A stretch of 31,150 nucleotides of DNA from a virus, in the IMG/VR virus record IMGVR_UViG_3300006919_000249, positions 1 through 31,150 of that record; one strand, written 5' to 3'. Positions within the stretch are counted from its first letter, which is position 1. The number at the start of each line of letters is the position of its first letter. Positions 1-31,150 of this stretch are shown here, piece after piece. A program made the position numbers and the translations under genes. The notes below the pieces were generated by a model. The model had not been told where the DNA came from, did not search any database, and saw nothing but the letters and a program-made list of their open reading frames with translations.

Positions 1-334
1 ATGTTACTACAATTGATCCTATAACACCAAAAATTTGTTTAACTCTGTCAAAAAGAGCTGATAATCCCAAAAGGTCTAATATCCCAAACTTACCTAAATT
101 GAAAAGACCACCAGTTTTATCATTGGTCACACCACCAGCAGTCATACTCGGAGCGGAGATTCCTGCACCTTCACGCATAGATTCCAAACGGTCTAATCTG
201 TCCTGCTTATTCAACTCAAGCAGACTTGTCACCCTGTCAGTTAGGGTTTCAATCTCAGTTTTAATGAATTGAGTTTCTAATAACTGTTCTTCATTGACTT
301 CTGTAAGTCTGTCAATAACATCCGTTAAAGCCAT
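1..334 (-). CDS. Probable tail tape-measure protein, N-terminal part (runs off window)
   Basis: The frame is open from the ATG at 334 down to the window edge, giving 111 residues with no stop. Residues 1 to about 55 are charged and heptad-like (repeated I/L/V with E, D, K, R), as in a coiled coil. A Gly/Ser/Thr-rich linker follows, then a hydrophobic stretch (GILDLLGLSALFDRV and following). The start lies one base after the stop of the chaperone-like -1 frame at 337-335. In many contractile and siphovirus tails the gene directly after a frameshifted tail-assembly chaperone is the tape measure, and coiled coil plus hydrophobic segments fit that. T4 uses gp29 for this job, but I see no specific gp29 similarity. 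The call rests on position and composition. Another large hub-associated protein is the alternative. Confidence 0.5.
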   Translation of the reverse strand, partial: MALTDVIDRLTEVNEEQLLETQFIKTEIETLTDRVTSLLELNKQDRLDRLESMREGAGISAPSMTAGGVTNDKTGGLFNLGKFGILDLLGLSALFDRVKQIFGVIGSIVVT

Positions 335-517
335 TTACTGTCTCTGTTTCTGTTTCTCTGCTTCTTCTTTTAACCATTGTATAAGCATAGTAATATAGAC
401 TTCACGTTCCCAAGGCATCATATTTTCAAGTTCTGTCAAAGAATATTTATGGTGCTGCATCAACTGAAAATTTAGTGTATAGTAATTTACTAAATTTTCA
501 TGTGAGAGGCATACTAA
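335..517 (-). CDS. -1 frame extension of the gp26-like gene (candidate 'T' part of a G/GT tail-assembly chaperone)
   Basis: Shifting -1 at the eight-T run that ends the gp26-like gene opens a 60-codon frame from TTA at 517 to TAA at 337-335. The peptide reads like protein, not noise: it contains HKYSLTELENMMPWEREVY followed by an amphipathic helix and a basic, Gln-rich tail. A helical 'L..mpw.e...l' segment of this kind is typical of the T regions of phage tail-assembly chaperones. The fused product would be 298 residues. An independent start is possible at ATG 460 (41 residues), but the bases before it (TTTTCAGTTG) contain no Shine-Dalgarno match, and the frame stays open and protein-like well upstream of that ATG. 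Both observations favour translation by frameshift. Confidence 0.65.
   Translation of the reverse strand, partial: LVCLSHENLVNYYTLNFQLMQHHKYSLTELENMMPWEREVYITMLIQWLKEEAEKQKQRQ
465..500 (-). promoter_or_regulatory. Stem-loop downstream of the slippery run
   Basis: Read on the minus strand, TGAAAATTTAGT (500-489) pairs perfectly with its complement at 476-465. This is a 12-bp, mostly A-T stem with a 12-base loop. It begins 16 bases after the last base of the slippery heptamer. That spacing is longer than the common 5-9 bases, so it may be a modest stimulator of frameshifting or an unrelated fold. It lies within the -1 reading frame. Confidence 0.5.
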
Positions 518-1230
518 AAAAAATCGTTAGTCCCCTTCAGAGTGATCTCGTTTTCATGTTCACAACTTTCACATGTAAACTTCACATCATGTTTCATCTG
601 AGGTAAATCTTCGACAAACTTTCTAACTTCTTCAAACTGCTTATTACTAAACGATTCAAGGAATGCCATTACTTCTTCTTTAGGTTCATCAGCAAAACTA
701 ATCTTTTCTTCTTCTGTCTCTAAACTCTCCAGGCAAATTGCAATCAAATCAAAAATCTGCTGTGTCTGAGATGTATTATTCTTTTCATTATCTAACATAG
801 TATTTGTGACTTCAGATAACACAGGATACTTGAGTGTCAGAGTCATATCATCAGTAAGTTTAATCGGTTTAATTGTTTTAGGAACTGCAACCTTAATCTT
901 ACTCAAGTCAACGCTAACTTGATTCGGTGTACTACACTCTGAACACTTAATATTGATGTTAGAAGATTCGCCTACAGACTTAGAACGAATCTGCGTAAAC
1001 AGATATTCAATATCGAATACAGGAAGATTATAGACATTAATATCTTCATCAATACATGCTGCAATGGTATCAGAGATTGCGTCTAATGCAACCTTTTTAT
1101 CTTCAGACTCCAATGCCATCATTAGAATCTTTTCTTCCTTGACAAGATAAGGTCTGAATTTTACTTGCTTGCCATTAGAAGGAATTTTTGTGGTATATTT
1201 AATCGACTCATTAAGTTTAGGTAAAGCCAT
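514..1230 (-). CDS. 26: gp26-like baseplate/tail-assembly protein (T4_baseplate family), candidate tail-assembly chaperone
   Basis: The protein has 238 residues. T4-like phages carry members of the gp26/gp51 'T4 baseplate' family of about this length in the hub gene cluster. Two CxxC pairs (C96/C99 in KCSECS and C220/C223 in TCESCE) could together bind one zinc ion, as in a zinc ribbon. The middle is acidic and helical. The start is supported by GGAG about 9 bases upstream, placed directly after the stop of the preceding gene. Its 3' end (DFF then TAG) lies in an eight-T run that forms a likely -1 frameshift site, and the likely tape-measure gene follows. This suggests it is the 'G' part of a G/GT chaperone pair for the tape measure rather than a passive hub subunit. 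The family call is from recognition of the sequence style and context; the chaperone role is inferred. Confidence 0.7.
   Translation of the reverse strand: MALPKLNESIKYTTKIPSNGKQVKFRPYLVKEEKILMMALESEDKKVALDAISDTIAACIDEDINVYNLPVFDIEYLFTQIRSKSVGESSNINIKCSECSTPNQVSVDLSKIKVAVPKTIKPIKLTDDMTLTLKYPVLSEVTNTMLDNEKNNTSQTQQIFDLIAICLESLETEEEKISFADEPKEEVMAFLESFSNKQFEEVRKFVEDLPQMKHDVKFTCESCEHENEITLKGTNDFF
517..538 (-). promoter_or_regulatory. Candidate programmed -1 frameshift site with upstream SD-like element
   Basis: On the minus strand the last sense codons of the gp26-like gene are GAT TTT TTT, followed by TAG. This gives the slippery heptamer T TTT TTT (523-517) with a zero-frame stop right after it. 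AAGGGG (537-532) could form six consecutive pairs with the 16S anti-SD, one of them a G-U wobble, and lies 8 bases upstream of the heptamer. This matches the SD-stimulated layout known from E. coli dnaX. The only nearby ATG it might serve (512-510) encodes just four residues before a stop, so a simple ribosome-binding role is unlikely. Confidence 0.65.
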
Positions 1231-1242
1231 TTTATAACTCCA

Positions 1243-1743
1243 TTAAGTAGTGCGTTCCCAATCAGTAAATGCTAACTGTACATTGAGTTGTGTGATTTGA
1301 TTCTGGAGACCATCTCCAAGTTCGATAGGATTAATTGTAACAGGAAATGCTCTGATAAGTTTCACGCCATAGACGACAGATTCTTCTTTTTTATCTAACT
1401 GTTCAATTTCAATATTTTCTGAATATTCATTTTTATATGAAAGTTCATAGGTATCGAAACCGATAATCTTTTCATGCCAGTCTTCAAAATAGTTCTTGAC
1501 AGAATACTCATTATCTAGTAAGAAAGTTAAACTCACATCGTCAAAGATAAATCCATATGGCATTTTTTGTGTAATCATGCCAATACGTCTTTCAGTAGTA
1601 GTGATCTGTCTGCCCGGCAAGTTTGTTGCTTGGCAGAGAATATCACCTTCTCTATTCAGACCCGGAATCTTAATTCGATACCTATCTGGTTGTGCAGGTG
1701 GTTTGCTTGCAAACGCACCTTTTAAATCTTCAATAGTCGCCAT
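1243..1743 (-). CDS. gp19-like tail-tube-fold protein, candidate tube initiator
   Basis: The protein has 166 residues. The run PDRYRIKIPG, then CQATNLPGRQI, IGMITQKMPYG, and FDDVSLTFLLDNEYSVKNYFEDWHE is the typical pattern of the T4 gp19 tail-tube family: an opening beta strand, an 'atnlPGr' loop, and a 'd...ltF..d.....y..f..W' segment. The C-terminus (VQLAFTDWE) is also typical. Full-length T4 gp19 is the tube subunit, normally encoded beside the sheath gene gp18. This copy instead sits among gp4, gp26-like and hub genes. It may therefore be a tube-initiator ring (job of T4 gp54, which also carries a gp19-like fold) rather than the bulk tube protein. The start codon overlaps the upstream stop by one base (TAATG), implying translational coupling. 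Confidence 0.6.
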   Translation of the reverse strand: MATIEDLKGAFASKPPAQPDRYRIKIPGLNREGDILCQATNLPGRQITTTERRIGMITQKMPYGFIFDDVSLTFLLDNEYSVKNYFEDWHEKIIGFDTYELSYKNEYSENIEIEQLDKKEESVVYGVKLIRAFPVTINPIELGDGLQNQITQLNVQLAFTDWERTT

Positions 1744-2330
1744 TAGGCTGTCATCTTTCTTCTAGAATCTCTATATACTTCACTGCTGCTTGCCTTCTCA
1801 AAGTCTGCAGTCGGCAAGAACGTAGCAATCTCCCATTCAGGTGCTGGTACTAATGCAAGTCTTGATCTTACATGAGCATTCAAATATCTTTTTAGACATG
1901 GTTTAAATGCTCTCAATCTAGACGCACGTTTTAGCATATCATACGAAAGTCTGAAACGAGTAGATTCATCATATCTTTCATTATTTATAGTGCCAAGCAG
2001 TGCATCTAAGAATTTTGCTCTGGTTGCAAGAGGCAAATAGTGCAAGTTTAGACCCATAAACCCACGAGGTGCTGGACCTACCATAATAATCAGTGGGAAT
2101 CTATCGTAGTAGGGCAGAGTCTCTTTGTGCTTTGGATCATAGAAATACATATACATTCTACCAACAGCAGGACGACTACGTAATTCAATAGGATCTTCTT
2201 TCATCAGTTTACTTCTGCTGACATTTAGATTCTTTGCCTTGTTCATAAACCATGCACGGGACTCTTTACTCCGAGGAGTAATCCCTTTACGAAAAGCTTC
2301 AAACTCTAGTTTTTGAAACAGACTTGCCAT
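1743..2330 (-). CDS. Unrecognised 195-residue tail/head completion protein
   Basis: I cannot assign this protein to a family with confidence. It is basic (many K and R), with no signal peptide or membrane helix. It has a compact aromatic core (PLIIMVGPAPRGFMGLNLHY), then a helical region (RLSYDMLKRASRLRAFKPC), and a final segment with WEIATFLP. It sits between gp4 and the gp19-like gene, starting directly after the gp4 stop (TAAATG) and overlapping the next start by one base, so it is made with head/tail joining proteins. In T4, genes 3 and 2 (tail completion and DNA-end protection) neighbour gene 4. A gp2- or gp3-type job is therefore possible by position only. No catalytic motif is evident. 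Confidence 0.45.
   Translation of the reverse strand: MASLFQKLEFEAFRKGITPRSKESRAWFMNKAKNLNVSRSKLMKEDPIELRSRPAVGRMYMYFYDPKHKETLPYYDRFPLIIMVGPAPRGFMGLNLHYLPLATRAKFLDALLGTINNERYDESTRFRLSYDMLKRASRLRAFKPCLKRYLNAHVRSRLALVPAPEWEIATFLPTADFEKASSSEVYRDSRRKMTA
1982..1989 (-). promoter_or_regulatory. Possible internal late promoter box
   Basis: An exact TATAAATA lies on the minus strand inside the 195-residue gene, about 240 bases upstream of the gp19-like start. It could give extra transcription of the tube-initiator, chaperone and tape-measure genes. It overlaps ordinary codons in A+T-rich DNA, so chance is a real alternative. Confidence 0.25.
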
Positions 2331-2768
2331 TTAGAATTTCATTCCCATTTGTTTTAGTGTATGTTCAGTCCATATCTGAAATTCATAACCATTATCTAAG
2401 CAGTATTCTTTTGCTGCTTTCCACTTACATTGATTCTTAACATATTCCAGAGATTCAGATATAAACCTTTTTGTCCTGCGTTTACCTTTTGGCGGTTTAG
2501 TTTGCTTGTCTGGTTTAATCTCTACCAGAATCGTTCTCCCGTCCTTCATATTTAGTTTTAAATCAACAAAATACCGATGGTATTTGTTATCAATCGCACT
2601 AATGTATGGTATCACAGTTTCTTCTGAAGACCATGATTTGATATCAGATTGATTCTCCACCCATTTGAACGCAAACTTTTCCCAGTACGATCTATAAATA
2701 ACCTGAGTATGGTCTCCATCGTATTTCTTAGGTTTCTTGACTTTGTATTTACCTTTGTAAGTTTTCAT
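2331..2768 (-). CDS. 4: Head completion nuclease-fold protein (T4 gp4)
   Basis: The protein has 145 residues, matching T4 gp4 (about 150). The start MKTYKGKYKVKKPKKYDGD, then IYRSYWE, SSEETVIPY, HRYFVDLKL and ILVEIKPDKQT follow the gp4 pattern closely. The layout E30, D69 and E83-x-K85 looks like a PD-(D/E)xK nuclease active site related to TnsA-type endonucleases. gp4 acts in the final step of head completion before tail joining, probably on packaged DNA ends. It is the first gene of the minus-strand unit and has a TATAAATA box 33 bases upstream of the start. The gp4-gp53 neighbourhood of T4 is loosely kept, because gp48-like and gp53 lie on the other side of the divergent promoter region. 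Confidence 0.85.
   Translation of the reverse strand: MKTYKGKYKVKKPKKYDGDHTQVIYRSYWEKFAFKWVENQSDIKSWSSEETVIPYISAIDNKYHRYFVDLKLNMKDGRTILVEIKPDKQTKPPKGKRRTKRFISESLEYVKNQCKWKAAKEYCLDNGYEFQIWTEHTLKQMGMKF
2693..2700 (+). promoter_or_regulatory. Possible extra late promoter inside gp4 (antisense to it)
   Basis: TATAAATA lies on the plus strand within the 5' part of the minus-strand gp4 gene. Initiation would begin near 2707, giving RNA antisense to the start region of gp4 and then reading into the gp48-like gene at 2818. On the coding strand these bases are ordinary gp4 codons, so it may be chance. Confidence 0.25.
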
Positions 2769-2775
2769 AGCACCA

Positions 2776-2783
2776 TATAAATA
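2776..2783 (+). promoter_or_regulatory. Late promoter for the rightward hub/spike unit
   Basis: An exact TATAAATA, the -10 element recognised by T4-type late sigma gp55, sits in the only gap between the two divergent arms. Predicted start near 2789, about 29 bases before the gp48-like ATG at 2818. An AGGA-type SD lies just before that ATG. Confidence 0.75.
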
Positions 2784-2800
2784 AATATAAATTACTAAAA

Positions 2801-2808
2801 TATTTATA
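2801..2808 (-). promoter_or_regulatory. Late promoter for the leftward gp4 to tape-measure unit
   Basis: TATTTATA on the plus strand is TATAAATA on the minus strand. Predicted start near 2795, about 27 bases before the gp4 ATG at 2768. It faces the plus-strand box at 2776-2783 with only 17 bp between them, so the two promoters share DNA and probably cannot be occupied at the same moment. Confidence 0.7.
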
Positions 2809-2817
2809 GGATAACTA

Positions 2818-3654
2818 ATGCCTGGATACCGATATCCTATTGAACAGGATGAGAAATATAAAGCCCGAGTACAATTTGCAGCTAAAGGTTCGAGCGGAGG
2901 ACTTTTAGGTGTCGCTAATCTGTATTTCCCAGAAGCAGTAAGTTTTTCGGATGGATTGGTATATGATAACGCTACCTTGGGTTATGCGGGTGAGATGGTT
3001 AGAAGAGGTGTAGCGGACACGATGCAGGGACTTCAAACTGGCGGACTGAATGCTGCTGAGCGAAGTCTTTCGGATGTGGTAAGTAAGGCAACCAGCACGG
3101 TGAAAGAAAACTTCACATCGGCGAGAGATACACTTGGCAGCACCGCAGATGTAAAAAACGTTCTACAAAATGGTTTAATTCCAGCTACAAGTATTCTAGT
3201 GCAAGGATTTACAGAAACTGTATCTCCAGGATTATCAGGCGCTGTTGCATCCGGAACAGAAGTTACAGCAAACCCACACAAACGTTCTGTTTTTAGAGAT
3301 GTTGCTCTAAGAACATTTACATTTTCATTTTTAATGAGTCCACAAAGCGAAGCTGAGGGTCAGGCGATTGAGGATATTGTATACTTTTTTAGAGAAAATG
3401 CTTATCCGGATAAGATTGCAGGAGAATTGGGATATAAGTTCCCAACACAGTTTTATATTGAATTTTTCTATGGCGGCGGAAAAATGTCTCAAGCACCCAG
3501 AATCTTACCAAGTTATTTAACAAGTGTTAATACTACATTAAACCCACGGTCTTCTTCTTTCTTCAAAGACGGTAAAGCGAATGAGGTTCAACTTACAATG
3601 TCTTTCCAAGAAGAAAGAGCACTAAACAAATCAGATATTAAGATTGGTTTCTAA
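2818..3654 (+). CDS. 48: Baseplate tail-tube cap protein (gp48/gp54-like)
   Basis: The protein has 278 residues; T4 gp48 has about 364 and gp54 about 320. The diagnostic part is the C-terminal half: NPHKRSVFRDVALRTFTFSF, then SPQSEAEGQAIEDIVYFFRE and AYPDK, then FPTQFYIEFFYG. It ends with a tube-fold strand (NEVQLTMSFQEERALNKSDI). This is the gp48/gp54 pattern of proteins that cap the baseplate hub and nucleate the tail tube. The N-terminal half is Ala/Gly/Ser/Thr rich and probably helical. It is first in the rightward late unit, with SD-like AGGA and ATG close behind the promoter box. Its stop overlaps the gp53 start (TAATG). gp48 is more likely than gp54 from the gp19-like candidate initiator on the other strand, but the two families are related and the choice is uncertain. 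Confidence 0.7.
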   Translation: MPGYRYPIEQDEKYKARVQFAAKGSSGGLLGVANLYFPEAVSFSDGLVYDNATLGYAGEMVRRGVADTMQGLQTGGLNAAERSLSDVVSKATSTVKENFTSARDTLGSTADVKNVLQNGLIPATSILVQGFTETVSPGLSGAVASGTEVTANPHKRSVFRDVALRTFTFSFLMSPQSEAEGQAIEDIVYFFRENAYPDKIAGELGYKFPTQFYIEFFYGGGKMSQAPRILPSYLTSVNTTLNPRSSSFFKDGKANEVQLTMSFQEERALNKSDIKIGF

Positions 3655-5474
3655 TGTCATACTTTAAAAATTACCCCAATATCAATTACAAATTCGGTAA
3701 TGAAGCAACATCTACTTCAGTTCAAGACCTTGGAGCGTATGTTGATTTATTCGATAGAGTGAAAGACGATATTTCTTATTATGAGGAATACAATCTAAGA
3801 GACGGTGATCGTCCTGATCAGGTTTCTAATTATCTCTATGGTTCTCCTGATTACCACTGGACATTTTACCTGCTGAATGATGATCTGAAGAGAAGAGGTT
3901 GGCCTTTAACTCGTACAAGAATCAGTGATAAAGCAAAAGAAGAATATCCAAACATTGCTTTTACGACTAGAGCAAATATTTCAGAGCAATTTCTAATAGG
4001 TAGTAATATTACAGGACAAACTTCTGGTGTTACTGGAAAGATTCTAAGAAGACGTCCAGATATGGGTCAGATTATTGTTGAAAAAACTACAACAAATCAA
4101 ACCTTTACAGGCACACCAGACACAAACAGTGATTTGGATATTGAACTAACAAGCAATAATACTTTCGTAAATAGTAGTGATTGGGTCGTCACAAATACAA
4201 CTACAAATACTGTTGTGACAGATCATACAATTGTTATTTCTACAGATAAGACAGAAGCAACTATTGGCAATCTTACATTCGGATTTAATTATTCAATCGT
4301 AACTAAAATCTTGACGAATGCAAATTTTGTTAAAGGTGAAGCAATTATTACTACAGAAAATGAAGTCGAAAAGAATATTATTGTTGATTCAGTTGTAGAT
4401 GAATATAATGCAAAACATCACTATGAAGATGCGTCTGGTAACTATGTTGACATTGCACCGAATGCTCCATTTATTCAGAGAGTTTCTTATGAAATTACAT
4501 GGGATGGTTCAGGCATAGAGGCGACAGACTTTACTATTGATGACATTAAAATCTCTAATCTTACCTCGATCTTTACTGACTTTAGTTTGGATGAGGTCAC
4601 AACTCAAACAATCTTAGGGAATGTTCTTCCGGGTGGATCTGCTCTTGTGATTGCTGGATTGCTGCAGGCAGCATTTAACAATGATGATGATTATACAGTA
4701 GATGATTGGCAGAGTGGATTTTTGGTCGGCACTCTAGGACTCTCTACAGAGTTTCAGAATGTTGTGTCGCTTCAATTAGGCGCTATTGTAAATGGTATTG
4801 CAGGAGCAGGTGGCACTTCTCCGACGAGTATCGTCTATCACACATTTACACTGGTGGACAATCAATTAAACATTTTTGATTCTACTACCACTGCGCCACA
4901 ATATATTGCATTTGAATTTAGGTCTGATGTAGATGTAGACTTTCTTGGCGGCGACTATACTCTCATGCCTTTCAACACAGACGGTAATGATATTTTAGCG
5001 AATGATGTTACAGATGAAGATGAAAGAAACTTCATGGTCTACAAGAATATTGGTAACACAGGAACGCCAGTAACAGGCACACCATTCTTGACGAGCAAAA
5101 CGACAGATGGCGTTTCAACACTCAACTCTGCTTTCACCTTTGTTCAGAATGCCTTTGAAACATATATCGCTACGAACTATGATGATTTGATCCCTGCTAC
5201 GATTGTCCCTGTTACATTCCTGGAAAGATATGAAAAAGAAAACGAAGAAGTTCGGACAATCAAAGTTCTAAGACCAGAGATTATCGTGCAGTTTGATACT
5301 GCATTTAAGAGAATTCTTTCTGAATCTACAGCAGAGCAGATAGATGATGTTATTGGTACTATTTCTGGGGATACCTCGTTTACTTCTGTGATAACTACGG
5401 CAACCCTTCAAAATCAAGCAACTGGAGCATCTTCTTCTAGCAGCAGTAGTAGTGGCGGAGGAAGTAGTTATTAA
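3654..5474 (+). CDS. 53: Baseplate wedge protein gp53, enlarged by insertions
   Basis: The protein has 606 residues, about three times T4 gp53 (196). The gp53 core is recognisable in pieces. The N-terminus has MSYFKNYPNINYKF and then PDQVSNYLYGSPDYHWTFYL, matching the 'r.e.la..iYGnp.lyW' segment. A middle piece reads AKHHYEDASGNYVDI (about 252-266). The C-terminal piece is FLERYEKENEEVRTIKVLRP (about 523-542). Between the middle and C-terminal pieces lie about 240 residues of Thr/Asn/Asp-rich beta-type sequence, and a shorter insert precedes the middle piece. The protein ends in poly-Ser/Gly (GASSSSSSSSGGGSSY). gp53 joins wedges to the hub in T4. The inserts may decorate the baseplate. Its start and stop overlap neighbours by one base. 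Confidence 0.8.
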   Translation: MSYFKNYPNINYKFGNEATSTSVQDLGAYVDLFDRVKDDISYYEEYNLRDGDRPDQVSNYLYGSPDYHWTFYLLNDDLKRRGWPLTRTRISDKAKEEYPNIAFTTRANISEQFLIGSNITGQTSGVTGKILRRRPDMGQIIVEKTTTNQTFTGTPDTNSDLDIELTSNNTFVNSSDWVVTNTTTNTVVTDHTIVISTDKTEATIGNLTFGFNYSIVTKILTNANFVKGEAIITTENEVEKNIIVDSVVDEYNAKHHYEDASGNYVDIAPNAPFIQRVSYEITWDGSGIEATDFTIDDIKISNLTSIFTDFSLDEVTTQTILGNVLPGGSALVIAGLLQAAFNNDDDYTVDDWQSGFLVGTLGLSTEFQNVVSLQLGAIVNGIAGAGGTSPTSIVYHTFTLVDNQLNIFDSTTTAPQYIAFEFRSDVDVDFLGGDYTLMPFNTDGNDILANDVTDEDERNFMVYKNIGNTGTPVTGTPFLTSKTTDGVSTLNSAFTFVQNAFETYIATNYDDLIPATIVPVTFLERYEKENEEVRTIKVLRPEIIVQFDTAFKRILSESTAEQIDDVIGTISGDTSFTSVITTATLQNQATGASSSSSSSSGGGSSY

Positions 5475-6802
5475 TGAGCACTACTGGTAAACATCATCCT
5501 TTATATGTTGCACAGACAAAAATTATTGTTTTTTCTGATAGATATCCGCCAAGAGAAATCACTAAGATTGTCGCTGAAGTCAACATGTATGAAAATATTG
5601 GACTTCCTTATGTAACAGCTCGATTAATTGTTATTGACTCTGCTAACGCATCTAATGCTGTACAACTTCAGGGGCAAGAGAAAATCCAGATTATTGCCCT
5701 AGATTCGGAAGCGCAACCCATTTTAAATAAAGAATTTATTTGTATGGGCGTCGAGTTTGGTCAGAAAGTCGGAGATGATAAATCTGCGTATGTTGTAAAA
5801 CTTGTTGAAGAGCATGTGATGTTGAGCAACCTTACCAGATTCAGTAAGGTATACCAAGGTAAACCTGAATCTATCTGTAATGCAGTTTGTTCTGAGCAAC
5901 TGGGGGTATCAGTTTCCTCTGATGGTTCAGCGCAATCTGATATGAGAGTTGTATTCCCATTCACAGTTTCCCCTTTAGAGGCAGCAAACTGGATGGCAGC
6001 ACGTTGCACAAATGCATCTGGTATTCCATTTTATTTCTACTCTACAATGGACGATGATAGTTTACAACTCAAAGATATTTCTGTTCTGTTAGGACAAGGT
6101 CCATTTAATGATAAAGATTTTGTCTATGGTACGAATTCTAGTGAACTAGCAGGTGGACCGGAAGATCAAGATATTCTGGCAAGAAAGATTACAAACTATA
6201 CGATTAATAATAATGAAGACACTTTGCTAGCAATGGCAAGAAATGTGTATGGTGGATATTATAATTTTGTTGATACCTATGAATATGGCGGACAAGAGAT
6301 TATTCACGATTTAACAAAACCATTAGGTTCATTACCTGCAGTGAATGGATCAGCATTCCCATATAATTATGATCCTGCATTTAGTACAGGGAGACCTTAT
6401 CATAAAGGGCAGAATACTTATTCGACACAGATTGTGACTAGAAAATTGTTTGATGACACCAATTCCTTTTTGGAAGAACAAGAATTGAGAAATCATTTAT
6501 ATAAAGCAGAGTCTAGAGCAATCTACTCATTTATGGATCAGCAACCGATTAACATTACTGTTCCCGGCATTTCTTTAGGGTTTGACAAGCTCGGTAAACA
6601 GATGAAAATCTATATACAAAAAGATATTCCAGCAGAGGAAGAATCTACTAGAGAAAGTGTTAAAGACAAAAAAAGGTCAGGCATATACCTTATACAAAAA
6701 GTCATGTATACGATCTTCCAGAACAGACTTACTGCGACTGTGACTGCAACTAAAACAAGCACCGATCCAAGTCTGGGTGGTGAACAATTGAATAAGAATT
6801 AA
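5474..6802 (+). CDS. 27: Baseplate hub protein (gp27-like)
   Basis: The protein has 442 residues; T4 gp27 has 391. The N-terminal domain pattern (EVNMYENIGLPYVTARLIVID, then GQEKIQIIALD and KEFICMGVEFG) resembles hub-ring proteins of the gp27/gpD type. A second part carries VFPFTVSPLEAANWMAARC and FYFYSTMDDDSL, as in hub proteins where the chain returns to form the second tube-like domain. The following gene is the gp5 OB-fold protein, and in T4 gp27 forms the trimeric torus that holds the gp5 spike. Start ATG overlaps the gp53 stop (TAATG). The assignment combines fold-type pattern and position. I do not see close identity to T4 gp27 itself, which diverges strongly across phages. Confidence 0.7.
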   Translation: MSTTGKHHPLYVAQTKIIVFSDRYPPREITKIVAEVNMYENIGLPYVTARLIVIDSANASNAVQLQGQEKIQIIALDSEAQPILNKEFICMGVEFGQKVGDDKSAYVVKLVEEHVMLSNLTRFSKVYQGKPESICNAVCSEQLGVSVSSDGSAQSDMRVVFPFTVSPLEAANWMAARCTNASGIPFYFYSTMDDDSLQLKDISVLLGQGPFNDKDFVYGTNSSELAGGPEDQDILARKITNYTINNNEDTLLAMARNVYGGYYNFVDTYEYGGQEIIHDLTKPLGSLPAVNGSAFPYNYDPAFSTGRPYHKGQNTYSTQIVTRKLFDDTNSFLEEQELRNHLYKAESRAIYSFMDQQPINITVPGISLGFDKLGKQMKIYIQKDIPAEEESTRESVKDKKRSGIYLIQKVMYTIFQNRLTATVTATKTSTDPSLGGEQLNKN

Positions 6803-6806
6803 AGAT

Positions 6807-7352
6807 ATGGAACTATACAAGGTATTACAGAAAGAGTTTTATGGAGACGATACCCGTTGGTTCTTGGGTATTGTTGAAGATAATAAAAACGACCCTGAAA
6901 AACTCGGTAGAGTTAGAGTTCGGGTGTATGGTCTGCACAATCCTTATCTTTCTGATGTTCCTACAGAATTATTGCCATGGGCTTCTGTTCTAGTCCCTGC
7001 TACATTCGGCGGTGTCTCTGGCGTAGGCAGAAGTCCTACAGGTATCGAACAGGGATCATGGGTTTTTGGTGTTTTCTTAGACGGTAAGCATTCTCAGAAT
7101 CCATTAGTTCTTGGGACTATTGGTAAGATCGAACAGAGTCCGGGAGATGATATTCAACCTGAAGCAAAAATTGTACCAACCTCTATTGCCACATCAATTG
7201 GTGGTGCTGGTGGTTCTGTAAATGCAGTTAATGTTGGCGGAACGATTATTGCAAACTCTTCTCAAGGGCAGATTATTTTTGAGGCGCTAAAGGGCGAAGG
7301 GTTTACAGTAGTGTCTGCAGCAGCTGCCGCAGCAGCAAGTTACACACCATAA
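6807..7352 (+). CDS. 5: Free-standing gp5 OB-fold domain (spike collar)
   Basis: The protein has 181 residues. Residues 14 to about 110 follow the N-terminal OB-fold of T4 gp5: RWFLGIVEDNKNDPEKLGRV, VRVYGLHNP, PTELLPWASVLVPAT, GSWVFGVFLDG, NPLVLGTIG. In T4 gp5 this domain is followed by a lysozyme domain and then a beta-helical needle in one 575-residue chain. Here the chain stops after a Gly/Val-rich stretch and a run of seven Ala (SAAAAAAASYTP). The needle is found in a separate gene at 10113. The domain should sit on the gp27-like hub encoded just before it. No lysozyme motif is present in this protein. No strong SD is visible in the four-base gap upstream. Confidence 0.85.
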   Translation: MELYKVLQKEFYGDDTRWFLGIVEDNKNDPEKLGRVRVRVYGLHNPYLSDVPTELLPWASVLVPATFGGVSGVGRSPTGIEQGSWVFGVFLDGKHSQNPLVLGTIGKIEQSPGDDIQPEAKIVPTSIATSIGGAGGSVNAVNVGGTIIANSSQGQIIFEALKGEGFTVVSAAAAAAASYTP

Positions 7353-7361
7353 GGAGTTATC

Positions 7362-7760
7362 ATGGCAAAGTATAAACCAGAATTACAACTTAATCCAAGG
7401 ACAGGAGATACTGTCTATGCTTTAGGTGCTGGTCCTAAACCTGATCCTACAAAATTAGCAGGTGCACAGAATGAAGATGATGCAACCTTTGGTGTTTTTA
7501 AGTTTCGTGGTGTAATGAAGCAGAAATATTTTGATTATTGTTTTTCTGGCAACTTAGATATGAATGATGTTACAAATCAAACAAACTTTTTAATCAAACA
7601 ACTTAGAGAAGATAATTCTTTACGGGGGAGTGAATTGAAAGAGGCAAAGACAGTAGAACAAGCAGCTTTGATTATTCATCAATATATTTTAAAAGATACT
7701 TCGGGTCTACAGAATACTATAGATACTGCGTATGACCTTTTAGATAGGAATAGTGCATAA
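7362..7760 (+). CDS. Unknown small baseplate-cluster protein
   Basis: The protein has 132 residues and I do not recognise its family. The N-terminal third is Pro/Gly/Asp rich (LNPRTGDTVYALGAGPKPDP). The middle contains FGVFKFRGVMKQKYFDYCF. The C-terminal half is helical and charged (QLREDNSLRGSELKEAKTVE and following). No signal peptide or membrane segment. A good SD (AAGGAG) precedes the ATG. It lies between the OB-fold protein and the CHAP protein, overlapping the latter's start by one base (TAATG). It may adapt the enzymes to the split spike, but that is position-based speculation. Confidence 0.6.
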   Translation: MAKYKPELQLNPRTGDTVYALGAGPKPDPTKLAGAQNEDDATFGVFKFRGVMKQKYFDYCFSGNLDMNDVTNQTNFLIKQLREDNSLRGSELKEAKTVEQAALIIHQYILKDTSGLQNTIDTAYDLLDRNSA

Positions 7761-9403
7761 TGTCCACCAATCAGTATAATACAGATGTTGCACCAGATAC
7801 AACTAAAAGTAAACTTGACGTAAGAGAAAATGTTCTCGAGGGTGTTTCCCTTGCGGGCAATAAGGCAGCCATAGATGATTATTTTTCTAAACTCAGAAAT
7901 CAGCCTACAGTTTTAGGCGATGCTTTGTATGGAGCAACTTTTGAGTCAAAAAGTGAAATAACTTCTAGACTTTTAGATGGTCAAATTAACGGTCCTCTTA
8001 ACACTTTCGATGGAGGAACAAATATTCCTCCATTGACAGGTTCTGGCGTAAGTGAAGGGGTATATCAATTTGATGGAGGAACAAATGCTCCTCCAGAATC
8101 TGGCAGCGGATCAGATCCGGATCCAGAAAATGATGTTCTACCTAATGAGCCAGGAGGTGCATTAGGATCTTCAATGGAAGATCAAAAACCATCAGCTGGT
8201 GGAGGGTTCAAACCTCTAAATTGTACAAAGTTTATTGGTAATGAAAAAGTAGAGCATGCAGGGCAACCCACGCCACCATCTTATCCAGATGAACTTGGTG
8301 GGGCGGCAGGAGCTGCTAGTTCATATCAACCTTATGGCGATGAGTTTGATGCGCCGGGTGGAACAGATTATAGCGGGTTGGGGTTGGTTTTGTCATCCGA
8401 CGGAACCCCTGTACGGACTGCTTCAGGTGGATTTGTTAGAACTAGAGCATTATCCGGTCCAGCGGGTGGTCCTATACCTTCTGATAAACCCCTTTCTCCA
8501 ACAGGAATGCCACCCGGAGCTGCAAGAGCAGAAGCATTGACTTTCCAAGACCCTGCCACTGTTGCAAAAAGTAGCAGACTTACTCAATGTGATAAAACGA
8601 CAATAGTTGGTCCTACTGGGCAATATGCAGCTCAATTAAAGGCGATGATGTGCGATGAGGAAATGATTTACTTTTCGGAACAATATATTATATACTCAAA
8701 TACTGCTGGCGGTGGAACACAGGGGTATGATGCTGCTAAGGCATTAGGTGCAGGATTGAATGGTCTTGCAGAAGGGCAATTTGATGCTGCTACTAATCTA
8801 GAGGTTCAAGAATCTATTCTGAATGCGATTGGTATTGATGATCCTTCCTCTATTGAAGGGTTTGAATTTGGAGATTCTTTACAGGCAACATTTGATAATT
8901 TAAGAGCATCTGGTGTGAATGTCGATGGTATATTAGCATCAACTAATCCTCTTCAGGTAGCAAATGCATTCTTAGGTGCTAGTGAAAATAATTCACAGCA
9001 GGCAGGACTGTTAGCAGAGTTCTTTAGAGAATCTGTCGGATGGAATGTTAGCGGAGCAGATTTGACTCAACCTCAAAATGCATGGTGTGCTGCATTCGCA
9101 AACTCAGTTCTCAGTGCTACAGGATTAGAAACAAATACGCCGAATGTTCTTGGTGCTGCAGCATTTGCTAATTGGGGATCAGCTGTCTACACTCCTGGAT
9201 CTGGCGTCGGCAGTATTTCAAATATTCAGCCGGGTGATGTTGCTGTCTTTAAATGGCCTACTGGTGGTAATCATGTCGGATTTGTGCAATCTGTACAAGG
9301 TGATACAATCAACGTACTGGGAGGCAATCAAAGCGATTCTGTGAAAGTTAGTAATTACAAACTAAAAGATTTGACACATGTTAGAAGGGCGAGCAAAGAA
9401 TAA
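7760..9403 (+). CDS. Virion-associated protein with C-terminal CHAP-type peptidoglycan peptidase
   Basis: The protein has 547 residues. The last 140 or so match the phage CHAP/TIGR02594-like pattern: NAWCAAFANSVL with candidate catalytic Cys443, NIQPGDVAVFKWP, GNHVGFVQSV with His505, and VLGGNQSDSVKVS with Asn523. Such domains cut peptidoglycan cross-links or the amide bond. The first 300 residues are a Gly/Pro/Ser-rich, low-complexity region with a duplicated FDGGTN-x-PP motif (about 83-112) and an acidic linker (SGSDPDPE). The middle (about 300-420) is helical. Long structural N-terminus plus terminal enzyme suggests a virion enzyme rather than a soluble endolysin. It overlaps both neighbours by one base, in a run with an amidase and a glucosaminidase-tipped spike. 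Confidence 0.75.
   Translation: MSTNQYNTDVAPDTTKSKLDVRENVLEGVSLAGNKAAIDDYFSKLRNQPTVLGDALYGATFESKSEITSRLLDGQINGPLNTFDGGTNIPPLTGSGVSEGVYQFDGGTNAPPESGSGSDPDPENDVLPNEPGGALGSSMEDQKPSAGGGFKPLNCTKFIGNEKVEHAGQPTPPSYPDELGGAAGAASSYQPYGDEFDAPGGTDYSGLGLVLSSDGTPVRTASGGFVRTRALSGPAGGPIPSDKPLSPTGMPPGAARAEALTFQDPATVAKSSRLTQCDKTTIVGPTGQYAAQLKAMMCDEEMIYFSEQYIIYSNTAGGGTQGYDAAKALGAGLNGLAEGQFDAATNLEVQESILNAIGIDDPSSIEGFEFGDSLQATFDNLRASGVNVDGILASTNPLQVANAFLGASENNSQQAGLLAEFFRESVGWNVSGADLTQPQNAWCAAFANSVLSATGLETNTPNVLGAAAFANWGSAVYTPGSGVGSISNIQPGDVAVFKWPTGGNHVGFVQSVQGDTINVLGGNQSDSVKVSNYKLKDLTHVRRASKE
8012..8094 (+). repeat. Duplicated hairpin-forming segment inside the CHAP gene
   Basis: GATGGAGGAACAAAT occurs at 8009 and again at 8072, each followed within three bases by CCTCC. 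Each copy can fold: GGAGGAA (8012-8018) with TTCCTCC (8025-8031), and GGAGGA (8075-8080) with TCCTCC (8089-8094). Both encode D-G-G-T-N-x-P-P. Each also contains a perfect anti-SD match (GGAGG), which could slow ribosomes in this linker. Confidence 0.7.
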
Positions 9404-10113
9404 TGGCAGTAGGCGGATATTTAAAAACAGTAAAAAGAATTGTAAAGTTTTCAGATTCTTTCGATCCAAAAATTAAGACATTACAGTCTGACTTTTTAGG
9501 TGATGATGTAAATCCTGTCTTTGATGTGGATAAAGTTGAAGTTGGAGATATTATCGAAACAGAAGAAGAGATGGAAGCGTATCTCCGTTCTTCGAGAAGA
9601 GAGTATACAGAGACTATTGTATATCATACTTCTAGCGATTATACTCAGAACTTCAAAAGAGATGAGTTGGTCGATTGGTTCTCTACAGAATATGGATTAG
9701 ATGATATTAATTTTCATTTCCTGATTCTTAGAGATGGGCGCATACAGATTAACAAGTTAATTAATTCTACACCTTCGCATACACCTGTACAAACTCATTT
9801 AGAGCATAGCATTAGTATTGCATTTGTAGGCGGAATTAAAAATGGTGTTCAAGACATTAAATCATGTTCTCCTAAGCAATGGCATACTTTTCATAAATTT
9901 TTGAAATGTTTTTATACTATCCTTCCGGGAGGACAAGTATTTGGTCATTCTGATATCAATACAAGAGCGACTGATCCGGGATTTGATGTTGTCAAATATG
10001 TAGAAAACTCTTTTGGTAAGCGTAATACTCTAACCAATTCTGAAGCCAGAAGACTAGGTTCTTTAGATGTCGGCAGATTAATTGATTATAGCAGAAGAAG
10101 AGGGTTCAGATAA
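9403..10113 (+). CDS. N-acetylmuramoyl-L-alanine amidase (Amidase_2/PGRP type)
   Basis: The protein has 236 residues. The T7-lysozyme-like amidase fold is shown by ETIVYHTSSD with candidate zinc ligand His75, then NFHFLILRDGRIQ (the 'yHflI.rDG.i' strand), HSISIAFVGG, and GHSDINTRATDPGFDV with His182 and Asp191, where Asp takes the place of the more usual Cys ligand. These enzymes hydrolyse the bond between muramic acid and L-alanine. The first 60 residues are a charged extension. There is no signal peptide. Neither a holin nor a spanin is visible nearby, and the gene is fused by TAATG overlaps into the spike cluster, so a virion-borne role during entry is favoured over a lysis role. A dual role cannot be excluded. 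Confidence 0.8.
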   Translation: MAVGGYLKTVKRIVKFSDSFDPKIKTLQSDFLGDDVNPVFDVDKVEVGDIIETEEEMEAYLRSSRREYTETIVYHTSSDYTQNFKRDELVDWFSTEYGLDDINFHFLILRDGRIQINKLINSTPSHTPVQTHLEHSISIAFVGGIKNGVQDIKSCSPKQWHTFHKFLKCFYTILPGGQVFGHSDINTRATDPGFDVVKYVENSFGKRNTLTNSEARRLGSLDVGRLIDYSRRRGFR

Positions 10114-11768
10114 TGTCTACAGGATTTAAAGATCCAGACGGAGCATTTCCAAGACCTGAATATATTGGTCAGGCGACTACGAACAAGGCAGCACGTGATG
10201 AGTGGACACCTAAAATTGTCTTGCCTGATGGGGTTGCTGGCACAGATTTGGTCAAAATGGATTGGCAACCTGAATATCCATACAATAAAGTAGAAGAAAC
10301 TTCCTCTGGTCACAGAGTCGAGCATGATGATACTTTAGGTAATGAGCGTCTGTCTTATGTTCATAAAGACGGCAGTGGGATTGAAATGTATCCGAATGCT
10401 GAAGAACAAACTACGGTATTGGTCAACTCAGTTGGGCGAATGGTTCAGTTAGTCGGTGATGACTTTGTGATGATTGTGAATGGTAACGGTGATGTTACTT
10501 ACAAAGGGAATCTCAATCTGAATGTAGAGGGCGACTTTAACGTTTCCTGTAACAACTATACTATTACTACAAAAGGTAAGAATGTAGAAGAAACTAAACA
10601 GCAAAAGATTGAAAACTTTGTTGGAGATAGAGTTGTTACCACTCAAGGCAATAAATCAGAGATTGTCCTTGGTAACTATACTGTAGAGAGTATGGGTAAT
10701 ACTTACCTTGTTTCTAAAGAAAACACTCGTATTACAGCACAAGATAATATTGACATCTTTGCTGGTGATGATATGAGACTTACAGCAGATGGGAGGATGA
10801 CCAGTTCTGCTTTAGTAAACAGAGTTGTTGGTATCTGTACTTCTGTTGTAGGTAATACAGGAACCTTTGGTGGTAAAAATATAGTTATGTATTCTAAGTC
10901 GCACCATACAGATACAGTAAATGCTACAACCATTAGAAGTTCTTTTGTTGGCGATCTTAAAGGAGATGTGGAAGGTAATTTACAAGGTAATGCAGACACA
11001 GCAACTGAAGCAGGAAAAGCTGGCACCGCTGCTGTAATAGGAGCTGGTGGTAGTGGTGGCACACCAGCAGATCCTAATGTTACTGAGGTTGCTGCAACTA
11101 CAACTTATGAACCAAATTTTGAAAATTTGAGCGAAGGACTGGCAAGAACTGTACAATTAGCAATCCGTCAAATTGATGTTGATGATACTGGCATTAGTAA
11201 TAGTGTTCATGGTGGTGGTGAAACAGGTGGTTCCTCTGGTCAATCAGGAAATATTCCTTCTGGGTATGAAGATGAATTTGATGATCAATTTAAAGCAGCT
11301 CCATATTTCAAGTCTAATCAAGAATTCTATGACGCAGTTTATGATCAAGCATATCAAGAGTATGTCAATAAAGGATATAATACAGAGAAATCTGCTGCAT
11401 TAGCAGACCTTGCTGCAGCTCAAGCGTCCTTAGAAAGTGGATATGGCACTAAATCTATGGGTGGAACTAACTACTTTGGTATAAAAAGTCCGAACGGTAC
11501 AGTACACAGCACTAAAGAAGTGATCAATGGTGAAGAAGTTACAATTCAAGCAGGATTTGCTAATCATGGTAGTCTTAGCGGGTCTGTATCGGCTTATGTG
11601 GATTTAATTAATCGTTCTCCATATGGTGGTGTATATGATGCAGTTAAAGCGTCTACATCACCTTTAGAAGCGATACAAGCGATCGATGCTTCTCCATATG
11701 CAACAGACCCTAAATATGGATCTAAATTGAGATCTATTTACAGTACATATGGGAGGGCGAATAAATGA
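10113..11768 (+). CDS. gp5-type needle (spike) fused to a C-terminal glucosaminidase
   Basis: The protein has 551 residues. Residues 50-95 (YPYNKVEETSSGHRVEHDDT, then ERLSYVHKDGSGIEMYP) match the linker that starts the gp5/VgrG needle. Residues about 100-245 are repeated short beta strands with GD and GN turns, as in the trimeric beta-helix of the cell-puncturing spike. A Gly-rich hinge follows (GAGGSGG and GGGETGGSSGQSG). Residues about 425-551 match a FlgJ-type glucosaminidase: AQASLESGYG with candidate catalytic Glu441, and NYFGIKSP. This domain cuts the glycan strand. T4 gp5 carries its lysozyme before the needle, while here the enzyme is after it. The stop overlaps the next start by four bases (ATGA). 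Confidence 0.8.
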   Translation: MSTGFKDPDGAFPRPEYIGQATTNKAARDEWTPKIVLPDGVAGTDLVKMDWQPEYPYNKVEETSSGHRVEHDDTLGNERLSYVHKDGSGIEMYPNAEEQTTVLVNSVGRMVQLVGDDFVMIVNGNGDVTYKGNLNLNVEGDFNVSCNNYTITTKGKNVEETKQQKIENFVGDRVVTTQGNKSEIVLGNYTVESMGNTYLVSKENTRITAQDNIDIFAGDDMRLTADGRMTSSALVNRVVGICTSVVGNTGTFGGKNIVMYSKSHHTDTVNATTIRSSFVGDLKGDVEGNLQGNADTATEAGKAGTAAVIGAGGSGGTPADPNVTEVAATTTYEPNFENLSEGLARTVQLAIRQIDVDDTGISNSVHGGGETGGSSGQSGNIPSGYEDEFDDQFKAAPYFKSNQEFYDAVYDQAYQEYVNKGYNTEKSAALADLAAAQASLESGYGTKSMGGTNYFGIKSPNGTVHSTKEVINGEEVTIQAGFANHGSLSGSVSAYVDLINRSPYGGVYDAVKASTSPLEAIQAIDASPYATDPKYGSKLRSIYSTYGRANK

Positions 11769-12649
11769 GGATCAATTTTAATACAGTCACGCCAAAGCAG
11801 ATTAGGGCATACATGAGAGATCCTAATAATAGAACTGACAATACTTTTGTTGGAATTGCCTTTGCAAAGAATCTTATTGGTGCTGATTTTTTCGTGCCTA
11901 TTGCTAAAAAACTGAGATCATATTTTGGTAAAAATGCTCATGTAAAATATTCTAACAGTTCTTTGATTAACTCTAAGAACGCTAGAAGGTATAAAGAAAA
12001 TCTTGGTATTTCAAAAATTTTACCAAGTCCAATCTATGATCCTATGAAAGCAGATCAAATACATGCTGGAACAAAACTTGGTAAAGGCATTCCTTTGTCC
12101 ATGTTTGTTTCTTCTCCTGGAACTAGAGCAACGATTAATCATCTATCTCTCGCCGCTAAAAGAGATGTTGCTAGGCAGTTTTATTGTCATGTTCCATTAA
12201 TTGAAGGTTTCAGAAATCATAGTAACTTCAAAAGAAATAGTTTGATTGTTACTGAAGGATTAGTAAAACCGGAGAGCGGCGAAAGTTTGGTCTCTGGACA
12301 GATTAGAGATTTGCAAACAAAAGCACGTGCTGTTGTCTATGAAGTTTTAGATAGTAAAGGTAGAAACGATCCCTATGCGACATTTCAATTAGCGAACTAT
12401 TGGAAAGATAATCATTTGTTTCAGGGTCTTATTTTGCACTTTGATACATTAAATCCTTCTGTATATAATAATACAACAACTCATGCAGACGAAGTTTTAC
12501 AATCAGATAAAGAATACCATGCAGAAATTATTGTGATCATGCCCACAGTCAAAGTTGATTATCAAGCAAACTTTGCCAGAGAAGTTCGAACCGATATTAA
12601 CTTTAGAACTATGATTAAAGATGGACTTGGGTATTTTCAATATAAATAA
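11765..12649 (+). CDS. Unknown 294-residue baseplate-cluster protein
   Basis: I do not recognise this protein. It is basic in the first half (KKLRSYFGKNAHVKYSN) with no membrane helix. A central part (SSPGTRATINHLSLAAKRDV) is helical. The last third looks like a beta domain (GLILHFDTLNPSVYNNTTT, EYHAEIIVIMPTVKVDYQ, VRTDINFRTMIKDG), similar in flavour to tail-tube or baseplate beta sandwiches. It starts on ATGA with the needle stop, so it is co-translated with the spike, and it is the last gene before the promoter of the wedge unit. A spike-tip, spike chaperone or hub-decoration role is possible. Its stop codon overlaps the late promoter box at 12641-12648. Confidence 0.6.
   Translation: MRINFNTVTPKQIRAYMRDPNNRTDNTFVGIAFAKNLIGADFFVPIAKKLRSYFGKNAHVKYSNSSLINSKNARRYKENLGISKILPSPIYDPMKADQIHAGTKLGKGIPLSMFVSSPGTRATINHLSLAAKRDVARQFYCHVPLIEGFRNHSNFKRNSLIVTEGLVKPESGESLVSGQIRDLQTKARAVVYEVLDSKGRNDPYATFQLANYWKDNHLFQGLILHFDTLNPSVYNNTTTHADEVLQSDKEYHAEIIVIMPTVKVDYQANFAREVRTDINFRTMIKDGLGYFQYK
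12641..12648 (+). promoter_or_regulatory. Late promoter for the wedge unit (gp25-gp6 and next gene)
   Basis: An exact TATAAATA overlaps the last codons and stop of the 294-residue gene. Predicted start near 12655, about 25 bases before the gp25 ATG at 12680. Confidence 0.7.
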
Positions 12650-12679
12650 AACATAGAATACTAATAAGAAAATGGTAAA

Positions 12680-13129
12680 ATGGCAGTAACAAAAGCACTT
12701 TCAATAGAAGATGGCAATCTACAAACTCCATCCATTGTCACTACGAGGAATCGTAAATATAGTGATCTGGATTTGACGTTTGCTGCAAGAACTACTGGAG
12801 ATGTCTTTAAGAAGACTGATGCTGCTGCTGTCAAACAATCTGTCAAAACGATTTTACAGACTAACTTTGGCGAAAGACCTTTTCAACCCAACTTTGGTGC
12901 TGACCTTCGCTCTAGATTATTTGAAAACTTTACTGATGAAGAAAATGTATTTTTGATTGAAGATGCTATAACAGATGCGCTTGCACTATACGAACCAAGA
13001 GCAGAATTAGTTTCTGTGAATTTAACAGATAACTCTGCAAGAAACTATCTTGGTGTGAGAGTTGAATTTAGAATTGTAAACACAGAGGAACTTGTAGTTC
13101 TAGATACTGCAATATCAAGGATTAGATAA
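12680..13129 (+). CDS. 25: Baseplate wedge protein gp25
   Basis: The protein has 149 residues (T4 gp25: 132). The GPW/gp25 family pattern is clear from residue 50 on: VKQSVKTILQTNFGERPFQP, NFGADLRSRLFENFTDE, IEDAITDALALYEPRAELVSV, then the beta hairpin VRVEFRIVNTEELVVLDTAI. gp25 links the wedge to the first sheath ring and hub and is conserved across contractile systems (gpW in phage P2, TssE in type VI secretion). The gene is followed two bases later by gp6, the usual neighbour. It is the first gene after a late promoter box. An ATG eight bases upstream is out of frame, so 12680 is the start. Confidence 0.92.
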   Translation: MAVTKALSIEDGNLQTPSIVTTRNRKYSDLDLTFAARTTGDVFKKTDAAAVKQSVKTILQTNFGERPFQPNFGADLRSRLFENFTDEENVFLIEDAITDALALYEPRAELVSVNLTDNSARNYLGVRVEFRIVNTEELVVLDTAISRIR

Positions 13130-13131
13130 GA

Positions 13132-15027
13132 ATGGCGACCACAATCAATTCATCAGATTTAAACTTTGATGATATCAAAACATCTTTAAAGACATACTTT
13201 GCACAGAAGTCTGAATTTGCAGATTATGACTTTGAAGGTTCTGCTCTGTCAAACGTCCTTGATGTGCTGGCATACAATACTCATCTGAACGGTTTGATTG
13301 CAAACTTTGCTTTAAACGAATCATTCCTTCCTACTGCACAACTTAGAACCTCTCTCGTCAACCACTCATTATCTTTTGGATATATTCCAAGATCCAAGAC
13401 TGCTTCTAATGCTGAACTGACAGTAACTGTCGATTTAGGTTCTGGTGCTGGTAAACCTGCTAGTATTACTCTGCCTGCTGGCACACAATTCACCACAACT
13501 GTTGATGGTATACAATATACATTTAGAACCTTACTCGAGTATACTGCATATCCAAATGCTTTACAACCAAACCTTTACACTTTTGTAAATGCTTTGGGCG
13601 AACCTTACATTAGAGTATATGAAGGCGAATTGGTCGTAAAGACATTTATTGCAGAGATCACAGGCGATAGACAAGTATATGTTGTTCCTGATGAGAATTT
13701 AGACTTATCTACAGTCGGTGTTCAGGTTTATGACAATATCAACTCTGACAACTTTACAACATATTTCAGTGCGAATGCTACCTCTGGCGGTAATGCGATT
13801 ACAAGTATTACAGCAGACACTGCTCTCTACCTTCCATTAGAAACATATAATGGATACTGGGAGTTTAACTTTGGTGTCTTGGGTATTACAGGTAAAAACC
13901 CAGTAAACGGCGAAGTTATTCGTATTTCTTATCTGAGAACAAATGGTCTTGCAGCAAACGGTGCGAATAGATTTACTCCTGTTTCTGTAATTAATGTATC
14001 TGGATTTGGTAACAGAGCATTGAATACTGTTGTCAGAAAAGGTACTAAGTCTTCATTTGGTGCAGATAAAGAGAGCACTGAGTCTATTCGAACAAATGCT
14101 CCTCTCTCATACCTTGCGCAGAATAGACTGGTAGCAGCAGGAGACTATAGAGGAGTAATCGCTAACGGTGTTCCGGGTATTAAGTCTATTAATGCTTGGG
14201 GTGGCGAAGATAATGTCCCTGCAAAGTATGGTAAGACAATTATCTCTATTGTATATGAGAGTGATGTGAGTGCATTACAAAAAACTGCTCTGCAAACATT
14301 AATTAGAAACAACCTGACCGATCCTCTTTCTGTTGTTGGCGTAGAGGCAGAGTTTGTTGAACCTACATTTATTTACCTTGATTTGATTACAAACTTTAGA
14401 TATAATGAATCCCTTACTAACTTGACAAAGAATGCTTTGCAGACTAAGATTGAAGGTGTAGTCTCTACTTACTTTGCATCTAATTCAGGTAAGTTCAACG
14501 ATACGATTAGAAAATCTAAAATTGAAACTCAAGTCGATGCTTCTGATCCTTCTGTGCTGGGTTCGAATATAGAAATTAAAATGTCTGGTAGATTTACTCC
14601 AGTAGTGAATCCAGATACAGGAAATTTTGTTCGAACAGATTATACTGTAAACTTTATTAATGCTATTCAATCTCCTTTGATGGAGACAGCAAGTATTACG
14701 AGTGATAGATTTGTTGTGAAAGGTGTTTCTTGTACAGTTAGAAATGCTCCTGCTCATTCTACTACATTACAAGCAGTAGACAGACAGGGCAATGTTATCA
14801 TTTCGAATATTGGTAACTATGAACCAACTACTGGGAAGGTCAATCTTGTAGGATTCTTGCCAGAGTCTATTGTATCTGGTAATACATATTTGACCATTAC
14901 TGCTAATGCTGCTGATGATAGTACATTCAAACCTTTAAGAAATACACTAATTTCTATCGGTAAAAACAGAGCGATTGCTACCTCGGATACTAACCTAGCA
15001 TCTTCTGTTGTAGGTGTGACTAACTAA
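13132..15027 (+). CDS. 6: Baseplate wedge protein gp6 (Baseplate J-like)
   Basis: The protein has 631 residues (T4 gp6: 660). The opening (SSDLNFDDIKTSLKTYFAQK, FEGSALSNVLDVLAYNTHLN, ANFALNESFLPTAQLRTSLV, LSFGYIPRSKTASNAELTV) is the standard gp6 N-terminus in T4-like phages. ITLPAGTQFTTTVDGIQYTF is the J-type strand pair. A second recognisable part is TESIRTNAPLSYLAQNRLVA followed by DYRGVIA, and then KYGKTIISIV. gp6 forms the inner ring that ties the six wedges together. It follows gp25 by two bases and precedes the gp7/gpI-position gene by two, as in many contractile tails. Confidence 0.92.
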   Translation: MATTINSSDLNFDDIKTSLKTYFAQKSEFADYDFEGSALSNVLDVLAYNTHLNGLIANFALNESFLPTAQLRTSLVNHSLSFGYIPRSKTASNAELTVTVDLGSGAGKPASITLPAGTQFTTTVDGIQYTFRTLLEYTAYPNALQPNLYTFVNALGEPYIRVYEGELVVKTFIAEITGDRQVYVVPDENLDLSTVGVQVYDNINSDNFTTYFSANATSGGNAITSITADTALYLPLETYNGYWEFNFGVLGITGKNPVNGEVIRISYLRTNGLAANGANRFTPVSVINVSGFGNRALNTVVRKGTKSSFGADKESTESIRTNAPLSYLAQNRLVAAGDYRGVIANGVPGIKSINAWGGEDNVPAKYGKTIISIVYESDVSALQKTALQTLIRNNLTDPLSVVGVEAEFVEPTFIYLDLITNFRYNESLTNLTKNALQTKIEGVVSTYFASNSGKFNDTIRKSKIETQVDASDPSVLGSNIEIKMSGRFTPVVNPDTGNFVRTDYTVNFINAIQSPLMETASITSDRFVVKGVSCTVRNAPAHSTTLQAVDRQGNVIISNIGNYEPTTGKVNLVGFLPESIVSGNTYLTITANAADDSTFKPLRNTLISIGKNRAIATSDTNLASSVVGVTN

Positions 15028-15029
15028 CA

Positions 15030-16100
15030 ATGTCTAATATTAAAACTCTCACTGACTTGAATAGATTAAATGTTGACCTGAAAGAATCTCAGGTTGATAC
15101 TATTATTCCTGAACATTTTAAGGAGCAGTATCCTAAGTTAGTCGAGTTTCTCAAAGCATACTATGAGTATATTGACGGCGAAGATGGTATTGCTCATGAT
15201 TTGAAAAATATCTTTAATGCCAGAGATCCAGAATTTACTTCTCAAGAATTCTTAGAATTACTCTTTCAAGAGAAGTCGCCAGACTTTGGAGCGAATAAAT
15301 TTCCGTCTCCTAGATTTGCATATAAGCAGTTACCGAGTCTTTATAAAATTAAAGGCACAAATGTTTCTATTGATTCATATTTTAGATATTTCTTTCAACA
15401 GGATGTTGAAAAAATATTACCTCGAAATCAAACCTTCATCGTTGGCGAAAGTAGAATCGGTGCAGAATCTTTAAAGTTTATTCAAGATTCTTATTTTTAT
15501 CAGATCTTCTCTATTCTGATCAAAAGTTCTATTCCGGCAACAGAGTGGTTTGATTATTATAAAACATTTCTGCACCCTGCTGGGTATGCTATCTTTACTC
15601 AAACAGCATTCGAACCTGTTGTTAATGCGTTTGCGACTCCATTAACTGAGGTGATTACAGACTCTGATATTGCTGCCTCCTCTGCAACTATCGTCGCTTC
15701 GGATGATGAAGCAGTTACGGCAAGTCTTACCTCGATTACTGCTATTGATAGTGATGTTCAGAGAAGATTCGCTGTTAGTCGTGGATTCGATATGTATCAG
15801 ACTGATGATGAAGATTCTGCTATTCTCAACAACACCTTCTACAATGGTCAGTATGTCTCTATCGCAGACCTTCTCAATCCTGACTCTAGAAGATTCAGTG
15901 ATAGTGATGATAAGGTCGAGATCAGATTCAACATGTCTGACTCTGGCGATATTACTCTGGATGAAGACAGCGGAACATTCGATACGATTAGTCCTATTCC
16001 GGGCATCAGATTCTCCAGTACTACTCAGACTATGGATGCGAGCGCATTCCCATTCTACAATGATTCTGGTTTAGATTCGGCAATTGGTCCATATGTTTAA
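15030..16100 (+). CDS. Wedge-cluster protein in gp7/gpI position
   Basis: The protein has 356 residues. The first 200 residues are conserved-looking and helical with many aromatics: EHFKEQYPKLVEFLKAYYEY, FLELLFQEKSPDF, YKIKGTNVSIDSYFRYFFQQ. The phrase 'yKiKGt..s...f...ff' recalls tail protein I and gp7-type wedge proteins, which follow gpJ/gp6 in simple contractile tails. T4 gp7 is far larger (1032), so if this is the equivalent it is a minimal one. Residues about 208-356 are very rich in Asp, Ser and Thr (ITDSDIAASSATIVASDDEA; RRFSDSDDKVEI; MSDSGDITLDEDSG). This acidic low-complexity tail is unlike the first part. The gene ends directly at the next late promoter. Confidence 0.6.
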   Translation: MSNIKTLTDLNRLNVDLKESQVDTIIPEHFKEQYPKLVEFLKAYYEYIDGEDGIAHDLKNIFNARDPEFTSQEFLELLFQEKSPDFGANKFPSPRFAYKQLPSLYKIKGTNVSIDSYFRYFFQQDVEKILPRNQTFIVGESRIGAESLKFIQDSYFYQIFSILIKSSIPATEWFDYYKTFLHPAGYAIFTQTAFEPVVNAFATPLTEVITDSDIAASSATIVASDDEAVTASLTSITAIDSDVQRRFAVSRGFDMYQTDDEDSAILNNTFYNGQYVSIADLLNPDSRRFSDSDDKVEIRFNMSDSGDITLDEDSGTFDTISPIPGIRFSSTTQTMDASAFPFYNDSGLDSAIGPYV

Positions 16101-16108
16101 TATAAATA
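16101..16108 (+). promoter_or_regulatory. Late promoter for the fibre/gp8 unit
   Basis: An exact TATAAATA starts one base after the stop of the wedge gene. Predicted start near 16115. The ATG at 16137 has an AGGAA SD 8 bases upstream. Confidence 0.75.
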
Positions 16109-16136
16109 AAATTAAGAGTTTTTATAGGAAATAGAA

Positions 16137-17750
16137 ATGGCAAGCACATTAGATGTATTAGATTCAGATAACGTTCTCAATAGAGGCACAATCGCCAATG
16201 ATAACACTGGCGATACTCTAAGAACTGCTGGTCTCAAAATTAATAGACAATTTGAGGCTGTTGACAGTGCGATGTATAATACATCATGGGTAGTATGGCC
16301 TGAAGGTTCTGGAGAGGATAATTCTACCCTTCGCTACAATGGATCAAAGTTTGTAGGCACAAACAATTTAAAAGTTGACTCTGATGCAAATACTACGATT
16401 GCTGGTACATTGGGTGTTACAGGTGCGACTACTCTTAGCACATTAGGCGTTACAGGCGCTACTACTCTTAGCACATTAGGCGTTACAGGTGCGACTACTC
16501 TTGCCGATAGTCTAGACGTATCTGGCGATCTTACCATCACAGGTGCAACAGCATTGAATGGTGGTCTGACCATGGACACCGACAAGTTCACTGTTGCAGA
16601 CACAACTGGTAATACAGCAATCGCTGGTACATTAGATGTTACTGGCGCTACTGGCATCGATGGCAACTTTGATATTAATACCAATAAATTTACAGTAGCA
16701 AGTGCAAGTGGTAATACTACTGTTGCTGGTACATTAGATGTTACAGGTGCAACAACTTTTAATGCTGATGTTGATTTACAAGATAACGACAAACTCAAAT
16801 TAGGTGATGATGACGATCTACAAATCTATCACGATGGATCGAATAGTTATATCGATGATGGGATCGGCGCTGGAGAATTAATCTTTAAGTCTAATCGTTA
16901 CAGTTTGAGAAATGCTGCAGACACTGAACAAATTATGACTGCAGGAGAAGATAGTTCTGTTGCTCTTTACTATGATAATGTCAAGAGATTAGAAACTACC
17001 TCTACTGGTGTTACTGTTAATGGAGATCTTTCAGTGACCTCTGGTAACATTGGTGGATATGAAAGAATTTTGGCAGCATATGCGAATATTCCCACCACGG
17101 AAACCATTATTGAATATATTGATAACGAAGGCGACTTTGATTTTCAAAGCACTAGCTCCTGGGACGCTGTTCCAGTGAATACTGGAGGATTATCCTGCAC
17201 GACCAGTACATCAGTTAGAAATCTTTTTCAAATTGGAACTGCTAATCATGACGATTTGTATATCGTTAAATTAGCGTTTAGACTGTACAATGATGATGCT
17301 ACTGAGCCAGACGATATCAGAGTTGCTATGAAATTATTTGGTAAATATTTGAGAGCTGATTTGTATTTAGAAGGTGGCAACACCCCCGCTACCACAACTG
17401 AAGAATTTGTTGTTTCTGCAGCTTTCACCGGAGCTGAAATTGTAGCAAACGGCGTGGATACTTTGAACCGTGGATTCGGCGAAAACGGTAATAGTCTCGT
17501 TGGTAACGACCATAAATGGCTCTTTGAAACATCTGGCGGCGAGGCAAGCAGGAGATATGCATTTGAATTTAGCGTTATTAATTTGATAAGCAACTCGGTC
17601 GGAAATGTCCATGCAGGATCAACAACTACTTCTTGGTCTTTGACAGGAGGTAATGCTGCTAACTTTGCTATGGAAGTATATAGAAATGCCAATAATAGAA
17701 TTTCGCAACTCACTGGTCTTCCCACTACTGGAACTTTCGGGAATGTATAG
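16137..17750 (+). CDS. Tail-fibre-like protein with tandem repeats
   Basis: The protein has 537 residues. Residues 15-50 (TIANDNTGDTLRTAGLKINR and following) form a short anchor motif also found in the next gene. Residues 91-123 are three perfect tandem 11-residue repeats (TLGVTGATTLS type), followed by degenerate relatives (TIAGTLDVTGAT and variants) to about 218. A common phage-fibre segment follows: DDDDLQIYHDGSNSYIDDG, then SVALYYDNVKRLETTSTGV. The last 220 residues are a non-repeated, probably beta-sandwich domain (from GGYERILAAYANIPTTETI) that could be the receptor-binding or trimerising head. It is the first gene after a late promoter, so it is made in quantity. Fibre is the likely role; what it binds is unknown. 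Confidence 0.7.
   Translation: MASTLDVLDSDNVLNRGTIANDNTGDTLRTAGLKINRQFEAVDSAMYNTSWVVWPEGSGEDNSTLRYNGSKFVGTNNLKVDSDANTTIAGTLGVTGATTLSTLGVTGATTLSTLGVTGATTLADSLDVSGDLTITGATALNGGLTMDTDKFTVADTTGNTAIAGTLDVTGATGIDGNFDINTNKFTVASASGNTTVAGTLDVTGATTFNADVDLQDNDKLKLGDDDDLQIYHDGSNSYIDDGIGAGELIFKSNRYSLRNAADTEQIMTAGEDSSVALYYDNVKRLETTSTGVTVNGDLSVTSGNIGGYERILAAYANIPTTETIIEYIDNEGDFDFQSTSSWDAVPVNTGGLSCTTSTSVRNLFQIGTANHDDLYIVKLAFRLYNDDATEPDDIRVAMKLFGKYLRADLYLEGGNTPATTTEEFVVSAAFTGAEIVANGVDTLNRGFGENGNSLVGNDHKWLFETSGGEASRRYAFEFSVINLISNSVGNVHAGSTTTSWSLTGGNAANFAMEVYRNANNRISQLTGLPTTGTFGNV
16407..16505 (+). repeat. Three tandem 33-bp repeats in the fibre gene
   Basis: Units at 16407-16439, 16440-16472 and 16473-16505 encode TLGVTGATTLS, TLGVTGATTLS and TLGVTGATTLA. 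The DNA copies differ at only a few third positions, so the expansion is recent or kept uniform by recombination. Being in-frame, copy changes would lengthen or shorten the shaft without breaking the gene. Confidence 0.9.
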
Positions 17751-17770
17751 TAATCATTTAAGATCCTAGA

Positions 17771-17778
17771 GATAAATA
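17771..17778 (+). promoter_or_regulatory. Weak late promoter candidate (7 of 8 match)
   Basis: GATAAATA differs from TATAAATA at the first base. It lies in the 63-base gap before the gene at 17814, giving a predicted start near 17785. A small stem (ACTTA 17793-17797 with TAAGT 17802-17806) lies just before the SD-like AGGT. Confidence 0.35.
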
Positions 17779-17813
17779 AATATAACTAAACAACTTATGT
17801 GTAAGTAGGTAAA

Positions 17814-18266
17814 ATGGCAAAACAAAATTTAGATATCGGCACAAATGCCAATGATGGCACTGGAGACACACTAAGGTCCGGTGGTGATAAGATCAACAGT
17901 AACTTTAATGAGTTATATTCGACTCTTGGTGGAATTAGTATTGCCACTGACGGTATTAATGCTTCCTATGCTACTCAAATTATGACCGGAAATGGCACTG
18001 TAAATGATTCTGATACTCTAATTTTGTTTAATATTGCTGATCCAGGAACAATTGCTGCAACTCTTGGTGATGGCACATCGACTGGTGAATATAAAATCTT
18101 TTTGAATATCAACTCTGGTGTAGCAACAGTCACTCCAACAAATTTTAATAATAGTACAAACTTCGCACTAAGTCAATATGGTTCTACACAAGCAGTGTGG
18201 GCGGGTTCAGACTGGTATCTGATCGGGCATAAGGATTCTGCCGATACAGACGTAGTAATTACATAA
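17814..18266 (+). CDS. Small structural protein, paralogue of the fibre anchor
   Basis: The protein has 150 residues. Residues 5-40 (LDIGTNANDGTGDTLRSGGD and following) align closely with residues 15-50 of the fibre at 16137: both share the pattern ANDxTGDTLRxxGxKINxxF. The remainder is a beta-rich Thr/Asn/Gly domain (GTVNDSDTLILFNIADPGT, YKIFLNINSGVATVTPTNFN) ending with a Trp-containing strand pair (QAVWAGSDWYLIG). It could compete for the same attachment site as the fibre or form a short peg. It lies between the fibre and gp8, so it belongs to the outer baseplate. I do not know its receptor or partner. Confidence 0.65.
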   Translation: MAKQNLDIGTNANDGTGDTLRSGGDKINSNFNELYSTLGGISIATDGINASYATQIMTGNGTVNDSDTLILFNIADPGTIAATLGDGTSTGEYKIFLNINSGVATVTPTNFNNSTNFALSQYGSTQAVWAGSDWYLIGHKDSADTDVVIT

Positions 18267-18279
18267 GAAGAGATAAAAA

Positions 18280-19677
18280 ATGGTAGCAACAATAACTACA
18301 GACACTAAACAACTCTTAGTAGAAAAGTTAATCGCCGACTTAGAAGACTCGGACGTAAACTACTACCTTGGTATCGGTAAGTCAGATGTATGGGATGAGA
18401 ATGATACAGTTCCAACATCTATTACTGATATCAATACTACTCATAGAGATTTTAGAAATAATCTTCAATCTATTCAAAAAATTGCTTCTGTAAGTTATGT
18501 TTCTAAGAGATACAATTGGTCCTCTAACACGATCTACCAGCCGTATAGAGATAATCAAACTTCTGCGCAGAACGGACAATACTATGTAATCACACAGTCC
18601 AACCGTGTATACATTTGTTTAAGACAGGGTAGAAATGCTCTTGGTGCTGTTCATGCTTCTACAATCGATCCAGATACTACAGGCACAACTACCTCGCCAG
18701 TAGAGACCTCTGATGGATATGTTTGGAAGTTCCTGTTCACTCAGTCTGCAATTAGATTGAATGCCTTTGCAACATCGAACTTTATTCCTGTTGAAAAACT
18801 TACTATTACCTCTGGACTCAGCAATATTCAGCAGTCTCAGAAAGATGTTCAGGATGCTGCATCTCCCGGACAGATTGTGGGTTATCGTGTAATCAGTAAT
18901 GGTTCTGGTTATACCTCTGCTCCAACGATTACTGTCTCTGGTAACGGCAGTAACGCCAGAGCAGTCGCTTCGGTTGTAGGTGGAGAGGTTGTAGCAGTAA
19001 ATGTTGACGACTCTGCTGGAGGATTCCCATTCGGTGCAAACTACGATTATGCCTCTGTAACCTCTAGTGGAGGCGGTGGCACAGGATTAGTAGTAAAACC
19101 TATCATTTCTGAAGGTGGTATTGGTGCTGATCCGAGAGATGATCTGAAATCGACATCTATTATGTTTAACTCTAAACTTGTAGGAGCTGCAGGTTCTGGG
19201 GACTTCCTGACAGGTACAGGAGCAGACTTCAGGCAAGTAGGTATTATTAGAAATCCTAAAATTCCTACAAGCAGATCCTCTGCTGATTCTGACTTCACTG
19301 CAACTACAGGAAACGCACTGAGAATTCTTACGCTTGGTAGTGGCACAGGTCTTACAGGTGTCGCTGTAGACGATACTCTTTCTCAGGTTCAAGGTTCTTT
19401 AAAAGCAAAAGCTTATGTTGATAAAGTAACAGGTGATGATGCAGATGCTACAATTCTCTATCACCAAAATGATAATCTTGGATTCTTAGCATTCTTAGAT
19501 GGTGGTGATCCTATCAGAGACTCTGCAGAACCGAATGATGTATTCGGCACATTTGTCTCTGACTCTGATGGCGAAGTTGATCCTTACTCTGGAGAATTGT
19601 TATATGTAGAGAGCAGAGCAGCTGTTGAAAGAACTACAGCAGGTACAGAAGACATTAAAATTACCATTCAGTTTTAA
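18280..19677 (+). CDS. 8: Baseplate wedge protein gp8, with an inserted domain
   Basis: The protein has 465 residues (T4 gp8: 334). The gp8 pattern is present: VNYYLGIGKSDVWDENDTVP, a NLQSIQKIASVSYVSKRYNW segment, YYVITQSNRVYICLRQG, and DGYVWKFLFTQSAIRLNAF (about 146-164). gp8 forms a dimer at the wedge between gp10 and gp7/gp6 in T4. From about 200 to 275 there is a Gly-rich repeat domain (VISNGSGYTSAPTITVSGNG, a mirror-like GGFPFGANYDYASVTSSGGG) of a type often used as a beta-stack module in phage fibres and absent from T4 gp8. This accounts for much of the extra length. The stop is followed 16 bases later by the giant structural gene. Confidence 0.8.
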   Translation: MVATITTDTKQLLVEKLIADLEDSDVNYYLGIGKSDVWDENDTVPTSITDINTTHRDFRNNLQSIQKIASVSYVSKRYNWSSNTIYQPYRDNQTSAQNGQYYVITQSNRVYICLRQGRNALGAVHASTIDPDTTGTTTSPVETSDGYVWKFLFTQSAIRLNAFATSNFIPVEKLTITSGLSNIQQSQKDVQDAASPGQIVGYRVISNGSGYTSAPTITVSGNGSNARAVASVVGGEVVAVNVDDSAGGFPFGANYDYASVTSSGGGGTGLVVKPIISEGGIGADPRDDLKSTSIMFNSKLVGAAGSGDFLTGTGADFRQVGIIRNPKIPTSRSSADSDFTATTGNALRILTLGSGTGLTGVAVDDTLSQVQGSLKAKAYVDKVTGDDADATILYHQNDNLGFLAFLDGGDPIRDSAEPNDVFGTFVSDSDGEVDPYSGELLYVESRAAVERTTAGTEDIKITIQF

Positions 19678-19693
19678 TAAAGGTTAGATAGAA

Positions 19694-22600
19694 ATGCCAG
19701 TATCAAAAAATGAAAATACTTTTTCGTCCACTTATAAGGACGATTTTAGTGAGGGCGATAACTACCAGCGAATTCTATTTAACTCTGGTAGAGCGCTGCA
19801 GGCGAGAGAACTAACTCAGCTGCAGACCATCATTCAGAAGCAAATGGAACGCTTCGGTAGAAATATTTTCAAAGAAGGTTCTGTTGTAATTCCCGGTGGT
19901 TTGTTAGTAGATGATCAGATTCAATATGTAAGACTTCAGGGCACTCCAACACTTTATGCTGGTGATATTCTTACTGAATCTGGCACAGGAATTAAAGCGA
20001 GAGTAATTGACTTTATTGCTGCTGTGGATTCTGATCCTGCAACTGTTTATGTTGACTATATTGATAGAGGTACAACTGGTGGTGGTGCAACATCAATCGC
20101 TTTCTCTAGTACAGGTGTATTATCAAATGGTAACGAAAGTGGTTCTGGCGGCACAGGAACAGTAACTGTTAATGATGCTGGTACTGACCCCCTTCCTGTG
20201 ACGGGTAAAGGGTTTAAGATTGCTGTTAATGATGGTGCATACTTTATTCGTGGCATGTTTGTGCAAACTCAAGCACAAAGCAAGATCATTTCAAAATATT
20301 CAAATACTCCTACCACGAACATCGGATTTCTTATAACAGAAGATATTGTCACTGTAGATGATACTAATGCTTTGTATGATAATCAGAACGATCTTCCGAA
20401 TGAAACTGCACCGGGTGCTGACAGATACAGAATCCGTCTTACCTTAGCAGCTCAAAGCGAAGATATTATTGACTCTGACACAAACTTCATTATTACAAAT
20501 AGATTACTTAATGGTGTATTACAGCAAGAGATTGACGAGAATACCTATAATATCATTGGTGATGAACTCGCAACTCGTACTTTTGAAGAATCTGGAAACT
20601 ATGCTGTAAAGAGTTTTACACCTAAGTTTAAACCAAAAGATGCAGATGAGTTTACACTAGATGTTTCCTCTGGCATTGCATATGTAAATGGTTATAGAGT
20701 CTCTAAACCAGAGAATACTCTGATCGATGTAAACAGATCACAGACTACTACTGGCGCATTGAGCGACGAGAATATTGCTGCCAACTTTGGACACTTTATT
20801 AATGTAAATAACATTAAAGGTGTTCCTAATCTCAGTACTTATGAGACATGGAACTTATATGATGATTCTGGTCTGACTATTGGTGGTTCTGGTAGCATTT
20901 TAGGTACTGCTAGAATTAGACAGGTTGTTGAAGATGGCGCCAACTATAGATACCATTTATTCGACGTTAACATGACCGATGATAATAACTTTAGAGACGT
21001 AAAGAGTATTGGTCAAGATTCTGCGAATAGAGCAAACCTGATTCTTGAGAATAACAATGCAGTAATCAAAGAAGCAAATAACAATAATGTATTCTTTGCA
21101 TTACCAAGAGTTAGACCGAATCAGAGTAATGGTGTAGATGTTAGTGGACTTACTGTTCAGAAAAGATTTAGTCTAACTTCTACTGCTGGTGGTGAAATTG
21201 TACTTAACAGAGGTGATGAATTAGGAAACACAGAAGATGGTGCTAATGCAGTTTCTTGGATTATTGCCACTGACAGTGCATCAAACCCTACTGGTACAAT
21301 TCTAAATAAAACTCCTACAATTGATACAACTGCTAATACAGTAACCTATACTGGTCTCGCTCCATCAACACAGCATGAAATCTTAGGATATATTGCCAGA
21401 GGTTCAGCTGCTGGGCATAAAACAAAAACCTTACAAACTGACGGCGACGAAACTTTCCTTGCTGCAGCGATTGAAAGTGATGGTGATGGTCTTAGATTCT
21501 TTACTTTGTCAGAGTATGATATTTACAGTTTCGATTCTGTCGTTGATGCTTCGAACGTGAGTATCTTTAATAGATACATCACCGATAATGGTCAAAGAGA
21601 TAACTTCTATGATAGAGGCAGATTGATTCTTAAAAGTGGACAATCAGTCCCAGCTTCGACTAGAGTATACTACAAATACTTTGAACATGGCGCTACAGGA
21701 GATTTCTTCTCTGTAAACTCCTATGCTGGTAATAGCATCAACTATGAAGATTACCCAAAGCATAGAATGCGTAATGGCGCAGAAGTTGAACTGAGAAATG
21801 TTCTTGACTTCAGAAGCAAGAAAGATGCTAGTGGTGACTTTACTGGTTCTGGAGCTTACGTACATGCCCTTCCGTCTAACACTGACATTATTACAGCAGA
21901 TGTTGATTACTATCAGTCGAGAAAAGATGTTCTGGTTGTAAATTCAGAAGGTGATCTGGTCTACATTGAAGGTAATCCTGGAACAAATCCAGTAAGACCT
22001 GAAGTTCCCAGCAACGCAATGACAATTGCAAACTTTAGTTTAAATCCTTACACTGATGACGTATCTGATCTGACTACAACTCTTAGTAATAATCGCAGAT
22101 ATACTATGAGAGATATCGGTGGCATTGTTGAGCGGATTGATGATTTAGAAGAAGCAGTTACTCTTAATCTCTTAGAACTTGAAACATCTACACTCGAAGT
22201 GCTGGATGCAAATGGTAATAGTAGATTTAAGAACGGTTTCTTTGCAGATAACTTTAAAGACCTAGTATTCTCTGATATTTTTGCTGATCAATATTCTGCT
22301 GGATTTGATATTGATGAAAATACTATCACGCCATTAGGTATTCAAAATAATGTGCGTATGAGATATAATAAAGATCATGCTAGTAGCACTAATACTATTC
22401 AGAAAGGCGATCTTGTTTTCCTTAACTATACAGAAGTTAATGAAATTAATCAAGATTTGGCGACTGAAACTGAAAATGTGAACCCATTTGATGTTATTCT
22501 TTACAATGGAACATTGGTAGTTTCTCCAGAAACAGATCAATGGAGAGAATTTAGAGTTGTCGAAACTGTTACATCTACAAGAGAAGCTGCTCGCAGTGAA

Positions 22601-24967
22601 GCGAGAAGAAGAGAAATTATCAACCGAATCGTGCGTCCTAGTGAATTTGTTACTGCTGCAGATTTAGGTGTTGATGAATTTACTATCGGTGTCGGCGACC
22701 TTCTTGGTGGAGTTGTTCAAAGAAATCGAAGAAGAAGAGGTTCTGACGAATTATTACTCGGGGGCGAGCAGGGCTTTGTCAGGCAAGAAACAATCGCAAG
22801 GTTCCCAAGTAGTGTAAGAATTAGAAGAACAGTTAGAACTATTTTTGCCTCGATTGTTGCTGATCTGACACTCCTTCCATTTGTCCGTTCTAGAAAGGTA
22901 TTCTTTAGAGCAGAAGGACTTGCTCCAAAAAGAGAACACTTCTTATACTTTGATAGAACACCAATCAAAGATTACGCCAGAGAAGAAACTTTCCGTAGGT
23001 TTACTGATAGTGCTGATCTGGACGATTATACAGATGGTGATTACTCTGGCGCAACTTCGCATCCACAATCTTCATCTACACTTGTCAGTAATGAATTTGG
23101 TGAAATTGAAGGTTCGTTCTTTATTCCGAACAATGACACATTACAGTTTGATGCTGGCGAGAGAAGAGTTGTAATTCATGATCTCGACCAGACAGCAGCA
23201 AACTATAGTGAAACCGCACCACTTTCAATTGCTGCGACAGTTTATTCTGCACAAGGTATTAGAGCAGATGTAATTAATCTTCAAGAAACTACGACTACCA
23301 TCATTAGTCGGACAACGAGAAAAGAACCGATTGCACAGTCTTTCCAGATTCAGAATTCTAATGGTGGATTTATTACGAGCGTTGAAGTTTTCTTTGCAAC
23401 TACTCCTAATTCGATAAATGCTAACGGAGATAATGATACAAACGATAATACTCCTATTACATTGCAAATTAGACCAGTTCAAAGCGGTGTTCCTTCACAG
23501 GATACTATAGTTCCGGGTGCAGAAAAGGTTCTGCAACCTTCTGAATGTTCTGTTACTCCTCAAACAACTACTGTAACAATTGCAGATATTCGTAATAATC
23601 CTACAAAGTTTGAGTTTGATGCTCCTGTTTATTTACAGGGTAACACTGAATATGCGATTGTACTGATTGCCAATACACAAAACTATAACGTTTATGTTTC
23701 CAAGATCCAAGATTTTGTTATTGGTAGCACAGACAGAAGAGTTACAAAACAACCTTCTCTTGGTTCGTTCTTTATGTCTCAGAATGCTATTACATGGACA
23801 CCAGATCAATTAAGAGATATGATGTTCAAAGTGAATAGAGCAGATTTCAGTACTTCTGGTACTGCTGTATTTGAGAATAGAGCAGTTCCATCTGTTACTC
23901 CAAGATTTGATCCGATCTCTACAATTAGTGGAGATAGTGATGTAACAATTCTGTTAGAAAACTCTGGGTTTGTGAAGAATGACAAAGTCTTTATTTCTGG
24001 ACTGGACTCTTCTACTAGATATGGCGGTATCTTAGGTAGCACGCTTATCGGGGAGCAGACGGTCAAGAAAGTAGACGGTAAGTCATTCCAGATTACTGTA
24101 GATTCTGCAGCAACTGAAACTGCTTTGTCAGGAGGAACATCCTTACAAACTGAAAGAAATGTATTGATGGACGAATTCCTTGCAAACATTAATACATTCT
24201 TCCCTGCAGATGCTACTACTATGAGCACTGGGGCAGAGTTTACAGGTGGTGTATCGCTGGTAACTGCAAACAATGTTACTAATAATGCATATACTGAGTT
24301 GAGTTCAGTCAATATTGTTCCATATCGTTTGACTAGATTTGAGTCTCCAAGAGTTATTGCATCTGCTAGAATTGAAGAAGATGAGTTTACCGGACCTTCT
24401 GCGGGAAGAAAGTCTGTGACATTTACTTCTAGTCTCGCAACGACTGATGCATATATCTCTCCTGTTGTTGATCTGCAGACACTTTCTATTTCTAGTGTTA
24501 GTAACTTCATTGACAATCAGACTGCTGATTCAGCAACTGCTGCAGAACCGAATACCACATTTAACAATCCAATTGATTTTGTGGCGGATAGTGCAGCAAA
24601 CTCTGGTTCTTCTCTGTCTAAGCATATTACTATTCCGATCAACCTTGAAGAACCTGCTGTTGGTCTGAAAGTTCTGCTTGGAGCGAATAGACCTAGTGGT
24701 TCGTTCATTGATCTTTACTATAGAACATTGCCTGCAGGTTCTGATACTGATATTGAAACTGTTAAGTTTATTCTGGCGACAGAAGATACCAGTATTCAGA
24801 CTGATGACAATAGAAATATTTTCAGACAGTATGAATATACGATTGGTGGACAGGCAGGAACATTAACACCGTTCTCTACCTTCCAACTGAAGATTGTATT
24901 TAGATCTCAGAACTCTTCTAGAGTACCTAGAATCAAGGACTTGAGAGCAATCGCACTGGGAACATAA
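19694..24967 (+). CDS. Giant peripheral tail/baseplate protein (DUF4815-like)
   Basis: The protein has 1757 residues. The N-terminus (KDDFSEGDNYQRILFNSGRA, LQARELTQLQTIIQKQMERF) is the pattern of DUF4815-type structural proteins of marine T4-like phages. Residues about 960-1070 are strongly basic and helical (TREAARSEARRREIINRIV, QRNRRRRGSDE). A beta module starts near 1070 (VFFRAEGLAPKREHFLYFDR) and a second near 1208 (EPIAQSFQIQNSNGGFITSV, then VYLQGNTEYAIVLIANTQNY). These resemble jelly-roll or carbohydrate-binding-like tail domains. The C-terminal 300 residues are Asp/Ser/Thr rich and probably beta-structured. By place after gp8 it fits the peripheral wedge where T4 has gp10/gp11 and the short fibre. 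Exact role is unknown. Confidence 0.65.
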   Translation: MPVSKNENTFSSTYKDDFSEGDNYQRILFNSGRALQARELTQLQTIIQKQMERFGRNIFKEGSVVIPGGLLVDDQIQYVRLQGTPTLYAGDILTESGTGIKARVIDFIAAVDSDPATVYVDYIDRGTTGGGATSIAFSSTGVLSNGNESGSGGTGTVTVNDAGTDPLPVTGKGFKIAVNDGAYFIRGMFVQTQAQSKIISKYSNTPTTNIGFLITEDIVTVDDTNALYDNQNDLPNETAPGADRYRIRLTLAAQSEDIIDSDTNFIITNRLLNGVLQQEIDENTYNIIGDELATRTFEESGNYAVKSFTPKFKPKDADEFTLDVSSGIAYVNGYRVSKPENTLIDVNRSQTTTGALSDENIAANFGHFINVNNIKGVPNLSTYETWNLYDDSGLTIGGSGSILGTARIRQVVEDGANYRYHLFDVNMTDDNNFRDVKSIGQDSANRANLILENNNAVIKEANNNNVFFALPRVRPNQSNGVDVSGLTVQKRFSLTSTAGGEIVLNRGDELGNTEDGANAVSWIIATDSASNPTGTILNKTPTIDTTANTVTYTGLAPSTQHEILGYIARGSAAGHKTKTLQTDGDETFLAAAIESDGDGLRFFTLSEYDIYSFDSVVDASNVSIFNRYITDNGQRDNFYDRGRLILKSGQSVPASTRVYYKYFEHGATGDFFSVNSYAGNSINYEDYPKHRMRNGAEVELRNVLDFRSKKDASGDFTGSGAYVHALPSNTDIITADVDYYQSRKDVLVVNSEGDLVYIEGNPGTNPVRPEVPSNAMTIANFSLNPYTDDVSDLTTTLSNNRRYTMRDIGGIVERIDDLEEAVTLNLLELETSTLEVLDANGNSRFKNGFFADNFKDLVFSDIFADQYSAGFDIDENTITPLGIQNNVRMRYNKDHASSTNTIQKGDLVFLNYTEVNEINQDLATETENVNPFDVILYNGTLVVSPETDQWREFRVVETVTSTREAARSEARRREIINRIVRPSEFVTAADLGVDEFTIGVGDLLGGVVQRNRRRRGSDELLLGGEQGFVRQETIARFPSSVRIRRTVRTIFASIVADLTLLPFVRSRKVFFRAEGLAPKREHFLYFDRTPIKDYAREETFRRFTDSADLDDYTDGDYSGATSHPQSSSTLVSNEFGEIEGSFFIPNNDTLQFDAGERRVVIHDLDQTAANYSETAPLSIAATVYSAQGIRADVINLQETTTTIISRTTRKEPIAQSFQIQNSNGGFITSVEVFFATTPNSINANGDNDTNDNTPITLQIRPVQSGVPSQDTIVPGAEKVLQPSECSVTPQTTTVTIADIRNNPTKFEFDAPVYLQGNTEYAIVLIANTQNYNVYVSKIQDFVIGSTDRRVTKQPSLGSFFMSQNAITWTPDQLRDMMFKVNRADFSTSGTAVFENRAVPSVTPRFDPISTISGDSDVTILLENSGFVKNDKVFISGLDSSTRYGGILGSTLIGEQTVKKVDGKSFQITVDSAATETALSGGTSLQTERNVLMDEFLANINTFFPADATTMSTGAEFTGGVSLVTANNVTNNAYTELSSVNIVPYRLTRFESPRVIASARIEEDEFTGPSAGRKSVTFTSSLATTDAYISPVVDLQTLSISSVSNFIDNQTADSATAAEPNTTFNNPIDFVADSAANSGSSLSKHITIPINLEEPAVGLKVLLGANRPSGSFIDLYYRTLPAGSDTDIETVKFILATEDTSIQTDDNRNIFRQYEYTIGGQAGTLTPFSTFQLKIVFRSQNSSRVPRIKDLRAIALGT

Positions 24968-24970
24968 TGA

Positions 24971-25207
24971 ATGTCTGATGATTATGTAAAAGTTAAGGGC
25001 AGTCCCAATCTCGTAAAAAATGCAGCTGGGGTTGTCCTTAACATTGATAAGAATGGATTAGAGGCTGCTAAAAGAAGAAAACTTTTAGCGCAAGAGCAAC
25101 AAAAAGAAAAAGAACTTATGCGTGAACTTAAATCTGAAAACGAAGAATTAAGGAACGATATAAAAGAGATGAAAGATTTACTTAACAGTTTAATTAAATC
25201 TAAATGA
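24971..25207 (+). CDS. Small coiled-coil protein
   Basis: The protein has 78 residues. The first 25 (VKVKGSPNLVKNAAGVVLNI) form a small beta/loop head. The remainder is an unbroken charged helix (EAAKRRKLLAQEQQKEKELM through ENEELRNDIKEMKDLLNSLI) with heptad spacing, so a coiled-coil oligomer is likely. Similar short head-plus-coil proteins occur beside tail genes in marine T4-like phages, with no known function that I can name. It starts four bases after the giant gene stop and is followed by a late promoter box. It may be a trimeric connector or an assembly helper. Confidence 0.65.
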   Translation: MSDDYVKVKGSPNLVKNAAGVVLNIDKNGLEAAKRRKLLAQEQQKEKELMRELKSENEELRNDIKEMKDLLNSLIKSK

Positions 25208-25208
25208 T

Positions 25209-25216
25209 TATAAATA
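25209..25216 (+). promoter_or_regulatory. Late promoter for the small-protein/fibre unit
   Basis: An exact TATAAATA begins two bases after the coiled-coil stop. Predicted start near 25222. The ATG at 25247 has a strong AGAGGAAA SD. Confidence 0.75.
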
Positions 25217-25246
25217 AACTAGATAATACTTTTTTCAGAGGAAAGC

Positions 25247-25600
25247 ATGGCGCAGCAAAGAGATTTTGTAATTGATCAAGGATCGGACATTACTTTTGAA
25301 CTTCATCTCAAAGAAGAAGATGGAGGCGCAAAGGATCTGTCTGGTCATAGTTTAAGAGGTAAAATTAAAAAAACATATGACACTACAGACAGTGATCAAA
25401 TTTTTGATTTCACCTCAACTTCGGTCAAATTTCCTGCTACAGATGGTGTTGCTTTAATTACAATTTCTAGTGCTACTTCAGATACAATGAAAGCGGGAAG
25501 ATACGTCTATGATATTGAACTGGTTTCTGGGGGAGACTCTGATATTGTAGAAAGAATATTAGAAGGTAAGTTAAATGTCACACCTTCTGTGACAAGATGA
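25247..25600 (+). CDS. Small Ig-like, BppU-N-type baseplate protein
   Basis: The protein has 117 residues. The pattern FVIDQGSDITFELHLKEEDG, DLSGHSLRGKIKKTYD, VALITISSATSDTMKAGRYV, YDIELVSGGDSDIVERILEG, ending in KLNVTPSVTR, is that of small immunoglobulin-like baseplate proteins related to the N-terminal domain of upper baseplate protein BppU: 'd.s..G.t....lrk' then 'd.....aG.Y.yDiel......v.ri..G.v.v.p'. It probably attaches to the baseplate periphery and presents the fibre proteins encoded after it. First gene after a late promoter with a strong SD. Nine bases separate it from the next gene. Confidence 0.65.
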   Translation: MAQQRDFVIDQGSDITFELHLKEEDGGAKDLSGHSLRGKIKKTYDTTDSDQIFDFTSTSVKFPATDGVALITISSATSDTMKAGRYVYDIELVSGGDSDIVERILEGKLNVTPSVTR

Positions 25601-25608
25601 GTTAGATC

Positions 25609-25926
25609 ATGGCTACTTATGTAAGTGAATTAAGACGGGATAAAGATACACATAAGGTTAAGATTGAATATCGTAATGGTACGATAGTTGAAAAAGTTGT
25701 CGTTAAGAAACCAATCGCTCTTACTGATGTAAGAGGTGGACTTCTTAGAGACTTAAATGATGTTACTGACAGTGATGGTAATATCTTAATTGGTGACACA
25801 ACCAATCTAAAAGATGGAGCATTATTAGTTTTTAATAAAACTACAAACCAATTTGAAGGCACTACAACATTAGGAAGAAGTGACAGGCCGAATCAAGTAC
25901 AAACAATAAACGGGGGCGAATACTAA
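25609..25926 (+). CDS. Small fibre-associated protein
   Basis: The protein has 105 residues and is not assigned to a named family. The first 40 residues are basic with a beta pattern (HKVKIEYRNGTIVEKVVVKK). The second half, LRDLNDVTDSDGNILIGDTT then KDGALLVFNKTTNQFEGTTT, is the 'dl.Dv.......dG.vLvyn..t..fe' unit common in fibre shafts. The last residues (QTINGGEY) match the ending of the following fibre (DTIDGGSY), a short shared tail. It abuts that fibre gene directly (TAAATG). It may be a fibre connector or a remnant module of a fibre. Confidence 0.6.
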   Translation: MATYVSELRRDKDTHKVKIEYRNGTIVEKVVVKKPIALTDVRGGLLRDLNDVTDSDGNILIGDTTNLKDGALLVFNKTTNQFEGTTTLGRSDRPNQVQTINGGEY

Positions 25927-27369
25927 ATGGCCGTCATTCTTATAAAACGTGCGGATAGCGACGGTAAACCAGCTGATGGTAATCTTGCCCGTGGCGAACT
26001 CGCCTATGCATTTGGCACTGGTACTGATACTAATGAAGGCCAGCGATTATTCGTAGGTGTTCCTAACGGTGGCACGAGCAGAACTGCAATCATCGGTGGT
26101 GAATACTTTGCTAATTTCTTAGACCATGCTCCTGGCACTCTTACAGCGTCTTCTGCTATCATTACAGATGCCAGTAGTAAAATTGACCAATTAAAAGTTG
26201 ATCTATTAACCTTAGACAGTGATACTATTTCTACCGAGAGCGGTAATTTAGTACTCTCTTCTAATACTGGTATTGTTGAACTTGGTAATTTAGAGTTTGA
26301 GAATAATGAAATTAGAACAAATTCTAATAGTCAAACTTTAATTCTCAATCCATATCCAACTACTGACTCTGGCACAGTAATTATTAAAGGTGACTTGAGA
26401 GTTGACGGTACAACAACTACTGTAAATTCTACTGAAGTTACTATCAATGATCTAGCTATTATTGTAGGTGATAGTGGTGGTACAGCTCCATTAGAGTTTG
26501 ATGGTGCCGGTATCATTGTCTTTTCTGCTGAATCCAATTCAGTATTCGGAACAACCTCACCTAGCATTACTTACAACGGCACGACAGACCGTTGGGACTT
26601 CAGTAGAGCAATTGATGTAGACTCTGCCTATATTGATAATATAGTTTCTACACAAGTAAGCATTACTAATCTAACTGTTACTGATTCTGCTACCATTGCC
26701 GATGCAACAGTAACTGGCACCGCTACAATCAATAATGCTGATATTACTACGCTAGACGTAAGCGACTCAGCAACAATTGTAGATGCTAATATTACTGGCA
26801 CCGCTACGATTAATCAGGCGACAGTAACTACCCTTGACGTTACTGACTCAGCAACTATCGTTGATGCTAATATCACTGGCACTGCAACTATTGCTGTTCT
26901 AGATGTTACAGATTCTGCTACTATTAACCAAGTCACAGTAACTACTCTTGACGTTACCGATTCAGCAACGATTGTAGATTTAACAGTTTCTAATCAAACC
27001 AATCTTACTAATGCAAGCATCACAGACTTAACTGTTACTGATTCGGCGACAATTAATTTTGCAAGTATCAGTAACATGACGTTTACTGATTCTGCTCTAT
27101 CGCAGTTCTTAGATAGCGACGACTTTGTCTTTAGTGGTGGGCAGGCAAGTCTTAAAGCAGAAGCGGTTGAAGACATTGTCGGTGCGATGGTCTCTGGAAA
27201 TACAGAGACAAATATTTCTGTAACATATCAAGACGCAGATGGAACGATTGACTTTGAAGTTCCTACAGCATCTACTGCGCAGGTCGGTGTTGCGCAGTTT
27301 GACAGCAATGAATTTGATGTTGTTGCAGGATTTGTTACAATAGATACGATAGATGGCGGCTCTTACTGA
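25927..27369 (+). CDS. Repeat-rich tail fibre protein
   Basis: The protein has 480 residues. Residues 1-45 (VILIKRADSDGKPADGNLAR, GELAYAFGTGTDTNEGQRLF) form an anchor domain like that of the next large gene (both have 'I.lrR....g..P....l..GE.a'). Residues 90-230 are a beta-rich segment with TVIIKGDLRVDGTTTTVNST, a frequent fibre-shaft phrase. Residues about 245-390 are imperfect repeats built on TTLDVTDSATIVDANITGTA. A short C-terminal tip follows (QVGVAQFDSNEFDVVAGFVT, IDTIDGGSY). No chaperone or enzymatic domain is visible. It probably forms a trimeric shaft. The gene abuts the preceding one, and its stop is at the edge of a late promoter box. Confidence 0.7.
   Translation: MAVILIKRADSDGKPADGNLARGELAYAFGTGTDTNEGQRLFVGVPNGGTSRTAIIGGEYFANFLDHAPGTLTASSAIITDASSKIDQLKVDLLTLDSDTISTESGNLVLSSNTGIVELGNLEFENNEIRTNSNSQTLILNPYPTTDSGTVIIKGDLRVDGTTTTVNSTEVTINDLAIIVGDSGGTAPLEFDGAGIIVFSAESNSVFGTTSPSITYNGTTDRWDFSRAIDVDSAYIDNIVSTQVSITNLTVTDSATIADATVTGTATINNADITTLDVSDSATIVDANITGTATINQATVTTLDVTDSATIVDANITGTATIAVLDVTDSATINQVTVTTLDVTDSATIVDLTVSNQTNLTNASITDLTVTDSATINFASISNMTFTDSALSQFLDSDDFVFSGGQASLKAEAVEDIVGAMVSGNTETNISVTYQDADGTIDFEVPTASTAQVGVAQFDSNEFDVVAGFVTIDTIDGGSY
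26661..27099 (+). repeat. Degenerate repeats in the fibre shaft
   Basis: About seven imperfect copies of a unit encoding [L/I]-[D/T]-V-T-D-S-A-T-I, interleaved with V-D-A-N-I-T-G-T-A-T-I, fill this stretch. The DNA copies differ widely at third positions, so they are older than the 33-bp repeats in the gene at 16137. Confidence 0.75.
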
Positions 27370-27377
27370 TATAAATA
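27370..27377 (+). promoter_or_regulatory. Late promoter for the spike-like gene
   Basis: An exact TATAAATA begins directly after the fibre stop. Predicted start near 27384, which is the first base of a strong hairpin. The leader to the ATG at 27466 would be about 82 bases. Confidence 0.75.
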
Positions 27378-27383
27378 ATTGAA

Positions 27384-27413
27384 AGTGGCGGATCTCATAT
27401 AGTTATCGCCACT
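27384..27413 (+). promoter_or_regulatory. Hairpin at the 5' end of the leader
   Basis: AGTGGCG (27384-27390) pairs perfectly with CGCCACT (27407-27413), and the stem can continue past one bulged G with AT/AT. It is G+C rich in an A+T-rich gap, has no T run after it, and starts where the late transcript is predicted to start. A 5'-end stabiliser of mRNA is therefore more likely than a terminator. A smaller stem (GACTT/AAGTC, about 27433-27446) follows. Confidence 0.6.
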
Positions 27414-27465
27414 ATAAAATACAAATTTATAGACTTCTATAAGTCGATGCAATATTGGAGACGTA

Positions 27466-29937
27466 ATGTCAACTATCAAGTTACGCCGTAGCGCCGTATC
27501 TGGCAATAAGCCAACTCCAGCGCAGTTAGATTTAGGCGAAGTAGCCATCAACACTCATGATGGCAAGATGTTCTTTAAAAGAGACAAAGACGGTGACCTT
27601 TCCATCGTTGAACTTGGCGGTGCACAAGTTGCCGAGAATGTTTTTTATGTCTCTAAGAGCGGTGATGATAGTAATGAAGGCACTACGCTCGATAGAGCAT
27701 ACCTCACACTCGATAAAGCATTAGAAGAAGCAGCAAAAAGAAGAGGTGCTGCTGGTCTCGACTCAGATGGAGCTGAAGGTTCTGTCTTAGAAACCAAGAC
27801 AAGAAGAGACTTAGGTCTTTATATCGATGCATCTAAGTATGATGTTGCATTAGGCACAAACTTCAATCAGGTATTCCAAGGACGTGCAGGATCGTATACT
27901 CAAGGCATTACTGAAGTATTATTCAGTATAGACGCAACAAAAGACCTTGTCAACGATCTTGCTGCCATTAACGGCGATGCAACCTCCCTTTCCAGATCAG
28001 ATGCATACTGGAGCGAACTTAAAGATATTATTGAAAACGGTAAGAACAATGCTGATAGTGACAACGATGGTTCGTTAGAAGTAGGATCTTTCCCTACTCC
28101 TGTTAATGCATCTACATACTATGACTCTTCTCAGACAGAAGATGATGCTTCTAGATCAAAAGTTAAACTTATTAACAACAAAGTGTTTATCTCAGAAGAA
28201 GTTAATGAGTGGGTAAAGACAAACTATAGTATTTCTTATGACAGCGCCAAGTGTAAGAGAGATATTAGATTTGCTGTAGAGGCATTGACTTACGATGCAA
28301 CCTATCTCGGTAATGCTGGTGCCTATGATAATGCCAATTTCTTCTTCTTTAATGGTGATGGCGGTCCGCAGATTCCAGAATACCAAAAGACAGAAACTGC
28401 TGCGGCTTATGATAGATTAGCAGAAGTTGTTGAAGGCGTATTGAAAGACAGCGCTGTGACCCTTTCCGGTCCAGGTGGAAGTTATACTGCCACACAGGAT
28501 ACCACTGGATTATCTCCAAGACAATTAAAAATTAATGAATTGTCAAACTCTGCTACAATGATTGGTAATGTAATTAGAAACGGAACTTCCTCTCTTCCTG
28601 CTTCTAGAATCACTCCTGACTTAGACACCAGAGTAACATTTGACAGCAATGGTCTTGATGCTGGTGCACTGATGACTTCATTTGATGTGATTGCGAATAA
28701 TAAGACAACTATCATTGATGAGGTGGTTGATCTGGTTGATAGCGAATATCCATTACTGTTTGGTATCGGTGACAGATATGTAGATGTACTGGATGCTCCA
28801 GAGATTGCATCTACAATCTACCTCAAGACAGGCGACTACACAATCAATAATCCAGTAGAGATTCCAAAGAACGTATCTATCATCGGCGATAACTTGAAGA
28901 ATACAAGCATTCGTCCTAAGAATCCTACCTCTGATATGTTCTATGTCAATAATAACTGCTACATGTCAGATATAACTTTCCGTGATCATTTACAGCCTGC
29001 TGCCGTTATTGCATGGGATCCTTCTGGTGACTCTGCATCTAATATCATTGTAAACTCTCCTTATATTAGAAACTGTACATCTATCACTGGTCCAAATTTA
29101 TCCAGAAACGACGATGGCACCTACAAGTACCCTGATGCAAATGATTCGACTAAACCTGCTCAGGGCGGAGACGGTATTCGTAACGATGGATCTAAAGTCG
29201 GTGGTATTCGTTCTATTGTAGTTGACTCGTTTACTCAAATCAACCAAGGTGGTAAGGGTATCTATCTGCTGAACAGAGGTTACTGTCAGTTAGTATCGGT
29301 ATTTACAGTTTACTGTGATGTCGGATTCTTGGCAGAAAACGGTGGATTCGCCTCGATCACTAACTCCAACAGTTCGTTCGGTAACATCGGTTTGAAAGCG
29401 ACTGGTGTATCCGAAAAACTTTATGAAGCGAAGGTAAATGGCGATCAAGACAGGATTGATAACCTTATTACTCTTAAGAACCTGACTAAGAGACCAAACA
29501 TCTCTGATGCAGTTAAGTTTGCGTCTGATCCACTTTACTATACTGTAGACTCTGCTTCTTGGGATTCTGATGCTCGAACAGGAACAATTAAGATCCTAGA
29601 AGATCCTGATGTAAATCTGCCGGACGATGACTCTGCCACATTCCATCAGAGAAGCGCTCTGTCTTCTTCTGGTCATACCTTTGAATGGATCGGTTCGGGC
29701 ACAGACGTTCGTACAGCATTCCCGTTTAGAGGAGGAATTCCAAAGCAGGCAGATGAAGTTGTACAGGACTCTGATAGAGCAGGTCTCTGCTTCGTTACCA
29801 GTACTGACCAGAAAGGTGACTTCAGAGTCGGTGAAGACTTCCTTATTCAAAGATCAACAGGCACTATTGAGGGGCAGGCATTTGACCGCAGTCTCTTTGC
29901 CCGTGTAACTCCATTCTCTCTCGCACTTGAGGACTAA
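27466..29937 (+). CDS. Beta-helix tail-spike-like protein
   Basis: The protein has 823 residues. Residues 1-45 (STIKLRRSAVSGNKPTPAQL, DLGEVAINTHDGKMFFKRD) are a fibre/spike anchor domain. Residues 59-85 (NVFYVSKSGDDSNEGTTLDR, then AYLTLDKAL) are the usual entry to a parallel beta-helix. The helix turns are clear at about 448-650: IYLKTGDYTINNPVEIPKNV, SIIGDNLKNTSIRPKN, MFYVNNNCYMSDITFRDH, VDSFTQINQGGKGIYLLNRG. An Asp/Ser/Ala-rich inserted region lies between. The end (DQKGDFRVGEDFLIQRSTGT and following) resembles a fibre tip. Beta-helix spikes often bind or cut surface glycans, but I cannot identify catalytic residues. GGAG precedes the ATG. Confidence 0.75.
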   Translation: MSTIKLRRSAVSGNKPTPAQLDLGEVAINTHDGKMFFKRDKDGDLSIVELGGAQVAENVFYVSKSGDDSNEGTTLDRAYLTLDKALEEAAKRRGAAGLDSDGAEGSVLETKTRRDLGLYIDASKYDVALGTNFNQVFQGRAGSYTQGITEVLFSIDATKDLVNDLAAINGDATSLSRSDAYWSELKDIIENGKNNADSDNDGSLEVGSFPTPVNASTYYDSSQTEDDASRSKVKLINNKVFISEEVNEWVKTNYSISYDSAKCKRDIRFAVEALTYDATYLGNAGAYDNANFFFFNGDGGPQIPEYQKTETAAAYDRLAEVVEGVLKDSAVTLSGPGGSYTATQDTTGLSPRQLKINELSNSATMIGNVIRNGTSSLPASRITPDLDTRVTFDSNGLDAGALMTSFDVIANNKTTIIDEVVDLVDSEYPLLFGIGDRYVDVLDAPEIASTIYLKTGDYTINNPVEIPKNVSIIGDNLKNTSIRPKNPTSDMFYVNNNCYMSDITFRDHLQPAAVIAWDPSGDSASNIIVNSPYIRNCTSITGPNLSRNDDGTYKYPDANDSTKPAQGGDGIRNDGSKVGGIRSIVVDSFTQINQGGKGIYLLNRGYCQLVSVFTVYCDVGFLAENGGFASITNSNSSFGNIGLKATGVSEKLYEAKVNGDQDRIDNLITLKNLTKRPNISDAVKFASDPLYYTVDSASWDSDARTGTIKILEDPDVNLPDDDSATFHQRSALSSSGHTFEWIGSGTDVRTAFPFRGGIPKQADEVVQDSDRAGLCFVTSTDQKGDFRVGEDFLIQRSTGTIEGQAFDRSLFARVTPFSLALED

Positions 29938-29939
29938 AC

Positions 29940-30275
29940 ATGGCTGACCTAAACGTATTTAAAACAATAACAAAGTCAATTGATACTAGTAATCAGACAA
30001 TCTATACTGCACCTTCAAACTATACTGGGATCGTGCTGTCTACTCAGATTGCCAATGCATCTGACTCAGATGCTACTCTGACATTTACATATCAAGACTC
30101 TGCCAGCGCAACTGCTGTAGAACTTCTTTCGCAGTTTGATATTCCATCTCGAGACACAGCAAACGGTTCTGTAGGTAAACTGGTGATTACCGCAAACGGT
30201 ATTCTCAAGATGACTTCTAATAAAGATGATAAGTTAAAACTGGTAATGGGTGTACTGGAATCGCTCAATGGCTAA
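29940..30275 (+). CDS. Small fibre-cluster beta protein
   Basis: The protein has 111 residues. The sequence is a compact beta domain: NVFKTITKSIDTSNQTIYTA, PSNYTGIVLSTQIANASDSD, TLTFTYQDSA, LLSQFDIPSRDTANGSVGKL, GILKMTSNKDDKLKLVMGVL. The 'y.aP....ivl..qiaN...' pattern is common in small phage structural proteins that sit at fibre bases or capsid surfaces. I have no family name for it. It starts two bases after the spike stop, and its last eight bases overlap the start of the next fibre gene, so all three are probably co-translated. Confidence 0.65.
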   Translation: MADLNVFKTITKSIDTSNQTIYTAPSNYTGIVLSTQIANASDSDATLTFTYQDSASATAVELLSQFDIPSRDTANGSVGKLVITANGILKMTSNKDDKLKLVMGVLESLNG

Positions 30276-31150
30276 AACAGAATCAAGACTCCTTAGCGGT
30301 CGTATTAAGACTAAAACTGGCAATAATCTAGACTCTAGAAGAAGTGCGTTCCTGAGTCTGGATAATGCTGAACCGAACTTTGGTAATCCGGATTCCGACC
30401 GTTATATTCTTGCTTCTCTTGCCGACGGTACACGTTTATTCTTAAAGCTCAATAAAGGGTTTCTTGTCAGTGCAGACAGTGTAAGCGCAGACGAGTCTAC
30501 CTTTGAGATTGATCCTTCTGGATTGGCAAATGCTGCAGGCACTACCCTTGCAGAAGTACTGGATAATCTTGACTCTGCTATTACTGAAGCATTCACTAGT
30601 GGTTCCTTTACTGATGATAATTTTAACGGTTCTGGTACTGTTTCCGACCCATTAACATTAGACTCTGACCTTCGCATCTTTGGCATTACAGGTGACTCTG
30701 CAACATTTACAAATATTACCTCATCTGGAACAGTCGACTTTAGTGGCGCTACAGTTACAGATGGTGGTACAGTAACAACCGTAGATATTGACGGCGGAAC
30801 GATTGACGGAGCCACTATCGCTACTTCTGATATCACAGTAGGTTCTGGTAAAACTTTAGATGTATCTGCTGGAACATTAACTCTTGCCAATGACCAAATC
30901 TCTGGTGATAAGGTAGAAGGCGGAACAATTGACACTGTTACTGTCAATAACCTTACTTCTGGAAATGTTAATGTTGACGGTGGATTTATTGACGGAACTG
31001 CCATCGGACACATTACACCAGATTCAGGTACGTTTACTAATCTTGCTAGAACTTCTCCAGCTGGAGTAACAGCTGCAACTTATGGTTCTGTTACAGAGAT
31101 TCCCGTCTTTACAGTTGATGCATCTGGATTTATTGATAGCATCGGTGAAG
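30268..31150 (+). CDS. Second repeat-rich tail fibre protein, 5' part (cut by window edge)
   Basis: The frame is open from the ATG at 30268 to the end of the window, at least 294 residues. The start overlaps the previous stop by eight bases. The N-terminus (SRLLSGRIKTKTGNNLDSRR, SAFLSLDNAEPNFGNPDSDR) is an anchor unlike the two other fibre anchors here. From about residue 150 on, the sequence is made of short beta repeats (TVTTVDIDGGTIDGATIATS; VEGGTIDTVTVNNLTSGNVN; VDGGFIDGTAIGHITPDSGT), a style often seen in long marine myovirus fibres. The last visible residues (TYGSVTEIPVFTVDASGFID) are another frequent fibre unit. Its tip domain lies outside the window. Confidence 0.7.
   Translation, partial: MAKTESRLLSGRIKTKTGNNLDSRRSAFLSLDNAEPNFGNPDSDRYILASLADGTRLFLKLNKGFLVSADSVSADESTFEIDPSGLANAAGTTLAEVLDNLDSAITEAFTSGSFTDDNFNGSGTVSDPLTLDSDLRIFGITGDSATFTNITSSGTVDFSGATVTDGGTVTTVDIDGGTIDGATIATSDITVGSGKTLDVSAGTLTLANDQISGDKVEGGTIDTVTVNNLTSGNVNVDGGFIDGTAIGHITPDSGTFTNLARTSPAGVTAATYGSVTEIPVFTVDASGFIDSIGE

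Follow-up and report, generated by a model that had tools for sequence, protein, structure and literature searches.

A programmed -1 frameshift at the 3' end of the gp26-like gene of a marine T4-like phage very probably gives rise to a pair of tail-assembly chaperones of 238 and 298 amino acids, as judged from the nucleotide sequence. The window, which denotes the whole stretch of DNA analysed (31,150 nucleotides), comprises positions 1-31,150 of the IMG/VR record IMGVR_UViG_3300006919_000249 and is a fragment only.

Architecture of the slip site

The gp26-like gene lies on the minus strand (1230..514), encodes 238 amino acids and ends in GAT TTT TTT TAG, the stop codon TAG occupying 516..514. 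The eight-T run (523..516, minus strand) contains the slippery heptamer T TTT TTT (523..517, minus strand), on which the tRNA-Phe molecules at the P- and A-sites would re-pair one base back. The SD-like element AAGGGG (537..532, minus strand), a candidate stimulator, is located 8 nt upstream of the heptamer. A perfect inverted repeat of 12 bp with a 12-nt loop (500..489 with 476..465, minus strand) starts 16 nt after the heptamer and is a possible minor stimulator. The -1 frame (517..338, minus strand) is open for 60 codons, begins with LVCLSHENLVNYYTLNF and would form the C-terminal part of the 298-aa long form. Its stop codon (337..335, minus strand) directly abuts the ATG of the next gene at position 334. 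This gene (334..2, minus strand), a probable tape measure gene, is cut by the window end. The earlier note on this DNA had described the GAT TTT TTT TAG end, the eight-T run, the spacing of AAGGGG, the 12-bp stem and the 60-codon frame, and its description was exact to the base. It had also stated that the frame ends one base before the next gene; the two are indeed adjacent, but no base lies between them. An Rfam search of positions 200..1400 gave chance matches only, well below the gathering scores.

In the proposed mechanism, most ribosomes would stop at the TAG codon and release the 238-aa short form (514..1230, minus strand), for which we propose the role of the short tail-assembly chaperone (TAC-N, G-like). 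A minority would shift into the -1 frame on T TTT TTT and translate a further 60 codons. The resultant 298-aa product is proposed to be the long chaperone (TAC-NC, GT-like), the extension of which is usually annotated as a separate 'gp51'. The SD-like AAGGGG would help the slip, and perhaps the downstream stem would as well. As lambda G/GT and T4 gp26/gp51 suggest by analogy, the short and long forms would cover the tape measure protein, the product of the next gene, and would bring in tail tube subunits while the hub and tail are assembled. We infer the occurrence of the frameshifting, its rate and the chaperone function from the sequence.

Conservation of the slip site

The first 80 relatives from IMG/VR all keep the slip site. 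Among them, 79 have T TTT TT(T/C), and the single T TTT TTA variant still fits the X XXY YYZ rule. These first relatives and more distant groups, with near-duplicates removed, make up a set of 97 loci. In 95 of the 97 non-redundant relatives, the 3' end of the gp26-like gene reads NNT TTT TT followed by T (35 loci), C (59 loci) or A (one locus), and the extension lies in the -1 frame; since the relatives are related sequences, these counts do not represent independent trials. Only one of the 53 other Phe-Phe pairs in the same genes forms T|TTT TT(T/C), and TTT accounts for 63% of the other Phe codons. The first six T's are fixed and variation is confined to the last position, as X XXY YYZ re-pairing predicts. 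In the sequences compared, the retention of the slip site and the -1 frame is far above chance.

The heptamer was also found in Nitratidesulfovibrio phage SRB7757, phiM7, Marzo, Atu_ph04, Aeh1, K575, KVP40, phage 65 and pf16, and, by inspection, in RaK2. The alignment with relatives, which the earlier note had put forward as a check, was thus run on a broad set, and both the T run and the -1 frame proved to be kept. Nor was any of the observations made that the note had regarded as contrary to its reading: the T run is not lost, the extension has no start with an SD of its own, and the frame runs up to the next gene. In Mosig (L085) and in the loci L122, L148 and L167, the heptamer is located 24 nt before the gp26 stop codon, and the frames overlap by about 8 codons.

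Identity of the extension and its start codons

In a tblastn search the extension matched 592 public phage records, most of which list it as a protein in its own right, 'gp51' or 'baseplate hub assembly catalyst'; PHROG 634, which bears the latter name, was matched with E 1.5e-28. In the S-CAM3 and Mosig records, the ATG from which gp51 is annotated lies well within the conserved segment. No CDS joining gp26 and gp51 was present in the GenBank records examined. In the part of the -1 frame that precedes the first ATG, pN/pS was 0.29 with zero stop codons (87 sequences), whereas the other two frames of the same codons showed pN/pS of 1.17 and 1.55, with 1.8 to 2 stops in each sequence. The short form and the extension were modelled as two separate parts, and the AlphaFold-type prediction of the extension, folded alone, showed three helices with a pLDDT of 85.

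In 78 of the 95 loci, the extension either has no ATG or has its first one no earlier than codon 15. No SD was found at the first ATG: the mean duplex energy was -1.36 kcal/mol, compared with -1.76 kcal/mol for random sequence and -5.81 kcal/mol at the gp26 start. In the window, the corresponding value was +1.6 kcal/mol, compared with -5.9 kcal/mol at the start of the gp26-like gene, where GGAG precedes the ATG. A separately initiated gp51 of 41 residues is therefore considered very unlikely in the window, its ATG having no SD. Since selection acts before the first ATG and this ATG lacks an SD, the conserved residues appear to be translated without a start of their own.

Alternative explanations

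There is another possible interpretation of the extension, namely that gp51 is a separate small protein with its own start codon, reached by reinitiation or through an internal ribosome-binding site. It is annotated in this way in GenBank records, and TAATG or TGATG overlaps the gp26 stop codon in some relatives. However, the first ATG, where it is not absent, mostly lies at least 15 codons into a conserved region under purifying selection and has no SD; codons without a start are under protein selection; and the heptamer is retained even in the relatives with an overlapping ATG. We therefore regard a separate gp51 as very unlikely in general. A separately started product is possible where an ATG overlaps the gp26 stop codon. 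Five loci (L087, L088, L089, L092 and L107) have both the heptamer and such an ATG (TGATG or TAATG), and both fused and separate gp51 could be made from them.

Transcriptional slippage, in which RNA polymerase slips on the T run to give mRNAs with differing numbers of U's, would suit the window, where the eight T's are of a length that favours slippage. In 59 of the 95 relatives, however, only TTTTTTC is present, and one has TTTTTTA. The phase and the wobble position fit X XXY YYZ, and slippage by the polymerase would have no need of an SD-like element at a constant distance. We consider this explanation very improbable. Homopolymers are error-prone, and a sequencing or assembly error in the T run might have split one in-frame gene. 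Many assemblies and isolates, representing 95 non-redundant lineages, nevertheless show the same phase, mostly as T6C; this explanation is refuted by conservation and its probability is negligible. Equally negligible is the probability that the extension is a decayed remnant and that gp26 alone is functional. While gp26 alone does comprise a full PF12322 domain, the extension is under strong purifying selection, and T4 and its kin retain this segment, in frame, in their long copy. A programmed -1 frameshift, giving products of 238 and 298 residues with a chaperone role as the earlier note had proposed, is the best-supported reading, with the T run kept in nearly all loci and the ATG devoid of an SD.

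Stimulatory elements

The 9-nt windows ending about 6-7 nt before the heptamer showed a mean energy of -5.6 kcal/mol against the anti-SD (96 loci), compared with -0.48 kcal/mol for the gene-wide control. Since a Gly codon is conserved at the SD-like site, these windows were compared with other Gly-anchored windows; the values were -5.8 and -4.5 kcal/mol, respectively (p 7e-11, the sequences being related). The SD-like element is found at fixed spacing family-wide.

For the 12-bp stem, 82.5% of cells were paired in the closest clade, with one compensated pair, and conservation across the family was not found. Downstream structure was mildly enriched family-wide (median z of -1.08, compared with -0.16 to -0.61 in control regions). 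The stem was set aside as the main stimulator due to its lack of conservation across relatives. Because the stem is only partly kept in the close clade and the family-wide enrichment is slight, the SD-like element is the stronger candidate for the stimulator. The earlier note had invoked a combined drive by an SD-like element and a stem as in E. coli dnaX; the former extends to the whole family, whereas the latter is mostly local to the closest clade. The marine phage resembles dnaX in that an SD-like element precedes the slip site and a stem may follow it. It differs in the heptamer and the gene, and in that its stem is weak and lineage-specific.

Chaperone family and the neighbouring gene

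The 238-aa gp26-like protein belongs to PF12322, T4_baseplate (Pfam, E 2.8e-60; 204 bits compared with a cut-off of 24.5), and matches PHROG 150 (E 3e-62). The AlphaFold model of the short form has a pLDDT of 89.6. A Foldseek fold search with this model gave no significant match. Among the matches listed, 2ob9, the tail assembly chaperone of HK97, ranked first in probability (0.47) and had the smallest rmsd; its TM by target was 0.50, but with an E of 2.2 it was not significant. A sequence search of the PDB gave no match.

The next gene has an intact relative of 500 aa in L010, and the corresponding gene in L015 encodes 775 aa; both show weak matches to tape-measure PHROGs (best E 7e-4 and 4e-6, respectively). 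Position and these weak profile matches point to the next gene (334..2) as the probable tape measure gene. In T4, the gp51 gene is upstream of genes 27, 28 and the tape measure gene 29.

In lambda (G/GT), a short and a -1 extended protein are encoded just before the tape measure gene, and the same holds for HK97 gp13/gp14. As in the lambda G/GT type, the marine gene has a canonical X XXY YYZ heptamer near its 3' end with a -1 extension. Sequence homology with the lambda and HK97 proteins was not detected, however, and the marine heptamer is poly-T with an SD-like element before it. The chaperone locus of Vandenendeviridae and Andersonviridae (PMC12846349, phage Adele) is alike in its conserved -1 frame and the invariant GTTTTT at the 3' end of TAC-N; the phage families and the motif are different.

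The two-gene arrangement of T4

T4 gp26 and gp51, which are listed as hub assembly chaperones (PMC3004832), are both PF12322 proteins. T4 thus resembles the marine phage in having PF12322 in a short and a long protein, and gp51 carries the same C-terminal segment; the two differ in that T4 has two genes whereas the marine phage has one gene with a -1 slip. A profile built from the marine extensions alone matched residues 207-244 of T4 gp51 (21 bits), and it gave no match to T4 gp26. T4, RB49, Acj9, 44RR and RB43 each have two PF12322 copies, of which one is short and the other contains the extension in frame; a T6 run was found in neither copy in any of the five phages. Every complete heptamer-bearing genome searched has one PF12322 copy. 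The 31-kb window, a fragment, likewise contains one, and the two-gene arrangement of T4 was not found in it. In the genomes searched, the heptamer and the two-gene arrangement are mutually exclusive.

In the protein tree, which is unrooted and in which the short copy of RB43 forms a long branch, one well-supported branch (98/94) sets the duplicate copies apart from the proteins of the frameshift type and those without a heptamer. Aeh1, KVP40 and 65 are Straboviridae like T4, yet they are of the frameshift type. Since these phages keep the frameshift type, the sequences and the unrooted tree suggest that the frameshift is ancestral and that a single later switch to two genes occurred.

Groups without the canonical heptamer

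Ackermannviridae and Vibrio phage D528, each with one PF12322 copy, keep a homologous -1 extension, but ATT TTC or CTT TTC replaces TTT TTC. The site is GAR ATT TTC ATY TAA in Ackermannviridae (L093, L202-L219) and CTT TTC AAG TAATGG in D528 (L091). The Ackermannviridae site reads GARATTTTCATYTAAT. In these groups the gp26 stop codon overlaps an ATG (TAATG) or an ATT (TAATT, AUU), suggesting reinitiation or a non-canonical slip. A scan of viral contigs with the D528 protein found no relatives.

We tentatively consider, as a rather doubtful generalization, that the T4-type chaperone is expressed in at least three modes: an SD-stimulated poly-T -1 slip, duplicate genes and a heptamer-less extension. 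The poly-T frameshift would, by parsimony, be ancestral within Straboviridae. The duplicates would have arisen by a single switch in the lineage of T4, RB49, Acj9, 44RR and RB43. The third mode, so far undescribed, would be that of Ackermannviridae and the Vibrio phage group.

Relation to published work

According to passages of PMC10885494 and PMC12846349, Vladimirov, Gautam and Davidson (2022) identified T4 gp26/gp51 as tail assembly chaperones. A passage of PMC10885494 further states that, in place of frameshifting, some T4-like phages have a short gene along with a fused long one, and one of PMC12846349, citing Vladimirov et al. 2022, that the TAC-N genes of T4-like phages are known to contain poly-T -1 signals. 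The earlier note did not know of the mechanism as established for T4-like phages. This statement has to be corrected, because the chaperone identity was published in 2022 and the poly-T signals are credited to that work in the passage of PMC12846349. Because these passages attribute both to Vladimirov et al., the present finding is most likely a new lineage of an already described phenomenon. Vladimirov et al. 2022 may or may not already cover the SD-like element and the breadth of the copy-number split.

If the proposed reading is true, one expression logic would apply to lambda-like and T4-like tail chaperones, and the need of T4 for both gp26 and gp51 would be explained. It would also correct the annotation of hundreds of marine phage genomes, in which the long form is now split into 'gp26' and a truncated 'gp51'. 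These phages form a natural set for comparing frameshifting with gene duplication in setting the short-to-long ratio.

Other observations

The gp26-like protein (514-1230, minus strand) contains two zinc-ribbon-like CxxC pairs, C96/C99 and a C-terminal CxxC. The first pair is nearly invariant in relatives, and T4 gp26 and gp51 have similar cysteines. Elsewhere in the window, the tail-fibre-like genes at 16334-16798 and 26600-27176 contain tandem short-motif repeats of the types LGVTGATTLST and TVTTLDVTDSATI.

Follow-up and report, generated by a model that had tools for sequence, protein, structure and literature searches.

The tail lysozyme of phage T4, gp5, is encoded by one gene whose product holds an OB-fold adaptor, an active lysozyme in mid-chain and a needle (gp27-gp5*-gp5C), and the protein is cleaved between Ser351 and Ala352 (PMC3004832). 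Variants of this spike have been described. In the Ackermannviridae phages CBA120 and KpS110, a CHAP domain in the spike protein replaces the T4-type lysozyme, with OB and CHAP joined in one gp5 chain; for CBA120 gp5 the Vi1 ortholog was reported in virion proteomics (PMC3184105), and our domain scan found CHAP in KpS110 gp5. OB and needle genes are separate in the Methylophilales phage Melnitz-3 (L024), where OB carries VanY and the needle ends in an M15-like domain, and in OLIVR5 and the related IC12 (L026, L027); OLIVR5 has CHAP on the OB gene, and the needle gene of IC12 lies apart from its OB gene. Outside phages, the 'evolved' VgrG proteins of type VI secretion, which pass effectors between cells, carry variable domains at the needle C-terminus, as noted in the T4 source (PMC3004832). 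According to a 2017 review, virion lysins with two lytic domains were then known only in phages infecting Gram-positive bacteria, and two different virion lysins only in PRD1 and phi11 (PMC5380687).

Here we describe a 31,150-nucleotide stretch of DNA from an uncultured T4-like phage group (positions 1-31,150 of IMGVR_UViG_3300006919_000249; hereafter the window). We consider it likely that this locus encodes a T4-type myovirus cell-puncturing hub whose gp5 is dismantled into several genes and whose relic lysozyme is replaced by exchangeable modules. A search of mainly open-access literature on split gp5, virion hydrolases in T4-like hubs, gp5 with glucosaminidase, amidase and needle, and evolved T4-like spikes turned up no description of this arrangement.

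Organisation of the hub cassette

The hydrolase genes lie inside a T4-type baseplate cluster, between a gp27-like hub gene and gp25/gp6, and all genes described here are on the + strand. The gp27-like hub/tail protein (5474..6802; phrog_350, E 2.1e-36) is followed by a divided gp5, consisting in order of a 181-aa gene with an OB domain of the T4 gp5 type (6807..7352; Gp5_OB, 3.3e-14), a 132-aa gene (7362..7760), a 547-aa carrier (7760..9403), a 236-aa amidase (9403..10113) and a 551-aa needle gene (10113..11768). The carrier, amidase and needle genes are joined by TAATG junctions with a 1-base stop/start overlap. Because related contigs preserve the order of this block, the arrangement is not due to chance. 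The one-polypeptide layout of T4 gp5 is absent from the window and its relatives, and at no covering locus did OB and needle share one ORF.

Three of these genes encode recognisable hydrolase domains. The carrier comprises a conserved part (residues ~241-342) and a C-terminal CHAP domain (439-523; E 9.5e-9, 36.1 bits against a cut-off of 26) with catalytic residues C443 and H505. The next gene encodes a T7-lysozyme-like Amidase_2 domain (E 1.5e-6, 29.0 bits, cut-off 26) with zinc ligands H75, H182 and D191, preceded by a conserved N-terminal extension. Residues 50-294 of the needle protein match phrog_430, 'baseplate hub subunit and tail lysozyme' (profile positions 329-550, E 3e-16), and this part is predicted to correspond to the C-terminal part of gp5; residues 426-546 form a Glucosaminidase domain (PF01832; E 7.4e-19, 69.1 bits, cut-off 30.2), in which E441 falls within AQASLESGYG, aligned to AQAALESGWG of FlgJ. 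The preliminary description of this DNA had reported these three domains in consecutive overlapping genes, the six residues named above, the fusion of the glucosaminidase behind the needle and the lack of a nearby holin; all were borne out, neither a holin nor a second lysis gene being named among the other genes of this 31-kb fragment. That description did not include the upstream gene with the OB fold (6807-7352), the lysozyme remnant in the 132-aa gene (7362-7760) or the loss of the catalytic tyrosine from the amidase.

The locus thus shares with T4 the OB adaptor, the hub partner, the needle and the position in the baseplate cluster, and differs in its separate genes, its broken, split lysozyme and its extra modules. 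CHAP stands in for the lysozyme as in the Ackermannviridae, but on a separate carrier on which it is optional. OB and needle are separate as in Melnitz-3 and OLIVR5/IC12, but the modules of those phages are placed differently, and no carrier or amidase gene was seen between their OB and needle genes. As in 'evolved' VgrG, the domains at the needle C-terminus vary within the group, although here the needle is part of a phage tail whose OB and needle genes are of the gp5 type. The spike would thus be a T4 gp5 tail lysozyme in a variant form, operating in the manner of 'evolved' VgrG.

Variation of the modules and the amidase-fold protein

Across related contigs the gene order stays the same and the enzyme differs by slot. 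Among 26 complete carriers, the C-terminal module is CHAP in 10, an M15 peptidase in 2 and absent in 14. The 23 complete needles end in a glucosaminidase (2), an SLT-like module (1; one contig, score under the cut-off, and nothing meaningful in a PDB search), a module resembling the endolysin of Hafnia phage Enc34 (11), or none (9). The Enc34-like assignment is consistent with a structural match to 7q47 (Z 9.2, 128 aligned, rmsd 3.3; model mean pLDDT 67) and with a W/Y/E triad that is in register with Enc34 and invariant in 11/11 rows; the profile alignment to Enc34 (PHA02564) with hhalign is weak (E 0.069). No other family stood out among the PDB matches listed, where absence excludes nothing, and a viral fold library returned uncharacterised phage proteins (best E 2.3e-3), with a putative tail-fiber/lysozyme protein at rank 4. 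The Enc34 endolysin is membrane-anchored and lacks a needle, whereas the module of the relatives sits on one; the Enc34 domain has been shown to be muralytic (PMC8943055).

The amidase gene, in contrast to the modules, is constant, being kept in all related cassettes. Its closest solved structure is T7 lysozyme, yet the window protein has Phe104 at the position of the catalytic Tyr46 of T7. A change of the first zinc His to Asn, or of this Tyr to Phe, occurs in 25 of 26 copies; the site is intact, with Tyr present, in 8/8 control phage amidases. His-to-Asn or Tyr-to-Phe at these places reduces the activity of a T7-like amidase to 17% or 10%. The window product is therefore best regarded as a putative degenerate amidase-fold protein, which probably binds peptidoglycan or cuts weakly.

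These observations bear on whether all three proteins are active and form a fixed entry toolkit that cuts three bonds. Three Pfam domains above cut-off, the zinc ligands, and the catalytic residues of CHAP and glucosaminidase in the window speak for this reading, but the amidase has lost its catalytic Tyr and the full trio occurs only in the window and in L002, other contigs having other combinations or none; we regard it as unlikely. Of the earlier proposal that the baseplate carries an entry toolkit, the entry setting held up, given the position between hub and gp25/gp6, the gp5 needle and the Ackermannviridae precedent of CHAP within gp5; 'three enzymes' was too strong, since the refuting condition set there, that most homologues lack catalytic residues, applies to the amidase and to it alone. 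From residues and domains, we predict that the carrier bears a peptide cutter and the needle a glycan cutter, both intact, exchangeable and optional, together with the degenerate amidase-fold protein.

Another unlikely alternative, slightly less probable than the three-bond toolkit, is that the amidase, and perhaps CHAP, is a release endolysin lying among late structural genes, with only the needle enzyme acting at entry. The amidase matches phrog_822, which is filed under lysis, its nearest solved relative is T7 lysozyme, and IMG/VR fragments of up to 68 kb yielded no further amidase, CHAP, SLT or T4-type lysozyme. Against this stand the active-site changes, the constant place within the spike block, the conserved N-terminal extension, and the lysozyme or glucosaminidase encoded elsewhere in the described relatives C48C1 and HTVC008M. 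Eight contigs (L017, L019-L021, L034-L036, L046) count against our main reading: they have neither a carrier nor a needle module, so that, if the amidase too is inactive, nothing in their cassette could cut the wall. In these phages either the amidase works or an enzyme is encoded elsewhere. A scan of genome contigs with the amidase family, aimed at the host, gave 106 pattern matches and no relative.

Returning to the dismantled hub, we tentatively propose, at somewhat less than even chances, a two-slot rule in which the needle end would accept only glycan-strand cutters and the carrier only peptide cutters, with turnover in both slots around a constant hub; the ever-present amidase and the split lysozyme would then be pseudo-enzymes, retained in the hub to bind peptidoglycan or for structural reasons.

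A lysozyme domain split over two genes

The tail of the OB protein and the 132-aa protein (PF18013, E 4.8e-5) match the N- and C-terminal parts of the same Phage_lysozyme2 domain, a split that became visible only once the OB tail was included. When the window was read through, the match spanned the OB stop codon (7272-7685, profile 5-115) at 26.6 bits, below the PF18013 cut-off of 28.2. Matches were found in 25 of 30 records searched in this way, 12 of the 25 crossing one TAA, and 4/30 exceeded the cut-off. Joining the OB tail to the next gene raised the score from 20.4 to 28.3 bits in L071 and from 21.4 to 29.8 bits in L069, against 19.3 bits for a shuffled OB tail. The lysozyme2 domain of the 132-aa gene was also seen in divergent group members. 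Using the 132-aa family alone, alignment to phi29 gp13 (HMM, hhalign) was not useful and a PDB search gave none; tblastn against phages returned only three Bacillus phage matches (E 0.4 to 1) with the 132-aa protein and none with the joined L070 form. For the 132-aa protein, AlphaFold gave a low-confidence model (pLDDT 50), which was set aside.

The OB tail could be aligned to phi29 gp13 and phiAGATE. None of nine joined sequences, the window included, has a Glu in the column of phi29 gp13 E45, which we take to be the catalytic Glu of Phage_lysozyme2. The two genes thus appear to encode one Phage_lysozyme2 domain, split in two and lacking its catalytic Glu. It is very improbable that they form a working two-chain lysozyme in which the old enzyme still acts, for although both halves are conserved, the profile match is continuous and the OB tails of L069-L071 have a Glu close to their ends, that Glu lies ~2 residues past the aligned column and the window tail ends in AAASYTP.

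In the window the 132-aa gene is in frame with the OB gene, and the TAA between them sits within TAAGGAG, followed by ATG. Read-through of this TAA was rejected as a general mechanism, since the genes are out of frame at 6/23 loci (in frame at 17/23) and GGAG precedes the ATG at many junctions.

Proposed mechanism

The dismantled gp5 suggests how such a spike may operate. Separate genes encode the OB adaptor and the needle, predicted to be beta-helical, the second break in gp5, between lysozyme and needle, falling at the place of the T4 proteolytic cut. The ancestral lysozyme would persist as a relic over two genes, its work taken over by exchangeable modules: a peptide cutter on a hub-associated carrier (CHAP in the window, M15 in others) and a glycan cutter at the C-terminal end of the needle (glucosaminidase in the window, an SLT-like or Enc34-type module in others). 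During tail contraction the needle would bring its glycosidase into the periplasm, and the peptidase on the carrier would enlarge the opening through which the tail tube passes. A role in entry is the best reading of the cassette. Gene order, the split, domain content, residues and the swapping of modules are direct observations, and virion location, activity, timing and order of action are inferred.

In this reading the spike seems to serve as a modular device for crossing the bacterial wall. A T4-type spike with separate, exchangeable cutters and a broken lysozyme offers a series of states showing enzyme loss and replacement, and the variation of its slots is a natural set for asking, host by host, which wall bond limits entry. 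The suggestion that pelagimyophage gp5 diverges to fit the host wall (PMC7029224) can now be tested one module at a time.

Directly downstream, a 294-aa gene with no assigned function (11765..12649), for which Pfam and phrog profile searches gave no convincing family, overlaps the needle stop with its start (ATGA) and is present in every relative covering that place.

Layout of the spike cassette

The window is a 31,150-base IMG/VR virus fragment with a T4-type baseplate cluster. A minus-strand block (baseplate hub, tail tube, DNA end protector, head closure) is followed by gp48, gp53, a gp27-like hub protein, the gp5 OB gene, the genes studied here, gp25, gp6, gp8 and tail-fiber-like genes. 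The preliminary description placed a CHAP-type peptidase, an Amidase_2 enzyme and a glucosaminidase fused to a needle here, in consecutive overlapping genes. These genes are real and lie in that order with a one-base overlap at TAATG: a carrier protein with the CHAP domain (7760-9403, 547 aa), the amidase (9403-10113, 236 aa) and the needle with the glucosaminidase (10113-11768, 551 aa). Each residue named is found at the position reported.

The OB domain of gp5 is encoded by a 181-aa gene (6807-7352; Gp5_OB, 3.3e-14), and the needle occupies the N-terminal region of the 551-aa protein (phrog_430 positions 329-550), with three genes between them. T4 gp5 carries the same parts on a single chain, whereas in the window, as in Melnitz-3 and the OLIVR5 relative IC12, OB and needle are on separate genes. 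According to excerpts of PMC3004832, the T4 chain comprises OB, lysozyme and needle and is cleaved at Ser351/Ala352, in the lysozyme-needle linker; the second gene break of the window spike thus coincides with the T4 cleavage place. Related contigs were retrieved by searching with four families (needle, amidase, 132-aa and needle module); in all that cover the block, the genes run OB, 132-aa gene (7362-7760), carrier, amidase, needle, 294-aa gene. The cassette is best filed under the T4 gp5 tail lysozyme, as a variant, and it likely acts at entry.

The 294-aa protein (11765-12649), between needle and gp25, is conserved in relatives with no convincing family score, and is a candidate hub or tip component. 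The gp53-like protein (3654-5474) has 606 aa against the 200 positions of the Pfam wedge model, its match being confined to about residues 43-101; complete relatives range from 525 to 751 aa. A 203-aa minus-strand ORF at the right end (30402-31013) has no PHROG match.

Exchangeable enzymes on carrier and needle

Carriers were complete in 26 contigs, window included (L069 is left out at a contig or locus end): 10 have CHAP, 2 an M15-type peptidase and 14 no recognisable enzyme. The M15-type assignments come from L071 (Peptidase_M15_3, 35.6 bits, above its cut-off) and L070 (Peptidase_M15_4 and VanY, both below cut-offs). Needle C-termini, complete in 23 contigs (L004, L018, L037, L069 and L071 are left out for the same reason), carry a glucosaminidase in 2 (the window and L002), an SLT-like domain in 1 (L003; 0.0016 with the domain alone, below cut-off), a common unnamed domain in 11 and nothing in 9. 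Three further fragments (L081-L083) have the common domain.

The predicted structure of this domain (mean pLDDT 67, most of the core about 65-94) resembles the Enc34 endolysin domain 7q47, both by Foldseek (prob 1.00, TM 0.54, E 0.036) and by structure comparison (Z 9.2, 128 aligned, rmsd 3.3; next entry 4.8). Residues W97, Y106 and E142 of the L015 domain, invariant in 11/11 rows, align with Enc34 Trp79, Tyr95 and Glu131, as numbered in the excerpted PMC8943055 (one higher in the sequence translated here). The same excerpts describe the Enc34 domain as muralytic, its authors inferring a glucosaminidase related to GH73 and GH23; needle enzymes, where present, therefore look like glycan cutters, and carrier enzymes, where present, are of peptide-cutting type, a pattern drawn from few module types. 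The common domain also opens a 262-aa protein, perhaps an endolysin, near the tail spike gene of a spring-water podovirus (L086:3995-4783).

In a tree built from the amidase, OB and hub proteins the slot states appear scattered: CHAP falls into two clades apart from each other and the common needle domain turns up at three places, with none-states in between. Contigs cannot be counted as independent events, since L019 and L021, among others, are nearly the same sequence recovered from different samples.

The conserved amidase

An amidase was found in every contig covering its place (16/20 records, the misses being three described phages and one contig ending short), and its closest solved relative is T7 lysozyme (1aro, 1.9e-12). 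Of the 26 copies compared, 19 of them distinct, 7 have Asn for the first zinc His and 20 have Phe at the T7 Tyr46 position; L045 alone keeps both His and Tyr. His, Tyr and Lys are kept in all eight control phage amidases, which we picked from 14 rows. AmpD-type amidases have Glu in place of that Tyr, and the site we take to be equivalent, Ala140, is Ala in 26/26 copies. In the T7-like amidase of Ts2631, according to excerpts of PMC4573324, His-to-Asn left 17% activity and Tyr-to-Phe 10%. On these grounds the amidase probably has little or no activity, and the three working enzymes previously proposed are not supported. The counter-argument comes from eight contigs with neither carrier nor needle module, which suggest that some part of their cassette must still cut.

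In L005-L009 the first zinc His is replaced by Asn and a new His, perhaps a shifted ligand, appears two residues on (CNTHTDF). The L070 amidase (L070:5673-6566, 298 aa) has a longer N-terminal extension than other relatives.

Searches of the IMG/VR fragments, up to 68 kb (20 or 30 records per search, three described phages included), gave no second Amidase_2, CHAP, glucosaminidase, SLT, M15/VanY or T4-type lysozyme in those fragments. Away from the spike, a T4-type lysozyme is present in C48C1 and a glucosaminidase in HTVC008M.

A lysozyme relic over two genes

The 132-aa product matches Phage_lysozyme2 (PF18013, cut-off 28.2 bits) at 4.8e-5 over profile positions 40-115 of 140, the later part of the domain; divergent relatives give the same match, under the cut-off when alone. 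The OB protein's tail supplies the first part of the domain. Joining the two raised the score from 20.4 to 28.3 bits in L071, from 21.4 to 29.8 in L069 and from 24.0 to 26.6 in the window, and gave 34.6 in L070; the joined L045 form gained no N-terminal coverage (22.4 bits, profile 42-115), and L071 given a shuffled tail, a single control, scored 19.3. Scanning with stop read-through recovered the domain in 25/30 records (25/27 from IMG/VR, window included, and 0/3 described phages); 12 of the 25 matches cross one TAA and 4 exceed the cut-off. When the nine joined sequences are compared with phi29 gp13 and the phiAGATE tail lysin in an alignment, none has Glu at the catalytic place, and those of L069-L071 retain a Glu about 2 residues past it. 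Because the OB and 132-aa genes share a frame in 17/23 loci and differ in 6/23, they are most simply translated apart. By these alignments, the domain in the window is a broken lysozyme over two genes, a feature absent from the preliminary description.

A short motif of the type RTxSGxPVxT, perhaps a cap or recombination seam, occurs near the ends of module-less carriers (L014-L017, L019, L020, L034-L037, L045 and L046), in some needles (the L017 tail) and inside the window carrier at residues about 210-225.
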